NCBI GenBank assembly: GCA_021324685.1
Contig: JAJPIQ010000059.1
Span: forward strand, 1 to 58,654
Origin: Bacteroidota bacterium
GTDB lineage: Bacteria > Bacteroidota > Ignavibacteria > Palsa-1295
Length of the DNA: 58,654 nucleotides
Direction of reading: 5' to 3'
Shown here: positions 1 through 58,654 of the stretch, in pieces
Layout of the letters: each line of letters begins with the position of its first letter
Position numbering within the stretch: the stretch's first letter is position 1
Notes under the pieces: generated by a model
Told to the model about the DNA's origin: nothing
Database searches by the model: none
What the model saw: the letters and a program-made list of their open reading frames with translations, nothing else
Translations under genes and position numbers: made by a program

Positions 1-12
1 ATTTCTGAAGGC

Positions 13-279
13 ATGGCCATGGCAAATACTGTTTACATTCTCTGCGCCATTACGAGTATCGCATGCGCGGTCCTTCTTTTGCGAAGTTATTACGCCTCGG
101 GTGTGCGCTTAGTGCTGTGGAGCGGGCTCTGCTTTAAATTCCTGTCTTTAAATAATATTCTATTGGTGCTCGACCTGACGTTCCTTCCGGAAGTCGATCT
201 TTCAACGATCCGTGCGATCCCCGAAGTGATCGGTCTCGGCTTGCTGCTGTATGGATTTATCTGGGACGAACATGAGTAA
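13..279 (+). CDS. Small membrane protein, DUF5985-like
   Basis: The 88-residue product has three hydrophobic stretches (about residues 5-24, 30-52 and 68-82) and should be an inner-membrane protein. The pattern of a short Ala/Leu-rich helix, an R-S-Y-Y segment and a second helix starting LVLWSGLCF resembles the small DUF5985 proteins, which usually occur as adjacent pairs. That fits the next gene. No catalytic residues are visible and the function is unknown. Its stop codon lies inside the start region of the downstream gene (ATGAGTAA), so the two are translationally coupled. A second in-frame ATG two codons on could be the true start. Confidence 0.7.
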   Translation: MAMANTVYILCAITSIACAVLLLRSYYASGVRLVLWSGLCFKFLSLNNILLVLDLTFLPEVDLSTIRAIPEVIGLGLLLYGFIWDEHE

Positions 280-538
280 TTTATCCCTGATGGTCGGTGC
301 GGTCGTTATGGCGTACGCCATGGGATCGCTTTTTTTCTTCCGTTTCTGGCGCGCCAGCCGCGACCGGCTGTTTTTCATGTTCGGTGTTGCGTTTGCGATC
401 CTCGGGCTTCAACAACTGCTCTATGGCCTGACGAACGAAGCTTCGGAATCGCCGGCCCTCTTCTATCTTATTCGATTATTGGCGTTCATTCTTATCCTTT
501 TTGCGATTTGGGATAAGAATGTGAAGGCTCGGCGCTGA
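272..538 (+). CDS. Small membrane protein, DUF5985-like (second of pair)
   Basis: An 88-residue membrane protein when started at the ATG that overlaps the stop of the previous gene; an in-frame ATG seven codons upstream would lie deep inside that gene. It has three predicted helices. The segment FFFRFWRASRDRLFFMFG, followed by a second helix with LGLQQLLYGL, is the recognisable signature of the DUF5985 family. Function is unknown. It converges on the PorE-like gene with no intergenic base: the palindrome TGATCA at 536-541 supplies the TGA stop of both genes. Confidence 0.7.
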   Translation: MSNLSLMVGAVVMAYAMGSLFFFRFWRASRDRLFFMFGVAFAILGLQQLLYGLTNEASESPALFYLIRLLAFILILFAIWDKNVKARR

Positions 539-2770
539 TCAGGTAACGAATCGAAATTCCGTGCGGCGGTTTCGCTGGCGGCCTTCCTCTGTTTCATTCG
601 ATGCTTTCGGCCGCGTAGCTCCAAATCCTTTCGGGATCAAGCGCGTAGCCTTGATACCGTGAGCCACAAGATAAGCTTTGACGGCTTGCGCCCGCTCAAA
701 CGAAAGCTTCTGGTTGTAACCGGGCGTACCGACAGAATCCGTATGGCCATCGATCTCGATCTTTAACTGCGAATACTTTTTAAGGAGATCGACCCAATAA
801 TTCAACTCGGCATACGATTCGGGCCGAAGTTCCGATTTATTGAAATCGAAGAAGACATTATGGAGTTCGATGCCGGCGGTATCGATCCCGGCGACGTTAT
901 TCCCATTACGGTTATTATTATTCGCGTTATTATTGTTATTCTGCTCCGAGTTGTTGCCATGCTTCCCCGTAGGCTTCTTTTTCCCGGTGCCGTTTGGATT
1001 ATTATTCGCGGACGTATTGGGATTTTGATTCCCATTCGGATTCCGATTGGAGTTGGAATTCGAATTCTGGTTCGAAGTCCCGTTCGAATTGTTCGCATTC
1101 GCCTGGTTCCCATTCGGGTTGCTTCCATTCGGTTCGTTTCCGGCATACCAATTCCCGGGTAGCGGAGTCAACGGCAAATCGTGCGTTACTTCTTTATAGG
1201 AAATCGTGTCGGGAACCGTATAATGGTCCGAATAGGGCGCGTATCCCGGATAATGGGCCGTAATACCATACATTCTCCCGGTACCGAGCGCTATATAGAA
1301 CTTCCCGGTCACTTTATTGGCATGATAAACGGCAACGAGTTGGTCCGTCTTGAGATCGTTGACGTCGACTTCGGCGCCGACTGGCTCCCCGGTCTTTTTA
1401 TTGTAAACCGTTCCCGCAACCAGTGTCACCGGGCCCGGTCGGAATTCGAGTGGAAGCTTCGCTTCGTATAAGCTTAAGGAACCCCGGGCATTGTCGCGTT
1501 GACTCGAATAAATAATCTTGTCGCCACTGGCCGGGATCGTCAGGAACTCATCATCGCCATACGCATTGATCGGTCTGCCGAGATTCACGGGAACGCTCCA
1601 CGTCCCATCGGCAAGTTTGCGAGACATAAAAAGATCGTGGTTCCCAAATCCAGGATGACCGTTGGAAGAAAAATAGAGCGTTTTCCCGTCTGCCGAAATA
1701 AAAGGCGAACGCTCGTTGAACCGGGTGTTCACTGGCTCGCCTAAATTATGCGGCGGAGTCCAGGAGCCATCGGTATTGCGATACGAAACCCAGATATCTT
1801 CAGAGGCCTCGATCGAACCCGGACGCCGGCTTGAAAAGTACATCGTGTTACCGTCGGCCGTAACGCTGGGTTGGGCATCCCACTCGGGTGAATTCAGGGG
1901 CCGGCCCAGGGGCTGCGGTCTGGTCCATTGGTCGCCGGCAAGCTGGGACTCATAAATATCGCAATCGCCCACTCCATCCGGCCTGCGGCAGAGGCTCAGA
2001 TACATCGTCTGGCCATCCGCGGTAACCGAAGCCGCACCTTCGTCATCGACCGAATTGAGCGGGGGTGCGAGCGGCATCGGCTTCGACCATGGATGATTCA
2101 CAGAGTCGCGGTGCGTGACGAAAAGATCGTCTCCATAATCGTCCGTCTCGATCTCTTCTTTAAGGTTCGTTCCCGGTCGTCGAGAAGTGAAGTAGAGCGT
2201 GCGTCCGTCGGCCGTTACGCTCGGGGCGAAATCATCGTATTTACTATTGATCTCCGTGAGCGGCACGGGGTCCTCGGTATTTTTTGGCTTCGCTGCTTCG
2301 ACGATACACCCGAGGTTAAACTTGATCCACCAGTCCGCATCGACCATCGCGGCAGAATCGGCATGATTGACAGGGTCCATCCGGCGAATAAATTCCCTTA
2401 GGTTCAGGACCGCGCTGTCATACTTCTGAACGACATGAAAACAAAGCCCAAGGTTATAATAATTATAGACATCGAAACTGGAATCGAGCTTGATGGCGCG
2501 GTCGTAATATTCGATGGCCTGCGGATAATTCTTAAGGACCTGATACATTCCGCCGATCCGCTCGACGGGGTAGGGATAGCTCGGATCGAGCTTCATCGCC
2601 GTGTCGTATTCGAAGAGAGCATACTTATATTCTTTCTTTTGCTCATAATCGAATCCGGCGCGTGCGTGCTTGAGCGCTTCCGTACGGTCCCCGACGAAAC
2701 GAAGGCCGACGAGCGGAATAACGGCGAAAAGCACCAAGGCAGCGCCGATGCGGCGCGGGCGAAAACGCAT
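539..2770 (-). CDS. PorE-like TPR/PD40/CRD/OmpA-domain protein
   Basis: About 743 residues. In order: an N-terminal signal anchor (LVLFAVIPLVGL), TPR repeats (about 30-140), a PD40 beta-propeller with repeated TADGRTLYFTSRRPG-type blades (about 175-430), a carboxypeptidase-regulatory-like domain (about 440-525), an Asn-rich linker of about 85 residues, and a C-terminal OmpA peptidoglycan-binding domain (IDGHTDSVG, LSFERAQAV, NRRTEFRF). This order is that of PorE, the periplasmic T9SS protein that ties the secretion machine to peptidoglycan. Unlike typical PorE there is no lipobox Cys. The start chosen is ATG at 2770; an in-frame TTG at 2782 falls inside the TAcgTTTG promoter box. With T9SS cargo in the window a T9SS role is plausible, but related PD40-OmpA proteins have other roles. 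Confidence 0.8.
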   Translation of the reverse strand: MRFRPRRIGAALVLFAVIPLVGLRFVGDRTEALKHARAGFDYEQKKEYKYALFEYDTAMKLDPSYPYPVERIGGMYQVLKNYPQAIEYYDRAIKLDSSFDVYNYYNLGLCFHVVQKYDSAVLNLREFIRRMDPVNHADSAAMVDADWWIKFNLGCIVEAAKPKNTEDPVPLTEINSKYDDFAPSVTADGRTLYFTSRRPGTNLKEEIETDDYGDDLFVTHRDSVNHPWSKPMPLAPPLNSVDDEGAASVTADGQTMYLSLCRRPDGVGDCDIYESQLAGDQWTRPQPLGRPLNSPEWDAQPSVTADGNTMYFSSRRPGSIEASEDIWVSYRNTDGSWTPPHNLGEPVNTRFNERSPFISADGKTLYFSSNGHPGFGNHDLFMSRKLADGTWSVPVNLGRPINAYGDDEFLTIPASGDKIIYSSQRDNARGSLSLYEAKLPLEFRPGPVTLVAGTVYNKKTGEPVGAEVDVNDLKTDQLVAVYHANKVTGKFYIALGTGRMYGITAHYPGYAPYSDHYTVPDTISYKEVTHDLPLTPLPGNWYAGNEPNGSNPNGNQANANNSNGTSNQNSNSNSNRNPNGNQNPNTSANNNPNGTGKKKPTGKHGNNSEQNNNNNANNNNRNGNNVAGIDTAGIELHNVFFDFNKSELRPESYAELNYWVDLLKKYSQLKIEIDGHTDSVGTPGYNQKLSFERAQAVKAYLVAHGIKATRLIPKGFGATRPKASNETEEGRQRNRRTEFRFVT

Positions 2771-2779
2771 GAATAATCG

Positions 2780-2787
2780 CAAACGTA
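2780..2787 (-). promoter_or_regulatory. Bacteroidota-type -7 box of the PorE-like gene
   Basis: TACGTTTG on the minus strand matches TAnnTTTG exactly and ends 9 nt before the ATG at 2770. This implies a leader of only a few nucleotides and argues against the TTG start inside the box. Confidence 0.6.
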
Positions 2788-2843
2788 AAACTGGTATTTG
2801 TATAATCAGTGGCGAAGGGTCATGCAGTTTCGTTAGAAGCGGT

Positions 2844-4208
2844 TCATGCTGTACGGGCCGATTTTGCCGGAGTTTCCGAGGCTTGTTCTTCGAACCGGAC
2901 CTCCGATACGTTCATCGGCCCTTTCGCGGTAACGACTACCCGAATTCCCTCTGTTTCGCGGTCTTCGCCCAGGTTTGGCAGGTGGCCGAAAAGCTTATTG
3001 ACATAGCCGCTTACCGATTCGTATTCCACGTCTTCCGGAATATGAAATTCCGGAAAAATTTTTTCCAATTCCCTGTTGGCGTCCGCGATCGAATAATTGG
3101 CCGAAATCACTACTGACTTCCGGTCCTGCGCGACTTCGAACGTGTACTGTTCGGTATCGTATTCGTCCTGGATCTCGCCCACAATTTCTTCTAAAATATC
3201 CTCGAGGGTAATCAGCCCGGCCGTGCCTCCGAACTCATCGACGACGATCGCCATGTGCAATTTCTCGCGTTGGAACTCGCGCAGGAGTTCCGCGATGCGC
3301 TTGGTTTCCGGGACAAAAGGGACCGGGCGAATAATGTCGAACAAGATAATAAGTTCCGGATGCTCGATGAGCGCAATGACGTCCTTCGAATAGACCACCC
3401 CTAAAATATTATCGAGGGTGTTCTGATAGACCGGCAGCCGTGTAAACCCTTCGGAAATGATCCGCTCGATAATTTTGTCGCGCGGCATTTCCGTATCGAG
3501 CGCGATCATTTTAATACGAGGGACCATCGCCTCGCGCGCCGTTCGGTCCTGGAACTCGAAAATATTTTCGATGAGCTCGTTTTCCGTCTTATCGATCGCT
3601 CCGCTCCGAGCGCCTTCTTCGAGCATCACACGGAATTCTTCCTCGGATATATGGCTCTCGGTAAAGCTGGTATGGTCTCGAAACGGCGCCAATATCGCAT
3701 TCGAAATGAGAACCGGCAAATGGACGATGGGCTTCATCCATTTCATCATCACTTCTAAAACCCGAGCGATGCCGAATGCGATCGGCTCGCTCCGGTGCAG
3801 CGCAATAGACTTGGGGAGAAGCGCGCCAAACGTCAGATCGAGAACGGTCACGATCAGGATCATGATGATGAAAGCGACCGCAAGGCTGAGACCGGAAGAA
3901 AAACCAAAGCTGCGATGAATAAAAGGCCAGATGTGCTCGTACGCGATGAATGTCGTGTAGGTCGCAGCCAGGAAGCTGAAAAAGACCGAACCGGACTGAA
4001 CGGTCGCTAAAAAATTTTCGGGGCTGGTCTTAACAGAAAGAATGATTTGGGCACGGCGCCGCTGCCATTCGGGCGTGGCATCGTCGTCCAGCATTTCTCG
4101 CAATCGGCTTCTTCGAACGTTGAGAACACTGGTCTCGGCCAACGAAAAGAAGGCATGCAGCAATAGAAATAAAATAACGAGAAAGACTTCAACACCGAGC
4201 GGAATCAC
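2844..4208 (-). CDS. CNNM/CorC (HlyC) family transporter
   Basis: A 454-residue integral membrane protein. The N-terminal DUF21/CNNM domain (about 1-185) starts with FFSLAETSVLNVRRSRL, the family hallmark. It is followed by two CBS domains (about 205-330; TRLPVYQNTLDNILGVVYSKD and VDEFGGTAGLITLEDILEEI) and a C-terminal CorC_HlyC domain (about 345-430; SGYVNKLFGHLP). Characterised relatives mediate Mg2+ (or Co2+) export and resistance; the old name hemolysin C is misleading. The start codon is GTG. It lies 27 nt downstream of argS on the same strand. A second in-frame TGA follows 24 nt after the stop in a similar sequence context. Confidence 0.9.
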   Translation of the reverse strand: MIPLGVEVFLVILFLLLHAFFSLAETSVLNVRRSRLREMLDDDATPEWQRRRAQIILSVKTSPENFLATVQSGSVFFSFLAATYTTFIAYEHIWPFIHRSFGFSSGLSLAVAFIIMILIVTVLDLTFGALLPKSIALHRSEPIAFGIARVLEVMMKWMKPIVHLPVLISNAILAPFRDHTSFTESHISEEEFRVMLEEGARSGAIDKTENELIENIFEFQDRTAREAMVPRIKMIALDTEMPRDKIIERIISEGFTRLPVYQNTLDNILGVVYSKDVIALIEHPELIILFDIIRPVPFVPETKRIAELLREFQREKLHMAIVVDEFGGTAGLITLEDILEEIVGEIQDEYDTEQYTFEVAQDRKSVVISANYSIADANRELEKIFPEFHIPEDVEYESVSGYVNKLFGHLPNLGEDRETEGIRVVVTAKGPMNVSEVRFEEQASETPAKSARTA

Positions 4209-4235
4209 AGGAAGAAGTAAAATGATGGTGAAGTC

Positions 4236-5885
4236 TTACATGCTCTCGGGCGCTGTTACGCCAAGGACGGCGCAGCCGTTTGCGATCACCCGCTTTGTGG
4301 CCATCGCGAGCAGAAGCCGTGGAATTTCCAGATGTTTCGGTCCTCCGACAATACGGCACTCCTGGTAAAATCTATGAAATTGCGCGGCAACTTCGCGCAG
4401 GTATTCGCAAACATGATGGGGCGCTAATGCGGCCGCAGAGCGTTCAATGACCTGCGGGAAGCGGATGAGAACTTTAATCAGTCGTAATTCTTCCGGATGT
4501 TCGAGAACAGAAAGATCGGTATTGCCCTCTTCGGTTTTGTCCGGTATAGAGAACGCAATTCCCTCCTGTGCAGCAAAGCGAACGATACTTGCAATACGTG
4601 CGTGAGCATACTGCACATAATAGACAGGATTTTTTTCCGATTGCTCCCGAGCCAGCTCGACATCGAACTCCAGATGGCTTCCGGAGGCGCGCATGTTGAA
4701 GAAAAATTTTGCGGCGTCTGCGCCGACGTCGTCGATCAACTCGTCGAGTGAGTAGGCTTCGCCACTTCGCTTCGAAAACTTTATAAGTTCCTTCCCGGAA
4801 ACGAAGGTCACCATCTGGTGTAGAATAACTTTGATCCGTTCCGTATCGTATCCGAGCGACTTCAACGCCGCAAGCACATCGGCGATCGTCGCAATATGAT
4901 CGGCGCCAAAAATATCGATAATATCGTCATAGCCGCGAGAAAGCTTATCACGATGATAGCAAATATCCGGCAACCGATAGGTCGGCTCGCCACTTGACTT
5001 TACGATCACGCGGTCTTCGTTCTGGCCCATTTCGGAAAGTCGCAGCCATAGCGCACCGTCTTTTTCGTACGCAAGCCCTCGGGCTTTGAATTCGGAGATC
5101 GTCCGTTCGATCGCCCCGGATTCATAGAGCGAATTTTCGTTAAAGAAAATATCGTGATGAATACCAAGCCGTTCCAGCGTGCTACGGATGTGCCGAAAAT
5201 TTTTTTTCTCTCCGAAAGACTGAAAAAAAGCGAGCGATTCTTCTCGCTTGCTTTCGCCAAACTCCCGGACCATTTCCTTTGCGATTTCGACGATCTCCAT
5301 CCCACGATAGCCGTCTTCGTCCAGTTCAATCGGCTCCCCCAACTGTTGTAAATACCGAACCCGGACCGATTTGGCCAGGTTCGTCATTTGGTTCCCAGCG
5401 TTATTGAAGTAATATTCTCGCGTCACTTCGGCACCGGTCCAATCGAGCAGATTGGCGATCGCCTGCCCCAGGCAGGCCTGACGGCCGTGGCCCGCATGAA
5501 GATGGCCGGTCGGATTCGCACTCACCCACTCGAGATTGATCCTTTGCCCCTTATTCGACTCGCCTTTCCCATACTCGGTACCGTGCGACAATAATTCCTG
5601 GAGTTGCCCGGTGATATAATCGTTCCTGAACATGACATTGATAAAGCCCGGACCTGCAATTTCGACGGACTTTAGCTCCCCGTCCTCTCCGCGGACGTAG
5701 TCGACAATTTCCTTTGCAATATCTCGCGGTGAGCGCTTTAGGTCTTTTGCGATCAACATCGCAATATTTGTCGAGAGATCGCCATGGGCTTCGTTTTGCG
5801 GCGTTTCGAACCGCACCGGAATGCCTTCGGGCACGCCGATCTTTTTAAGAGCTGACTCGAATATTCTTTCTAACGATCGTTCCAT
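4236..5885 (-). CDS. argS: Arginyl-tRNA synthetase
   Basis: Class I aminoacyl-tRNA synthetase of about 549 residues that charges tRNA-Arg in the cytoplasm. Visible features are the N-terminal Add1 domain (GDLSTNIAM, GFINVMF), the HIGH-type motif as HAGHGR in NPTGHLHAGHGRQ, the KMSKS-like loop as KFSKRSG, and the anticodon-binding domain (YVQYAHARIASI). Length is normal for the family. The ATG at 5885 gives the usual N-terminus; an upstream TTG at 5909 would add eight residues. It lies downstream of rsfS, separated by a 15-nt-period repeat array. Confidence 0.95.
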   Translation of the reverse strand: MERSLERIFESALKKIGVPEGIPVRFETPQNEAHGDLSTNIAMLIAKDLKRSPRDIAKEIVDYVRGEDGELKSVEIAGPGFINVMFRNDYITGQLQELLSHGTEYGKGESNKGQRINLEWVSANPTGHLHAGHGRQACLGQAIANLLDWTGAEVTREYYFNNAGNQMTNLAKSVRVRYLQQLGEPIELDEDGYRGMEIVEIAKEMVREFGESKREESLAFFQSFGEKKNFRHIRSTLERLGIHHDIFFNENSLYESGAIERTISEFKARGLAYEKDGALWLRLSEMGQNEDRVIVKSSGEPTYRLPDICYHRDKLSRGYDDIIDIFGADHIATIADVLAALKSLGYDTERIKVILHQMVTFVSGKELIKFSKRSGEAYSLDELIDDVGADAAKFFFNMRASGSHLEFDVELAREQSEKNPVYYVQYAHARIASIVRFAAQEGIAFSIPDKTEEGNTDLSVLEHPEELRLIKVLIRFPQVIERSAAALAPHHVCEYLREVAAQFHRFYQECRIVGGPKHLEIPRLLLAMATKRVIANGCAVLGVTAPESM

Positions 5886-5913
5886 TCCTTTTTTGAGCAC
5901 GAGAGACAATACG

Positions 5914-5988
5914 TTGTTATTTTATCTCTTGTTATTCTATCTTTTTTATTTCACCTCTTGCAATGCCACTTCTTGTTATTTCACCTGT
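5914..5988. repeat. 15-nt-period degenerate tandem array at the rsfS 3' end
   Basis: About five 15-nt units begin at 5914, 5929, 5944, 5959 and 5974; the first two read TTGTTATTTTATCTC and TTGTTATTCTATCTT. The array covers the last three codons and stop of rsfS and nearly the whole gap to argS. Because the unit is five codons long, extra stops recur in the rsfS frame at 5946-5948 (TAA), 5937-5939 (TAG) and 5922-5924 (TAA). Confidence 0.75.
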
Positions 5989-6407
5989 TTAAAATCGCTG
6001 ATCACTTTAATGGCTGGCGCTTTCCTGCGCGGCGCCGTGGAAGGTTTGCGAGGTCGCAGTGATTTTTTTGGAGAAGCCGGCTCGTCCTTCACATCGACCA
6101 TCGGCGCATCGGCCCAGAGCCGCTCGATATTATAGTAGTGCCGTGCCTCCGTCTGGAAAACATGAACAACAAAATCGACAAAATCGATGATCACCCATTG
6201 TAAACCGTCCCACCCTTCGCTATGCCAGGCACGCACGCCTTCCCGGTCGCGCATTTCCGAAATCACCGCTTCGGCGATGGCCTTCACCTGCCGGTCGCTC
6301 GAACCGGTAGTGACGACGAAGTAGTCGGTCATCGAAGTGATGCTCGTCAGGTCCAGAACATGAATATCGGTCGCTTTCTTTTCCAGGGCGTAATGAGCTG
6401 CCTTCAT
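5976..6407 (-). CDS. rsfS: Ribosomal silencing factor RsfS
   Basis: RsfS (DUF143) binds ribosomal protein uL14 and blocks subunit joining when nutrients are scarce. The core is clear: ALEKKATDIHVLDL, TDYFVVTTGSSDRQVKAIAEAV and WVIIDFVDFVVHVF. A basic C-terminal tail of about 35 residues (PKKSLRPRKPS) exceeds the usual length. The ATG at 6407 gives a normal N-terminus. However, the same frame stays open for 54 more codons upstream, with a Lys/Arg/Pro-rich composition, back to the TAA TAG that ends the preceding gene. That stretch has a good AGGAAGG ribosome-binding site but no ATG, GTG or TTG, so the true start is uncertain. Confidence 0.9.
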   Translation of the reverse strand: MKAAHYALEKKATDIHVLDLTSITSMTDYFVVTTGSSDRQVKAIAEAVISEMRDREGVRAWHSEGWDGLQWVIIDFVDFVVHVFQTEARHYYNIERLWADAPMVDVKDEPASPKKSLRPRKPSTAPRRKAPAIKVISDFKQVK

Positions 6408-6572
6408 AGCCGCTTCGCGTGTCCGTTCTGTCTCGGAGGGAACCGGCTTAGAACGTTTTGGCCGGCTAGTAACTTTTTTAGGCGCTGCCGGTCTGACGGT
6501 CTTTTTGGTGCGAGGGCTGGGTCGGGTCGATTTCGTGTTGTGTGTGTCCTTCCTGTGAATTAGTAATAGCTA

Positions 6573-7085
6573 TTATTTCATGGGTTTCAAATTCGGGTAA
6601 TCGCGGCCGATGATCAGGTCGGCCTTGACATATTCTTCGGTATCGATCTGGCGCCGGACCAGCGAATCGTCTACGCCGAGGGCATACGCAATCTTATGTG
6701 CGGAAACGCTGTCTCCCACGCGATCGATGATAAACGTTCTGGCAACGTTCGTATCCTGGTAATTATCGGTATGCACGACATCGAATTTCCGGGCCCGAAG
6801 GAAATCCGTAAAACGCTGGCCGAGGTGCATGCGGCCGGAACCATTCAGTACGTTGATCTGAATGCGCTCACCTTTCCGCACCAGGAGGTCGGGTCGTTCC
6901 AGTTCGCCGCTTACGGGATGTTTCAGAAATGCTCGGGAAACAAATTCGCCCGCTAACAAAATGACCAGGATGGCGACGACGCCGACAAACGACCAGGACA
7001 TCACCTGCACCAGTACCCGTTTGCGGCGTTCCCGTTCACGCTCGCTGGAACCGATAATACGATCAAGAACGCTGCGCCTCGCCAA
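6573..7085 (-). CDS. LytR_C domain membrane protein
   Basis: A 170-residue protein with a short basic cytoplasmic N-terminus rich in Arg and Glu, one transmembrane helix (about 30-50) and a periplasmic LytR_C (PF13399-type) domain. The domain is recognised by IQINVLNGSGRMHLGQRFTD, the FDVVHTDNY strand and TFIIDRVGD. This domain usually forms the C-terminus of LytR/CpsA/Psr proteins; here it stands alone, so a cell-wall role is only suggested. The start is TTG, two codons after the TAA of the upstream secreted-protein gene and in the same frame as it. The gene ends in a double stop TAA TAG, after which the same frame runs open into rsfS. Confidence 0.8.
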   Translation of the reverse strand: MARRSVLDRIIGSSERERERRKRVLVQVMSWSFVGVVAILVILLAGEFVSRAFLKHPVSGELERPDLLVRKGERIQINVLNGSGRMHLGQRFTDFLRARKFDVVHTDNYQDTNVARTFIIDRVGDSVSAHKIAYALGVDDSLVRRQIDTEEYVKADLIIGRDYPNLKPMK

Positions 7086-7088
7086 GCC

Positions 7089-7640
7089 TTATTGCCCAAG
7101 AACGGTCGGTTTCGGCTGGGCTGGCGCTTGCGACGGCACAGGCACCGGCGTGTAAAACGGATTATAATAGGGGTTGAATGCGCCGTACCCATACATTCCC
7201 GCCGTCGGACCGCCGACGTACTCGATCCGCAGCATCGTGTTATCGCCCAGTTTCCAGTCCAGCCGTGCGTTGGTCAGATAAATACCATTGAGGGAATTCT
7301 GGTACGCCGTGCCGAAGGAACTGAAAGGAGAATAGACCGCCGAAACATCGGCAGAGATAAAGAGATTATCCGAAGCGCGGTAACTAAATGTGTTCGTGAA
7401 CATACTGAGCCCGGTTCCACCTCCGACGCCGCCCAGATAGCTCATGGAATAGCTCTGGTGCATACTAAAGCGTGCCGGATCGAAAATACTCGAAAGGAAC
7501 GAATCGCTGCCTTTCATGGCATCGGCCGTATTGAGCGGTGGCTGAGGCTGGTCGGCCTGACTACGGAATTGAGCATGCCCCACAGTTGCCCCGAAAAGGA
7601 CCATCGAAAGGAAGAGAAATGCCCGAACGAACTGTCTCAT
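7089..7640 (-). CDS. Secreted protein of unknown function
   Basis: 183 residues from the ATG that opens the signal peptide MRQFVRAFLFLSMVLFGATVGHAQ; a longer ORF adds 19 implausible residues. The mature part is rich in aromatic, Gly and Ser residues with alternating patterns (FSYRASDNLFISADVSAVYSPF, LDWKLGDNTMLRIEYVGG), suggesting beta-strands of a small outer-membrane barrel or surface protein. The C-terminus is Pro/Gln-rich. I recognise no family. It probably leads a unit with the LytR_C gene, rsfS, argS and the CNNM gene, all on the same strand with short gaps. Confidence 0.65.
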   Translation of the reverse strand: MRQFVRAFLFLSMVLFGATVGHAQFRSQADQPQPPLNTADAMKGSDSFLSSIFDPARFSMHQSYSMSYLGGVGGGTGLSMFTNTFSYRASDNLFISADVSAVYSPFSSFGTAYQNSLNGIYLTNARLDWKLGDNTMLRIEYVGGPTAGMYGYGAFNPYYNPFYTPVPVPSQAPAQPKPTVLGQ

Positions 7641-7744
7641 ACTTTTACAAAAAAATTCGATCGACCGGACCGATAAAGAGCATGAATTTGTGCTCAAAAT
7701 ACGGAATACTAAACCAAAAAGAGAAAGAGAAGTTCATTCCAATG

Positions 7745-8584
7745 TTACCGACTCGTTATCCATGGTTCGGGTGAACGAAATGCCGAGAATGCACTTCCGC
7801 GCGAAAGCTCAGCCTTTCTGCGGTCATATTCCATTTCGAGCGCCGCCAGTTGATCTTTGGTATTGACGCCGCTCACTTCGATCGGATCTTCCGTCATCAC
7901 CACGGCGACGGCCCCCAGGCCAAACTGCGAAATAAGAATCGCGAGGGTGTCGGTAAGATAAAATTCCCCTTGCGCATTCTTGCGGTCGATGCGTTTTAAG
8001 ACATCGAATAAAATGCTCGAGTCGAAAACGTAAATGCCAGTATTGATCTCCGTAATTTTTCGTTCCGACGGCATCGCGTCCTTTTCTTCAACGATACGCT
8101 CGAGGTTTCCCGTCTTTGTTCGAATAATTCGCCCGTAACCGGCAGGATCTTTCATGACGACCGAAAGGACCGTGGCGACCGCGTTCTGAGCCCGGTGCTC
8201 CTGAATCAATCGTAGCGTCGTCTCTTTCGTTAAAAGCGGAACGTCGCCCGAAAGGACGAGAACGTCGCCTCGGAAGTCCTTGAGCTGCCGCTCTGCCTGC
8301 TGGACGGCGTGACCTGTTCCCAACTGCTCTTCCTGGACAGCGATTCGGGCGGACGGAAAATTTTTCGAAAGATAATCGCTGACCGCTTCTCGCCCATAAC
8401 CGATAATGCAGACGGTGGGATCGGCTTTGATCGCTTCGCACAGCCGAAGGACATGCCCGAGCATGGGCTCGTCAGCAATTTGATAGAGTACTTTCGCTTT
8501 GGTCGGGTCCTGCATTCGCTTCCCTTGACCGGCTGCCATGATAATGGTCGCCAGGGGTCGCGATTGGGTTTCGTCGAAATCCAC
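7745..8584 (-). CDS. GlmU-type uridylyltransferase domain protein
   Basis: A 279-residue nucleotidyltransferase. It carries the MAAGQGKRMQ nucleotide-binding loop, a Lys in TKAKVLYQ, QLGTGHAVQQA, the metal-binding LSGDVPLL and EINTGIYVFD, all as in the N-terminal half of GlmU. It should make a UDP-sugar such as UDP-GlcNAc from a sugar-1-phosphate and UTP. The C-terminal left-handed beta-helix acetyltransferase domain is absent (full GlmU is about 450 residues), so the acetylation step must be carried out elsewhere or the substrate differs. The start is GTG, 13 nt after panD, so it is probably co-transcribed with the pan genes. Confidence 0.8.
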   Translation of the reverse strand: MDFDETQSRPLATIIMAAGQGKRMQDPTKAKVLYQIADEPMLGHVLRLCEAIKADPTVCIIGYGREAVSDYLSKNFPSARIAVQEEQLGTGHAVQQAERQLKDFRGDVLVLSGDVPLLTKETTLRLIQEHRAQNAVATVLSVVMKDPAGYGRIIRTKTGNLERIVEEKDAMPSERKITEINTGIYVFDSSILFDVLKRIDRKNAQGEFYLTDTLAILISQFGLGAVAVVMTEDPIEVSGVNTKDQLAALEMEYDRRKAELSRGSAFSAFRSPEPWITSR

Positions 8585-8597
8585 GCTCAGAGAAGGC

Positions 8598-8987
8598 TTA
8601 ATTCACCATCGAAAACGCTTGAGTCGCGTTCGTTAACTTCTTTATTTTATTAGACTTATCGACTTGAACAATCGTCGGGCGATGATAGCGCAATTCCTCT
8701 GCATCCTCATATTCGCCATAAGTAATGATAATGATCTCGTCACCGATGGCGCCTTTTCTGGCAGCAGCTCCATTCAGACAAACAACTCCGGAACCGGCAG
8801 GTCCTTCAATCAAATACGTCTCGAAACGTTCGCCATTATTGTTGTTGACAATCGCCACTTTTTCATACGGCAACATATCGGCTGCGCGCATAAGATCGCC
8901 ATCGAGCGTGAGCGATCCCTCATAATAGAGTTCAGCTTGCGTAATCGTCGCTCGGTGGATTTTCGACTTGAACAAAATGCGTTTCAT
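8598..8987 (-). CDS. panD: Aspartate 1-decarboxylase precursor
   Basis: PanD decarboxylates aspartate to beta-alanine for pantothenate and CoA synthesis. The 129-residue length is typical. Key features are the N-terminal KSKIHRATITQAELYYEGSL, with the Gly-Ser pair where the proenzyme self-cleaves to form the pyruvoyl group, and GAAARKGAIGDEIIIITYG. It lies directly downstream of panC, whose product uses the beta-alanine, with a 33-nt gap that includes a duplicated copy of the panC stop region. Confidence 0.96.
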   Translation of the reverse strand: MKRILFKSKIHRATITQAELYYEGSLTLDGDLMRAADMLPYEKVAIVNNNNGERFETYLIEGPAGSGVVCLNGAAARKGAIGDEIIIITYGEYEDAEELRYHRPTIVQVDKSNKIKKLTNATQAFSMVN

Positions 8988-8999
8988 GGCTAATCTTTA

Positions 9000-9041
9000 C
9001 TAAACCTGAATATTTCCGTGCTAAACCTGAATATTGTCGAT
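9000..9041. repeat. 21-nt tandem duplication of the panC stop region
   Basis: AATATTCAGGTTTAG on the minus strand occurs twice, 21 nt apart. The first copy is the last four codons plus stop of panC; the second follows it directly in frame, giving a second TAG at 9000-9002. Confidence 0.85.
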
Positions 9042-9872
9042 TAATCGTGTTGTCCCGATAGTAGCAGCAATGATAATAGTCGTGGAACCCGGTTCAAGCC
9101 GCTCAAACGAGGTCATGGGTTGAAATGTTTCGGAATGGACAATGTCGAGATAATCGAGCATACCATGCGGGGCAAACCGGCTGAATTCGTCCATTCCGGC
9201 CAATTTTGCGGCTTCCAAAGGATGACCGGCTAGTAATAATTCTCCTACAAAAATTAGGGTTTGGAATAAACCGACCGCTTCCATTCTTTCAGCGTTCGAT
9301 AAGTACGAATTTCTCGAACTCATTGCAAGACCGTCAGCTTCGCGAATGGTCGGTCCGGCAATAATTTCGACCGGGATCGCAAGGTCCCCTGCCATTCTGC
9401 GGATCACCGATAATTGCTGCGCGTCCTTTTGTCCGAAAAAGGCAATCTGTGGCTGGACGATGTTAAATAAGATAGAAACGACGGTTGCAACGCCATCGAA
9501 ATGTCCCGGTCGGCGTGCCCCTTCGTACCGTGAGGCGATCGATCCGGCGTAAATCCGCGTATCGTGTCCATGTGGATAAATTTGATCGACGGCCGGCGCA
9601 AAAAGAAACTCGACTTCCTCTTCGATCAGGATTCCGGCGTCGGTTTCGAGCATGCGGGGATAGCGATCGAAATCCTCTGCAGGACCGAACTGGGCGGGAT
9701 TAACGAAAATACTGACAACGGTCACGTCGGCCTGCTGCTTGGAAAGCCGTACCAGCGACCGGTGCCCCTCGTGGAGCGCTCCCATAGTGGGAACGAACCC
9801 AACGCGCTTGCCTTGTTCGCGCAGCAGGGCAAGCGCACTCCGAAGTTCGGTAATCGTAGCGATCGTCCGCAT
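9021..9872 (-). CDS. panC: Pantoate-beta-alanine ligase
   Basis: Joins pantoate and beta-alanine with ATP to give pantothenate. The 283-residue product shows the PanC motifs: VGFVPTMGALHEGH with the ATP-binding HxGH, VSIFVNPAQF, GRRPGHFDGVATVV-type residues (ARRPGHFDGVATVVSI), FGQKDAQQL and IREADGLAMSSRN. Length and order are normal. It starts at ATG four nucleotides after the arginase stop and is followed by panD, so rocF-panC-panD-GlmU-like probably form one operon. panB is not in the window. Confidence 0.96.
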   Translation of the reverse strand: MRTIATITELRSALALLREQGKRVGFVPTMGALHEGHRSLVRLSKQQADVTVVSIFVNPAQFGPAEDFDRYPRMLETDAGILIEEEVEFLFAPAVDQIYPHGHDTRIYAGSIASRYEGARRPGHFDGVATVVSILFNIVQPQIAFFGQKDAQQLSVIRRMAGDLAIPVEIIAGPTIREADGLAMSSRNSYLSNAERMEAVGLFQTLIFVGELLLAGHPLEAAKLAGMDEFSRFAPHGMLDYLDIVHSETFQPMTSFERLEPGSTTIIIAATIGTTRLIDNIQV

Positions 9873-9876
9873 GATA

Positions 9877-10800
9877 TTATAATATCCTCTTCCCCATGCT
9901 GCTCGCGATCAATCCCGCCGCGAATTCGGCGCTGGCGTTGCGGACGTCCAGGATTGGATTTACTTCGGCCACTTCCATCGAATGCATATATCCGGTATCC
10001 GCAATCACTTCCATGATCAGGTGCGCTTCCCGGTACGTGAGGCCGCCGGGCACCGGGGTTCCCACGCCACTCGCGACCGATGGATCGACGACATCGAGAT
10101 CGAAACTAACATGCAAGTGGTCCACTTTTTCGCGCAGGGTCGCTACGGCCTTTGAGATCAGTCGATGAACACCTTGTTTATCGAGGTCCTCCATCGTATG
10201 GGCTTCGATCTTCAGCTTTCGAATGAGCGCCCGCTCCCCTTCATCGACAGAACGGAGACCAACATAGATCAAACGGTTCGCTTCCAACTTTAACTCGGGT
10301 CCACCGATCGTCGTCAGCATCGGCGCACCGATTCCAAGGGCGACGGCCACCGGCATTCCATGAATATTGCCAGAGGGGGACGTTTCGGGTGTATTAATAT
10401 CGGCATGGGCATCGATCCAGATCACACCAAGCCGCTTTCCTCTTTTATGACAATGAGCGGCGATCCCGGCAATGGAACCAATTGCCATCGAATGATCCCC
10501 GCCCAACACCAGCGGGAATTCGTTTCCATCGAGCGCTGACTCGACTTCCATTGCCAGCCGCGTGCAGGCGCTCGCGATCTCGGGCAGATACGGAAGCGTT
10601 ATATCTTCGATCTCCTGGACCTCGGCAGTGCGAATATCGATATCGCCGGCATCGACTACCTGATATCCGAGTGCCCGAAGCCGTTCGCTCACTCCAGCAA
10701 TGCGTAGCGCGGATGGTCCCATGTCCACGCCGCGACGCCCGGCGCCCAAGTCCATCGGGAACCCAATGATGCGAACGGAATGAACGGTCTTCGAAGGCAT
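9877..10800 (-). CDS. rocF: Arginase
   Basis: A 307-residue ureohydrolase with the dinuclear Mn site: GGDHSMAIGS, DAHADINT and SFDLDVVDPS. GNIHGMPVA and the C-terminal Glu region (MEVAEVNPILD) are those of true arginases (arginine to ornithine and urea) rather than agmatinases. The N-terminal IGFPMDLGAGRRGVDMGPSAL also matches arginase. It lies between accD and panC in a compact run of metabolic genes. A short palindrome, GATATTATAATATC, covers its stop codon. Confidence 0.92.
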   Translation of the reverse strand: MPSKTVHSVRIIGFPMDLGAGRRGVDMGPSALRIAGVSERLRALGYQVVDAGDIDIRTAEVQEIEDITLPYLPEIASACTRLAMEVESALDGNEFPLVLGGDHSMAIGSIAGIAAHCHKRGKRLGVIWIDAHADINTPETSPSGNIHGMPVAVALGIGAPMLTTIGGPELKLEANRLIYVGLRSVDEGERALIRKLKIEAHTMEDLDKQGVHRLISKAVATLREKVDHLHVSFDLDVVDPSVASGVGTPVPGGLTYREAHLIMEVIADTGYMHSMEVAEVNPILDVRNASAEFAAGLIASSMGKRIL

Positions 10801-10826
10801 AGTACAGGACGAAGGCTTGCAGAACC

Positions 10827-11681
10827 TTAACGCAGATGGTTCAGCACATTGCTGATGGTCGCTTTCAGCTCTTTTCGGTGGGAGATAATATCGATAAAAC
10901 CGTGCTCCTGAACGAACTCGGAGCGCTGAAACCCAGTCGGGAGTTTTTTGCGGATCGTCTGCTCGACCACGCGAGGACCGGCAAATGCAATAAGCGCTTT
11001 CGGTTCCGCAATATTCACATCGCCCAGCATGGCATAACTGGCCGTAACGCCGCCCGTCGTCGGATCGGTAAGAACGGAAATATAAGGTAACCGTTCGTTA
11101 GCGAATTGTGCGAGCTTCGCGCTTGTCTTCGCAAGCTGCATGAGTGAGATCGCCGCTTCCTGCATTCGCGCACCGCCCGAGCTCGAGACCATAATAAATG
11201 GCAACCGCTCTTCGATCGCACGATCGATCGCGCGCGCAAATTTTTCACCGACCACCGCGCCCATCGAACCGCCCACGTATGCAAAGTCCATGACTCCAAT
11301 TGCCACACGCCGTTCATCAATGCATCCAAGGCCGACGCGGATCGCTTCTTTCAGGTGCGTTTTTCGTTCTGCTTCGACGACGCGCGCCGGGTAGGGCTTC
11401 GAATCCACAAATCCGAGCGGATCGGCGGGCCGCAAATCAGAAGCGATCTCTTCTTCCAGGCCATTGTCAAGCAAAATTCGAAAATATTCTCTGCTGCCGA
11501 TGCGGAAATGCTTGTTGCAGTGCGGACACGTATAGAGATTTTCTTCGATTTGCTTGCGATATAGCAATTCCTTACACTCAGAACATTTTGCCCAGACGCC
11601 ATCCGGCATATCGCGAGAAGCGGTACCGGCCTCCGCCGGGCGGCTTTCAATATTCTGCTTCGATCGGGTAAACCACGCCAT
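10827..11681 (-). CDS. accD: Acetyl-CoA carboxylase carboxyltransferase subunit beta
   Basis: The beta subunit of carboxyltransferase, which moves the carboxyl group from biotin to acetyl-CoA to make malonyl-CoA for fatty acid synthesis. The 284-residue protein has the N-terminal zinc ribbon (CSEC at about 33-36 and CPHC at about 52-55) and the crotonase-like core with SSSGGARMQEA, DPTTGGVTASYA and FAGPRVVEQTI. Length is standard. It probably heads the run with rocF and panC. The alpha subunit gene accA is not in this window. Confidence 0.96.
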   Translation of the reverse strand: MAWFTRSKQNIESRPAEAGTASRDMPDGVWAKCSECKELLYRKQIEENLYTCPHCNKHFRIGSREYFRILLDNGLEEEIASDLRPADPLGFVDSKPYPARVVEAERKTHLKEAIRVGLGCIDERRVAIGVMDFAYVGGSMGAVVGEKFARAIDRAIEERLPFIMVSSSGGARMQEAAISLMQLAKTSAKLAQFANERLPYISVLTDPTTGGVTASYAMLGDVNIAEPKALIAFAGPRVVEQTIRKKLPTGFQRSEFVQEHGFIDIISHRKELKATISNVLNHLR

Positions 11682-11756
11682 AGTATCTCCCAGAAACGAA
11701 GATTAGGCTCCCAAAGTGCGGACAATCGGCCCACAATACCGAAGCGGAAAAGTTAA

Positions 11757-12062
11757 TTAAAACGGATGGATCTTCTTCAATGAAAGAATCCGAAACGTCC
11801 CCGGCTGCGATTCTTCGATCGTAAAGCTCACCGTATCGCCATCCGAGAGACCACGCATGATCGAATCGTTCTTCAACGCGTACGCATACGTCATCGGATT
11901 GAGCAGATTGGGAATCCGGCCATGCGATAGTGTGATCATGTGATGTTCGAAATCGATCCTACGGACGATGCCGCGGCCCTCGCCCGTGCCGACATCGACC
12001 GGGAACAGCTTGCTGCAACTCATAAGCGAGGCCGCCAGGAGCAGAAGAAAGGACTTTCTCAT
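11757..12062 (-). CDS. CusF-like copper-binding lipoprotein
   Basis: 101 residues from the ATG overlapping the preceding permease stop (TAATG). The signal peptide ends in LMSC, a plausible lipobox, so it should be a lipoprotein. The domain GIVRRIDFEHHMITLSHGRIPNLLNPMTYAY matches the CusF/copper-binding fold: a His before the IP.L..PMT loop and the first Met of the MTM pair are kept, but the second Met is Tyr. Position at the end of a five-gene export operon suggests it acts with that exporter, perhaps on a metal or cationic compound; the substrate is inference. Confidence 0.7.
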   Translation of the reverse strand: MRKSFLLLLAASLMSCSKLFPVDVGTGEGRGIVRRIDFEHHMITLSHGRIPNLLNPMTYAYALKNDSIMRGLSDGDTVSFTIEESQPGTFRILSLKKIHPF

Positions 12063-13192
12063 TATGCAAGCTTCTTGTGAAACCGAAACGAACTGAGAGC
12101 TAAAATTCCGAAGCCAAAGACCGCAAGAGCGATGACCTGCGGCCACAAAACGTCGAGGCCCGCACCGCGAAGGAAAATTCCTCGAATGATCTCGTAAAAA
12201 TAGCGCAACGGTAATACATAACTGATCCCCTGGATGACCTTCGGCATGTTTTCGATCGGGAAGATAAATCCGGAAAGAAAATTCATCGGCAGCATCACGA
12301 AGAACATGGCCGTCATCATGGCCTGCTGTTGAGTACTGCTGACGGTAGAAACAAAGAGCCCAATGCCGAGTGTCGTGAAAATAAAAAGCACGGCAAGAAC
12401 AAGGAGCATCACAATGGAGCCTCGCACCGGAATACCAAAGACGAGCGTTACCCCGGCCAACGCTACTAGAATGTCGATAATCCCGATGATCGTAAATGGC
12501 GCGAGTTTGCCGATGATGATTTGCCAGGTCTTGATCGGCGTCACGATCAGTTGTTCGAGCGTTCCCGATTCTTTTTCTTTTACGATCGCCAGCGCCGTGA
12601 GGGTGACCGTGGCCTGCGTAAGGATCGTTCCAAGCAAGCTGGGAAGAATATAATTGCGGCTCTTCAGATCGGGATTATACCAGACACGGATTTCGGGCCG
12701 GACCGTGATCGGCTTTATTTCACCAAATCCGCGGCGCGCAAAACTCTCGAGGAGCACGTCCTGCGAATATCCCGCAACGATCGCGGCCGCATAATTCAAG
12801 CCGACCGTTGCGGCGCTGCTCTCAGAACCATCGACAATCGCCTGCACTCCTGAAGGCTCCCCTCTTACAATTTTTTTTCCAAATTCCGGAGGGATCACAA
12901 GCGCGAGCGAGGCATCGCCTTGCACCAGGTAGCGATCGATTTCCGATAACCGATCGATATTTGCGACCACGGGAAAATATCCGGAATTCACAAAGCGCGC
13001 TACAAAATCATGACTTTGCAGCGAATGGTCCTGATCGCAAACGATCATGGGAACGGAATTAACGTCGAGATTGATCGCGAACCCGAAGATGATAAGTTGC
13101 GCGATCGGCCCGATAAAAATCAGGCGAACGATGTTCGGATCGCGCTTAAGCTGAAGAAATTCTTTCCGCAAAAAGTGAAGGATGATCCGCAT
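12062..13192 (-). CDS. ABC-2 type permease (YbhR/YbhS-like), second copy
   Basis: A 376-residue permease: one N-terminal helix (LIFIGPIAQLIIFGFAINLDV), a large extracytoplasmic domain (about 45-175), then five hydrophobic helices. The motif VKEKESGTLEQLIVTPIKTWQIIIGKLAPF is the cytoplasmic coupling helix typical of drug and polysaccharide ABC-2 permeases. It follows a paralogous permease after 2 nt, so the two probably form a heterodimer. Together with the ATPases and HlyD protein this matches the YbhGFSR/YhiI-type exporter of E. coli. Confidence 0.88.
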   Translation of the reverse strand: MRIILHFLRKEFLQLKRDPNIVRLIFIGPIAQLIIFGFAINLDVNSVPMIVCDQDHSLQSHDFVARFVNSGYFPVVANIDRLSEIDRYLVQGDASLALVIPPEFGKKIVRGEPSGVQAIVDGSESSAATVGLNYAAAIVAGYSQDVLLESFARRGFGEIKPITVRPEIRVWYNPDLKSRNYILPSLLGTILTQATVTLTALAIVKEKESGTLEQLIVTPIKTWQIIIGKLAPFTIIGIIDILVALAGVTLVFGIPVRGSIVMLLVLAVLFIFTTLGIGLFVSTVSSTQQQAMMTAMFFVMLPMNFLSGFIFPIENMPKVIQGISYVLPLRYFYEIIRGIFLRGAGLDVLWPQVIALAVFGFGILALSSFRFHKKLA

Positions 13193-13194
13193 CG

Positions 13195-14325
13195 TCAGAA
13201 TAGTTTTTTCATCCGCGTCCAGCTAAAGATCATCATGGCCGTCGCAAAGAGCACCATAAAGAGCGTTTCCTGCCAAAATACCGCAAGGCCTGCTCCACGT
13301 AAAATGATCGCGCGAAGGATCCAAAGGAAATATCGCGCCGGATTGATATAGGTGATGGCCTGGATCGGAACAGGCATATTGCGGATTGGGAATGCAAACC
13401 CGGAGAGCATAAAGGTCGGCAGTACGGAGACCAGCGTGGCCAGCTGGAAGGCCGCTTCCTGACGCTCGGAAACAGACGAAACCCAGAGGCCGAGCGCCAG
13501 CCCGCAAACGATAAAGATCAGCGCTTCGAGATAGAGCAATGCAAGGCTCCCCCGAATGACGACATCGAACAACAGATAGCCTGTAAACAAGACCAGGGAA
13601 GTGCTGATGAGCGAAATCGCCACATACGGCAGCGTTTTGCCCACGATAAGTTCCATGGGATGGATTGCGGCAACAACGATCTGCTCCATGGTCCCCTTTT
13701 CGCGTTCTCGAACGATCGAAAGTGACGTAGAAATGACGGTCGAGATCATCAAAATGAAGCCGATCAATCCCGGAACCAGAAATTTAGGGCTCGTGAGTTC
13801 AGGATTGTACCAGATCCTCGGGCGATAATCGATCGGCAGAGCGGGTCTTGCAAAACCATTTCGCGCAAGCGTTTCCAGCGTAACCTTCGTGGAGTATTCC
13901 TGTGCCATTTCCGCTAAATATCCGGCGGCGGCCGTAGCATTCGTCGCATTCGACCCATCGACAATGACCTGGATCTGTACCGAACGGTTAGCACGAAGGT
14001 CCCGCTCGAAATGAACCGGAATGACGAGCACCGCTCGAGCGATCTGTTTCTCGACGATGGTATCGATCTGGCGTTCGTTCGTGAGCGCCGCGACTTTATC
14101 GAAATATTCGGAGTGAAGGAATCCTTCCGTTAACTCGCGACTCGTCGTCGTATTATCCTGATCGTAAATGGCGAGCGGAACGTGACGCACATCGTAATTG
14201 AGTGCATAGCCGAATAGAATAAGCATCAGCGCCGGCACCGCGAGGAGCACCCCTAAGGAGCGACGATCTCGGAATAGCTGCCGGAACTCTTTCCGGACGA
14301 TGGGGCGAATGCGTTGGAAGGTCAT
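13195..14325 (-). CDS. ABC-2 type permease (YbhR/YbhS-like), first copy
   Basis: A 376-residue paralogue of the next gene with the same topology: a TM near residues 25-45 (LLAVPALMLILFGYALNYDV), a periplasmic domain, then five TMs. The coupling segment is VREREKGTMEQIVVAAIHPMELIVGKTLPY. It is separated from the upstream ATPase gene by 76 nt and from the second permease by 2 nt. Role: the membrane half of an exporter powered by the two ATPases encoded upstream. Confidence 0.88.
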   Translation of the reverse strand: MTFQRIRPIVRKEFRQLFRDRRSLGVLLAVPALMLILFGYALNYDVRHVPLAIYDQDNTTTSRELTEGFLHSEYFDKVAALTNERQIDTIVEKQIARAVLVIPVHFERDLRANRSVQIQVIVDGSNATNATAAAGYLAEMAQEYSTKVTLETLARNGFARPALPIDYRPRIWYNPELTSPKFLVPGLIGFILMISTVISTSLSIVREREKGTMEQIVVAAIHPMELIVGKTLPYVAISLISTSLVLFTGYLLFDVVIRGSLALLYLEALIFIVCGLALGLWVSSVSERQEAAFQLATLVSVLPTFMLSGFAFPIRNMPVPIQAITYINPARYFLWILRAIILRGAGLAVFWQETLFMVLFATAMMIFSWTRMKKLF

Positions 14326-14401
14326 GGATAGAAAACCGCAGGCTGCAATGCTCGGAACTCCCCGCCTCGTGGAACAAGGGTAAAGAGGTATGGCCTTCCC
14401 T

Positions 14402-15340
14402 TCATTTCGCTCGAGCCTCCTTATCGATCAGGTGAATAAATACATCTTCGAGCGAGGGGGTGATCGGTTCAACATGGCTTGTTGTAATTCCATGCTCCTG
14501 AAGAATGGACGTAATAAGCTCCTTCCCATCGCGGGGTCCGGCTAAACTGACATGTAAAAACGTTCCAAACACGGAAGTTTCCTGGATGCGTTTATCTTCG
14601 TCGAGCACGCTCATGGCATCGATCACGCGGTCGGTTTCCACTTCGAATACGTCCGAGCGAATAAATTGGGTCTTTAGTTCTTCGGGCGTTCCACCGGCGA
14701 TCAATCGTCCTTCATGGATCAGCATGAGACGGTTGCAATACTCGGCTTCGTCCAGATAATGCGTGGTAACGAAAACGGTCGTACCGGCTTCGGCAAGCTG
14801 GCGGATGAGTTCCCAAAACCGCCGGCGCATGATCGGGTCCACACCGCCTGTCGGCTCATCGAGAAAAACGATCTTGGGCTCGTGGAGCATCGCCGTGGCA
14901 AGCGCAAGCCGTTGCTTAAAGCCTCCGGGCAATGCTCGGGGCAAGCTTTCTTCGCGGCCCTCCAGGCCAGCAATTCCGATCGCCCACGTTCTGCGTTCTT
15001 CGATCTTCTTCTCTGAAAGACCGTAGATCCCACCCCAAAACGCGATGTTCTCGTTCACCGTGAGATCGTCGTAGAGCGAAAATTTCTGGGACATATACCC
15101 GATATTCTTTTTAATCTCGTCCGGCTGCCGGTTAATGTCGAATCCGGCCACGGAGGCCGTACCCTCCGTCGATTCCAACAGACCGCACAGCATTCGAATG
15201 GTCGTCGATTTTCCAGAACCGTTCGCTCCGAGAAATCCGAAAATCTCGCCGCCATTCACAACGAATGAAATATGATCGACGGCCGTGAATGCACCAAAGC
15301 GTTTTGTCAGGCCTTTGGCTTCGATCGCGATCTCAGGCAT
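14402..15340 (-). CDS. ABC exporter ATPase (YbhF-like), second copy
   Basis: A 312-residue ATPase with Walker A GANGSGKST, signature LPGGFKQRLALA (Pro replaces the usual Ser of LSGG), Walker B IVFLDEPTGGVDP and switch His in VFVTTHYLDEAE. It has the extra C-terminal domain of DrrA/YbhF proteins. Start: the ATG at 15340 is chosen because GAGGAG lies 7 nt upstream; an ATG five codons earlier lacks this. It overlaps the first ATPase by 8 nt. In E. coli YbhF the two ATPase domains are fused in one chain; here they are separate genes. Confidence 0.9.
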   Translation of the reverse strand: MPEIAIEAKGLTKRFGAFTAVDHISFVVNGGEIFGFLGANGSGKSTTIRMLCGLLESTEGTASVAGFDINRQPDEIKKNIGYMSQKFSLYDDLTVNENIAFWGGIYGLSEKKIEERRTWAIGIAGLEGREESLPRALPGGFKQRLALATAMLHEPKIVFLDEPTGGVDPIMRRRFWELIRQLAEAGTTVFVTTHYLDEAEYCNRLMLIHEGRLIAGGTPEELKTQFIRSDVFEVETDRVIDAMSVLDEDKRIQETSVFGTFLHVSLAGPRDGKELITSILQEHGITTSHVEPITPSLEDVFIHLIDKEARAK

Positions 15341-16310
15341 TCGCGTGCTCCTCATGCTTGGGATTCACTTCACGTTTCGAATCTCGTTCCGTTTGAAGGA
15401 GCGCGATAAAGACATTTTCAAGCGATGGCTGGATCACTCGCGAATCGCGCACGTCGATATGGGCATTCCGAAGCCACGCGCCGATCGCTTCTTTTCCCAT
15501 ATCGGATTCGACGATCACATTGATGCGATCGCCAAAAGCCTGCACTTCTTTGATCCCTCCCTGATTCCGAAGGACATCGATCGCACGATGGATGTCCGAA
15601 GGGACGATCTCGATCACGGTCCCCTTCATATGGCGCTTCACGTTTTTCGGAGTATCGGCCAGCAGGATGCGTCCTTCGCTCATCAGCCCGACGCGCGAAC
15701 ACCGTTCCGCTTCGTCAAGGTACGGCGTGGTCATAAAGATCGTGATCTGTTCTTCGAGCAGCGAGGAAAGGATTTTCCAAAACTCCCGCCTCGAAACGGG
15801 ATCGACCCCGGTCGTCGGCTCGTCGAGAAAAATAAGTTCCGGCCGATGGATCAGCGTTGCGGCCAGCGCGAGCTTTTGTTTCATGCCACCGGAGAGCTGA
15901 TCGGCGAGCCGACCGCGAAACGGAGTAAGCCGCGTGAACTCCAGCAATTCGTTCCTGCGCGCTTCGTAATTCGTTACGCCATGGATCTCGGCAAAAAATT
16001 CGATGTTCTCATCGACCGAAAGATCGGGATAGAGACTGAAACGCTGCGAGAGATACCCGATCCGCGGCTTGATCGCTTGAATCTGAGAAACAAGATCGAG
16101 CCCGAAAACTTTTGCTGTTCCACCGCTCGGCTTTAAGATGCCGCACAGCATTCGAATGAGGGTTGTTTTGCCGGCACCATCCGGACCGACGAGCCCGAAC
16201 ATTTCACCCTTGTACACTTCCAGATCGATACCGGCAACCGCCTCGACCGCGCGATGCCCCGCCTCAAAGCGCTTTTGGAGTCCGCTGATCGCGATCGTCG
16301 GTTCGGGCAT
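15333..16310 (-). CDS. ABC exporter ATPase (YbhF-like), first copy
   Basis: A 325-residue ATPase: Walker A GPDGAGKTT, Q-loop in YLSQRFSLY, signature LSGGMKQKLALA, Walker B LIFLDEPTTGVDP. The switch His appears to be replaced by Pro in FMTTPYLDEAE (the partner has TTHYLDEAE), suggesting an asymmetric ATPase pair in which one site is weakened. The start ATG lies 11 nt after the HlyD gene stop. It overlaps the second ATPase, indicating coupled translation. Confidence 0.9.
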   Translation of the reverse strand: MPEPTIAISGLQKRFEAGHRAVEAVAGIDLEVYKGEMFGLVGPDGAGKTTLIRMLCGILKPSGGTAKVFGLDLVSQIQAIKPRIGYLSQRFSLYPDLSVDENIEFFAEIHGVTNYEARRNELLEFTRLTPFRGRLADQLSGGMKQKLALAATLIHRPELIFLDEPTTGVDPVSRREFWKILSSLLEEQITIFMTTPYLDEAERCSRVGLMSEGRILLADTPKNVKRHMKGTVIEIVPSDIHRAIDVLRNQGGIKEVQAFGDRINVIVESDMGKEAIGAWLRNAHIDVRDSRVIQPSLENVFIALLQTERDSKREVNPKHEEHANA

Positions 16311-16321
16311 CGGAAGTTTGG

Positions 16322-17287
16322 CTATCCGCGAATATGGACCGTGGCATCGGCCGGCAGACCCTTTTTCAATTCGCCGTTCGGGTTCGGAATTTCTACTTTC
16401 ACACCGAAGACCAGCTTTACCCGGTCGTCTTTCGTTTGAATGTCTTTCGGCGTAAATTCGGCTTCGGGCGAAATATAGGTCACAAAACCATGGAACGTTT
16501 TATTGGGAAGCCCATCGACAACGACATCGACCTTTTGCCCCAGTTTTACTCTTGGAAGTTCTTCTTCCGTCACATACACCATCAGATAGACACTTCGGAG
16601 ATCGGTGACGGTTGCGACGGTCGCCCCCTGCCCGGCAAGCTCCCCCTGCTCGACAACCTTGTGTGTGACCATCCCTTTGACCGGGGAAATAATATAAGAA
16701 TCGTCAATCGACTTTTGCACTGCGTCGCGGGCCGCTTCGAGTTGATCGACATGGGCCTCGGCCGCGCTCACCTCTTCGGGACGTGCGAGATGCCGCGATT
16801 TCGTAAGGGTTGCTTCTGCCACATCCAATTGGCTCTGGGCCACGCGAAACTGGGTCTCGGCCTGGTCGAGCTGTTCTTTCGTCGCTGCGCCTCCGGCAAC
16901 TAAATTACGCGTACGTTCCAAATTATCTGCGGCCAGCTTCCTGTTCGTCTCAGCTTGCGTGACGGTTGCTTCCGCCGCCTGAATATCTTCGATCCGCGCT
17001 CCTTTTTCGGTCAGCGTTAGCTGATCGCGCGCCTGGTCGAGCACGGCACGCGCTTCCCGTAATTGAATATCGAGATTACTGCGGTCCTGAACAGCAATGA
17101 GACTGCCCGAATCGACCGGCGTCCCTTCATCGACGTACAGGGTAACGATCTGTCCCGGAACTTTCGCGGCGACATTGACATCGGTCGCCTCGATAGTCCC
17201 GCTCGCCGTAATGACATTTGGATTCTCGCGGGTTCCGCACGCCGCGAATACCAACAGGACCGAGAGTGAAAGGATGTATTTTGTCAT
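16322..17287 (-). CDS. HlyD-family membrane fusion lipoprotein (YbhG/YhiI-like)
   Basis: 321 residues from the ATG that starts the signal peptide MTKYILSLSVLLVFAACG, a clear lipobox (FAAC); a longer ORF adds 27 residues without sense. It has the two half-lipoyl motifs (GTIEATDVNVAAKVPGQIV and YIISPVKGMVTHKVVEQGE) flanking a long coiled-coil hairpin (about residues 75-180) and a C-terminal beta-barrel domain. It should bridge the inner-membrane ABC exporter to the outer membrane. First gene of the five-part export operon; the operon contains no TolC gene. Confidence 0.88.
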   Translation of the reverse strand: MTKYILSLSVLLVFAACGTRENPNVITASGTIEATDVNVAAKVPGQIVTLYVDEGTPVDSGSLIAVQDRSNLDIQLREARAVLDQARDQLTLTEKGARIEDIQAAEATVTQAETNRKLAADNLERTRNLVAGGAATKEQLDQAETQFRVAQSQLDVAEATLTKSRHLARPEEVSAAEAHVDQLEAARDAVQKSIDDSYIISPVKGMVTHKVVEQGELAGQGATVATVTDLRSVYLMVYVTEEELPRVKLGQKVDVVVDGLPNKTFHGFVTYISPEAEFTPKDIQTKDDRVKLVFGVKVEIPNPNGELKKGLPADATVHIRG

Positions 17288-17378
17288 GATGATCGGGCTT
17301 CGTGTGAAGACGCTCAGGAGCCTAGCATATTGTATGCGCATTCCGCCGTTTGCATTTTTTTGAAACAAGACCTATGGA

Positions 17379-18464
17379 TCACTTATGCCCCGCCGCGATC
17401 GCAAAAAGTTTTAGCATTTCAGCAACTTCTGAGAGATACGGAACGGTATTAGGAATTCCGAGATACGATCCATTAAGCATAGGCGCACCTTTCGTATCGT
17501 ACTCATTATAAAATCCTTTCGCGGCAATGTCCGATGCACTTCGATGATCGACAAAGAAATTTATAAACAGGAGACCGAGCGTTTTGTATTTCTGGTTGCG
17601 GGTAACATCGAAAAAATGGAACAGCCCATCGGCCAGATCGCCAATATCGGTCGGATTCCGATGGCCGGGTTGCTGACGACGGAGCATGAGTTCACCGCCG
17701 GCAACAGCCGAATCCAATAGTTCCAAAGCACGCGCATTGAATGCTTCGTCCTTCGAAGCAAGATAGGTTGTGAATGCCGCGTCGGCCGCGACCATCATGT
17801 CGCGTGGAAAAAATCCAACCTGGGGCGTACGGAGGGCATTGAGCGATGCCGCCGCCCATTGCTTATAGACATTATCGTGCGTGATCGCATAAAAACGGGC
17901 CGAGGCAAGCGCACCGTACGCCGTACTCACACCGTTCGGCCTGCGGTCGAATGCATTCCACGACCACCCTTTGGAGGCACCATCGACCCAAAAGCCGAGA
18001 TCGATCAACCCTTTAAAAGATGATTCCGCTGCGGTCAGGTAATCGCTGTCGCGTGTAACTTCGAAACAATGAAGTAAAGCCGAGCACCACTGCAGGTCAT
18101 CGTCCCCGCCAACGTAAATTTGGTCGCCCCGCCGCCCGATAATGCGTGCGCCCGAGTTCCCATTCGTCCGGTCATACAGCATGGTCGAACTCTCGAAGTA
18201 ATTCTTCATTTCTTCCGGCTTCAGGAGATGGTCTGCGACCATGTACGCATCGGCATCGAGCACGATCGTTATTCCCCATGCGTCGCTGCCGGGAGCATCG
18301 GGGGCGTCTGCACGGAGGACATAGTTCCGAGTGTTGGCATTCCACATGTGATGCTGCATATAATCGCGCGTGGCATCGAGCAAGCCGGTCCAATGCTCTT
18401 TTTGTGTCCAGGCGACCGCAGCAACACACAGGACGCAAAGAACGAAAATGATGTTTTTCCTCAT
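17379..18464 (-). CDS. Secreted alpha/alpha-toroid (glycosidase-like) protein
   Basis: 361 residues from the ATG opening the signal peptide MRKNIIFVLCVLCVAAVAWTQ. The mature protein has a repeated helical-hairpin pattern with Trp and Asp clusters (DDDLQWCSALLHCFEVTRD, GWSWNAFDRRPNGVSTAYGA, DIGDLADGLFHFFDVTRN) as in six-hairpin glycosidases; a GH76- or GH88-like fold is possible but I cannot assign the family or substrate. The start is 21 bp from the divergent namZ start, and the pairing with a muramidase hints at a role in cell-wall glycan turnover (inference). A longer frame would overlap namZ by over 200 nt and is unlikely. Confidence 0.6.
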   Translation of the reverse strand: MRKNIIFVLCVLCVAAVAWTQKEHWTGLLDATRDYMQHHMWNANTRNYVLRADAPDAPGSDAWGITIVLDADAYMVADHLLKPEEMKNYFESSTMLYDRTNGNSGARIIGRRGDQIYVGGDDDLQWCSALLHCFEVTRDSDYLTAAESSFKGLIDLGFWVDGASKGWSWNAFDRRPNGVSTAYGALASARFYAITHDNVYKQWAAASLNALRTPQVGFFPRDMMVAADAAFTTYLASKDEAFNARALELLDSAVAGGELMLRRQQPGHRNPTDIGDLADGLFHFFDVTRNQKYKTLGLLFINFFVDHRSASDIAAKGFYNEYDTKGAPMLNGSYLGIPNTVPYLSEVAEMLKLFAIAAGHK

Positions 18465-18485
18465 GATTGGTGTTAAGGCAAACGA

Positions 18486-19721
18486 ATGATAAAGCACATC
18501 CATTTCGCACTCGTTTGTCTTTTCTTTTTGGCCGGCATTTCCCGCTCGCAGGTCTCGACCGGCCTCGACCATCTTGTGGCCGAACATTTTGCGCCGCTCA
18601 AGGGCAAGCATGTAGGCCTGATCACGAACCAGACGGGTCGCACGCGAGATGGCCAGTGCGGTCCGAGCCTCTTCATGACATCTCACGTGCTGAAGGTCGT
18701 TGCGCTGTTCGCTCCGGAACACGGGCTCATGGGAACTCGCTCAGCCGGCGTTGCCAGCGATTCGCTCGAATACTTCGAAGGAGTTCCGGTCTATTCGCTA
18801 TACGGTTCCACCCGCAAACCGACGCGGGGGATGCTTCGCGGCGTGAACGCCCTGGTCTTCGATATTCAGGACGCCGGAGTGCGGCCATATACCTATCTTT
18901 CCACAATGATCGAAGCCATGGAAGCGGCGGCGGAAAACAATATTCCGTTTTATGTCCTTGACCGCCCGAACCCTCTTTCCGGGAACCGTATCGAAGGCAA
19001 TATCCTGGATACGACCTTAAAGAGCTTTGTCGGAATGCTTCCCATTCCGTATCTGCACGGCATGACTTTGGGCGAACTTGCCCGCATGGCCAGGGCAAAA
19101 GGATGGTTCGCCCATGCTGCGAAGCTTAAACTGACGGTCATCCCCATGACCGGCTGGAACCGATCGATGTATTGGAACGAAACAGGACTGTCGTGGACGG
19201 CGTCCAGCCCGAACGTCCCGCAGTTTCAAAACGACGTGGGGCTTGCTATGCTCGGCGCGACCGGCGAACTTGGCGTACTTTCGATCGGCATTGGCAGCGA
19301 CCTGCCCTTTCTTCGCATCGGTTCGACGCTCCTCGGAGAAAGCGAAATCTTTCGGATGGCGGATTCCGCATTTCGGGGAACTGTTCCTCTCTCGACGGAG
19401 GACTTTACGGCCACGACCAGCGCCGGCACGAAAATGTATCGCGGCGTCCGTATCGCACTGCCAGACTCGCTCGGTTCGATCCCATCGCTCTACGAGCCGC
19501 AATTTCGAATGCTGGAGCTCATGCTTCGCGATACCGCCTTTCGTGCGAGTTTCGATGCGCTTTCGCCATCGGACAATACGATGTTCGAAAAGGTGACCGG
19601 TATGCATGGGCTCTTGGAGATGTTGCGCCGGTGTGAGGACCTCGAGCCCGTTTTTGCCGAGGGTCGAAACGAGGCCGAGCAATTTCGACGGGAGCGAATT
19701 CCCTACCTGCTCTATCCATAG
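18486..19721 (+). CDS. namZ: Exo-beta-N-acetylmuramidase NamZ (DUF1343)
   Basis: NamZ removes terminal N-acetylmuramic acid from peptidoglycan fragments. The 411-residue product has a signal peptide (about 1-22) and DUF1343 motifs: GLITNQTGRT, VALFAPEHGLMG, FDIQDAGVRPYTYLSTM, DRPNPL and WTASSPNVP. Length fits the family. The hydrolytic Glu is probably that of APEHG, as described for this family. AAGG stands 7 nt before the ATG. It is divergent from the glycosidase-like gene with only 21 bp between the start codons, so their promoters must overlap each other's coding regions. Confidence 0.9.
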   Translation: MIKHIHFALVCLFFLAGISRSQVSTGLDHLVAEHFAPLKGKHVGLITNQTGRTRDGQCGPSLFMTSHVLKVVALFAPEHGLMGTRSAGVASDSLEYFEGVPVYSLYGSTRKPTRGMLRGVNALVFDIQDAGVRPYTYLSTMIEAMEAAAENNIPFYVLDRPNPLSGNRIEGNILDTTLKSFVGMLPIPYLHGMTLGELARMARAKGWFAHAAKLKLTVIPMTGWNRSMYWNETGLSWTASSPNVPQFQNDVGLAMLGATGELGVLSIGIGSDLPFLRIGSTLLGESEIFRMADSAFRGTVPLSTEDFTATTSAGTKMYRGVRIALPDSLGSIPSLYEPQFRMLELMLRDTAFRASFDALSPSDNTMFEKVTGMHGLLEMLRRCEDLEPVFAEGRNEAEQFRRERIPYLLYP

Positions 19722-19829
19722 CCCTGGAAAAAATTTGGTCTTAAAAATGAATCGCAATTCAGCGTTTCTCATTAAACCGCAGGCGTGCGTTCGGCTCTAA
19801 ATGGTATCCTAACAATTGGAGATACACAC

Positions 19830-20261
19830 ATGAAGATCAAAATCTTATTCCTCGCTTTACTCTTCGGCGCCTCGTTCGCACTTTCGAGCGTCGCAACCGC
19901 ACAGACGTCCGGACAGGCTCCGGCCATGCTCACTCCTCAGCAGCGCATGGAAAAACGCTTCGAGCACCTGAAGAAAGTTCTAAACCTGACCGATGCCCAG
20001 GCCGATCAACTCCACGCCATCTGGCAGCAAAATGCGTCGAAAATCGAAGCCGACCGCGATGCCATCCGGGCCGCCGCGCCGGGAAGCGATGCGCGCAAGG
20101 CTGCGCGTAAACAACTCGCCGCCGATATGAAAGCCTTGCACGAGCAGGTAAAATCGGTACTGACTCCGGCTCAGGAAAAGAAATTTAAGCAGATCATGCT
20201 CCGCCGAGTCGAGCGCCGCGAAAAGAGACTCAATAAGCTCGAGCAAAAGTTAAAACAATAA
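19830..20261 (+). CDS. Spy/CpxP-type LTXXQ periplasmic protein
   Basis: 143 residues from the ATG with GGAG 8 nt upstream. A signal peptide ends at ATAQ, followed by a Lys/Arg/Gln-rich all-helical domain with two LTxxQ motifs (LNLTDAQADQLHAIWQQN and LTPAQEKKFKQIM) as in Spy and CpxP. Spy-like proteins are ATP-independent periplasmic chaperones or stress sensors; a general envelope-stress role is inferred. The C-terminus is strongly basic (RRVERREKRLNKLEQKL). The stop region is duplicated in frame and followed by an intrinsic terminator. Confidence 0.8.
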   Translation: MKIKILFLALLFGASFALSSVATAQTSGQAPAMLTPQQRMEKRFEHLKKVLNLTDAQADQLHAIWQQNASKIEADRDAIRAAAPGSDARKAARKQLAADMKALHEQVKSVLTPAQEKKFKQIMLRRVERREKRLNKLEQKLKQ

Positions 20262-20285
20262 ATCAGAGCAAAGTTAAATCAGTAA
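20241..20285. repeat. Duplicated stop region of the Spy-like gene
   Basis: A segment starting GAGCAAAAGTTAAAACA and ending TAA (20241-20261) is followed by GAGCAAAGTTAAATCAGTAA (20266-20285). The second TAA is 24 nt after the first and in the same frame. Confidence 0.75.
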
Positions 20286-20310
20286 CTCATTATTATTCTC
20301 TTATTCCTCC

Positions 20311-20343
20311 AGGCCTTTCTTCTAACGAAGAAAGGCCTTTTTT
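20311..20343 (+). terminator. Intrinsic terminator after the Spy-like gene
   Basis: Perfect 12-bp stem AGGCCTTTCTTC / GAAGAAAGGCCT with loop TAAC, followed by a T run. Confidence 0.92.
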
Positions 20344-20418
20344 CTTAGCCTCACCTTTTCTCATTCTGAAAGGTCTTCCCCTTCTGTTTTTCATGTTTTT
20401 GAAGAAAAACTGAAATAA

Positions 20419-21759
20419 ATGGAACCATCCTTATTGAGACTGAGTCTTAGTAAGCGGAACGTGGAGACCACTATAGAATTACAGCAGCCTTCGCCCATTG
20501 AATCGGCCACCCCGATTTCACGCCGAATTCATTTTGGCCGTTTAGGCCTTTGGCTGGCCGTTATCGGCCCCGGACTTATGGTCATGCTCGCCGATACCGA
20601 TGCTGGCAGCATTATTACAGCGGCCCAATCCGGTGCCCAATGGGGATTTTCGATGGTCCTGCCGCAGCTCATTCTTATTCCGATTCTATATATTGTCCAG
20701 GAGATCACGGTCCGGCTTGGTCTGGTCACCGGAAAAGGTCATGGCGAACTCATTCGTGAGCATTTCGGGATGGGCTGGGCGATGGTCTCCGTTATCACGC
20801 TTTTTATTGCCTGTGTCGGTGCGCTGGTAACGGAATTTGCCGGTATTGCCGGAGTGGCGCAGATGTTTCATATTCCACTCTGGGTCAGCGTTCCGGCAGT
20901 GACGCTCCTGCTGATACTCGTCGGATTTAGCGGCAGTTACCGCCGCGTCGAAAAGATCGGCCTTGCGGTTGGGCTGTTCGAATTGCTCTTCATCATCGCG
21001 GCGATTATGGCAAAACCCGATTTCAATGAAATGGCGCACGGTCTCGCCACTTTCCCCATTGGACACGGGAATTATCTATTCCTGTTGGCTGCGAACGTCG
21101 GAGCGGTTATCATGCCGTGGATGGTGTTTTATCAGCAGGGCGCTGTCATCGATAAACGGCTTCGAAAAAAAGATTTGAACCTCCAGCGCTGGGATACGAA
21201 AATTGGCGCCGTCGTCACGCAGCTTATTATGATCGCCGTCGTTATCGCTACGGCCGTCGGGATCCACGCGACAACCCCCAATGCGGTCTTGAATGACATC
21301 GAGGACGTTTCCCGCGCCCTTACGCCGTCCCTCGGTCCAACAACGGGAATTATTCTTTTCGGTCTCGGCATGGCCGGAGCGGCGTTCCTTGCGGCGATCG
21401 TCGTTTCGCTTGCCGGCGCCTGGGGACTCAGCGAAGCGCTCGGCATGAAACACAGCCTCGATCTTCCTTTCAAAAAGGCGAAAGGCTTTTATAGCGTCTA
21501 TACCCTGGCCCACGTCGGCGGAGCGGTGATCGTCCTGCTCGGACTTCCACTCGTGAGCCTGATGATCAATGTCGAAGTGATGAATGCCGTGCTGCTGCCG
21601 ATCGTGCTCGGCTTTCTGATCCTGTTAGAACGAAAGGCGCTCCCAAAGGAATATCGTATGTCGGGAACCAGAAAACATATTGCCTGGTCGCTCACGGGAA
21701 TTGTGATCCTCTTCGGCCTTTATACTGCGGGTTCGACGTTGATCGACGCCCTCAAGTAA
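20419..21759 (+). CDS. Nramp-superfamily divalent cation transporter
   Basis: A 446-residue protein with about 11 hydrophobic helices. The first helix carries GPGLMVMLADTDAGSI, where canonical Nramp proteins have DPGN; here the four residues are D61-A-G-S64. The helix-6 motif is VGAVIMPWMVFYQ, keeping the metal-binding Met but with Trp in place of the MPH His. Such changes occur in Nramp-related magnesium transporters (NRMTs) and other divergent clades, so the ion may be Mg2+ or Mn2+ rather than iron; this cannot be decided here. An Arg/Pro-rich N-terminus of about 40 residues precedes the core. It stands alone downstream of a terminator and converges on the sigma-factor unit. Confidence 0.85.
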   Translation: MEPSLLRLSLSKRNVETTIELQQPSPIESATPISRRIHFGRLGLWLAVIGPGLMVMLADTDAGSIITAAQSGAQWGFSMVLPQLILIPILYIVQEITVRLGLVTGKGHGELIREHFGMGWAMVSVITLFIACVGALVTEFAGIAGVAQMFHIPLWVSVPAVTLLLILVGFSGSYRRVEKIGLAVGLFELLFIIAAIMAKPDFNEMAHGLATFPIGHGNYLFLLAANVGAVIMPWMVFYQQGAVIDKRLRKKDLNLQRWDTKIGAVVTQLIMIAVVIATAVGIHATTPNAVLNDIEDVSRALTPSLGPTTGIILFGLGMAGAAFLAAIVVSLAGAWGLSEALGMKHSLDLPFKKAKGFYSVYTLAHVGGAVIVLLGLPLVSLMINVEVMNAVLLPIVLGFLILLERKALPKEYRMSGTRKHIAWSLTGIVILFGLYTAGSTLIDALK

Positions 21760-21763
21760 GAGG

Positions 21764-22150
21764 CTAATCTTTTCTCCAGGCGGTCTTCCACTCTTCTTTT
21801 TTTCGCTTCCATTCCTCTTTGGCCTGTTCGCGTTCTTCGGGACTCATTTGCTGCCATTTCATCCACCATTCACCGCCCTGCCACGGTCCGCAGTAATCGG
21901 CGCCGTACATCGCCTTATCCCATTTCCAGCCCCGTTTTTTCCAGGCCCATGGACCGCCATATTTTTTCCAGTGCCAGAGTCCATGCAAAAATCCACGACG
22001 CTCGCGAATGCCAACTAATACTCTTGTCAAAACAAGCAGACCGACCGCCTGCAAATAACTCACTTCCGGCCCATGGAACAGCACTGGGATCAGCGCATTC
22101 CAGAGCAGCATTGTGATCAGGCCAAAAAGTAAAATTGCCACGATAAACAT
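21764..22150 (-). CDS. Small membrane protein encoded with the ECF sigma factor
   Basis: 128 residues: two N-terminal hydrophobic segments (about 2-22 and 30-46), then a Trp/Lys/Gly-rich stretch (HWKKYGGPWAWKKRGWKW) and a charged C-terminus (MSPEEREQAKEEWKRKKEEW). It follows the sigma-factor gene by about 62 nt on the same strand. Proteins of this layout are commonly found next to ECF sigma factors and may act as regulators or anti-sigma factors, but no zinc-finger anti-sigma domain is visible. Function unknown. Confidence 0.65.
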   Translation of the reverse strand: MFIVAILLFGLITMLLWNALIPVLFHGPEVSYLQAVGLLVLTRVLVGIRERRGFLHGLWHWKKYGGPWAWKKRGWKWDKAMYGADYCGPWQGGEWWMKWQQMSPEEREQAKEEWKRKKEEWKTAWRKD

Positions 22151-22175
22151 TCTATCCCACCATCGCTTTCATATA

Positions 22176-22218
22176 AGGAACTATCATTACCAGGAACTTC
22201 ATCGAGGAACTTTCATCG
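22176..22218. repeat. 13-14-nt tandem repeat over the sigma-factor stop
   Basis: AGGAACTTTCATCG (22205-22218), AGGAACTTCATCG (22192-22204) and a weaker AGGAACTATCATT (22176-22188) lie in tandem on the plus strand; the first contains the stop codon of the sigma gene. Copies are not in the same frame. Confidence 0.7.
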
Positions 22219-22749
22219 CAAGTGTTTCAACTGCTTCCGGAGCGCGAGCACGGCATACCGTTTCCGCGCCAGCAGCGTATTTAAGTTCTCGCCCGTGATC
22301 TCCTGAATTTCGTTAAAAGAGAAGCCTTCGAGCTCGTGCATGACGAAGATGTCCCGCTGTTTTTCCGGCAGCGTCGCAAGCGCGTCCATGAACGCCGCCC
22401 AGATCTCCTGCTGGTGCAACGCCACGTCACCCGTCCGTTCGGAGGACGCCGCGGTCTGCTCGATCGCCTCGGTCATCGCTTCCGGTTTTCGCTTACGGTA
22501 CCAGTCGATCACGCGATTTTTGGCCGCGTGATACAGCCACGCCGTGACATCTTCGATCGCCTCGGAGGCATCGACCGCGCGAACGAGCTGATAAAACACG
22601 TCCTGCACGATATCCTCCGCGATATCCAAATCGCGGACTTTCGAGCGGACGAACTTCAGCACCGCTTCCCGCCCTTCGGTGAGCGTTGCTCCGGCGCGAG
22701 GCCCTGCGAGATCGTTCATGGTCAGTACTGCCGCCATCTTCGGCTTCAT
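22213..22749 (-). CDS. ECF-type RNA polymerase sigma factor
   Basis: A 178-residue sigma-70 family protein with region 2 (VRDLDIAEDIVQDVFYQLVRA, AWLYHAAKNRVIDWYRKRK) and region 4 (LPEKQRDIFVMHELEGFSFNEIQEITG with a helix-turn-helix), and no region 1 or 3, as in extracytoplasmic-function sigma factors. The N-terminal about 30 residues are poorly conserved and other ATGs exist at codons 5 and 11. It directs transcription of a small stress regulon, probably including itself and the downstream membrane protein gene. Confidence 0.9.
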   Translation of the reverse strand: MKPKMAAVLTMNDLAGPRAGATLTEGREAVLKFVRSKVRDLDIAEDIVQDVFYQLVRAVDASEAIEDVTAWLYHAAKNRVIDWYRKRKPEAMTEAIEQTAASSERTGDVALHQQEIWAAFMDALATLPEKQRDIFVMHELEGFSFNEIQEITGENLNTLLARKRYAVLALRKQLKHLR

Positions 22750-22989
22750 AGACGCAGTGGAATAAAAATTATTGTAATGCTTATACGGCTGCTGAGCCTG
22801 CCGTTTCGAAGACCGAATTATGCCTTGTTTAATTCAATATTTTGAGCGAAGACACCATATTTTTAGCAATCTGGCCCAATTTAAGCAATAATTTATACAC
22901 AGCATTTTGTCCTTCCCGAACCGTAGCCGAAGATTCATTAATCTATGCAACCTGAAATTCGAAAAAATAATCAGCCGATCGGAATATAG

Positions 22990-23051
22990 AGTAAAGCATT
23001 GCGCGCAAAGGAGTAAAGGATTGTGCGAAGAAGTAAAGGATTGTGCGAAGA
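22990..23051. repeat. 20-nt tandem repeats upstream of the CxxC-protein gene
   Basis: Two identical copies of AGTAAAGGATTGTGCGAAGA (23012-23031, 23032-23051) follow a degenerate first copy from 22990. The rest of the 338-bp gap between the divergent sigma gene and the next gene shows nothing recognisable. Confidence 0.85.
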
Positions 23052-23087
23052 CATGTAACTTCCGAGTTACCCCGGTGTTCAAACGAT

Positions 23088-23537
23088 ATGGCATACTTCA
23101 CCGTCGAAGAATTGCGCGTCGCTACTCCCTGCGAGCGGTCCTGGAACGAAATGGAAGGCGACGATTACGTCCGCCATTGTACGGATTGCAAAAAGAATGT
23201 CTACGATGTTTCGATGCTTACGCGCGCTGAAGCGAACGAACTCATTCGCGAAAAAGAAGGCCAGCTTTGCGTTCGCTATTATCGCCGTTTCGATGGAACG
23301 GTCCTGACAGCCGATTGTCCGGTTGGCCTGCGAAGAATCAGGAAGCACTATCTGTGGCTACGCTCGAAATTCGTGGTGGCCGCGCTGACAATCTGGGCTG
23401 CGGTCGCCGGGTCGACTTCCTCCTGCGATCAGATGCCGGTCATGGGCGTTCTTCTTGTTCCGGACAGCCTTATTCACCGCGACAGCACGGTCCATCGCGA
23501 TTCGATTATGGTTCCAGAGCAGCTTCCGGTGAAATAA
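23088..23537 (+). CDS. CxxC-containing protein with membrane or lipoprotein C-terminus
   Basis: 149 residues from the ATG at 23088 (an upstream in-frame ATG at 23043 lies in the repeat leader). The N-terminal part has PCERSWNEM, HCTDCKKNVYDVS, LCVRYYRRFDGTVLTADCPVG, a Cys pattern shared by a widespread uncharacterised bacterial family (recalled by pattern, not searched) that may bind metal. It is followed by a basic segment, a hydrophobic helix (VVAALTIWAAVAGSTSSC) and a short Asp/His/Arg repeat tail (LIHRDSTVHRDSIM). The order suggests a cytoplasmic Cys domain and a single TM. Function unknown. Confidence 0.7.
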   Translation: MAYFTVEELRVATPCERSWNEMEGDDYVRHCTDCKKNVYDVSMLTRAEANELIREKEGQLCVRYYRRFDGTVLTADCPVGLRRIRKHYLWLRSKFVVAALTIWAAVAGSTSSCDQMPVMGVLLVPDSLIHRDSTVHRDSIMVPEQLPVK

Positions 23538-23701
23538 CGATTGCGGCTCGTTCCTCGCCGAAGCATTTTCCGTAGCTAAAAATCCCAGGCATCCCCTCAT
23601 TCCCAAACATCCCACGTTCCGGCGGCGCCCGATTTCCCCGGCACCTAAGGAATAGCTGAGTCTGTTTCTTTTTCGCTTTTTTTCATAACCCATCGAATAT
23701 T

Positions 23702-25111
23702 ATGCACAAACTGTTTTGCTGGGCCTGTATTCTGACGGCATTACTTGCCTTCGGGGTCCTCGAGGTCCAAAGCGCGGATGCGCAGGGGCGGTCGCAAACA
23801 GCACCTCCTTTCGTTGAAAAGACCCTCTCGAACGGGCTGAACGTCATCGTTGTCGAGAACCACATGGTACCGCTGGTCACCATCGAACTCGTCGCAAAAA
23901 ACGGCGGCTTTACCGAACCGCCCGAATACAGCGGGCTCTCGCACCTGTATGAACACATGTTCTTCAAAGCCAATGAGAAATATCCTTCGCAGGAGCAGTT
24001 TATGAACGGCCTGGAGGACTTAGGCGGCTCGCTCGGCGTCAGCAACGCGACAACGAACCAGGAGCATGTAAACTATTTTATCGTCATCCCCTCTCGCAAC
24101 ATGGCGGGCGGAATGGACTTCATGTCGAATGCGATCCGCACGCCGCTCTTCGACTCGCTGGAACTGAAAAAAGAGAAACAGGTCATCCTTGGCGAGTTCG
24201 ACCGGAACCAGGCGGAGCCCGATTTCCCGTTGCGCTATGCCATGGATAGCGCCGTCTGGTCGCCCGCGCTCTTTAGCCGCAAGGAACAGCTCGGGCTGCG
24301 CCCAACCATTCTTTCGGCCACGCCAGAGATGATGCACACGATCCAGCACCGATTTTACGTTCCCAACAATATGGCGTTGATCATCTCCGGCGATGTAAAC
24401 CCTTCGGAAGTATTCGCGATGGCCGAACGGTATTTCGGTGCAAAGCTCTGGCCAAAAGGTCCGGCTCCGTTCCCGACTTATAATCCGCCGCCATTCCCTC
24501 CGATCACCAAGCAGTTGGTCGTGCGTCCGGCGCTCGATTTCCCATACACGGAAATCCGTTTCGAGTGGCATGGGCCCAGCCTTGGAAAAGAAAATGCCGA
24601 TACGTATGCCGCGGACGTTTTCAGCACGATCCTCGACCAGCCGAACAGCCGCTTCCAGAAGGCGCTCGTCGATAAGCGCTTAGCCTATCAGGCGCAGGTC
24701 TCGTATTTCTCCGAAATGAACGTCGGCCCGATCGATATCGAAGCCTACGCTCCCATTCCCGCGACCAAAAAGGCGGTCAAGGCGATCGAAGATCAGATCG
24801 CGCACTTTACCGATGCCGATTACTTCACAGATGACGAACTCTCGACGGCCAAGCGCATTCTCGCCGGAGACCGGATCTATGAAACCGAATCGGCGACCTC
24901 GTTCGCGACCCAATCGCTTCCACTCTGGTGGGCATCGGCGGGGCTCGATTACTATACGCACTATCTCGAAAACGTGAATAAAGTTACCCGCGCCGATATT
25001 CAGCGTTATATCGACCGCTGGATCAAAGGCCAGCCCTATGTGCTTGGCGTCACCACCAACCAGACCGCTCTCGATAAACTTCAACTCAAGCCGGAGGACC
25101 TTCTGCAATGA
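23702..25111 (+). CDS. M16 family zinc metallopeptidase, active subunit
   Basis: 469 residues with a signal peptide ending near SADAQ. It has the inverted zinc motif HxxEH in LSHLYEHMFFKANEKYP, with the distal Glu in KKEKQVILGEFDRNQ. The N-terminal peptidase domain is followed by the second M16 repeat (LSATPEMMHTIQHRFYVPNNMALIISGDV). It probably degrades peptides in the periplasm together with the next gene's product. The stop overlaps the next start (ATGA), giving tight coupling and a presumed 1:1 complex. Confidence 0.92.
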   Translation: MHKLFCWACILTALLAFGVLEVQSADAQGRSQTAPPFVEKTLSNGLNVIVVENHMVPLVTIELVAKNGGFTEPPEYSGLSHLYEHMFFKANEKYPSQEQFMNGLEDLGGSLGVSNATTNQEHVNYFIVIPSRNMAGGMDFMSNAIRTPLFDSLELKKEKQVILGEFDRNQAEPDFPLRYAMDSAVWSPALFSRKEQLGLRPTILSATPEMMHTIQHRFYVPNNMALIISGDVNPSEVFAMAERYFGAKLWPKGPAPFPTYNPPPFPPITKQLVVRPALDFPYTEIRFEWHGPSLGKENADTYAADVFSTILDQPNSRFQKALVDKRLAYQAQVSYFSEMNVGPIDIEAYAPIPATKKAVKAIEDQIAHFTDADYFTDDELSTAKRILAGDRIYETESATSFATQSLPLWWASAGLDYYTHYLENVNKVTRADIQRYIDRWIKGQPYVLGVTTNQTALDKLQLKPEDLLQ

Positions 25112-26427
25112 AAACCACCATTCTTGCCATTGCCGCACTCTTCATTACTGCCGCGGCATCGGCGCAAATTCCGAATGACGTTCAGGACTTTACGACCCAC
25201 GGCATTCACGTGATCTTACGCTCGACGAAGGCGAACCAGGTCATCGGCGTGATCGCCGGCTTCGAAGGCGGCCTTGCCTACGGCGAAACGGCCAATGCGT
25301 CGGTTGCCGGTGGAACGGCTGGCCTTATCAGCATGAGCGGGAGCGATAAATATCCCAAAACGGCATATCGCGATTCGCTTGCGCGGCTTTCGACATCGAT
25401 CGCCGGAAATGGAAATATCTATCACATGGTCTTTACACTGCGGACCATCCGTCCGAACTTCAATTCGGCATGGAGTATCTTCAGCGATGTGCTCCTGCAC
25501 CCGCATTACGATACGCTCGAAGCCCAGAAGTTGCAGGAACAATCGATGAAGGCGATCGAAGCGCGCGAGTACGATCCGGAAAGTTATTCTGCCTTTTTGG
25601 CCGATAGTATCTGGAAAGGCAATTCCCCGCTCAATCGAGTTCCCACTATGGCCGAAGTGCAGAATATGACTATCGGCGACCTCCAGAATTACCGGAACGC
25701 GCAGTTCCAGCGTTCGCGACTCGTCGTCGTCGTCGTAGGCGATGTTTCGAAACAGGAGATCGAGTCGAAGCTGGCCTCGCTCGAGGCACTCCCCCAGGGC
25801 AACTTCTCCTGGCCGCAGATTCCCGTCATTACCCCGCAGACGGACCAGTACGATTTCGTTCCAAAACCGCACGATTTCCCGACGACATACGTCAACATGC
25901 GCTCCGCGTCGGCCGCCGTGCGGGACCCGACCTGGTGGTCGGAACGAATTCTGCTCGAAATCCTCGACAAGCGGCTTTTCGACGAGGTCCGCACGAAGCG
26001 GAACCTTTCGTATTCGCCGGAAGCCTATCCGAACGGCAATTATACGAACTTCGATATTTCGATCGCACTGCAATCGATCTATCCCGATTCGGCGGCCCAG
26101 GTGGTCTTCAATGTCCTGCGGAATTTGCAGAATGAGACTGTTTCCCCCGTCGACCTCCGGCATGCAAAGGAAGGCCGCATCACGACCTACTATTATATCG
26201 CACAGGAAAATCTGCGGCAGGCGCAACTCTTATACACCGATCAGGTGGAAGCACGGGACTGGCGGCTTTTTTTCCGTATCGTGCCTGAGACCGAAAAAGT
26301 TACGGCCGCTCAGGTCCGCGACGCTGCCAACCGATATTTCCATCACCTGACCTTTGTGCTCATGGGCCCCGAAGCCAATGCCGACGTCGGCACACCCGCT
26401 CATAAGGACGTGTATCACTTCGAATAA
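25108..26427 (+). CDS. M16 family peptidase, inactive partner subunit
   Basis: 439 residues with signal peptide MKTTILAIAALFITAAASAQ. It aligns to M16 repeats but the zinc motif is lost: the equivalent of HxxEH reads ANASVAGGTAGLISM. The C-terminal half keeps the Arg-Tyr type motif (KRNLSYSPEAYPNGNY) needed for substrate binding in two-chain M16 enzymes. So it is the non-catalytic partner of the active M16 subunit, as in mitochondrial processing peptidase and bacterial PqqL-like pairs. An intrinsic terminator follows. Confidence 0.88.
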   Translation: MKTTILAIAALFITAAASAQIPNDVQDFTTHGIHVILRSTKANQVIGVIAGFEGGLAYGETANASVAGGTAGLISMSGSDKYPKTAYRDSLARLSTSIAGNGNIYHMVFTLRTIRPNFNSAWSIFSDVLLHPHYDTLEAQKLQEQSMKAIEAREYDPESYSAFLADSIWKGNSPLNRVPTMAEVQNMTIGDLQNYRNAQFQRSRLVVVVVGDVSKQEIESKLASLEALPQGNFSWPQIPVITPQTDQYDFVPKPHDFPTTYVNMRSASAAVRDPTWWSERILLEILDKRLFDEVRTKRNLSYSPEAYPNGNYTNFDISIALQSIYPDSAAQVVFNVLRNLQNETVSPVDLRHAKEGRITTYYYIAQENLRQAQLLYTDQVEARDWRLFFRIVPETEKVTAAQVRDAANRYFHHLTFVLMGPEANADVGTPAHKDVYHFE

Positions 26428-26449
26428 ATTACCTCCATTGTTGGTTGTA

Positions 26450-26477
26450 GACCGGGTTTCGGCCCGGTCTTTTTTTT
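26450..26477 (+). terminator. Intrinsic terminator after the M16 pair
   Basis: Stem GACCGGG / CCCGGTC, loop TTTCGG, then eight T. It ends only 15 nt before the ATG of the AraC-type regulator gene. Confidence 0.92.
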
Positions 26478-26492
26478 GCAGTCTGTCAAACG

Positions 26493-27053
26493 ATGAAGCT
26501 CTACGTTAAATATATGGTTAGCATCCGCTGCAAGATGGTAGTGATCGCTGAACTGGAAAAGCTTGGCCTCCACTATTCCACCGTGGATTTGGGCGAAGTT
26601 GAAATAGACGAAACGCTCTCCCACACGCAACGGGAGGCATTAGCAAGCGCCTTGAAACGCTCCGGGCTCGAACTGATGGACGATAAAAAAGCGATCCTGA
26701 TCGAACGTATCAAACAGGTAATCATCGAGACCATTCATTACACCGACGAAGCGTTGCGGGTAAATTTTTCCAATCATCTGAGCGAAAAACTCAATTATGA
26801 CTATACCTACCTCGCTAATTTATTTTCGGAAACCGAGGGCACGACGATCGAGCATTTCATTATCAAACACAAGATCGAGCGCGTAAAAGAATTGCTTATC
26901 TACGACGAGCTTTCCCTGACGGAGATCGCCTACAAACTCCATTATAGCAGCGTGGCGGCCCTTTCAAATCAATTTAAGAAAGTCACCGGCCTTACACCGT
27001 CGTTTTTTAAGCAGATCAAGTATAAACGAATGGGCGGTCTGGAAAATGTGTGA
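26493..27053 (+). CDS. AraC-type transcriptional regulator with HMA-like N-terminus
   Basis: 186 residues. The N-terminal half (MKLYVKYMVSIRCKMVV...LGLHYSTVDLGEVEI) has the beta-alpha-beta pattern of heavy-metal-associated-like domains with a single Cys. The C-terminal half is a double helix-turn-helix of AraC type (YDYTYLANLFSETEGTTIEHFIIKHKIERVKELL, LSLTEIAYKLHYSSVAALSNQFKKVTGLTPSFFK). It starts 15 nt after a terminator, so no free-standing promoter is obvious. Directly downstream begin copies of a direct-repeat element with 21-bp half-site spacing, the geometry known for AraC. I infer that it controls the following envelope genes. Confidence 0.88.
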   Translation: MKLYVKYMVSIRCKMVVIAELEKLGLHYSTVDLGEVEIDETLSHTQREALASALKRSGLELMDDKKAILIERIKQVIIETIHYTDEALRVNFSNHLSEKLNYDYTYLANLFSETEGTTIEHFIIKHKIERVKELLIYDELSLTEIAYKLHYSSVAALSNQFKKVTGLTPSFFKQIKYKRMGGLENV

Positions 27054-27072
27054 AGGGCAAGTGAGAATAGAG

Positions 27073-27140
27073 AATGTGTGAATGATGTAACTTTTTCCTA
27101 AAGTTGTGTAATGGTTTTTTCATCCAATGTACTATCTTGT
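27073..27140 (+). promoter_or_regulatory. Shared direct-repeat element A and -7 box
   Basis: AATGTGTGAATGATGTAAC starts the element. Half-sites are TGTAAC at 27086-27091 and TGTAAT at 27107-27112, exactly 21 bp apart, with poly-T then AAAGTT between. TATCTTGT at 27133-27140 is a near match to TAnnTTTG and ends 5 nt before the ATG of the AsmA-like gene. Confidence 0.75.
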
Positions 27141-27145
27141 GATGG

Positions 27146-28795
27146 ATGAAAAAACGGTCGAAACTAAAAGTTATTCTGGCGATACTTGGCTCGCTCGCAC
27201 TTATTCTTGCCATTGGGGGCTGGGTCTTCAATACATTTTATTTCGAGGCCACACTGAACACGGTCGTCGTTCCCAGGATCGAACTCGCCGCAGCGAAAGC
27301 TACCCATGGAAGATTTGCACTGACATTGGACAAGATTTTCTATCGGCATGGCACGCTCGTTTGCAATACCTTCGTCCTTTCCCGAGTCGCATACGATAGC
27401 ACCGAACATGGGACCGTACTCGAAAAGCTCACCCTCGATACTGCCCGATTTGAAGGGATCAGCTGGTGGGACGTACTGTGGCAAAAAGATATTCGCATGA
27501 CAAGCCTCGATTTGAATGCTCCGAAGCTCTATATGGTCGATATCGATACGGGAACGTCGTTGCCGCGTATTCGCCATTCTATACCGGCACAGGATTTCTC
27601 GTCTTCGAAGGTACCCATTCTCTCGTTCGATAGTATTATTTTGCGCAATGCAATGATTTTTTTGCCCAAACCGGCCGGTAAATCTTCCGAGCCAGCCTAT
27701 CGCGACATCACGATCCGTCTGACCGATTTCTCTCTCGATCCCAAGCGAATGACCGGCGAACCGTCCTTCTGGGCGCAACGGGTTGATTTCGATCTGCCGG
27801 GTGGGAGCTATTCCGTGGGCGACAGCCTCTATTCGCTAAAGGTCCGTGGCATCCACGGCAGCTTTTCCGATTCGCTGGTTACGATCGATAGTTTCGCATA
27901 CGAGCCAAATTATAACGAGGACGTCTTTGCCAAAAAGCACAAATATATTCAAGGCCAATTGGAATTCCGATGTGCGGGGATCGAACTCCAGGGTATTGAT
28001 TTTACGAAGCTGCTGACCGGTGGGGGCCTGCACGCTCGATCGCTCAAGGCCGCGTCCTGGTATGTCGATTATTATGCGGACCTTCGGAGGCCAGTCGATC
28101 CTCATCCTCCGGATGCAGTCTTACCCCATACGATCATCAATTCGATCAAAGCGAACGTTATATTCGATTCGATCGTATTGACGGAGGGAACCATCCACCA
28201 CCGGGAACGGGTCGCCGAAAGCAGCCACGCAAGCCTGCTTACGTTTACGCATGCCCGAGTCGCTGCACAGCCGTTTTGCACCGATTCTTCAAACCCATTG
28301 TATCGGGAGCCATTGCACATTTCGGTGAATGCACTATTTATGGGACAGGGCCAGGTAATCGGGACTATCCTCTATCCTATTCATCAAAAGCCGTTCGATC
28401 TCCACATTAATGCGAGCGTTGGGCCATTCGACGCACGGGTCCTAAACAGCTATCTAATCTCCAACGAGCGAAAACAAATAATGAAGGGAAATGTCCAGGG
28501 TGGCGAAATACGTATGGACGTCCGCTCCGGAGTAGGGATTACTATGGTCAGGCCGAGTTATTCCGACCTCTCGATGGAAATCATGTCAACCGACGTCAAA
28601 AAAAGCAGGGGTATTCTCGAAGGGATCAAGACCTTTATCGCCAATACGTTTGTGCTTCGGACACAGAACGCGGATAAAGACGGTACGAAAGCCATTTCGG
28701 AAACCACCACGACCCTATATTCGCGCAAGCAAGAATTCTTCGAGTATATTTGGATAGCCATGAGGAAGTCCATTTTAAAAGTTCTCGGATTATAA
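27146..28795 (+). CDS. Membrane-anchored AsmA-like protein
   Basis: 549 residues with one N-terminal anchor (KVILAILGSLALILAIGGWVF) and a long beta-rich extracytoplasmic part without known catalytic motifs. Alternating strands such as EKLTLDTARFEGISWWDVL, DLNAPKLYMVDID and LHISVNALFMGQGQVIGTIL resemble AsmA/DUF748-type proteins involved in lipid transport or outer-membrane assembly; the assignment is tentative. The C-terminus ends in an amphipathic helix (WIAMRKSILKVLGL). Control by element A upstream suggests an envelope-stress role. The start lies so close to the -7 box that the mRNA may be leaderless. Confidence 0.6.
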   Translation: MKKRSKLKVILAILGSLALILAIGGWVFNTFYFEATLNTVVVPRIELAAAKATHGRFALTLDKIFYRHGTLVCNTFVLSRVAYDSTEHGTVLEKLTLDTARFEGISWWDVLWQKDIRMTSLDLNAPKLYMVDIDTGTSLPRIRHSIPAQDFSSSKVPILSFDSIILRNAMIFLPKPAGKSSEPAYRDITIRLTDFSLDPKRMTGEPSFWAQRVDFDLPGGSYSVGDSLYSLKVRGIHGSFSDSLVTIDSFAYEPNYNEDVFAKKHKYIQGQLEFRCAGIELQGIDFTKLLTGGGLHARSLKAASWYVDYYADLRRPVDPHPPDAVLPHTIINSIKANVIFDSIVLTEGTIHHRERVAESSHASLLTFTHARVAAQPFCTDSSNPLYREPLHISVNALFMGQGQVIGTILYPIHQKPFDLHINASVGPFDARVLNSYLISNERKQIMKGNVQGGEIRMDVRSGVGITMVRPSYSDLSMEIMSTDVKKSRGILEGIKTFIANTFVLRTQNADKDGTKAISETTTTLYSRKQEFFEYIWIAMRKSILKVLGL

Positions 28796-28816
28796 ATTAA
28801 ATTCGCCAGGAAACGG

Positions 28817-28885
28817 AATGTGTGAATGATGTAACTTTTTTCCAAAGTTCTGTAACGTTTTTCGGTCGTTCGCGACGTATCTTTG
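28817..28885 (+). promoter_or_regulatory. Shared direct-repeat element B and -7 box
   Basis: Begins with the same 19 bases as element A (AATGTGTGAATGATGTAAC). TGTAAC half-sites lie at 28830-28835 and 28851-28856, 21 bp apart. TATCTTTG at 28878-28885 is a perfect TAnnTTTG, 21 bp after the second half-site and 7 nt before the yceI-like ATG. Confidence 0.85.
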
Positions 28886-28892
28886 TTCTCTT

Positions 28893-29510
28893 ATGAAAAA
28901 TGTCAGGGTTTGCGGAAGGAATGTCGCGTTACGGGCGAGGTTGCTAATCGTTCTTTTTTGTTTTTTTGCGCTTCCTCTCGCATCGACGGCCCAAACAATA
29001 TATAGCGTGGGCGCCAACTCGGTCATGAACCTGACCGGGACATCCGCGGTACGAAAATGGGCCATGAGCGCGCATGCCTTCACCGGCCTCGCCGATTTCA
29101 CTCTCTCGGCGAACAACGAGATTCTTTCGATTACCCGCTTTTCCATCCAGTTGCCCGTTTATAGCCTGAAGAGCGATAGCCGCGAAACCGAAAAGGGCGC
29201 GTATAAGGCGCTGAAAGCTGATACCTTCCAAAACATTGTCTTTGAACTCACGTCGGCGAGATTCAAACCGAGTGGAAGCCAGCAATACATATTCTTACTA
29301 CGGGGTAATCTGACGATTGCCGGAGTGACGCGGATCGCGATCTTACGAATGTCTGCAGTCGTCCACGATGACGGTACGATTTCCTGTGACGGATCGCTCG
29401 CTCTTTCGTTCTCAGATTTTGATATTGAGCGCCCTTCCTTCCTCCTGGGCGCCATGAAGGTCAGCGACCGAATGGTGCTGGACTATTTTTTAGAGCTGGT
29501 CAAATCGTAG
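28893..29510 (+). CDS. YceI-family periplasmic protein
   Basis: 205 residues with a signal peptide (hydrophobic core LLIVLFCFFALPLASTAQ) after an unusually long, basic N-region. The YceI lipocalin-like barrel is seen in TIYSVGANSVMNLTGTSAVRKWAMSA, LPVYSLKSDSRETEKGAYKALKAD, FQNIVFELTSARF and GNLTIAGVTR. YceI proteins bind isoprenoid lipids and respond to acid, osmotic or other envelope stress. It is directly controlled by element B and followed by the cupin, Lmo0937-like and YtxH genes. Confidence 0.85.
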   Translation: MKNVRVCGRNVALRARLLIVLFCFFALPLASTAQTIYSVGANSVMNLTGTSAVRKWAMSAHAFTGLADFTLSANNEILSITRFSIQLPVYSLKSDSRETEKGAYKALKADTFQNIVFELTSARFKPSGSQQYIFLLRGNLTIAGVTRIAILRMSAVVHDDGTISCDGSLALSFSDFDIERPSFLLGAMKVSDRMVLDYFLELVKS

Positions 29511-29525
29511 CGCTCCTCGAAAACC

Positions 29526-29942
29526 ATGAAACACAAGCTTGTCGAAAATTCCCCCAAGAAATCGAAACAACCCGTTCTTTCTACTCTGGCAAAGCCGAAG
29601 ATGAGTAGTAATAACGAAATTGAAAAATCAAGAGCTATCATCATTGTGGAAATCATTGAATACGTACCGAATGCCGTGCTCATCAAAACGATCATCAAAA
29701 AATCGACTGGCACCATCAGCGTCATGTCGTTCGATACCGGAGAAGGGCTGACGGAAAAGACTTCGCCCTTCGACACCTTCGCACAAATTATCGACGGCAA
29801 AGCCGAGATCGTGATCGATGGCGAATCGAATCTGCTCGCGACCGGCGAAGGCATTGTCCTTCCCGCGCATTTGCCCAATATCTTTCGCGCGAACGAACGT
29901 TTCAAAATGATTCTAACCGTGATCAAGAGCGGCTATGAATGA
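29526..29942 (+). CDS. Cupin-domain protein
   Basis: 138 residues. The region from about 45 onwards forms a small single-domain cupin: VMSFDTGEGLTEKTSPFDTFAQIIDGKAEIVIDGE and GEGIVLPAHLPNIFRANERF. The first motif has no clear paired His ligands, so the metal site may be degenerate. The Lys-rich N-terminus is poorly conserved and an ATG at 29601 could be the true start. It is 15 nt after the YceI gene. A second in-frame stop follows 21 nt after the first (TGA then TAG) in a loosely duplicated context. Confidence 0.75.
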   Translation: MKHKLVENSPKKSKQPVLSTLAKPKMSSNNEIEKSRAIIIVEIIEYVPNAVLIKTIIKKSTGTISVMSFDTGEGLTEKTSPFDTFAQIIDGKAEIVIDGESNLLATGEGIVLPAHLPNIFRANERFKMILTVIKSGYE

Positions 29943-29972
29943 ACATCAGACCTCTATAATTAGAAACACACC

Positions 29973-30128
29973 ATGGGAAGCTTACTATACGTTATAGCCA
30001 TTATTCTTGTCATCGCATGGGCGATCGGAGTGATCGGATACAGCGCGGGCGGATTGATCCACCTCCTGCTCGTGATCGCAGTCATTGCGGTCCTCTTAAG
30101 GATCATTAGCGGCCGAAGAGCATTATAA
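29973..30128 (+). CDS. Lmo0937-family small membrane protein
   Basis: A 51-residue protein: MGSLLYVIAIILVIAWAIG, then a Gly-rich turn (GYSAGGLIH), a second helix (LLLVIAVIAVLLRII) and the basic end SGRRAL. This two-helix layout with GG-IH and a final GRR is that of the lmo0937 family, seen in Bacteroidota next to YtxH and other general-stress genes. Function unknown; its position between the cupin and YtxH genes supports co-regulation. The region around its stop is duplicated in tandem. Confidence 0.85.
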   Translation: MGSLLYVIAIILVIAWAIGVIGYSAGGLIHLLLVIAVIAVLLRIISGRRAL

Positions 30129-30145
30129 CCCGAAGAGCCATATCC
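30114..30145. repeat. 17-nt tandem repeat over the Lmo0937-like stop codon
   Basis: CGAAGAGCATTATAACC (30114-30130) contains the stop and is followed directly by CGAAGAGCCATATCC (30131-30145). The copies are out of frame. Confidence 0.7.
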
Positions 30146-30158
30146 ATTGAAAACCACT

Positions 30159-30476
30159 ATGTCTGCCGAACACGATCCCACTATTTCCACTGAGAATAAT
30201 TCCAACGCCATGAAACATAAAATGAATGTGATTTTGGGCCTTCTGGCCGGCGGTGCAATCGGCGCCGCAATAGGAATGCTTTTCTCGCCTCATAAAGGTA
30301 CCGTACTGCGCCGGAACATTCGGCGCAAAGGCGGAGCCATCATGGACGAAGTAGCGGAGAACATCGAGGACCGCGCCGGGTACCTTAGCGATACGGTTAC
30401 AGAAAAAATCCAGAGGGCCAGGAAAGGCCTGATCTCCGGGATCGGCGCCGTATGGGATCCTTTTGACAATGGATGA
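30159..30476 (+). CDS. YtxH-domain protein
   Basis: 105 residues from the ATG (a TTG four codons upstream is less likely). A hydrophobic Gly-rich helix ILGLLAGGAIGAAIGMLFSPHKG followed by a charged helix (LRRNIRRKGGAIMDEVAENIEDRA) is the YtxH/GvpP-like signature. These are membrane-associated general-stress proteins without a known mechanism. It overlaps the next gene by ATGA and follows the Lmo0937-like gene by 30 nt. Confidence 0.85.
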   Translation: MSAEHDPTISTENNSNAMKHKMNVILGLLAGGAIGAAIGMLFSPHKGTVLRRNIRRKGGAIMDEVAENIEDRAGYLSDTVTEKIQRARKGLISGIGAVWDPFDNG

Positions 30477-30733
30477 CCATGAAGAAAATAATTTTAAAGG
30501 ACCGGAGTACGGTTCCACTGGCCCGCGATCTCGCCGCACAAGAACCGGCACGAACAACGCTGGAAAGCCCTCAGCCGTCCGATAATCTTGCCGAGCTGGC
30601 TGATTCGGAGTCTCCGCAAGTCCCAGAAGCCGTAACGACTGAAGATTCCAAGGATGAGGACACACACTCCGATAAGCGGCAAAAATTTATTGATGCGAAT
30701 TCAGCGAAAGACCTACCAGAGCTATTCTTCTGA
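30473..30733 (+). CDS. Small acidic hypothetical protein
   Basis: 86 residues, soluble and strongly acidic in the middle (TTEDSKDEDTHSDKRQ), with a more basic start (MTMKKIILKDRSTVP) and a hydrophobic end (LPELFF). No domain is recognised and it is probably disordered. Reality is supported by the ATGA overlap with the YtxH gene. It is the last gene of the unit; two further stops in the same frame follow within 40 nt. Confidence 0.6.
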   Translation: MTMKKIILKDRSTVPLARDLAAQEPARTTLESPQPSDNLAELADSESPQVPEAVTTEDSKDEDTHSDKRQKFIDANSAKDLPELFF

Positions 30734-30853
30734 GAGAATGTATCATTTCCTTAATTGCACGCCTAATCAAGATTTTCCTTACCCAAGAACGTGGGGAAGT
30801 TTACTTAAAGCGCGCTAACGTCCTTTTTATTAGCAACAACCATTAACGAATTA

Positions 30854-31690
30854 ATGAAAACATACTTCAACGTATCCAGGGCGTTTCAACGAGCCTCCTT
30901 CCTCCTGGCAGCGTGCACCGCACTCACTTGCTTCGCGCATTCGAGCATTGCTCAAATACGCGTTGGCATCAGCGTACAGACCTATGTACCACCAGCGTGG
31001 GCGCCACCGTACGATAACGTCAGTTCCATCCGGTATTACTATCTTCCCGATTACGATATCTATTACGACGTATGGGACGGGCTGTTTTGGTACGCCGGTC
31101 CCGACGGAGAATGGATCTCGAGCGAAGGCCTGCCCCCGCAATACGCGAATATCGACCTGGGCGGTGCATTTATCGTACTCATCGATCGCAACATTTCCCG
31201 CCCCTGGTCGAACTACTCCTATTATCGCAGAAATTATCCGGAACATGGATATGATAATTATCGAGATATAGTCGTCCGCAACCGGATTGTTACAAACACA
31301 GCCCCTGGTCACGAACTTGTACCTCGCGCATTCAATGAGAACACGAATCGTGTAACATTTATGCAGCGTCCGATCCAGCAAGTTCCCAGTGCTCCTAATC
31401 GCCAGGCACATAACTATCATCGCGTAGCCCACGAGGTGCCAATCAAATTGATCGCTCCTTCGATGCCGGCAGCGAGCAGGAATTTTAATTATGGCAGAGG
31501 GTATTTCAAACCTCCGGCAACACCCAAAAGCGGCGCATCCCATGGCGCAAGCCCCGCGAACAGTGGAGGTAACCCGAACAGTAGAAGCAACGCGAATGCC
31601 GGCAGTAATCAGCAGGGCAGAGGGAATTCAAGCGGAAGAGCAAACTCGAACGGCGGCGGGAATTCGAAGGGCGGCGGTGGGAGACAATAG
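30854..31690 (+). CDS. Secreted Tyr-rich protein with Asn/Gly/Ser tail
   Basis: 278 residues. After a signal peptide (cleavage near SSIAQ) comes a domain rich in Tyr, Trp and Pro (PPAWAPPYDNVSSIRYYYLPDYDIYYDVWDGLFWYAGPDGEW, quoted in parts: YYYLPDYDIYYDVWDG and NIDLGGAFIVLIDRN). This pattern occurs in uncharacterised exported Bacteroidota proteins. The last about 55 residues are a low-complexity Asn/Gly/Ser/Arg tail. It is preceded by a 120-bp gap without a clear promoter. Function unknown. Confidence 0.7.
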   Translation: MKTYFNVSRAFQRASFLLAACTALTCFAHSSIAQIRVGISVQTYVPPAWAPPYDNVSSIRYYYLPDYDIYYDVWDGLFWYAGPDGEWISSEGLPPQYANIDLGGAFIVLIDRNISRPWSNYSYYRRNYPEHGYDNYRDIVVRNRIVTNTAPGHELVPRAFNENTNRVTFMQRPIQQVPSAPNRQAHNYHRVAHEVPIKLIAPSMPAASRNFNYGRGYFKPPATPKSGASHGASPANSGGNPNSRSNANAGSNQQGRGNSSGRANSNGGGNSKGGGGRQ

Positions 31691-32523
31691 GTTCCAGAAA
31701 CCATAACACAACGCGCTTCGGGGTATAATCCGGAAACAGCCGCAGACAGAGGTAAGAGGGCCTTTCCAAGGCCCCCCACCCTCTTCATCGATGTTCGAAG
31801 TTACCCATATCGGTTACCTTTGCAAGCGTCCGCTTCTTTGCCTCTGAAGGAATGGGGTCTGCTCAGGCGTCCAGGGAAACGCGAAACATGGAAAGACTCA
31901 CTAATTCATAATATGGGATCGCGGGAAGAGAAAACTGATCTGGATAGAGAAAACTACTATTCCGAGACTTTCTCACCGGGCAAAGGATCGGTCGAAAATG
32001 CAAAGCGGTCTCTGGCTTCATTTGCTTCCTGGCACTCCCTGCGGGAACCCGTGGCCATGATCGAATCCCACGCAAGGCGGCGGCTCGCCGCATCGAACAG
32101 ACCGTAGTCCGGGCTTCGAAGCCGCTTGAGCGCAGCCGAGACGGAAATGTATGGGCGGTAGGCCATCGGAAATAGGACGGTCGGTCTGCGGTAAGACCCA
32201 GATGAAAGATTCGCCTCGAAGGCGTCCTGAAATATATCGATTATCAAACTATCGAACACCCTCACGCCGGAATTCATTACTCGGTCGAAATTCCCAGGCT
32301 ACTTGAAACACCCAGGCTATAACCTATCGAACGAGGATGCTCCTATGCCACTTGTTCAAATAAAACTAAGCTTGTTCAAATAAAACTAATCTCATTTCAA
32401 ATAAAACAATTTCTGATCCATTGTCTCCATACTGATGGAATTCAAGGTTTGGCTGTTTTTTTTGACCGCACAACCAGAGAGCCAACTCACATAGGCAACT
32501 GGATTTCCAGTTTCCTATTCGTC
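31691..32523. other. Gene-poor stretch with hairpin and short tandem repeats
   Basis: No convincing coding region; the ORFs seen on both strands lack family features. A hairpin at 31754-31786 (core GGGCCTT-TCC-AAGGCCC nested in AAGAGGG/CCCTCTT) may end the preceding transcript, though no T run follows. CCCAGGCTA recurs at 32293 and 32311 (18-nt period). A 20-nt unit CTTGTTCAAATAAAACTAAG is repeated three times at 32351-32410. Confidence 0.6.
32351..32410. repeat. 20-nt tandem repeat, three units
   Basis: CTTGTTCAAATAAAACTAAG (32351-32370) is followed by a copy with one change (32371-32390) and a more diverged third copy, CTCATTTCAAATAAAACAAT (32391-32410). The unit is AT-rich and lies about 115 bp upstream of element C. 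Confidence 0.9.
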
Positions 32524-32592
32524 AATGTGTGAATAATGTAACTTTTTTCCAGTAGGGTGTAACGCATTTCGGACTCAAAAGCCGTATTTTTG
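32524..32592 (+). promoter_or_regulatory. Shared direct-repeat element C and -7 box
   Basis: AATGTGTGAATAATGTAAC opens the element. TGTAAC half-sites are at 32537-32542 and 32558-32563, again 21 bp apart. TATTTTTG at 32585-32592 fits TAnnTTTG and lies 21 bp after the second half-site. The OmpA gene starts about 215 nt further on, so here the leader is long; a 22-codon ORF begins at 32606. Confidence 0.8.
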
Positions 32593-32807
32593 TGACGTCG
32601 AAAGAATGAGAGCAATGTTTCAACATTGTTCCTTACACCAAAAGACCGTGTTCGAGCAGAACCGACCGGAATAGCTGGACCATCGATTGTCCACTCCGAT
32701 CCCTTCCTCTTCTACAAAGCCTTATTTGTAAGTATCCTTCCGTCGCGTTGGATTCACTTGCGCGCACCTTCGCGCCTCACATTTTCATATATCCATATAA
32801 CAACATC

Positions 32808-34037
32808 GTGAAAAATCTAAAGAATCGCAGCATCATGCTGCTTGCAGTTGGTATTATCGCGCTCGGAAGTACGAGCGCTCACGCCCAGAGCAAAGAGGGG
32901 CGCATTTCCTTCGGCTTCGATGCCGGCGGCAATAAGTTCTACGGCAATTACACAGACTCCCGCTTCGGCTTCCAGGGCGATGCATTCATTCGTTGGAATG
33001 TCTTCGACTGGTTTTCGCTAGTGGGATCCTACAATGGCGGTGTCCTGGGATGGAAAACGACGCCCGACATGGTCGCTAACGAGAACGCCCTGTTTCCGAA
33101 TAGCTCGGGCAGTTCCGGCGGAGCACTCGGCTCGATCAATCACACTCGCGAAGGCGGTTGGGAATTGATGGGCTCCTACAATGTCTTCCCCGAACAGACC
33201 TTCGTTCCCTACTTCACGGCCGGAGTAGAAGCGCTTAATTTTGAACCGGACGATGCAACGCCATCTCCCTTAAAAGGCAATGCGGCCAGCGCGTATGCCA
33301 AGAACGTTCTTGGCGGCGCATTCGGGGTCGGCTTCGAAATGTATATTACTCCGAAGATCGTCTTCAACGGCAAGGGTCTTCTTCATTTGACGGGTACCGA
33401 CTGGCTGGACGATTATTCCAATCCGAATAATTATCGGCAGGACGCGTACCTCACGATGGGTCTCGGATTCAGCTATTACATTTTCGCTCCCGACGAACCG
33501 GCTCCGGCAATCGCCAGCCAGACGGAAGAGCATACCGTCATCAACAATAACTACACGCAGAGCACGGTGTACCATACCGATACGCTCTACATCAAGGACC
33601 CTTCGGACACGGTCTATCTTGCGAGCCCGAAGATCAATACGGTCTTTACGTTCCCAGGAACGCTCTTCATCGTAAACTCGGACCAATTCAACAATGCGGA
33701 GCCGAATAACATGAACCATCTCTACCACATCAAGGCACTCGTAGAGCAATGCCCGGCACTGCGCGTCGAGATCGAGGGCTTCGCGAGCGAAGAAGGGACG
33801 GCCCAGCACAATCAGGAACTTTCCGAACGCCGTGCGGACCGCATTAAGACGTGGCTGATCTCCCAGGGCGTCAACCCCGTGAAGATCGCGAGCACCATTG
33901 GCTACGGCGAAACCCGCCCGGCCGTTCGCGAACGTACGGACGTTTCGGCCGCCGAGCTCGAATCCGAACGCGCTCAGAACCGCCGCATCGCCGTGAAGGT
34001 CGTCCAAACCTGCCAGGAAACCGGCAGCAACAACTAA
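32808..34037 (+). CDS. OmpA-family outer membrane protein
   Basis: 409 residues when started at the GTG at 32808, which gives a clean signal peptide (VKNLKNRSIMLLAVGIIALGSTSAHAQ, quoted in part: IMLLAVGIIALGSTSAHAQ). The earlier ATG at 32748 would put 20 odd residues in front. An eight-stranded-barrel-like N-terminal half (RISFGFDAGGNKFYGNY to LTMGLGFSYYIF) is followed by a linker and the OmpA peptidoglycan-binding domain (VEIEGFASEEGTAQHNQELS, RRADRIKTWLI, ERAQNRRIAVKV). It should link the outer membrane to the wall. Element C upstream places it in the putative AraC-type regulon. The adhesin gene follows after 26 nt. Confidence 0.88.
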   Translation: MKNLKNRSIMLLAVGIIALGSTSAHAQSKEGRISFGFDAGGNKFYGNYTDSRFGFQGDAFIRWNVFDWFSLVGSYNGGVLGWKTTPDMVANENALFPNSSGSSGGALGSINHTREGGWELMGSYNVFPEQTFVPYFTAGVEALNFEPDDATPSPLKGNAASAYAKNVLGGAFGVGFEMYITPKIVFNGKGLLHLTGTDWLDDYSNPNNYRQDAYLTMGLGFSYYIFAPDEPAPAIASQTEEHTVINNNYTQSTVYHTDTLYIKDPSDTVYLASPKINTVFTFPGTLFIVNSDQFNNAEPNNMNHLYHIKALVEQCPALRVEIEGFASEEGTAQHNQELSERRADRIKTWLISQGVNPVKIASTIGYGETRPAVRERTDVSAAELESERAQNRRIAVKVVQTCQETGSNN

Positions 34038-34063
34038 TTAATCTCCTTTGAAAGAAAAATACC

Positions 34064-36769
34064 ATGACACATTACACAACTTTACGAATGGGAACGGCAT
34101 GGCTATTAGCATGCCTTGCCGTCCTCTTTTCGGCGGCAGCGTCCCTGGCACAAACGCGGCCCGATCTCGGCACGGCTTCGACCTATGCCATCTTTACGGG
34201 CGGCGGCGCGATTAACAATACCGGCTTATCGGTCCTGACCGGAGATGTCGGCCAGGACGGAGCCTATGCGTTCAATGGGTTCCCACCGGGGACGTACACG
34301 GGAACGCTGAACAGAAATAACGGCGCTTCGGCACAAGCGAAAGCAGACCTGATTACCGCACAGACCGCCGATGGCCTCGTCCCCTGTGGGACGGTGCTCG
34401 GCGTCGGAATTGTGGACGGACAATCGTTCGATCCGGGAGTCTATTGCTCCGGAGCGGCGACGACCACGAGCGGTCACATTACGTTCAATGCGCATGGCGA
34501 TGCAAATGCGATCTTTATCGTAAAGATCGGCGGCCAGTTGGACGCAAACTCCGGGACGCATATTTTGCTGGCGAACAACGCCCGCGCCGCCAATATTTAT
34601 TGGTTCGTCAATGGCGCCGTCAATGTCGCCGATAGCTCGACGTTCGCTGGAACGATCATCGCCAACGGCGCAATTTCGTTCCACGGAGCGTCATCGCTGA
34701 ATGGCCGGGCACTCGTTGCTCCTTCCGGGGCGATTAACATTTCGGCCAACAATATGGCGATCTCGACCGACACCGGTGCGGCCAATAACCTCACGGTCGT
34801 CAAACCGGCTGCCGGAGACAGCATTCTGCGCGGAACGCTCAGGGATACGATCCGGTGGGCAGGCACGGGTATCGCTCGGACAAAGACGTTGCAATATTCG
34901 CTCGATAGCGGCCTGACATGGGCAACGATCGCGACGATCACGACCGATTCGTTTACGTACGTGTGGCACGTTCCGGATACGACCTCACTCAAGGCGATGG
35001 TCCGCGTTACAGACACAAATAATCTGCGCGGAGTAAGCGGAACATTTAAGATCTTTTCGCATACGCTTCAAGTCCTTCATCCTACCTTCGCCGAAACGAT
35101 CACGGAAGGGATGCACGGGTACCAGATCACGTGGAGTGGCACCGGCCTGACCTCCCAAAAAACGTTTGCACTATCGCTCGATAGCGGTCTCACCTGGAGC
35201 GCCATCGGTAAAGATACCACAAACGGCTTTAACTTTAGCTGGAATGTACCGGACACGGTTTCGACGCGTGCAATGATCCGCATCACCGATACGAATGGCG
35301 TAACGGGGACCAGCGGTCTCTTTACGATCCACTCGAACCAAATTACGGTCCTGGCTCCCACGCCCGGCCAAATCATTCCGGAGGGAACTCAAAATTTTGA
35401 GATCGACTGGAGTGGCACCGGGATCACAGCGCAAAAGACACTTTCATTGTCGCTCGATGGCGGACGGACGTGGAGTACGATCGGTATTATTACGGCAAAT
35501 GTGTTCCGCTATTTCTGGAGCGTTCCGGATACGACCTCGACGCTGGCCATCGTTCGCATTACAGACACCAATGGGATGACGGGCCAGAGCGGGCTATTTA
35601 CCATTCAATCGAACAAAGCCATTGTCGTGGTGCATCCGGATGCCGGCGAGGTGATCGCAGAAGGTCTCCAGAATTATCAAATTACCTGGACCGGGATTGG
35701 GCTTACTGCGCAAAAGACCTTCGAGTTATCGCTCGATGGCGGCCAGACCTGGAGTACGATCGGCAGCATCACGGCTAACGTATTCACGTATAGCTGGAAC
35801 GTTCCCAATACGCCATCGACGCGCGCCATCATTCGGATCACGGATGGAGAAAGCACAACGGGCGAAAGTGGAATCTTTACTATTCAACCGAATGCCGGAA
35901 GTATCGTTATCTCCGACCCGGCAGTAGGCGAAGATGTCGATGGAGGCAGAGTTAATTATCTCATTAACTTTATCGCAACGAACACAACGGCCCAAAAAAC
36001 ACTCGAGTATTCGCTCGACGGCGGACTGAACTGGACGCTCATCGGCGTGATGAATGGCGAAGGTCAATCCTATACGTGGGCACTCGTGCCAAATGTCGCG
36101 ACGACGAACGCGCTCGTTCGCATTAAAGATGCAAACGGAGTGACCGGCATTAGCGGGCTCTTCACGATCACGACCGTACAGGGGATCGGTTCGATCAATT
36201 CGGTTACCTTAGCCGGACTGAACAGCCGAAACCATATCGGTAATAATCAACCGCTCGAAATCAGTTGGGCGTTTACTCCCGATATCGGAACGGCGGTCAC
36301 GGTCGAATATTCGCTCGATTATATGGTTACCTGGAATTACATCGCGACAATTCCTGTGACGGAATCGCCGAATGCCACCGCCTGGCAGACCACATCCACC
36401 GGCTTCTACAATCCCGTATTCATCCGTGTAACAAGCACCAAAGGAATGACGGGACTCTCGATCGCATTTTCGATCGGTGCCAATGCCTCGGTCGGTTCCG
36501 AAGCCGCAACGAATGGATACTCGATCTCGAATTATCCAAACCCGGCGAGCGAGCAAACGGTGATCAACTTTGAACTTCCCGTTCAAAGCGACGTCACCCT
36601 CATCGTCAGCGATAATCTCGGCCGCACCGTCAGCGAAACATCGCAGACCTTCGGCGCCGGAACGCACGCGATCCCATTCAACACATCGCAGCTTCCACGA
36701 GGTGTCTATTCCTACACGCTCATCGCTGGCGGGACCAGAGTAAGCGGACGAATGAACATCGTTCGATAA
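34064..36769 (+). CDS. Ice-binding-like (DUF3494) repeat adhesin with T9SS signal
   Basis: 901 residues. Signal peptide (to about 28), then a DUF3494 ice-binding-like beta-helix (about 29-238: LGTASTYAIFTGGGAINNTG, LTGDVGQDG, FDPGVYCSG, NIYWFVNGAVNV, GTIIANGAISF, NGRALVAPSGAINI). Next come six about 95-residue Ig-like repeats (W-SGTG, KTLxLSLDGGxTWSTIG, SWNVPDT, RITDTNGxTGxSGLFTI), and last a type A sorting domain (NYPNPASEQTVINFELP ... LPRGVYSYTLIAGG). DUF3494 proteins bind ice in polar organisms, but many homologues are simply surface adhesins. Probably co-transcribed with OmpA. Confidence 0.9.
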   Translation: MTHYTTLRMGTAWLLACLAVLFSAAASLAQTRPDLGTASTYAIFTGGGAINNTGLSVLTGDVGQDGAYAFNGFPPGTYTGTLNRNNGASAQAKADLITAQTADGLVPCGTVLGVGIVDGQSFDPGVYCSGAATTTSGHITFNAHGDANAIFIVKIGGQLDANSGTHILLANNARAANIYWFVNGAVNVADSSTFAGTIIANGAISFHGASSLNGRALVAPSGAINISANNMAISTDTGAANNLTVVKPAAGDSILRGTLRDTIRWAGTGIARTKTLQYSLDSGLTWATIATITTDSFTYVWHVPDTTSLKAMVRVTDTNNLRGVSGTFKIFSHTLQVLHPTFAETITEGMHGYQITWSGTGLTSQKTFALSLDSGLTWSAIGKDTTNGFNFSWNVPDTVSTRAMIRITDTNGVTGTSGLFTIHSNQITVLAPTPGQIIPEGTQNFEIDWSGTGITAQKTLSLSLDGGRTWSTIGIITANVFRYFWSVPDTTSTLAIVRITDTNGMTGQSGLFTIQSNKAIVVVHPDAGEVIAEGLQNYQITWTGIGLTAQKTFELSLDGGQTWSTIGSITANVFTYSWNVPNTPSTRAIIRITDGESTTGESGIFTIQPNAGSIVISDPAVGEDVDGGRVNYLINFIATNTTAQKTLEYSLDGGLNWTLIGVMNGEGQSYTWALVPNVATTNALVRIKDANGVTGISGLFTITTVQGIGSINSVTLAGLNSRNHIGNNQPLEISWAFTPDIGTAVTVEYSLDYMVTWNYIATIPVTESPNATAWQTTSTGFYNPVFIRVTSTKGMTGLSIAFSIGANASVGSEAATNGYSISNYPNPASEQTVINFELPVQSDVTLIVSDNLGRTVSETSQTFGAGTHAIPFNTSQLPRGVYSYTLIAGGTRVSGRMNIVR

Positions 36770-36781
36770 CACGCACTACTG

Positions 36782-36812
36782 TTTAGCCATCGGCGAAACG
36801 CCGATGGCTAAA
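36782..36812. terminator. Perfect 14-bp hairpin after the adhesin gene
   Basis: TTTAGCCATCGGCG / CGCCGATGGCTAAA with loop AAA, starting 12 nt after the stop. No T run follows the arm beyond the stem, so it may be a bidirectional or factor-assisted terminator or an mRNA-stabilising stem. Confidence 0.6.
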
Positions 36813-36851
36813 GGGTACCGATCGTTTACACTCTTTTGACGGATATATAGC

Positions 36852-37148
36852 ATGAAACACCCCATCATTACACTAATCATTTTTGTCGCGATTTGCTTCG
36901 GTGGAATGTCCACCTCGGAACCAGCAGCGGCAATGCCTCTGCAGGTCAGCGGATCGGTACAAGTCAACCTTGGAACCCCACATCGAATTCACCATCGCCG
37001 GCATCGCAGGACTATTGTTGCAACTCCCGTCGAACGACGTGGCGAGCATGACAATAACGGCGAGCACCGCGACAACGGCAAGCACCGTGGGAACAGTCAG
37101 CACCAGAAGTCTAACCGCGGCAAGCATAAGGGTAACGGTCATAATTGA
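36852..37148 (+). CDS. Small secreted His/Arg/Asn-rich protein
   Basis: 98 residues: signal peptide (TLIIFVAICFGGMS, cleavage near AAA-M), a short strand-like part (LQVSGSVQVNLGTP), then a highly basic His-rich tail (HRIHHRRHRRT and HDNNGEHRDNGKHRGN). The repeated H-x-N/D-G pattern could bind metal, nucleic acid or polyanions; this is inference. No family recognised. A duplicated 11-mer (ACGCATAGCAC at 37164 and 37175) follows the gene. Confidence 0.6.
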   Translation: MKHPIITLIIFVAICFGGMSTSEPAAAMPLQVSGSVQVNLGTPHRIHHRRHRRTIVATPVERRGEHDNNGEHRDNGKHRGNSQHQKSNRGKHKGNGHN

Positions 37149-37245
37149 TCCCTTTAGCCACAAACGCATAGCACACGCATAGCACACTCGTATAAATTTT
37201 TAGGGTCCATAATAATGTGTATCCTTTCTTAGAACTACTAATACA

Positions 37246-37593
37246 ATGAATAACTCAACGTCAACACCGATCGCCACGACGTCATCGAGCCCGAGCACTT
37301 CTTCATCCAGCAATGGCCCGAATGCTTCGGCGCAGCAAAGCACCTCGGCGCAGCAAAGCACCTCGGCGAACGGCAATACGTCACCGAACAGTGGCTCGCC
37401 ATCGAGCACCCATTCCCCATCGAGCACCCATTCCCCATCGAGCACCCTTTCTCCATCGAGCAGCAATACGACCACAACGGAATCGTCGGCTGGACATAGC
37501 AGTTCGACGCCGCAAAGTGTGGGTGGGGATCAAAAAAGTGAGACGAACAAGAACGAGGTACTAAAAGAAAATAAAGATGTCACAGCTCGCTGA
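37246..37593 (+). CDS. Ser/Thr-rich low-complexity protein (uncertain)
   Basis: 115 residues, about half Ser and Thr, with no signal peptide or domain. It contains perfect 18-nt DNA repeats that encode STSAQQ twice (around 37329-37364) and PSSTHS-type units three times (around 37393-37450), and ends in a charged stretch (KSETNKNEVLKENKDVTAR). It may be a disordered linker protein. The opposite strand is also open here, so coding status is not certain; the plus-strand frame is preferred because of its start after a gap and its orientation with neighbours. Confidence 0.45.
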   Translation: MNNSTSTPIATTSSSPSTSSSSNGPNASAQQSTSAQQSTSANGNTSPNSGSPSSTHSPSSTHSPSSTLSPSSSNTTTTESSAGHSSSTPQSVGGDQKSETNKNEVLKENKDVTAR

Positions 37594-37722
37594 ATGAGCC
37601 TAGCGGACGACTATTTTCATCGTTCGTTTGTCGCAGGAATTGGCAATGGCCTGAATGTAAAGTTTGACCATGCCGACGTCGTCCGCATCACATTACCTCG
37701 GAAGACACTTGCGACAACGTCC

Positions 37723-37752
37723 AAAAAGCTCCGCCGCACGGCGGAGCTTTTT
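37723..37752 (+). terminator. Intrinsic terminator between the Ser-rich and coiled-coil genes
   Basis: 13-bp perfect stem AAAAAGCTCCGCC / GGCGGAGCTTTTT with loop GCAC; the A/T flanks make it work in either direction. It lies inside a longer open frame, which argues that the coiled-coil gene starts after it. Confidence 0.88.
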
Positions 37753-37785
37753 ACTCATTCGAATGTGCGGTTAGACCTAAGTATT

Positions 37786-38907
37786 ATGTACCAGAAGAAA
37801 CAGGCTGAATCGGTAAACGAGATAACCGATCATCTCCCGCTTGAACGCAAGCACGAAAACGTGTTCGTCATCGCATATAAATTTTTTCCGAGGAGCTTTC
37901 TTTTAAAAGGCATCGGACTTACATTCACAACGTCGCTCTATATTTATCATTATCTGAGTGATAGCGGTGTCCATTCCATTTTGGGGCGCATACTGCTTAC
38001 CGCGCTCATCGTTGCAGGAGTGCCGATCGTTTCACTCTATCTCGTAACGCTCGTGCGGGCTCCGGGCATTCGAAGACGCGAAGAAAAGGATGCCGCTCAT
38101 CGCCAGAACGTTGCGCACGGAGAGTTAAAAGCATTACAACGCAAAGAGCACGAGGAAGAACAGGAAATTATTCGCCTCGAACAAGTGGCCTCCGGAGATA
38201 AGAAAGCGCGGCGCGTCAAAGACGAGAAAGACGATAAGCGCTGGGATGTATTGACCGAATCGCTACGGCTACAGAATGAAACGGTGGAATTAGCTTCCGA
38301 GGAGAGGTTGCTTGTGGCCCAGCAAGTGAAGGAGATTAAAGAAGAAGGCGAAGTAATTCGAAAAGGATTGGTCTCTGACGACCTGGAAGCACGGCATGTC
38401 AAGGACTTGAAAGAAGACAAACGCTGGGATTTACTCAACGAATCGCTACGGCTTCAAAAAGAAACCGGAGAATTAGCTTCCGAAGAACGGCTGCTGGTTG
38501 CACAGCAGGTAAAGGATGTCAAAGACCAACGCGAGGTGGTGCGAATCGGATTAGCGTTGGACGATCTCAAAGCACGCGATTTAAAGGATCTGAAGGAAGA
38601 CGGACGGTGGGACTTGTTGAATGAAAAATTGCGCGTTCAGAATGAGACCGCCGACGACCGGTCCTCCGCGGCCCTTCAGAGCAAGAAGTTAAAAGAGGAA
38701 GAAGATGCACAGGAGCGCGAAGATGTGGCGGCAGCAGTCGCAAAACTACTGCAGGCAAGGGATGTCAAAGAGGACGAACGGTGGAAGGCATTAAATAAAC
38801 GCCTGGAGTTCTACGAAGAACAAAGCCGAAAACGAGACGAAGACCAGCGGACCCGTGATGAAGAATTTCTACGCATCTGGCAGGAAGAACACAAACGCGA
38901 TACATAA
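37786..38907 (+). CDS. Membrane protein with repeated coiled-coil C-terminus
   Basis: 373 residues when started at the ATG at 37786. The frame is open back to 37594, but that stretch contains an intrinsic terminator and no family features. Two TMs (about 50-68 and 78-100: LLTALIVAGVPIVSLYLVTLV) are followed by a cytoplasmic helical region with three to four repeats of about 62 residues, each with K-A-R-x-V/L-K-D-x-K-E-D-x-R-W-D-x-L-x-E-x-L-R-L-Q and LASEERLLVAQQVK. The repeats are highly charged and predicted coiled coil. Function unknown; a scaffold or stress-sensor role is only a guess. Confidence 0.7.
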   Translation: MYQKKQAESVNEITDHLPLERKHENVFVIAYKFFPRSFLLKGIGLTFTTSLYIYHYLSDSGVHSILGRILLTALIVAGVPIVSLYLVTLVRAPGIRRREEKDAAHRQNVAHGELKALQRKEHEEEQEIIRLEQVASGDKKARRVKDEKDDKRWDVLTESLRLQNETVELASEERLLVAQQVKEIKEEGEVIRKGLVSDDLEARHVKDLKEDKRWDLLNESLRLQKETGELASEERLLVAQQVKDVKDQREVVRIGLALDDLKARDLKDLKEDGRWDLLNEKLRVQNETADDRSSAALQSKKLKEEEDAQEREDVAAAVAKLLQARDVKEDERWKALNKRLEFYEEQSRKRDEDQRTRDEEFLRIWQEEHKRDT

Positions 38908-38922
38908 CGAGGAAGCCTGCTC

Positions 38923-39309
38923 GTGTTCCGGAAATCTTTGAACGGCTTTATTGATGAAAAATGGAAGAAAATTGATTTTATAATAGTTGGGCGGCCTTTC
39001 CTGCTCATCCTTGGCACTCGCGTTGCGGAACTTCTGACCGGCTCTTTATCTCATTTGGGTTCTTCATATTATTTGGGAGAGAAATACATGCGAGATGCAA
39101 TTATAGAAGAAGTTTTGAGGGATGCAGAAATAAGATCACGGGCGCGACGCCCCGAGCGTGGTCCGGTCGTGCCCTCGGCAAGCCGCTATCCCCTCTCGGC
39201 AAAACGGGCAGCCTTAGAGCGTAACCGCCAGCCCTGGTCACGCTCGAACCCGATGCGTTCTACGCGCAGCGGCCCTCCGGGAACGGATGTGTACTCGTTC
39301 ATGCACTGA
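38923..39309 (+). CDS. Hypothetical protein (doubtful)
   Basis: 128 residues from a GTG, 16 nt after the coiled-coil gene. The first half has a hydrophobic segment (FIIVGRPFLLILGTRVAELL) and an acidic helix (MRDAIIEEVLRDAEIRSRARR) that look protein-like. The second half is Arg/Pro/Ser-rich and may be out-of-gene sequence. A minus-strand frame overlaps the 3' half, so an alternative reading exists. No family recognised. Confidence 0.35.
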   Translation: MFRKSLNGFIDEKWKKIDFIIVGRPFLLILGTRVAELLTGSLSHLGSSYYLGEKYMRDAIIEEVLRDAEIRSRARRPERGPVVPSASRYPLSAKRAALERNRQPWSRSNPMRSTRSGPPGTDVYSFMH

Positions 39310-39374
39310 CGGTCCGTCGATCGTCCATTCGTCATCGCTGCAAAGACGGAACGCGAATTGCTTTGGCGTAGGGT

Positions 39375-39584
39375 ATGCGAAGTTATTCCGACATAGAAGT
39401 CCGCACGATCGCCGCGGAGTACGTTCACCTGCCGCATCTGAGCTCGGAACCTTCCTTGAAACGTACCGAGCCCGCCGTGCACTCCGAAGTGCCGGAAACG
39501 ATACAGTTCATTCTCGATCTCGAGTTCGAATCGAAATTTGCGGCACTGATGCGTTCGATCGCACTCCGTTGGCCGATCTTCTGA
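39375..39584 (+). CDS. Small hypothetical protein (doubtful)
   Basis: 69 residues: MRSYSDIEVRTIAAEYVHLP, an acidic middle (VHSEVPETIQFILDLEFES) and the end FAALMRSIALRWPIF. The composition is protein-like, and it converges with the next gene 50 nt away. No domain recognised. Confidence 0.35.
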   Translation: MRSYSDIEVRTIAAEYVHLPHLSSEPSLKRTEPAVHSEVPETIQFILDLEFESKFAALMRSIALRWPIF

Positions 39585-39591
39585 CTTTCGT

Positions 39592-39650
39592 TTATTCCCT
39601 ACCGATTCGCTGCGTTTATTCGCGAATGTACGATTATTCGCGAACGTAAT
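39592..39650. repeat. 18-nt duplication of a stop region, in frame
   Basis: On the minus strand TACGTTCGCGAATAA, the end of the flanking gene, is followed after one codon by TACATTCGCGAATAA, with the second TAA in frame 18 nt later. A weaker third copy (GGTAGGGAATAAACG) puts another TAA in frame near 39592. Confidence 0.8.
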
Positions 39651-39948
39651 AGGCACGCTTTGCGCTGTTCAGTCTGAGCGCATAGCTGCGGCGCTCTTCG
39701 GGCTGCATGTCGTCCAGGAAATGTCCGGTCGAGATCCGCGTCGAACCGATGAGCAGCCGGTGCCGCACAAGCTGCGGCTGGAGCGCGATCGACTCGTTCA
39801 GGAACGTAAGGTAGCGGCTCAGCAGCTCGCGCTCCTCACTAATGGCAGAGGCGATCTCTTTGGCAAGTGTGTCCTTGAACAGGGAATCGTGACGGGAGCA
39901 ATGGGTAGCTCGGGCGATGACTTTCTGGGCAATTTCATTCGGTGTCAT
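39634..39948 (-). CDS. Hypothetical helical protein
   Basis: 104 residues from the ATG at 39948; a TTG four codons upstream is less likely. All-helical, no TM: NEIAQKVIARATHC, TLAKEIASAISEERELLSRYLTFLNESI and an Arg/Tyr-rich end (SYALRLNSAKRAYYVRE). No family recognised. Its stop region is duplicated in tandem downstream. Confidence 0.55.
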   Translation of the reverse strand: MTPNEIAQKVIARATHCSRHDSLFKDTLAKEIASAISEERELLSRYLTFLNESIALQPQLVRHRLLIGSTRISTGHFLDDMQPEERRSYALRLNSAKRAYYVRE

Positions 39949-39960
39949 GTTTGGAGGCAA

Positions 39961-40246
39961 TTAAGTGATCGGTGTTATGCCCGTAAAAATGGCATTTTTT
40001 AGGGCACGGCAAACTACAAAGAAAAAGCAGGGCAAACTACTTTTTCAAGGCTTATTTTCAAGGTTTACATCAAAGCGACATTCTTCGCTCCGGTAAACCG
40101 CCTGCCTGGCATAGAGCAGACTTTCCAATATAATAAAATATTTTCGGAAACGCAAGAGGTTGCTATAAGAAAGCAGCTTTCAGCTTTGTCCCCACATGGA
40201 TTTGTCCCATATGGAATTGCATGAGATCGAAGCTCGTTGCCAAATC
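39961..40246. other. Intergenic stretch with several short duplications
   Basis: No gene seen. GGCAAACTAC recurs at 40008 and 40031; TTTTCAAGG recurs at 40042 and 40055; TTTGTCCCCACATGGA at 40185-40200 is followed directly by TTTGTCCCATATGGA, so an ATG-containing segment is duplicated shortly before the lipoprotein gene. Confidence 0.6.
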
Positions 40247-41053
40247 ATGTTCCGCGCTTTCTTTTGTGTCGCCGTGCTGCTTTTCATAGGCTGTGCAAGC
40301 CGGCCCGTGCCAGACTTGGGCCGCGCACAGCAAAATCCTTTTTCTCCAGGTCTCGCAGAGGAAAATTGTGCCGGATATTTTGAGGCGCGATTCGAATTCT
40401 ATAAAGTGCAGTCCGATGAATGGGACTCCGTACTTTACACAAAAGCGTTTTTCGATAATCCCGCTCACCCTACATTCGGACCCATTTGGACCTCTATTCC
40501 CGATACGGTCCGACTGGGAACGGAGCCGGTCCCGTATGCTCCCGATACGGAACATTACCGGAGCGGCGAAGCTTCGACTCGGAATGGCTTTTTTGGAACG
40601 TTGAAAAATTGGGAACCGCTGCAAGTGTGGACCACCGGCGATAAGGAAATCGGGACCTTCCGCGATTCGATTTCGAGTCCGAACCGAATGAGAATTATCG
40701 AACCGACGGGCTTACTGAGGAACGATTCCCTCCTCGAGCAGACCGGATTTACCATTACCTATACGAGTCCGGGCTCCGATTCTGTTTGGGTCGATTTGCT
40801 TCGAGGCGTTTTTCCCGTAAAAGGACAACCGGCCGGGCTTTATACAAACGAAGGGTCCTATCTGCCATTCTATTATGTGAAGGTCCCGGCCACCGGAACA
40901 TTCATCGTTACTCCGGCCATGATGGCGAAATTAAAACCCAATGATCTTATTGGTGTCCGTGTAGTGGCGCAGACTGCTAAAATTTCAGAACACCATGGGA
41001 ACTGGTATTTTTATCGTTCCACAAGTATTGCCGCGATTGCAAATAGCTGGTAA
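40247..41053 (+). CDS. Lipoprotein of unknown function
   Basis: 268 residues from the ATG at 40247, which gives the lipoprotein signal MFRAFFCVAVLLFIGCAS (lipobox FIGC); earlier in-frame ATGs at 40196 and 40211 would extend it without benefit. The mature part is beta-rich with Trp/Tyr/Gly motifs (GYFEARFEFYKVQSDEWDSVLY, TGFTITYTSPGSDSVWVDLLRG). No family recognised. It converges on the thiolase gene with 1 nt between the stops. Confidence 0.7.
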   Translation: MFRAFFCVAVLLFIGCASRPVPDLGRAQQNPFSPGLAEENCAGYFEARFEFYKVQSDEWDSVLYTKAFFDNPAHPTFGPIWTSIPDTVRLGTEPVPYAPDTEHYRSGEASTRNGFFGTLKNWEPLQVWTTGDKEIGTFRDSISSPNRMRIIEPTGLLRNDSLLEQTGFTITYTSPGSDSVWVDLLRGVFPVKGQPAGLYTNEGSYLPFYYVKVPATGTFIVTPAMMAKLKPNDLIGVRVVAQTAKISEHHGNWYFYRSTSIAAIANSW

Positions 41054-41054
41054 T

Positions 41055-42254
41055 TTATTCCCTCTCGAAAACACCGGCAATGCCTTGCCCGACGCCGATG
41101 CACATCGTTGCAATACCGCGCTTTAAGTGTTTCCGCCGCATTTCATACAGCAGCGTGGCCACAAGCCGTCCGCCACTGGCCCCGAGCGGATGGCCGATAG
41201 CGATGGCCCCGCCGTTGGGATTGACTTTCTGTGGATCGAGCCCGAGTTCGCGAATGACGGCGAGGCTCTGCGAAGCAAAAGCTTCGTTCAATTCGATAAG
41301 ATCGATGTCCTTCATATCCCACTTCGCCTGCTTCAGCGCTTTGCGGACGGCATAGATCGGCCCGACTCCCATGCACCGCGGCGATAGTCCTTCCACGCCG
41401 CTCGCAACGTAACGCCCCAACGGCTCGACCCCCAAGCGTTTGACCACCGCCTCGCTTGCGACGACCACGGCGCTTGCGCCATCGTTGAGGCTGCTCGAGT
41501 TCCCAGCGCTGACTGAGCCGCCTTTGCGAAACGCCGGTTTAAGCGTGGAAAGTTTTTCGAGTGTCGTATCGGCGCGCGGCTGCTCGTCCTGGGAGACGAC
41601 CGACTTCCCTTTCCGGTTTTCGATCACGACTTCGACGAGTTCGTCCTTATAATCGCCTCGTTCCTGAGCTGCAATCGCCCGCCGGTGCGACTCGAGTGCG
41701 AAGGCGTCCTGGTCCTCACGGGAAATTTTCCATTGCTCGGCGACATTCTCCGCCGTCTCGCCCATGGACTCGAGCGGAAACATCGCTTCCATATGAGGGT
41801 TCGGGTAACGCCAGCCGAGCGCCGTATCGTAGGCAGGAATGTTCCCAAAGACCGCACCGCCCGAAACATTTTTCGGCAGCGAATAGGGCGCGCGCGTCAT
41901 GCTCTCGACGCCGCCCGCGATAATGATTTCTGCTTCGCCCAGTTTTATCGCACGCGCGGCCTGCACGATCGCATCGAGCGAGGAGCCGCAGAGCCGATTG
42001 ACCGTCACCGCCGGAACGCGCTCCGGAAATCCGGCCAGGAGCGCGCCCATGCGCGCAACATTGCGATTGTCCTCGCCAGCCTGATTGGCACAGCCGAAAA
42101 TAATGTCATCGATCTCGTTGGTATCGATCCCCGCGCGTTCGGCGGCGGCCTTCATGACGAGCGCGGCCATGTCATCGGGGCGGACGTCTTTCAGTGCGCC
42201 GCCATATTTTCCAAACGGGGTGCGGCAGGCAGAGATAATATAAGCTTCGGTCAT
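41055..42254 (-). CDS. Acetyl-CoA C-acyltransferase (thiolase)
   Basis: 399 residues. Thiolase motifs: nucleophile Cys in VNRLCGSSLDAIVQAARAI, GGVESMTRAPY, NGGAIAIGHPLGASGGR with the catalytic His, and the C-terminal CIGVGQGIAGVFE with the base Cys. It cleaves 3-oxoacyl-CoA in fatty acid oxidation, or 3-oxoadipyl-CoA in aromatic degradation; sequence feel is close to the PcaF/FadA group, and I cannot tell which. No beta-oxidation partner is adjacent, though a dehydrogenase-domain gene lies 3 kb away. Confidence 0.92.
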   Translation of the reverse strand: MTEAYIISACRTPFGKYGGALKDVRPDDMAALVMKAAAERAGIDTNEIDDIIFGCANQAGEDNRNVARMGALLAGFPERVPAVTVNRLCGSSLDAIVQAARAIKLGEAEIIIAGGVESMTRAPYSLPKNVSGGAVFGNIPAYDTALGWRYPNPHMEAMFPLESMGETAENVAEQWKISREDQDAFALESHRRAIAAQERGDYKDELVEVVIENRKGKSVVSQDEQPRADTTLEKLSTLKPAFRKGGSVSAGNSSSLNDGASAVVVASEAVVKRLGVEPLGRYVASGVEGLSPRCMGVGPIYAVRKALKQAKWDMKDIDLIELNEAFASQSLAVIRELGLDPQKVNPNGGAIAIGHPLGASGGRLVATLLYEMRRKHLKRGIATMCIGVGQGIAGVFERE

Positions 42255-42453
42255 CGGTAAAAAACGAAAGTGCTATCGTAAATAGTGAGTGCTACAGTAA
42301 CTGCGGGCGCACTAACGGAGAAACAGGCGGAGGAATTTCAAAAATTGCGGAATCTGGCTTCCTAGAAGGTCGTTCGAAAGATATCGTTGAGAATATGCGA
42401 CTTTTTCCCGCTTGCACATGGGAATGCCCCAAAAACCTTCTAATCTCGATTTC

Positions 42454-42483
42454 GAGGAATAAAGCATAGAGGAATAAAGTATC
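42454..42483. repeat. 15-nt tandem repeat directly before the dinB-like start
   Basis: GAGGAATAAAGCATA and GAGGAATAAAGTATC are head to tail, the second ending immediately before the GTG start. Each carries a GAGGAA that could act as a ribosome-binding site, at 9 and 24 nt from the start. Confidence 0.85.
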
Positions 42484-42993
42484 GTGGATTCCGTATCTTC
42501 GGCTCATTCGCTGTCCCGGTATTGCTACGCTCAATGGCGCGAGATGCGCGATTGGGTCAATATGTACCTCGATGAACTGACGGACGAGGAACTAAAGTCG
42601 GAGATCGTTCCTGGCCACAACCATGGGGTCTGGATACTCGGACATCTTGTCGCGAGCGACGATACGCTTTCGGAATACCTCGGCAAGGGGCCACCCTTGT
42701 TTCCGGAAACGCAGGTCTTCGCTCAGACGAGCGTGTTGAAACCGGTCGAATCATGCCCCTCGCCCGCGGAGCTCCGCGAGCAATGGAAAAAAGTCTGCGA
42801 AAAGAACGACGCCGTGTATCGTGAACTGCGCGATGAAGAGCTGTCCGAGCCGCACGCCATGATCGCCGGCAATTACGAAGACGATTTTTTCAAGACCAAG
42901 CAGCGCATTATTATCTTTTGGACGCTGCACCAGGTCCACCACGCCGGCCAGCTCGCTCTCCTGCTCGCAAAATTCGGAAGGCACCTGGTATAG
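42484..42993 (+). CDS. DinB-family (DUF664-like) protein
   Basis: 169 residues, four-helix bundle of the DinB/YfiT superfamily. Metal-ligand His are visible in PGHNHGVWILGHLVASDD and WTLHQVHHAGQLALLL. The family includes bacillithiol or mycothiol S-transferases and DNA-damage-induced proteins; the role here is unknown. The start is GTG preceded by GAGGAA in the duplicated leader. It converges on a T9SS cargo gene with a 21-nt gap. Confidence 0.85.
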   Translation: MDSVSSAHSLSRYCYAQWREMRDWVNMYLDELTDEELKSEIVPGHNHGVWILGHLVASDDTLSEYLGKGPPLFPETQVFAQTSVLKPVESCPSPAELREQWKKVCEKNDAVYRELRDEELSEPHAMIAGNYEDDFFKTKQRIIIFWTLHQVHHAGQLALLLAKFGRHLV

Positions 42994-43014
42994 AAAGCGC
43001 GCGGGTGCTACCGT

Positions 43015-45306
43015 TCATCGCCTGACGACAAATTGCTTTGAGAAATTGACCGTCTCGCCGTCGACTGTTTTGCCGCTCCCTTTTACAAGGTAAATTCCAT
43101 CCGGGACCGTGCCAAACCCCGAAGCGCGCAGGTCCCAACGGATGCTATTCGCACCGTGAAGACTGCAGATCTTCTCTCCCTTGATATCGTAAATCTCGAG
43201 ACGTGCCTGGGTCCCGTTCACATCGAACTCCACATCGTCCGTCGCCGGGTTGGGAATGATTGTGACGTCCATGGTTACGGGTCCGGGAACGGCAACGGAC
43301 GCTTGTTCCGCCGTCATTCCGATCAATCCCTGACCGCTGTTCAGGCCATACGTAGTATCGCCGAACGAGACCAGCGAAGCAAAATTATAGCTCCCATTCG
43401 CGGCCTGCGTCCAGTGCTGACCGAGATCGGACGTCCAGTACGTCCCATAGGGCGTATAATAATAGTTCTGATCGATCGTGCCGAAGATCGTCCACAGGCG
43501 ATTCGAGGAATCGACGCTTTCGGGGAACCCGGAAGGATTCGAAAGTCCCGGAGGCGGAGGAATGAGGGTCCACGAGGTGCCGTCATAATAACCCATGGAG
43601 ATATTGGAGTTGCCGCCGACTAATTTCCCGTCCTTTGTGGCGGTAAAAACGTACGGAATTCCACCGAGGACGCCAGTGGGAACTTCCGTCCAGTTTCCGC
43701 CCGCGAGCGGCCGCTTGATCAGCCGGGTCCCGTTCGTACCGGTAATGGCAAGATAAATAAAGCCGTGACGATCGCTTGCAAACGTACTCGGGCTATCGCC
43801 GGGATTCTTCTGAAATCCCGCAGAATCGCCCTGCCATGTGCCGCCGGGGGCTTTCGAGTACAGTTGCATGTTCTGGTACTGGGACGTGGCAAGATGTTCC
43901 GTTCCGGTCTCATCGACGAACTCGCTACCGCCGATGAATTGCGACAAACTCGCCGTATCGGGGTTCCAGGTCGAACCGCGATCGGTAGAAATGTAGATGT
44001 CCGGCGGCATCGTTTGGTATCCGTTCCTCCGCGATGCGCCGAACGCATACACCCTCCCGGAATTGTCCACGGCATACTTGATTCCGGAAAAATAGGAGTT
44101 CGATGGGAACCGTTTTTGCCAGGCGGTATCGCCGGCGTCCTTCGTAAACAGTCCAAGATCGTTGGTCGCGAGCTCGCGTCCGTTCGAGAATTTATAAAAG
44201 GCAAAGATGTTCGGCGCGGAAATACCCTGCGTCAGTAATTGCCAGGTCGCGCCGACATCGTATGAATTAAAGGTCCCGAAACTCGTCGCCACATGAATGC
44301 CCGAATCGACCGCAACGGCTTTTATGAATGGCGCCGTGGGGGCCGCGGCAACGCCCATAAGTCCGGCGTCGATGAGGACCCATGGCGCGGAGCCGGTCTG
44401 CTTCCAGACATGATCGCCATATTGATAGCTGGTCGTGACCGCATAATAATTGCCGGCAAGGTCCTCGGAAAGGCTTCTCACCTGGGTGTACCCCATTCCC
44501 GCCGTATCGAGGTTCCATGTCACGCCGCCGTCCGCGCTCGTCCACACAGAACTATAGTTTGCGGCAAAGATCCGATTGCTTTTACTGCGAAAGAAATAAG
44601 AAACGGAGGCCGGGCTTCCGGGCAGTAACTGCCACTCCGTTCCGGAAAGCGCCTGCTTATAGATCCCGATCGCGGTTGCGGCATAGACATTTTGAAACGT
44701 GTCGACTTCCAGCGCTCGTACCGCATTGCCATCGAATCCGGAAGTGTCCACGAGCCAGGTCGAGTCGTCATGCGTTTTCCATACCTGGCCGGCGGTGGTT
44801 GCAATGTAGGTATCGTCGCCGGCCGGATATGCAATATCGCCCTGCCAGTTCGGCGAACCGGTACCGAGGTCCTTGTCCGACGTAAGGGAGCAATCGACCT
44901 GGTTCGTTTTCGCATCGACCGTCGAGGTCAGCGAAATAAGGTGCATGTGCTTATCGGAGGTAAGGACGTAAAACTCGCAGTCCTTGGTAAAGAGCGTGAA
45001 TTTCGTCCACACGCCCTGAACTTCCACTCCCGCCGGTGGAGTCCATAAGCTGCTCGCATAGACCTGGCCGTTGGCAGGTTTGACAATTCGATAAATGCCA
45101 TTCACGGTCACCGTACAATCCGAACCGGTGATATAATCGAAAGGGAACGATCCGGTAATGACCGGTACGCTGAACGCAGTAATCGAAGGCTGGCCGGGTG
45201 GCGCGTCAAAGCCCCACTGGGCATTCAGGACATGAGGAAGGAATGTGCAGAAGCAGGCAACAGCCAACTTTCCAAATTTCAGCGAAAAGTGGGATATTCG
45301 TTTCAT
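43015..45306 (-). CDS. T9SS-exported BNR/propeller-repeat protein
   Basis: 763 residues. The start is the ATG at 45306, because the -7 box at 45335-45342 would overlap a longer ORF; signal peptide LAVACFCTFLPHVLNAQ. The body is made of Asp-box-like repeats (GTEWQLLPGS, SADGGVTWNLDT, STDRGSTWNPDT, TSDLGQHWTQAAN), forming a beta-propeller of the sortilin/BNR kind. A type A sorting domain ends it (VTIIPNPATDDVEFDVNGTQ, LEIYDIKGEKICSL, PDGIYLVKGSG). Expected to be exported and attached to the cell surface; binding partner unknown. Confidence 0.87.
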   Translation of the reverse strand: MKRISHFSLKFGKLAVACFCTFLPHVLNAQWGFDAPPGQPSITAFSVPVITGSFPFDYITGSDCTVTVNGIYRIVKPANGQVYASSLWTPPAGVEVQGVWTKFTLFTKDCEFYVLTSDKHMHLISLTSTVDAKTNQVDCSLTSDKDLGTGSPNWQGDIAYPAGDDTYIATTAGQVWKTHDDSTWLVDTSGFDGNAVRALEVDTFQNVYAATAIGIYKQALSGTEWQLLPGSPASVSYFFRSKSNRIFAANYSSVWTSADGGVTWNLDTAGMGYTQVRSLSEDLAGNYYAVTTSYQYGDHVWKQTGSAPWVLIDAGLMGVAAAPTAPFIKAVAVDSGIHVATSFGTFNSYDVGATWQLLTQGISAPNIFAFYKFSNGRELATNDLGLFTKDAGDTAWQKRFPSNSYFSGIKYAVDNSGRVYAFGASRRNGYQTMPPDIYISTDRGSTWNPDTASLSQFIGGSEFVDETGTEHLATSQYQNMQLYSKAPGGTWQGDSAGFQKNPGDSPSTFASDRHGFIYLAITGTNGTRLIKRPLAGGNWTEVPTGVLGGIPYVFTATKDGKLVGGNSNISMGYYDGTSWTLIPPPPGLSNPSGFPESVDSSNRLWTIFGTIDQNYYYTPYGTYWTSDLGQHWTQAANGSYNFASLVSFGDTTYGLNSGQGLIGMTAEQASVAVPGPVTMDVTIIPNPATDDVEFDVNGTQARLEIYDIKGEKICSLHGANSIRWDLRASGFGTVPDGIYLVKGSGKTVDGETVNFSKQFVVRR

Positions 45307-45334
45307 AGGACGTAGTTCGTAGGACGATAACATA

Positions 45335-45342
45335 CAAATATA
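45335..45342 (-). promoter_or_regulatory. -7 box of the propeller T9SS gene
   Basis: TATATTTG on the minus strand, 28 nt before the ATG at 45306. Between them CGTCCTACGAACTA is followed by CGTCCTATGAAACG, so the start region itself is duplicated, with ACG in place of ATG in the upstream copy. Confidence 0.6.
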
Positions 45343-45436
45343 CTACGCTTTCCGACCAGGGAAAAGAAATGAAGTCCGGTTCTGCTTCGATCTTCGATCT
45401 GGAACGAAGCGTGGAGCCCTCGCTGCCTGCAACCCA

Positions 45437-46096
45437 TCACACGGGGATCCACTTCGTTCCCGTTTCGGCGTAACGCCGGAGCAGCGCGGCGGGACGATAC
45501 CGTTCCGGGCTGTATTCCCGCGCGAGCGCATCGAGAATAGCAACGATCGCGGCGGCCCCGATCTCGTCGCACCAGGCGAGCGGGCCTTTCGGATAATTCG
45601 TTCCAAGCTTCATCGCGGTATCGATATCTTCCGGCGAGGCGACCGACTCCTGTACGGCAAAGGCGGCCTCATTGACGATCATCGCGAGCGTGCGCGGGAA
45701 CACTCCGGCGACGGTATCGTCGATTCGTTCGGCGGTCTTCCCGGCGAGCGATAAAAATTCCGTAACGACCAGTGGCACCGTCGCGGCCGAAGCCGGGAGC
45801 GAAATTTCGATCGATGATTGCCGAGCGAAATAGTATGGCAGCACCGGCATTCCAACGACCTTGCCGCTTCGCACCAGCGTTTGAGCCGTGGTTGCCGAAA
45901 GCGTGAGCGTGTTCGAAACGATCGGGACCTCCGATTCGAATTTCGAAAGGTAGGCTCGTTTTCGATCCGGGTCCAGGAACGTAAGGCCGAGCACCAGGTC
46001 CGGCGAGTCCGTTACCAACTCGATCGTCTCGATAGAAGAGAAATAGTCGGTAAAAGACTGCTGGTACGGTTCGTCGGCGAAAAGCTGGACTTTCAC
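45437..46096 (-). CDS. 3-hydroxyacyl-CoA dehydrogenase C-domain protein with degenerate N-domain
   Basis: 219 residues from a GTG. The C-terminal half matches the 3HCDH C-terminal dimerisation and substrate domain: AGVFPRTLAMIVNEAAFAVQESVASPEDIDTAMKLG (quoted in parts: VFPRTLAMIVNEAAFA, DIDTAMKLGTNYPKGPLAW). The N-terminal half is about 100 residues and lacks the GxGxxG NAD loop, so it is much shorter than normal enzymes (about 280). It may be a non-catalytic partner or a specialised enzyme. It lies 30 nt downstream of purE. Confidence 0.75.
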   Translation of the reverse strand: MKVQLFADEPYQQSFTDYFSSIETIELVTDSPDLVLGLTFLDPDRKRAYLSKFESEVPIVSNTLTLSATTAQTLVRSGKVVGMPVLPYYFARQSSIEISLPASAATVPLVVTEFLSLAGKTAERIDDTVAGVFPRTLAMIVNEAAFAVQESVASPEDIDTAMKLGTNYPKGPLAWCDEIGAAAIVAILDALAREYSPERYRPAALLRRYAETGTKWIPV

Positions 46097-46126
46097 GATG
46101 TGGGAATGATCCTTTTCGGTCGGAAA

Positions 46127-46615
46127 TTACCCTTCGAGCGTGGCGGCGAGGACCGAACGCGTCTGCGTTTCGCGGTATAGCTGAAGTTTGTCGCGGAGCT
46201 TCGCATCGGTGGTGGCGAGCATTCCAATGGCCAGCAGCGCGGCATTTTTCGCTCCCGCTTTGCCGATCGCAAGCGTTCCGACTGGAATTCCCGCCGGCAT
46301 TTGCACGGTCGAAAGCAGCGAGTCCATGCCTTTCAACGCCTGCGATTCGATCGGCACCCCAAGCACGGGCAGTAACGTCTGTGCCGCAAGCACACCCGCT
46401 AAATGCGCCGCACCGCCGGCCGCACCGATGATGACTTTCATTCCGCGCCCTTCGGCGCTCGTTGCATATTCGGTTACCGCCGCCGGCGCGCGGTGCGCCG
46501 AAAGCACTTTGTATTCGTGCGGTACGTCGAACTCCTGTAAAATTTTGTGGGCTTCGCGCATCGTGTCCCAGTCCGACGCGCTTCCCATAATGATCCCGAC
46601 AAGTGGCGATGCCAT
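46127..46615 (-). CDS. purE: N5-carboxyaminoimidazole ribonucleotide mutase
   Basis: 162 residues from the ATG at 46615; a longer frame adds 45 residues of repetitive leader. PurE converts N5-CAIR to CAIR in purine synthesis. Motifs: [22 protein letters not shown] (the catalytic His), [17 protein letters not shown] and PVLGVPIES. Normal length. It is divergent from elbB, and the leader holds an 18-nt tandem duplication. purF lies 3 kb away on the other strand; purK is not seen. Confidence 0.95.
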
Positions 46616-46690
46616 AAATTCTTTTTTTGAAAATCGTGTTTTGAACTGTTCGAAAATCGGTTTCGAAATCGTTTTAAAACGGCTCGATCC

Positions 46691-46727
46691 GAGTGCGTAG
46701 TAGATTTCGAGCGCGTAGTAACAGTTC
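46691..46727. repeat. 18-nt tandem repeat in the purE-elbB divergent region
   Basis: GAGTGCGTAGTAGATTTC (46691-46708) and GAGCGCGTAGTAACAGTTC (from 46709) are head to tail. Closer to purE, several degenerate copies of CGATTTTCGAA occur between 46625 and 46680. Confidence 0.75.
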
Positions 46728-46762
46728 GCGAAATACGGTAGTTCAAACAAACAATTGGCACG

Positions 46763-47437
46763 ATGAAAGTAGCGGTCATCCTTTCAGGTTCGGGATATTT
46801 GGACGGTTCGGAAATTCGTGAGGCCGTTGCGGTGCTTTGGGCCTTAAGCGTCCAAAAAGCCGAGGTCGAGTGCTTCGCGCCGGACATGGACCAATCGGAC
46901 GTCATCGATCACCTGCGCATGAAGCCGGTCGATGAACGCCGGAACCCGATCGTCGAATCGGCGCGCATCGCTCGCGGCCAGGTGCGGCCGCTTTCGGAAC
47001 TCGATATGTCTGAATTCGATGCGCTCGTCATGCCGGGTGGATATGGGGCTGCAAAAAATCTTTCGAGTTTTGCCTTCGAGGGTTCCGATGGAACCCTTCT
47101 TCCCGATCTTGCTCGCGCCATTCGGTCCACGATCGAATCCGGAAAGCCCCTCGGAGCAGCGTGTATTGCGCCGGCCGTCGTGGCGCTGGCGATGAAAGGG
47201 ACGCGGCTCGAGCTGAGTGTGGGAGCGGAGTGCGATGCCTCGAAAGAAATCGAAAAATTAGGACATACCCATGTGATCACGAAACCGGACGAAATTCACC
47301 TGGACCGCTCGCACCATATCGTCACCACACCTGCGTATATGTATGACGATGCCGTGCTTTCGGATGTGTTCGAAGGGATTCGCGGTATGATCGAGCAAGT
47401 GTTGGAACTGGCGGACGAATCCATCCTACACTCCTGA
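46763..47437 (+). CDS. elbB: Isoprenoid biosynthesis glyoxalase ElbB (DJ-1/PfpI superfamily)
   Basis: 224 residues. [21 protein letters not shown], the nucleophile region [32 protein letters not shown] and the end [10 protein letters not shown] are characteristic of ElbB. The enzyme has weak glyoxalase activity and is linked to isoprenoid synthesis in E. coli; its physiological role is unclear. Its stop region is duplicated 21 nt downstream in frame, filling the gap to the convergent ABC gene. Confidence 0.92.
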
Positions 47438-47465
47438 CCAATCCGTCCGCATTCCTGATCAATCC
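47429..47465. repeat. 21-nt duplication of the elbB stop region, in frame
   Basis: CACTCCTGACCAATCC (47429-47444) and CATTCCTGATCAATCC (47450-47465) differ at two positions. The two TGA stops (47435-47437 and 47456-47458) are 21 nt apart and in frame. The convergent ABC gene ends at the next base. Confidence 0.85.
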
Positions 47466-49307
47466 TTATGTACTTGTGACGGATCCCTCATTTTCCCGAG
47501 CGCGCAATCCCGTGCCGTCCGCAAGTTCCTGCTCCTTGTACTGCAGTTCATACAGGGTCCGATAAATGCCGCCCATGTGGAGGAGCTCATCGTGGGTTCC
47601 CATTTCACGAATTTCACCGTGGTGCATAACAATAATTTTATCCGCCTTCTGGATCGTCGATAGCCGGTGCGCGATCACGATCGAGGTTCGGCCTACGAGC
47701 AACTGTTCGATCGCATGCTGGATTTTTTGCTCGCTTTCGGTATCGATGCTCGACGTCGCTTCGTCCAGGATCAGGATGCTGGGGTCGTACGCCAGCGCCC
47801 GCGCGAACGAGATCAACTGTTTTTCGCCCACGGAAAGGATCGCACCGCGCTCCATCACCTGCGATTCGAATCCGCGGGAAAGCCGGGAAATAAAATCGTT
47901 TGCGCCGACCAACGCCGCGGCGCTCCGGATTTTTTCATCGGTGATCGCCTCGTTCCCAAGGCTGATATTGGTCGAGATGTCGGCGCTGAACAGGAATACG
48001 TCCTGTAACACAATGGCGGTATTGCGTCGCAATTCCTGTGGATCGAGTTCGCGAATGTCGTGCCCATCAATCAAGATTTCACCGCGCTGGAACTCGTAGA
48101 GTCGCGTCATGAGATTTGTGATCGAGGACTTCCCCGCTCCCGTTGCGCCCACAAACGCCACCGTCTCACCGGGACGGACACGAAAGGAAATATCCTTCAG
48201 CACATAGTCTTCGTTGTTATAGGCAAACCAGACATTCCGGAACTCGATCTCGCCTCGAAGCCGTCCGACCGAAATCGGTTTTTCCGGTAAGGCAAGGACC
48301 GTATCGTCATCGAGCAATTTAAAAATACGCTCGCTGGCGGCCATGGCCGATTGAAGAATGTTGTACTTATCGGCGAGATCACGAATGGGACGAAAAAATT
48401 GTTCGGTATATTGATAAAATGCGATGAGCGTTCCGATCGTGACCCCGGCCGTCAGCCCCAGTTTATTTCCCAATACGAGCGAGCCGCCATACCATACGAT
48501 AAGGGCTGTCGCCACGGAGGAAAGAAATTCTACTGCCGGATAAAAGACCGCATAATAAAAGACGCTCCGGATATTCGCATCGGCGGTCGCACGATTGATC
48601 GAGTCGAACTGCCGGTATGTATGGGCCTCCGCTCCGAAAAGCTGGACCGTGATCATTCCGGAGACGTGCTCATTAAGGAAAGAATTGACGCGTGCGACCA
48701 ATCGCCGAACATCGCGGTAGGATTCGCGCGCTTTCTTACGAAAGACGGCCGTCGCCATGAGCAATAGCGGGAACACCGTGAGCACCACAAGCGAAAGCTT
48801 CCAGCTCGTATAGAACATGAAGACGAAGATCCAGAAGATCACGAACACATCGGCGACGATCATAATGATGCCCGAGCTGAAGAGGTCGTTCAGCACTTCC
48901 ACATCGTTCGTGATGCGCGTAATGAGCCGCCCGACCGGATTCCGGTCGAAAAAGCGCATCGAAAGTTCCTGGAAATGGGCAAACAGCTCTCGCCGGAGAT
49001 CGTAGACCGTTTGCTGGCCGATCCATGCGGTAAGCAGCGTCTGCCCATACAAGATGAGGGACTGCACGACCAGGGTGCCGACAATGATCGCAACGACTCC
49101 CATGAGGCCGCCGTAATCGCCGACCGCAATGTACTTATCGATCGCGATCATGGTCAAAAATGGCCGCAACGGTCCCAGCGCCGAGACGAGGACCGTAATG
49201 ATCACTGCGAGCACAACCTTCCATTTATACGGCGCAAGGTACTTCACCAGGCGCCGCATGAGCCGAGCATCGTAGGCTTTACCTAATATTTCTTCTTCCT
49301 GTGGCAA
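47466..49307 (-). CDS. MsbA-like ABC exporter (fused TM and ATPase)
   Basis: 613 residues. Six TMs in the first about 320 residues (VVLAVIITVLVSALGPLRPFLTMIAID start), then an ATPase domain with Walker A VGATGAGKSS, Q-loop VLQDVFLFSADI, signature LSVGEKQLISFARAL (Val for the Gly of LSGG, common in this group), Walker B SILILDEATSSID and switch His AHRLSTI. Probably a homodimer or heterodimer half that exports lipids or drugs. The start is TTG; a Met at codon 17 is an alternative. It is not next to lipid A genes, so the substrate is open. Confidence 0.9.
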   Translation of the reverse strand: MPQEEEILGKAYDARLMRRLVKYLAPYKWKVVLAVIITVLVSALGPLRPFLTMIAIDKYIAVGDYGGLMGVVAIIVGTLVVQSLILYGQTLLTAWIGQQTVYDLRRELFAHFQELSMRFFDRNPVGRLITRITNDVEVLNDLFSSGIIMIVADVFVIFWIFVFMFYTSWKLSLVVLTVFPLLLMATAVFRKKARESYRDVRRLVARVNSFLNEHVSGMITVQLFGAEAHTYRQFDSINRATADANIRSVFYYAVFYPAVEFLSSVATALIVWYGGSLVLGNKLGLTAGVTIGTLIAFYQYTEQFFRPIRDLADKYNILQSAMAASERIFKLLDDDTVLALPEKPISVGRLRGEIEFRNVWFAYNNEDYVLKDISFRVRPGETVAFVGATGAGKSSITNLMTRLYEFQRGEILIDGHDIRELDPQELRRNTAIVLQDVFLFSADISTNISLGNEAITDEKIRSAAALVGANDFISRLSRGFESQVMERGAILSVGEKQLISFARALAYDPSILILDEATSSIDTESEQKIQHAIEQLLVGRTSIVIAHRLSTIQKADKIIVMHHGEIREMGTHDELLHMGGIYRTLYELQYKEQELADGTGLRARENEGSVTST

Positions 49308-49416
49308 TCTATTACTGTATAATGAGCCTCATATAACTTTCGGGCGTAGTTTTGTCATTCCCTGAATTCATCGTTAAGTTGAAAGTACATTTAAATCCTT
49401 TCGCTGAATTCTGAGC

Positions 49417-51039
49417 GTGAAAAATGTGTTCTTCCACGTGCCGATGCCGAATGTCATGCCTTCGAACCAAACCACCCTCGCTCCGGAAGACATTGAACTG
49501 CCTATTCTGACGGTCGCGGGGGAACCGAATCGCGACCGCTTTTTAGACAAACCCGAAAGCAATTGCGGCGTTATCGGTATCTATAATCATCCCGAAGCGA
49601 GTGTGATCGCCTATTACGCCCTGCACGCACTGCAACATCGGGGACAGGAGGCAGCGGGGATCCTTGCGGCCCATTGGGAAGAACATCCAAAAGGCCGCCG
49701 GCGAAGGCTCCGGATCCATAAAGATAACGGCCTTGTGCTCGACGTCTTCAAAGACCACAAAATTCTTTCGGAGGTCTTAGTCGGCGATGCCGCCCTCGCG
49801 CACAACCGCTATTCCACGACCGGTGCAAGCGGAAAGATCGAGAACATCCAGCCTTTTTTCATGCAGTACCGCATGGGCGGTTTCGGATTGGCCCATAACG
49901 GAAACCTGACGAACACCCACCGGCTGCGTGAGGAACTGGCAAGCCAGGGAACGATCTTTCAGACGTCGACCGATAGCGAACTCATCCTCCACCTCGTCGC
50001 TCATTCCCAGCAGGAACACCAGATCGATCAAATTCGAGAGGCCCTGCAAAAAACGCGCGGAGCCTACTCGCTCGCGATGCTGACCGACACGTCGCTCGTC
50101 GCCGCGCGCGACCCGCACGGCATTCGCCCGCTGGCATTCGGTCGTTTAAAACGGCCAGATGGCGCCTGGGCCTATATGGTCGCTTCGGAAACCTGCGCCT
50201 TCGATATTGTCGGTGCGGAATATATTCGCGACGTCCATCCAAACGAAATCCTCATTATCGACGATCGCACGGTCGCCACTGGCGAAGTCCATTCGACCCA
50301 TGTCGTCGAGCATGCGCCAAAACCGACCCATTGTATCTTCGAATATATTTATTTCGCTCGACCGGACTCGAAGGTCTTCGAAGAGAACGTCGATAAGGTC
50401 CGCCGCAAGCTCGGAAAAACGCTGGCGATCGAATCGCCGGTCCCGGCGGACCCCGGCAAAAAAGTTACTGTTATCAACGTGCCCGATTCTTCGAATACGG
50501 CCACACTCGGCTACGCGAGCCAGAACCAGAAGCTCGGCAACCAGACGAAATACCAGATCGGCCTGATTCGGTCACACTACGTCGGCCGTACGTTCATTCA
50601 GCCCGGGCAGGACCGGCGTGAAATGAAAGTAAAGGTAAAGTTCAACACGGTAAAAGGCGTCCTGAAGGATAAAAAAGTGGTCGTCGTGGACGATTCGATC
50701 GTCCGTGGGACGACTTCGAAGGCACTCATCCATCTGATCCGCGAAGCGCATCCACGCGAAGTACATCTTCGCATCACCGCGCCGCCCATCACCCATCCGT
50801 GTAAATACGGAATGGATTTTCCCAGCAAGGCCGAACTCATTGCGAACCACCATGCGAATGAGGAAGAGATCGGAAACGAGCTGGGCGTCGAATCACTGCG
50901 ATATCTCTCCGTAAAAAAGCTGCTCGAAAGCGTTCCGCACAAGGACCGTTCCGGCCGTGAGATCGGCTATTGCACCGCCTGTTTTACCGGCCATTATCCC
51001 GTTCCCTTCGACGACGAAACGCAGGAAAACGACGACTGA
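49417..51039 (+). CDS. purF: Amidophosphoribosyltransferase
   Basis: First committed enzyme of purine synthesis: glutamine plus PRPP to phosphoribosylamine. The glutaminase domain begins with the catalytic Cys in ESNCGVIGIYNHPE, near residue 49; RGQEAAGI, GDAALAHNRYSTTG and AHNGNLTN follow. The PRPP loop is VVVVDDSIVRGTTS. The C-terminal CTACFTGHYP fits. The leader before the Cys is long (48 residues from GTG 49417, 39 from ATG 49444) compared with typical propeptides, so the start is uncertain. A possible promoter is TTTG (49351-49354), 20 bp, TAAGTTGA (49375-49382). Confidence 0.94.
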   Translation: MKNVFFHVPMPNVMPSNQTTLAPEDIELPILTVAGEPNRDRFLDKPESNCGVIGIYNHPEASVIAYYALHALQHRGQEAAGILAAHWEEHPKGRRRRLRIHKDNGLVLDVFKDHKILSEVLVGDAALAHNRYSTTGASGKIENIQPFFMQYRMGGFGLAHNGNLTNTHRLREELASQGTIFQTSTDSELILHLVAHSQQEHQIDQIREALQKTRGAYSLAMLTDTSLVAARDPHGIRPLAFGRLKRPDGAWAYMVASETCAFDIVGAEYIRDVHPNEILIIDDRTVATGEVHSTHVVEHAPKPTHCIFEYIYFARPDSKVFEENVDKVRRKLGKTLAIESPVPADPGKKVTVINVPDSSNTATLGYASQNQKLGNQTKYQIGLIRSHYVGRTFIQPGQDRREMKVKVKFNTVKGVLKDKKVVVVDDSIVRGTTSKALIHLIREAHPREVHLRITAPPITHPCKYGMDFPSKAELIANHHANEEEIGNELGVESLRYLSVKKLLESVPHKDRSGREIGYCTACFTGHYPVPFDDETQENDD

Positions 51040-51083
51040 TTTTCGTCGTAGCCCTTATTTGTCATCCGATCCCCTTTCATTTT

Positions 51084-51091
51084 TATTTTTG
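51084..51091 (+). promoter_or_regulatory. -7 box of aspS
   Basis: TATTTTTG matches TAnnTTTG and ends 12 nt before the ATG. A TTTG at 51058-51061, 22 bp upstream, may be the -33 element. Confidence 0.6.
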
Positions 51092-51103
51092 CATTATCGT
51101 ATT

Positions 51104-52921
51104 ATGTCATTCCAACGTCGTACCCACATGGCAGGCGAGCTTCGCAAGGAGCAGATCGGCACACGAGTCGTCCTTAACGGCTGGGTCGATGGCGTGCGCG
51201 ATATGGGCGGCGTGCTCTTTTTCGATGTTCGGGACCGGACCGGAAAATCGCAATGTGTCCTTCGACCGAACGCCGCCGGCGGAACGAACTCGCCCAACCG
51301 GCCTTATGAGACCGCACGAAAACTGCGAAACGAATTTGTCATTGCAGCCGCCGGCGACGTGCGCCGGCGCGAAAGCCCCAACCCCAAACTTCCGACCGGC
51401 GAGATCGAAATAGAGATCTCTTCGCTGGAAATCCTGAATGCTTCCGAAGTTCCACCGTTCGAAGTAAAGGAAGATACGACGGCGAATGAAGATCTGCGCT
51501 TGCGCTACCGCTATCTCGATCTTCGCCGTCCGAGCCTGCAAAAGAATATCGCGCTGCGGCACACGGTCGTAAAATCGATCCGCGATTATTTCGATGCGCT
51601 TGGGTTTTACGAGATCGAAACGCCGATCCTGATGAAAGCCACGCCCGAAGGCGCCCGCGATTTTCTGGTTCCCAGCCGATTGCATACCGGGTCCTTTTAT
51701 GCGCTGCCGCAATCGCCGCAGCTCTATAAGCAGGTCCTGATGATCTCCGGGTTCGACCGCTATTTTCAGATCGCACGGTGCTTTCGCGATGAGGACCTCC
51801 GCGCCGACCGGCAGCCAGAGTTCACGCAGTTGGACGTCGAAATGAGTTTTCCGAACGAGGACATCGTCTATGGCGTCATGGAAAACTGCCTTGCGAACGT
51901 CTGGAGCGCGATCGGCCTTAAACTTCCTTCCCCGTTTTTGCAACTCAGCTATCACGAGGCCATGAGCCGTTTCGGGACCGATAAGCCGGACCTCCGATAT
52001 GGTCTCGAGATCCAGACGCTGACCGAGATGGTCCGCGGCAAGACCGAATTCAAGCCGTTCCTGGAAGTGCTCGAAAAGCGGCTCGGCGTGATCGGTGCCG
52101 TCGTCGCTCCGGGTGGCGCAAACTGGTCGCGCAAGCAGCTCGACTCGCTCACCGACCTTGCAAAGGTCTATGGCGCGTCGGGGCTGGTCTGGATAAAAGT
52201 TACACCGGACGGATGCGATTCGAGTGCAAAGAAATTCCTTTCGGACGACCTGCTTCGCGATATTCGTTCCGTTTGCGGCGCGCAGGCGGGAAGCAATGGC
52301 GCACCCGGCGACCTGATCCTGGTGGTCTCGCACCCCAAATGGGAGCGCGCCTACACGATCCTGGGCGCACTTCGCATCGAACTCGCGAAACGGCTCGAAC
52401 TCTTAAAGGGCAAAGAATGGGAATTTGCGCCGGCATGGATCACCAATTTCCCGATGTTCGAGGAGGACGAAGAGTCCGGAACATTTACCTTCAAGCACCA
52501 TCCGTTTACCTCGCCCGATATTCGCGACTGGGCCGATCGTTCGGAAGGCCTGCAACACGTCCGCGCCCGGGCCTACGACATCGTGATCAATGGCTATGAA
52601 CTCGGCTCCGGCTCGATCCGTATTCACGACCGGACTATGCAGGAAGAGGTCTTCGATTTGCTCGGTCTTACCAGGGAAGAGCAAATTCAGAAATTCGGGT
52701 TCATCCTCGAAGCCTTTCAGTACGGCGCGCCGCCGCACGGCGGAATGGCGCTCGGGATCGATCGGATCGTAATGCTCTGCGCTGGCACGGAGAATATTCG
52801 CGATGTCATCGCATTCCCGAAGACCACGAGCATGCAAAGCCTGATGGACGGCTCGCCTTCCGTAATCGAAGAGCGGCAGTTAAAAGAATTGAAGATCGAA
52901 ATATCGAAAGAGAAAACGTAG
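51104..52921 (+). CDS. aspS: Aspartyl-tRNA synthetase
   Basis: 605 residues, class II synthetase of the bacterial type. N-terminal OB-fold (GTRVVLNGWVDGVRDMGGVLFFDVRD), motif 2 (FDRYFQIARCFRDEDLRADRQPEFTQLDVEM), the bacterial insertion (GAD domain region about 310-420) and motif 3 (PHGGMALGIDRIVML). The start at ATG 51104 is set by the usual N-terminus and the -7 box; the frame is open further into the purF end. Whether it is discriminating or also charges tRNA-Asn cannot be told. A perfect palindrome covers its stop codon. Confidence 0.96.
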   Translation: MSFQRRTHMAGELRKEQIGTRVVLNGWVDGVRDMGGVLFFDVRDRTGKSQCVLRPNAAGGTNSPNRPYETARKLRNEFVIAAAGDVRRRESPNPKLPTGEIEIEISSLEILNASEVPPFEVKEDTTANEDLRLRYRYLDLRRPSLQKNIALRHTVVKSIRDYFDALGFYEIETPILMKATPEGARDFLVPSRLHTGSFYALPQSPQLYKQVLMISGFDRYFQIARCFRDEDLRADRQPEFTQLDVEMSFPNEDIVYGVMENCLANVWSAIGLKLPSPFLQLSYHEAMSRFGTDKPDLRYGLEIQTLTEMVRGKTEFKPFLEVLEKRLGVIGAVVAPGGANWSRKQLDSLTDLAKVYGASGLVWIKVTPDGCDSSAKKFLSDDLLRDIRSVCGAQAGSNGAPGDLILVVSHPKWERAYTILGALRIELAKRLELLKGKEWEFAPAWITNFPMFEEDEESGTFTFKHHPFTSPDIRDWADRSEGLQHVRARAYDIVINGYELGSGSIRIHDRTMQEEVFDLLGLTREEQIQKFGFILEAFQYGAPPHGGMALGIDRIVMLCAGTENIRDVIAFPKTTSMQSLMDGSPSVIEERQLKELKIEISKEKT

Positions 52922-52930
52922 TACGTTTTC
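52912..52930. terminator. Palindrome over the aspS stop codon
   Basis: GAAAACGTA / TACGTTTTC around a central G, with the TAG stop in the middle. Short, and without a following T run, so terminator function is uncertain. Confidence 0.4.
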
Positions 52931-53041
52931 CGGAACGAAGCCCCTAGCGGGAATGGCTCGACTCCGGAAGGCATTTTCTTTTTTTGCGGAATCGAATTCA
53001 GTTTGGTCGGATTTTAGGCGTCGTTTTCTTGTTATGCTCTC

Positions 53042-53440
53042 GTGAGGCCATTCTTTTTTCTGGTCGCTTTCGTCATTGCCGTTCCGGCGTTTGCACAGTC
53101 CGGCGCCGGGTCGCAGGACTCGTCCGTCAACGGCCAGCTTCGGCCGCGCTGGGGAAATTATATCGTCGGCGTTTTCCCTTCCCCGGCAAGGATCGGAGAA
53201 CCCATCACCGTGCAAACCTATAACCACAACCCGGTCGAACTCAGTGTAACGATCTACGATGCAGCCGGCCGGGAAATGCTCGACCTCATTCCAAAACAAA
53301 TGGAGCCGGGAGGCCTTAAGACGCTGACGATTCCGGCCCTGCTGCTTTCTTCCGGAATGTATCGTGCCGTCCTGACGACCTATACTGCATCGGGGGCCAT
53401 CGATGCGGTCGATCAACTGCGCTTTCTCATCGTTCACTAA
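53042..53440 (+). CDS. Small secreted protein resembling a free-standing T9SS sorting domain
   Basis: 132 residues from GTG. Signal peptide RPFFFLVAFVIAVPAFAQ, a short linker, and then an about 90-residue domain that resembles a type A CTD: GVFPSPARIGEPITVQ (for the usual YPNPA), ELSVTIYDAAGREML, LTIPALLLSSGMYRAVL. No cargo domain is attached. It precedes the IgGFc-binding-like gene with a TAA-ATG junction and no gap, so the two are co-expressed. Confidence 0.7.
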   Translation: MRPFFFLVAFVIAVPAFAQSGAGSQDSSVNGQLRPRWGNYIVGVFPSPARIGEPITVQTYNHNPVELSVTIYDAAGREMLDLIPKQMEPGGLKTLTIPALLLSSGMYRAVLTTYTASGAIDAVDQLRFLIVH

Positions 53441-55828
53441 ATGTACCGGTCCCTCATTCTTTTTTTTATCCTCTCGGTCGCAGCGCAGGTCGCCCATGCG
53501 CAGACCGACCCCCAGAGCCTGGCGCAGGACTCCCGCGGGAAGGAGTTTTGGCTCGCATTTCCACAGAACGCGATCATCGAAGGCAACAAGACGCTCAGCC
53601 TTAAGCTGTTTATCACCAGCGATCGCGAGACCGATGGCACGGTTTCCGTTCCAGGACTCGGCGAACGCATTCCGTTCCATATCGCATCGTCCGATATCAA
53701 AGAGATCGATATCGACACCACGGTGCAGTTGCTCGTAAGCGAGCAAGTCCAGCGGCTCGGAGTGCATGTCGAAGCCAATAACGATGTCGCGGTCTTCGGG
53801 CTCTCCCACCGGCCCGCAAGCACCGATACGTATCTTGGGTTGCCTGTGCTGGCCCTGGGGACCGCGTATCGCGCGGTCGGATATTATGCGCTGCAAAATG
53901 GGCCCGAAAGTTTTACTTCCGAAGTCGCGATCGTCGGAACGCAGGACCATACGATCGTCACGATCTCGCTCAACTCCGATACGCGCGGCGGACATCGAAA
54001 AGGCGAAACATTTTCTGTCCAGCTCAATGCCGGCGAAACATACCTGATCCAGGGAGCGACCTCTCCCGGCCACTCAAGCGACCTTACCGGTTCCCTCGTG
54101 ACCTCGGATAAGCCGATCGGTTTTATGATCGGCCATACGTGCGCACAGGTCCCACCGGACGTATCCTTCTGCGATCAGCTCCTCGAAATGGAACCGCCGA
54201 TCCCGAGCTGGGGACGGCAGTTCTATGTCGGCAAACTCGAGGGAAAAACTCAATATGCCATTCGCGTCATTGCCAGCGAAGACCATACCGAAGTCTTCCT
54301 CAATAACAAGCTCGTGGGAAAACTGCAGGCCGGACAGTTCTACGAGAACAATCACATGGTCGATAATTCGCTGGTGACGGCTTCCGGACCGGTCCTCGTC
54401 TCGGAATATGCGCAGGGCTCGGACGCCGATTCGGTCAAGGTCGGCGATCCCTTCATGATGCTGATCACGCCGACGGAACAGTTCCTGAATTACTACCGCT
54501 TCGTGACCCCGGTTTCCGGCGAGTGGTATCATTATATCAATCTCGTGGTCCCGCTGGACGCCGAAGGCTCGCTTCGCGTCGATGGCCGGCCCGTGCCCGT
54601 CCGGTATTTTCATACGATCGGGATCTCCCGATACGGGATCGCCCAGTATGAGATCGGATTTGGTTCTCACTCGGTCTCCTGCGACCAACCGTTCGGCCTC
54701 TATTCCTATGGCTTCGGTATTCGCGGCGATAATTACGACTCGTATGGGAATGATGGCGGCCAGCTCGTCAAGACGGTCCCCATCGTGCGGGACACGATGC
54801 GCCCCATCCTCGAACTCACCTCCGACGATGGCGAGTATCCGCTCAACCTCATCGCCCGCGACGACCGCCTCTTCGATGCCGGGCTCGCGTCGATCGTCGT
54901 GATCGACAGCGAGAATTACCGTTCGCCGGTCGATATTCCGCGGTTCGATGTCGGCGCGCCCGAAGTCCCGCTGGTCTTCAACATCCGGGACACCGGCACG
55001 TGCGCGTTCCTGAGCCTGAAACTCACCGATGCGGCCGGGAATGTTTCCTATTGGGTCGTCTGCCGGACCTTCAGCGGCCGGCACTGGAACTATACTTTGA
55101 ACGAAGGGCGGGAAAATATTTGCCCGAGCTGTAAAGAGACGACGATGCAGTTCATCACTTCGCCTTCGCTCACGGTCTCCGACGTCACGTTCGATCCTCC
55201 GAGCTACCTCGTCGGCGGGGGGACGTTCGATCAATTTTCCACGCGGCTGAGCGGCAGTTTCCAGGGCTTTTATATATATCCGATCGATAAATCGCTCCAG
55301 TTCGCGGCCGGCATCGGCTTCGCGAACTTCAGCGGTGCGGCGGTGGGAGTGCATTCGACGTTCGTTCACGATTCGATCGAGTACGGCGATACGGCCGGAT
55401 CGCAGCTTTCGAAACTGATCGAAAATTATACCGCGGAGGCATCGCTCACGTACGTCACGCTGAACGGCGGCGCCTATTATTACCTGGTCCCGGAAAAATT
55501 TTATATCTATAGCGGGCTCGTCGCCGGGTTCCTGATCTCGAACAGTTTCGTCGAAACGCGCGATATTTTGTTTCCCGCCACGCTCACCGATTCGACGGGC
55601 CGCTCGACCGGGTCGCGGAGCCTTACGGTCGCGAGCGGTTCGTTCCCACACCCGACCGTCTTCCATATCGCACTGGAACTTTCGCCGGGATTCGCCTTTA
55701 AGTTGAGCCAGCAGGTCTCGCTGCTCGCCGGCGCGTACATGAATCTCCCCTTTTTCGATGCCGTCACCGACCTGAACTGGCACCTGACCTCGTTCGGCGC
55801 GCGCATCGGTATCGAATACCGGAAATAA
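53441..55828 (+). CDS. IgGFc-binding-domain protein with C-terminal beta-barrel-like region
   Basis: 795 residues. Signal peptide to AHAQ. An IgGFc-binding N-terminal-like domain (about 30-330): RGKEFWLAFPQNAII, GLPVLALGTAYRAVGY, PESFTSEVAIVGTQDHTIVTI, GSLVTSDKPIGFMIGHTC, VLVSEYAQGS. A further Ig-like stretch contains Cys pairs (TGTCAFLSLKLTDAAGNVSYW, NICPSCKET). The last about 200 residues (FDQFSTRLSGSFQGFYIYPID to FGARIGIEYRK) have alternating strands as in outer-membrane barrels. Likely a surface protein of unknown ligand. It abuts the convergent gene with no base between the stops. Confidence 0.75.
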   Translation: MYRSLILFFILSVAAQVAHAQTDPQSLAQDSRGKEFWLAFPQNAIIEGNKTLSLKLFITSDRETDGTVSVPGLGERIPFHIASSDIKEIDIDTTVQLLVSEQVQRLGVHVEANNDVAVFGLSHRPASTDTYLGLPVLALGTAYRAVGYYALQNGPESFTSEVAIVGTQDHTIVTISLNSDTRGGHRKGETFSVQLNAGETYLIQGATSPGHSSDLTGSLVTSDKPIGFMIGHTCAQVPPDVSFCDQLLEMEPPIPSWGRQFYVGKLEGKTQYAIRVIASEDHTEVFLNNKLVGKLQAGQFYENNHMVDNSLVTASGPVLVSEYAQGSDADSVKVGDPFMMLITPTEQFLNYYRFVTPVSGEWYHYINLVVPLDAEGSLRVDGRPVPVRYFHTIGISRYGIAQYEIGFGSHSVSCDQPFGLYSYGFGIRGDNYDSYGNDGGQLVKTVPIVRDTMRPILELTSDDGEYPLNLIARDDRLFDAGLASIVVIDSENYRSPVDIPRFDVGAPEVPLVFNIRDTGTCAFLSLKLTDAAGNVSYWVVCRTFSGRHWNYTLNEGRENICPSCKETTMQFITSPSLTVSDVTFDPPSYLVGGGTFDQFSTRLSGSFQGFYIYPIDKSLQFAAGIGFANFSGAAVGVHSTFVHDSIEYGDTAGSQLSKLIENYTAEASLTYVTLNGGAYYYLVPEKFYIYSGLVAGFLISNSFVETRDILFPATLTDSTGRSTGSRSLTVASGSFPHPTVFHIALELSPGFAFKLSQQVSLLAGAYMNLPFFDAVTDLNWHLTSFGARIGIEYRK

Positions 55829-57907
55829 TCAGCGCTCGACGACGAATCGAACACGCGCGGTTTGCGTGCCGCTGGACCGCACCGCCTCATACACGCCGTT
55901 TGGGAACCCCGTCACATCCCAGGTAGCCATACCCTCCTTCGACGCTAGCCGCGAAACGACGATGCCGGCTTCGTTCACGATCGAAATTCGGCCATCGCGC
56001 AAGTCGGAACTTACAAAGTGCACCGTCGGGGACGTTACGACGGGGTCCGGATAGACGTCAAGAGAAAAATCGCTCGGAGTTCCCGGTGCCCGCCGAACGG
56101 CAGACTCGATATCGTCCACGGGCCGCCTCCAGATGCCGTGACCGTCCGTCCCGGCAAAAAGATCGGAATTACGCTCGGCCAGCGAAAGGACCGTCGCCGT
56201 ATCGGAAAGCCCGTGGTTGAACGGCTGCCAGACAGAGTCGAGCGCCGTCCGCAGCACAAACACCCCGCCTCCGGCAGTAGCGCAAAATAAATTGGTCGCA
56301 TTCACGACGAACGCCGTGATCCCAAAATTAGTGAGCCCATGGTTCACCGTATCCCACTCGACGCCGTCGTTTGTCGTTCGCAGTACGCCAGACGTCGTGG
56401 AAATATAAATAGTGTTCCCAATGGCCGCGACCGCATTGATCGTCATGTGGCTTAAAAAACCGGTATCGATCGGCTGCCAGTTGGCGCCGTTATCGGTCGA
56501 GCGCTGAATGCCGCTGCCATTGGTCCCGGCCAGGAGGTCGCTCCCGTGCAACGCGAACGCGGTGACGTTCTGAAGGATCGAATTTTTTATGGCCCACGTA
56601 GCCCCCCCATCGGTCGAAAGCAGCACGCCGTTCTGCGTTGCCGCGAAAAGAACGGTTCCGTTCGGAAGAAACGCCGAAAAATCGCCGAGCGGCTCCGGGA
56701 GCGTATCCCAATTCGTTCCATTATTCGACGAATGGAGCGTCCGTCCGTCCAGCGTGGACATCACAAGGTTCTGCGCGACCCCAATGAGCGACCGTGCCGG
56801 CGCCGGCTGGACGTTTTCCCATGTATCGCCGCTATCGCTCGAACGCGCGACGTCACCGAAACCGGTAAGCGCAAAAAGATAGGGACCGCCCGAAAAGGTG
56901 GTCGGGACCGACGTTAACGCGATGCCGTTGCTCGCGTTCGGGGTGCCGTTCAGGCTATCGATAAAGATTCCCGCGTGCGCGGTCCCGATGAAAAGAGTCC
57001 CCGAATTCACCGCTAACGCGGTCACACGAAGTCCCGCCGGGTCCGACCCGACCGCAGCCCAGTGCGCCCCGGTGTCGGTCGATCGGAACAGGCCGTTCGC
57101 CGTTCCGGCGTACAGGTTCCCATCCCAGGCGAGCGCCAGGATGGCTTCTGGCGTAAGCTCGTTTCCGCCTTCCTGCCAGTGTGCGCCGCGGTCGGTCGAA
57201 CGGAAGATCGCGCCGGCATTCGTTCCGGCAACAACGGCGGCGCCGTTCGCGGCGAGCGATGTGATGTTATTCGCCGCAAGCCCGAGCCCGGCACTGACCC
57301 ACGTCTTGCCCGAATCGATGGAAGTGAAGATTCCCGCATCCGTACCGGCCACAAGGGTCTGTCCGCTCGTAGCCATCGCGAAGACGGATGCCCCTGCCGG
57401 CAGGTTACTGTCGGCCTCGTGCCATGTTTGCCCTGCGTCGCTCGAACGGAACAGGCCGCCGTTCGTGCCATCGTTCAACGTTCCCGCAAACAATGTAGAA
57501 CCGGCCGATGCGAGGAAAAGCACGTTCGAATTGGAAGGTCCCTGGGCGATGGGGCTCCATGTCACTCCTCCATCGCTGCTTAAGAATATGCCATTCCCCG
57601 CCGTCGCCGCAGACAGGGATGGACCAATGGGAAGGAATGCCGTGACCCGCGCATTCCCTGTAACCGCTGGCGACCACACCGAACGGTCTCCCGATAAACG
57701 ATAGATCGTGCCGACATCGGTGCCGGCCAGTAACTCCGGTCCTGAAGAGAACATGGACGTGATCGTTCCGCCTTCGGGGCCGTTCGTCTGCACCCACTGC
57801 GCGCGCAGCGGCGAAAACGAGAACGCGAGGAGCGAAAACCAGAGGAGCGAAAACCAGAAGAGCGAGAACGCTGGGAGCGAAAATGCGATCGTGCTGCGAA
57901 ATTTCAT
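55829..57907 (-). CDS. T9SS-exported propeller-repeat protein
   Basis: 692 residues. The signal peptide is unusual, with a repetitive core (LPAFSLFWFSLLWFSLLAFS). The body consists of about 13 short propeller blades with TLFAGTxxG, RSTDxGAHWxxxG and LAGTNGSGI motifs, as in sortilin/YCF48-like proteins. The C-terminus is a type A sorting domain (LDVYPDPVVTSPTVHFVSSD, ISIVNEAGIVVSRL, FPNGVYEAVRSSG). It is a paralogue in layout of the propeller T9SS gene at 43-45 kb. The ATG overlaps the stop of the upstream gene (ATGA). Confidence 0.85.
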   Translation of the reverse strand: MKFRSTIAFSLPAFSLFWFSLLWFSLLAFSFSPLRAQWVQTNGPEGGTITSMFSSGPELLAGTDVGTIYRLSGDRSVWSPAVTGNARVTAFLPIGPSLSAATAGNGIFLSSDGGVTWSPIAQGPSNSNVLFLASAGSTLFAGTLNDGTNGGLFRSSDAGQTWHEADSNLPAGASVFAMATSGQTLVAGTDAGIFTSIDSGKTWVSAGLGLAANNITSLAANGAAVVAGTNAGAIFRSTDRGAHWQEGGNELTPEAILALAWDGNLYAGTANGLFRSTDTGAHWAAVGSDPAGLRVTALAVNSGTLFIGTAHAGIFIDSLNGTPNASNGIALTSVPTTFSGGPYLFALTGFGDVARSSDSGDTWENVQPAPARSLIGVAQNLVMSTLDGRTLHSSNNGTNWDTLPEPLGDFSAFLPNGTVLFAATQNGVLLSTDGGATWAIKNSILQNVTAFALHGSDLLAGTNGSGIQRSTDNGANWQPIDTGFLSHMTINAVAAIGNTIYISTTSGVLRTTNDGVEWDTVNHGLTNFGITAFVVNATNLFCATAGGGVFVLRTALDSVWQPFNHGLSDTATVLSLAERNSDLFAGTDGHGIWRRPVDDIESAVRRAPGTPSDFSLDVYPDPVVTSPTVHFVSSDLRDGRISIVNEAGIVVSRLASKEGMATWDVTGFPNGVYEAVRSSGTQTARVRFVVER
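57825..57885. repeat. 15-nt tandem repeats coding the signal-peptide core
   Basis: Units near AGAGGAGCGAAAACC repeat about four times (57825-57840, 57841-57855, 57856-57870, 57871-57885). On the minus strand each codes a five-residue hydrophobic block such as FSLLW or FSLLA. Confidence 0.85.
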
Positions 57908-58350
57908 TCCCGTTCCCTCAGCTTAAGAAGTTCCTCATGATGGAGCGCGGCGAGCGCCGAGTCCTTCGATTCCCGGTCCGCCCACGTCCGGGTATCGTCT
58001 CCGCTTTTGAGCGAAACGATCCGCGTCGCGACGTACGAGCGCGGCCGGTCGCCCGCCGCGTCGTAAATATTATAGGTGACCAGCAGTTCATCTTTTGCAT
58101 GATTCGCAAGAAAGCAGGCCATCTCCGGCGCTCCCATCGCGGCATGCAGCATCATCTGGTCCGATTTGTCCCGAAAGAAAAATTGGGTGGAATCCTTTTT
58201 ATCGAACCGGAGGAATTCCGCGTGGGTCGTCACCGTCTTGAGCAGCCGGGCAGGCGCGGTCGAATCGACCGGGACCGTAGCCTGACGACCGCCTCCTGCG
58301 CGTACGCCCATGCCTAACGCAAGGAGCGAGCAAAGTAAGAAAGATTTCAT
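57904..58350 (-). CDS. Secreted protein of unknown function
   Basis: 148 residues from the ATG at 58350. Signal peptide MKSFLLCSLLALGMGVRAGG; a longer frame (30 more residues) runs through the tandem promoter repeats and is rejected. The mature domain is mixed alpha/beta (FLRFDKKDSTQFFFRDKSDQMML, DELLVTYNIYDAAGDRPRSYVATRIVSL) and ends in a charged helix (ALHHEELLKLRERE). No family recognised. It overlaps the propeller T9SS gene and should be co-expressed with it. Confidence 0.65.
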   Translation of the reverse strand: MKSFLLCSLLALGMGVRAGGGRQATVPVDSTAPARLLKTVTTHAEFLRFDKKDSTQFFFRDKSDQMMLHAAMGAPEMACFLANHAKDELLVTYNIYDAAGDRPRSYVATRIVSLKSGDDTRTWADRESKDSALAALHHEELLKLRERE

Positions 58351-58430
58351 GCGAAAATAAAACTTGATGTGCGAAAATGCAACTTCATGTACAAAAATAC
58401 AACTTGATGCGCGAAAATACAACATTCCTG
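58351..58430 (-). promoter_or_regulatory. Four 20-bp tandem repeats each with a -7-like box
   Basis: GCGAAAATAAAACTTGATGT and three variants fill 58351-58430 with an exact 20-nt period. On the minus strand each unit contains TAttTTyG or a near match: 58412-58419 TATTTTCG, 58392-58399 TATTTTTG (perfect TAnnTTTG), 58372-58379 CATTTTCG, 58352-58359 TATTTTCG. Confidence 0.75.
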
Positions 58431-58530
58431 TACGCAGCACCGAAAAGTAAGCACGTTTGACGGGTGAAACCGGAAACCGCGCGTGGCGTGTTATTTTTTT
58501 GTTCCTTTTCTATAAATCCATTTTCGTCTT

Positions 58531-58654
58531 ATGAAACGATCCTTGCTGTTGGTCTCGGTCTTTGGAATTTTATTTCTTTCTTCGTGTAAGCATAGCACCG
58601 ACGCATCGGGCGGCGGCGGTTACCGCGGCTCATTCAGCGCGACGGTCGATGGCA
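58531..58654 (+). CDS. Lipoprotein, N-terminal part (runs off the window)
   Basis: The first 41 codons only: MKRSLLLVSVFGILFLSSC with lipobox LSSC, then KHSTDASGGGGYRGSFSATVDG. Lys after the Cys is compatible with outer-membrane sorting. The rest is outside the window, so the function cannot be judged. The leader has a T-rich stretch but no perfect -7 box. Confidence 0.75.
   Translation, partial: MKRSLLLVSVFGILFLSSCKHSTDASGGGGYRGSFSATVDG

Follow-up and report, generated by a model that had tools for sequence, protein, structure and literature searches.

In Mycobacterium tuberculosis, promoter segments of dop, lpdA and cysG are reported to be tandemly repeated, in units of 54-58 bp whose copy number differs among strains (PMC12817950). 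The hmw1A gene of Haemophilus influenzae is described with heptamer repeats, in some 13-24 copies, the number of which changes (PMC8262952), and in Beggiatoaceae and some Bacteroidetes, direct repeats of TAACTGA that precede start codons are described (PMC4679880). Sigma-A promoters of Bacteroidota carry a -7 box, TAnnTTTG, and a -33 element, TTG or TTTG. By the published consensus, the third T of this box matters (PMC9723704, PMC7366714); in Flavobacterium psychrophilum the box spans -12 to -5 (PMC9723704).

The array that we describe here lies in a window of 58,654 bp, one whole contig of an 89-contig, 3.47-Mb assembly, and occupies 58350-58423 on the minus strand, where its 20-bp units run head to tail (TRF: period 20, 3.7 copies, 81% matches; an alternative TRF reading gives a 40-bp period with 2 copies and 87% matches). 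When periods from 10 to 30 were scanned, the array matched itself best at 20, in 44 of 54 columns, as against a maximum of 30 and a mean of 24.4 columns when the same 400 bp were shuffled 500 times with dinucleotides preserved. Such a head-to-tail repeat, far above chance, is a tandem repeat of the minisatellite type. Read on the minus strand, unit u1 (TATTTTCGCGCATCAAGTTG, 58400-58419) begins with the box TATTTTCG (58419-58412), immediately preceded by TTG at 58422-58420. It is followed by u2 (TATTTTTGTACATGAAGTTG, 58380-58399), whose box TATTTTTG (58399-58392) is the sole perfect TAnnTTTG of the array, and by u3 (CATTTTCGCACATCAAGTTT, 58360-58379), whose box CATTTTCG (58379-58372) departs from TAnnTTTG twice, with CA for TA (the first T being missing) and with TTCG. 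The last unit, u4 (TATTTTCGCATGAAATCTTT, 58340-58359), again has the box TATTTTCG (58359-58352), which ends 1 nt ahead of the ATG of a 148-aa gene, so that the unit extends into this gene. The earlier note had placed four minus-strand boxes upstream of the gene at 58412, 58392, 58372 and 58352, and these coordinates are exact, being the low ends of boxes spaced by precisely 20 bp. Likewise, its observations that one box is a perfect TAnnTTTG and that ATG or ATC follows each box held up: the triplets from u1 to u4 are ATC, ATG, ATC and the real ATG of the gene. A genome-wide family of the array unit was ruled out, as a search of the 3.47-Mb genome with up to three mismatches returned three matches, all within the array.

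Our preferred reading, to which we assign a probability of roughly 0.6, is that the array is an old minisatellite lying across a promoter of the sigma-A type, in which the box of u2 is the one good box that is left, rather than a switchable promoter array. Units u1 to u3 agree pairwise at 15, 16 and 17 of 20 positions (3-5 differences), and because they agree at no more positions than these, a recent change in copy number is unlikely. The units are thus not the near-identical ones of a phase-variable promoter repeat; 100% matches were reached by 10 of the 60 other intergenic arrays of this genome, as against 81% for the focal array. Upstream of five same-genus orthologues of the 148-aa gene, TRF found no tandem repeat. 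Three of these orthologues have a single TATTTTTGCGC, at 14, 26 and 59 nt from the ATG, and two lack TAnnTTTG within 300 bp upstream. The simplest reading of these sequences would be that the array arose within the lineage of this species once it had separated from those relatives, and not recently. As judged from a single assembly of the species, the idea of a phase-variable copy number, also raised by the earlier note, therefore finds no support in the diverged units or in the five orthologues. The changes private to u2, C to T in the box and ATC to ATG, could represent either a gain or the ancestral state.

Across u1 to u3, 6-7 of the 8 box columns and 9-10 of the remaining 12 are conserved, which means that the box is hardly better kept than the rest. 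This spread of conservation over the whole unit, together with a period near two helical turns, would suit a tandem operator, whose 20-bp units would be bound by a regulator on one DNA face to repress or activate the gene. We nevertheless regard an operator as unlikely: at up to three mismatches the genome has no further copy of the unit, which leaves no regulon, a dyad was not seen in the unit by eye, and the orthologues do without the array.

The 148-aa gene itself (57904-58350, minus strand) encodes a protein with a signal-peptide-like N-terminus and without a Pfam match. It is present in 6 of 100 genomes searched, all of the same genus and its own genome counted. The five aligned orthologue proteins are 38-51% identical to it; four loci with the gene among GTDB contigs, the nearest 51% identical, lie on the same contigs as same-genus orthologues. 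Its end overlaps by ATGA with a gene for a 692-aa BNR/Sortilin-Vps10 propeller (55829-57907, minus strand), which is probably on the same transcript and whose product shows a weak secretion-tail match, below the cut-off. Within this propeller gene, a 15-bp repeat of 3.8 copies (57827-57883) encodes the signal-peptide-like stretch FSLFWFSLLWFSLLAFSF and has a TTTTCGC core in common with the neighbouring 20-bp array. On the other side of the array, a divergent lipoprotein-like gene (MKRSLLLVSVFGILFLSSCKHS...), read by eye, extends over 58531-58654 on the plus strand until the contig end cuts it; its 41-aa fragment gave no Pfam match. No E. coli-type promoters were found, and no Rfam RNA element in 57800-58654 at E 0.1.

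The start of the 148-aa gene bears on yet another reading, namely that translation begins at the ATG at 58425 and that the array codes for an extension of the N-terminus. No stop interrupts the frame as far as 58425, and our hexamer-model gene caller chose that start; set against this, the aligning orthologues start with the signal-peptide-like segment or close to it, in favour of the ATG at 58350, and 20-bp units do not divide into whole codons, so that the encoded peptide is not repetitive. We thus hold a coding array to be very improbable.

Promoter signs were surveyed in the upstream regions of genes, over a length of at most 150 bp, in 1.21 Mb of the genome, window included. Genes were called with a hexamer model at 91% coverage, which replaced a first caller covering only 74%. 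All counts are confined to upstream regions of at least 40 bp, and the box counts do not include that of the focal gene; the totals are 592 regions for strand counts and 583 for context counts, from which regions too near stretch ends were also dropped. In the 592 regions, TAnnTTTG occurs 62 times on the gene strand versus 34 times antisense, and TATTTTTG alone 20 versus 4 times; the counts for TATTTTCG alone, 6 sense versus 2 antisense, are too few to judge. CG directly precedes 30 of the 62 sense boxes (583 regions), 37 of 62 have an A two bases behind the box G, and 7 of 62 have a TTG exactly 20 bp upstream, which is the peak of the TTG-to-TA spacing table (0 at 17-19; 2-3 at 21-23). A start codon follows at a gap of 2-6 in 10 of the 62, and gap 4 stands out with 6 cases in 591 regions versus about 0.55 per position further out. 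Antisense boxes preceded by CG (12 of 34) presumably are promoters of divergent genes.

The form found in u1 and u4, TAnnTTCG, is distributed evenly between the strands (23 sense versus 25 antisense in 583 regions); of the 23 sense boxes, 2 have CG in front, none has a TTG at spacing 20 and 1 has a start codon at gap 2-6. Similarly, CA..TTCG, the form of u3, was counted 28 times sense and 23 times antisense; CG in front and a TTG at spacing 20 each accompany 1 of the 28 sense boxes. The earlier gene calls at 74% coverage point in the same direction (TAnnTTTG, 23 sense and 7 antisense; TAnnTTCG, 12 and 26). Since the TTCG forms lack the promoter signs seen with TTTG, the third T of the box appears to matter in this genome. 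An EM motif model of the 592 upstream regions drifted to a T-rich tract, with antisense equally occupied (0.73 and 0.74), and was not used as evidence; it scored all four units alike (10.1-11.6) and tolerated C at the third T (0.39).

Taken to the locus, these counts concern a region that is very probably the promoter of the 148-aa gene. TAnnTTTG is carried by u2 only, u1, u3 and u4 having TTCG, and the TTG ahead of u1 precedes the u2 box by exactly 20 bp, the preferred spacing. If the box corresponds to -12 to -5, transcription from u2 is predicted to start at about 58387 (region 58386-58388, minus strand), and the predicted starts of u1, u3 and u4 would fall at about 58407, 58367 and 58347. 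The last of these lies within codon 2, and u4 therefore cannot make a full message from the ATG at 58350. Of the tandem -7 boxes with staggered starts proposed in the earlier note, what stands is the promoter region, the fit of u2 and the agreement between the array period and the commonest TTG-to-TA spacing of the genome; what finds no support is the notion of four working boxes.

This agreement is also why some weight stays with a working ladder of overlapping sigma-A promoters, in which each unit would supply a -7 box as well as a TTG that acts as the -33 element for the next, starts would be staggered and expression would rise with unit number. The exact 20-bp phasing suits such a ladder, TTG-N20-TA is the peak spacing of the genome, and the M. 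tuberculosis promoter copies, which are reported to change in number (PMC12817950), provide a precedent. We still judge the ladder unlikely, given TTCG boxes without any promoter sign tested, the CA of u3, a u4 start inside the gene, units that have diverged and orthologues without the array.

Signs of leaderless-type starts extend across the genus: in whole-genome counts over seven genomes, TATNTTTG-N4-ATG occurs 143 times, versus 74 times with N3 and 76 times with N12. These counts touch on a possible upstream ORF of 13 codons inside the array (MKLHFRTSSFIFA followed by a stop, 58347-58388, minus strand), which was identified from its sequence only and whose TGA overlaps the ATG of the gene (ATGA). 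Transcripts from u1 or from further upstream would carry this ORF, and translation of the gene could then be coupled to it. The ATGA overlap, which recurs at the junction with the next gene, speaks for such a leader control; the ORF's ATG, however, lies 3 nt behind the u2 box, a gap outside the genus-wide excess, and the coupling lacks comparative support. On balance, we consider leader control improbable.

Tandem arrays are numerous in this genome. At a TRF score of at least 50 and a period of 10-45, the 1.21 Mb sampled contain 60 intergenic arrays with periods of 12-30 and units that are unrelated between arrays; the focal array is not among them, since it fell inside the 148-aa gene as lengthened by the gene caller. 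Examples are a 30-bp unit in 5.2 copies (L099, 3653-3807), a 23-bp unit in 4.9 copies (L050, 10089-10201) and a 14-bp unit in 7 copies (L040, 8128-8225). The window holds two further intergenic 20-bp arrays with unrelated units, at 22990-23051 (3.0 copies) and 32351-32407 (2.8 copies). Besides, in L070 (920-959), a 20-bp repeat of two copies, of which one has TAATTTTG and the other TGATTTTG, precedes a gene by 18 bp. By orientation of the flanking genes, 22 arrays are tandem minus, 16 divergent, 15 tandem plus and 4 convergent, with 3 at stretch edges, and these numbers follow intergenic length (32.8, 29.6, 29.6 and 9.9 kb, in the same order). In as many as 32 of the 60 cases, a start codon follows the array at a distance of no more than 40 bp, versus 20.7 +- 3.4 under random placement, and none of 300 trials reached 32. 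This excess argues against pure neutrality, and the arrays as a class may not be strictly neutral, although crude start calls could contribute. TAnnTTTG on either strand is present in 4 of 61 arrays (the 60 plus the focal one), and the focal array is alone among the 61 in having at least three boxes when TTCG and CA are allowed. Samples of 100 kb contained 3 arrays in each of two same-genus genomes (G001 and G005), none in a same-family genome (G007) and 2 in a same-class genome (G041), so that array density may be high in this genus, small as the samples are.

We also considered phased box pairs as a recurring device and rejected them: TATTTTYG-N12-TATTTTYG with up to two mismatches was found 18 times in the own genome versus 21 times for the reversed control, the only perfect pair being that of u1 and u2. 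In most relatives the pattern exceeds the reversed control (26 versus 9 in G004, 11 versus 1 in G007), which probably results from common single TATTTTTG boxes.

Under the reading of an old minisatellite, a 20-bp segment over the core promoter and start region would have been duplicated in tandem some time ago, by the same process that lies behind the many unrelated intergenic minisatellites of the genome. The copies would have diverged afterwards, leaving u1, u3 and u4 decayed or weak. Transcription would most likely begin about 5 nt downstream of the u2 box, with u1's TTG as the -33 element; we infer u2 to be the promoter in use and the array as such to be without function. Pure chance would not lead one to expect a period identical with the commonest TTG-box spacing; even so, a period of 20 is shared by 8 of the 60 arrays.

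It would be a more far-reaching proposal that one 20-bp duplication gives a self-consistent promoter ladder and that promoters are generally added or tuned in this genome through start-proximal minisatellites; we regard this as improbable. A ladder, if true, would offer a simple route to new promoters, a single duplication being enough provided that its length is right. The present case is a modest one. It yields, as useful by-products, a promoter signature computed for a lineage that is uncultured and for which a limited literature search found no start-site maps, the signs of leaderless-type starts and an unusual number of start-proximal minisatellites.

The array resembles the tandem promoters of M. 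tuberculosis in that copies of a promoter region stand head to tail directly upstream of a gene, whereas those units measure 54-58 bp and vary among strains and ours measure 20 bp, have diverged and are known from one assembly. With H. influenzae hmw1A, a surface-protein gene, it shares a tandem repeat over promoter elements, yet the units there are 7 bp long and change in number, as opposed to about four diverged units without evidence of change. The TAACTGA repeats likewise are short, arranged in tandem and placed close ahead of start codons; there, one heptamer is used genome-wide, whereas here each array has its own unit. Compared with the sigma-A promoter of Bacteroidota, u1, u3 and u4 differ by their TTCG, and starts at this locus are predicted ones, while u2 matches it with a perfect box, of a form that is in gene-strand excess in this genome, and with a TTG 20 bp upstream.
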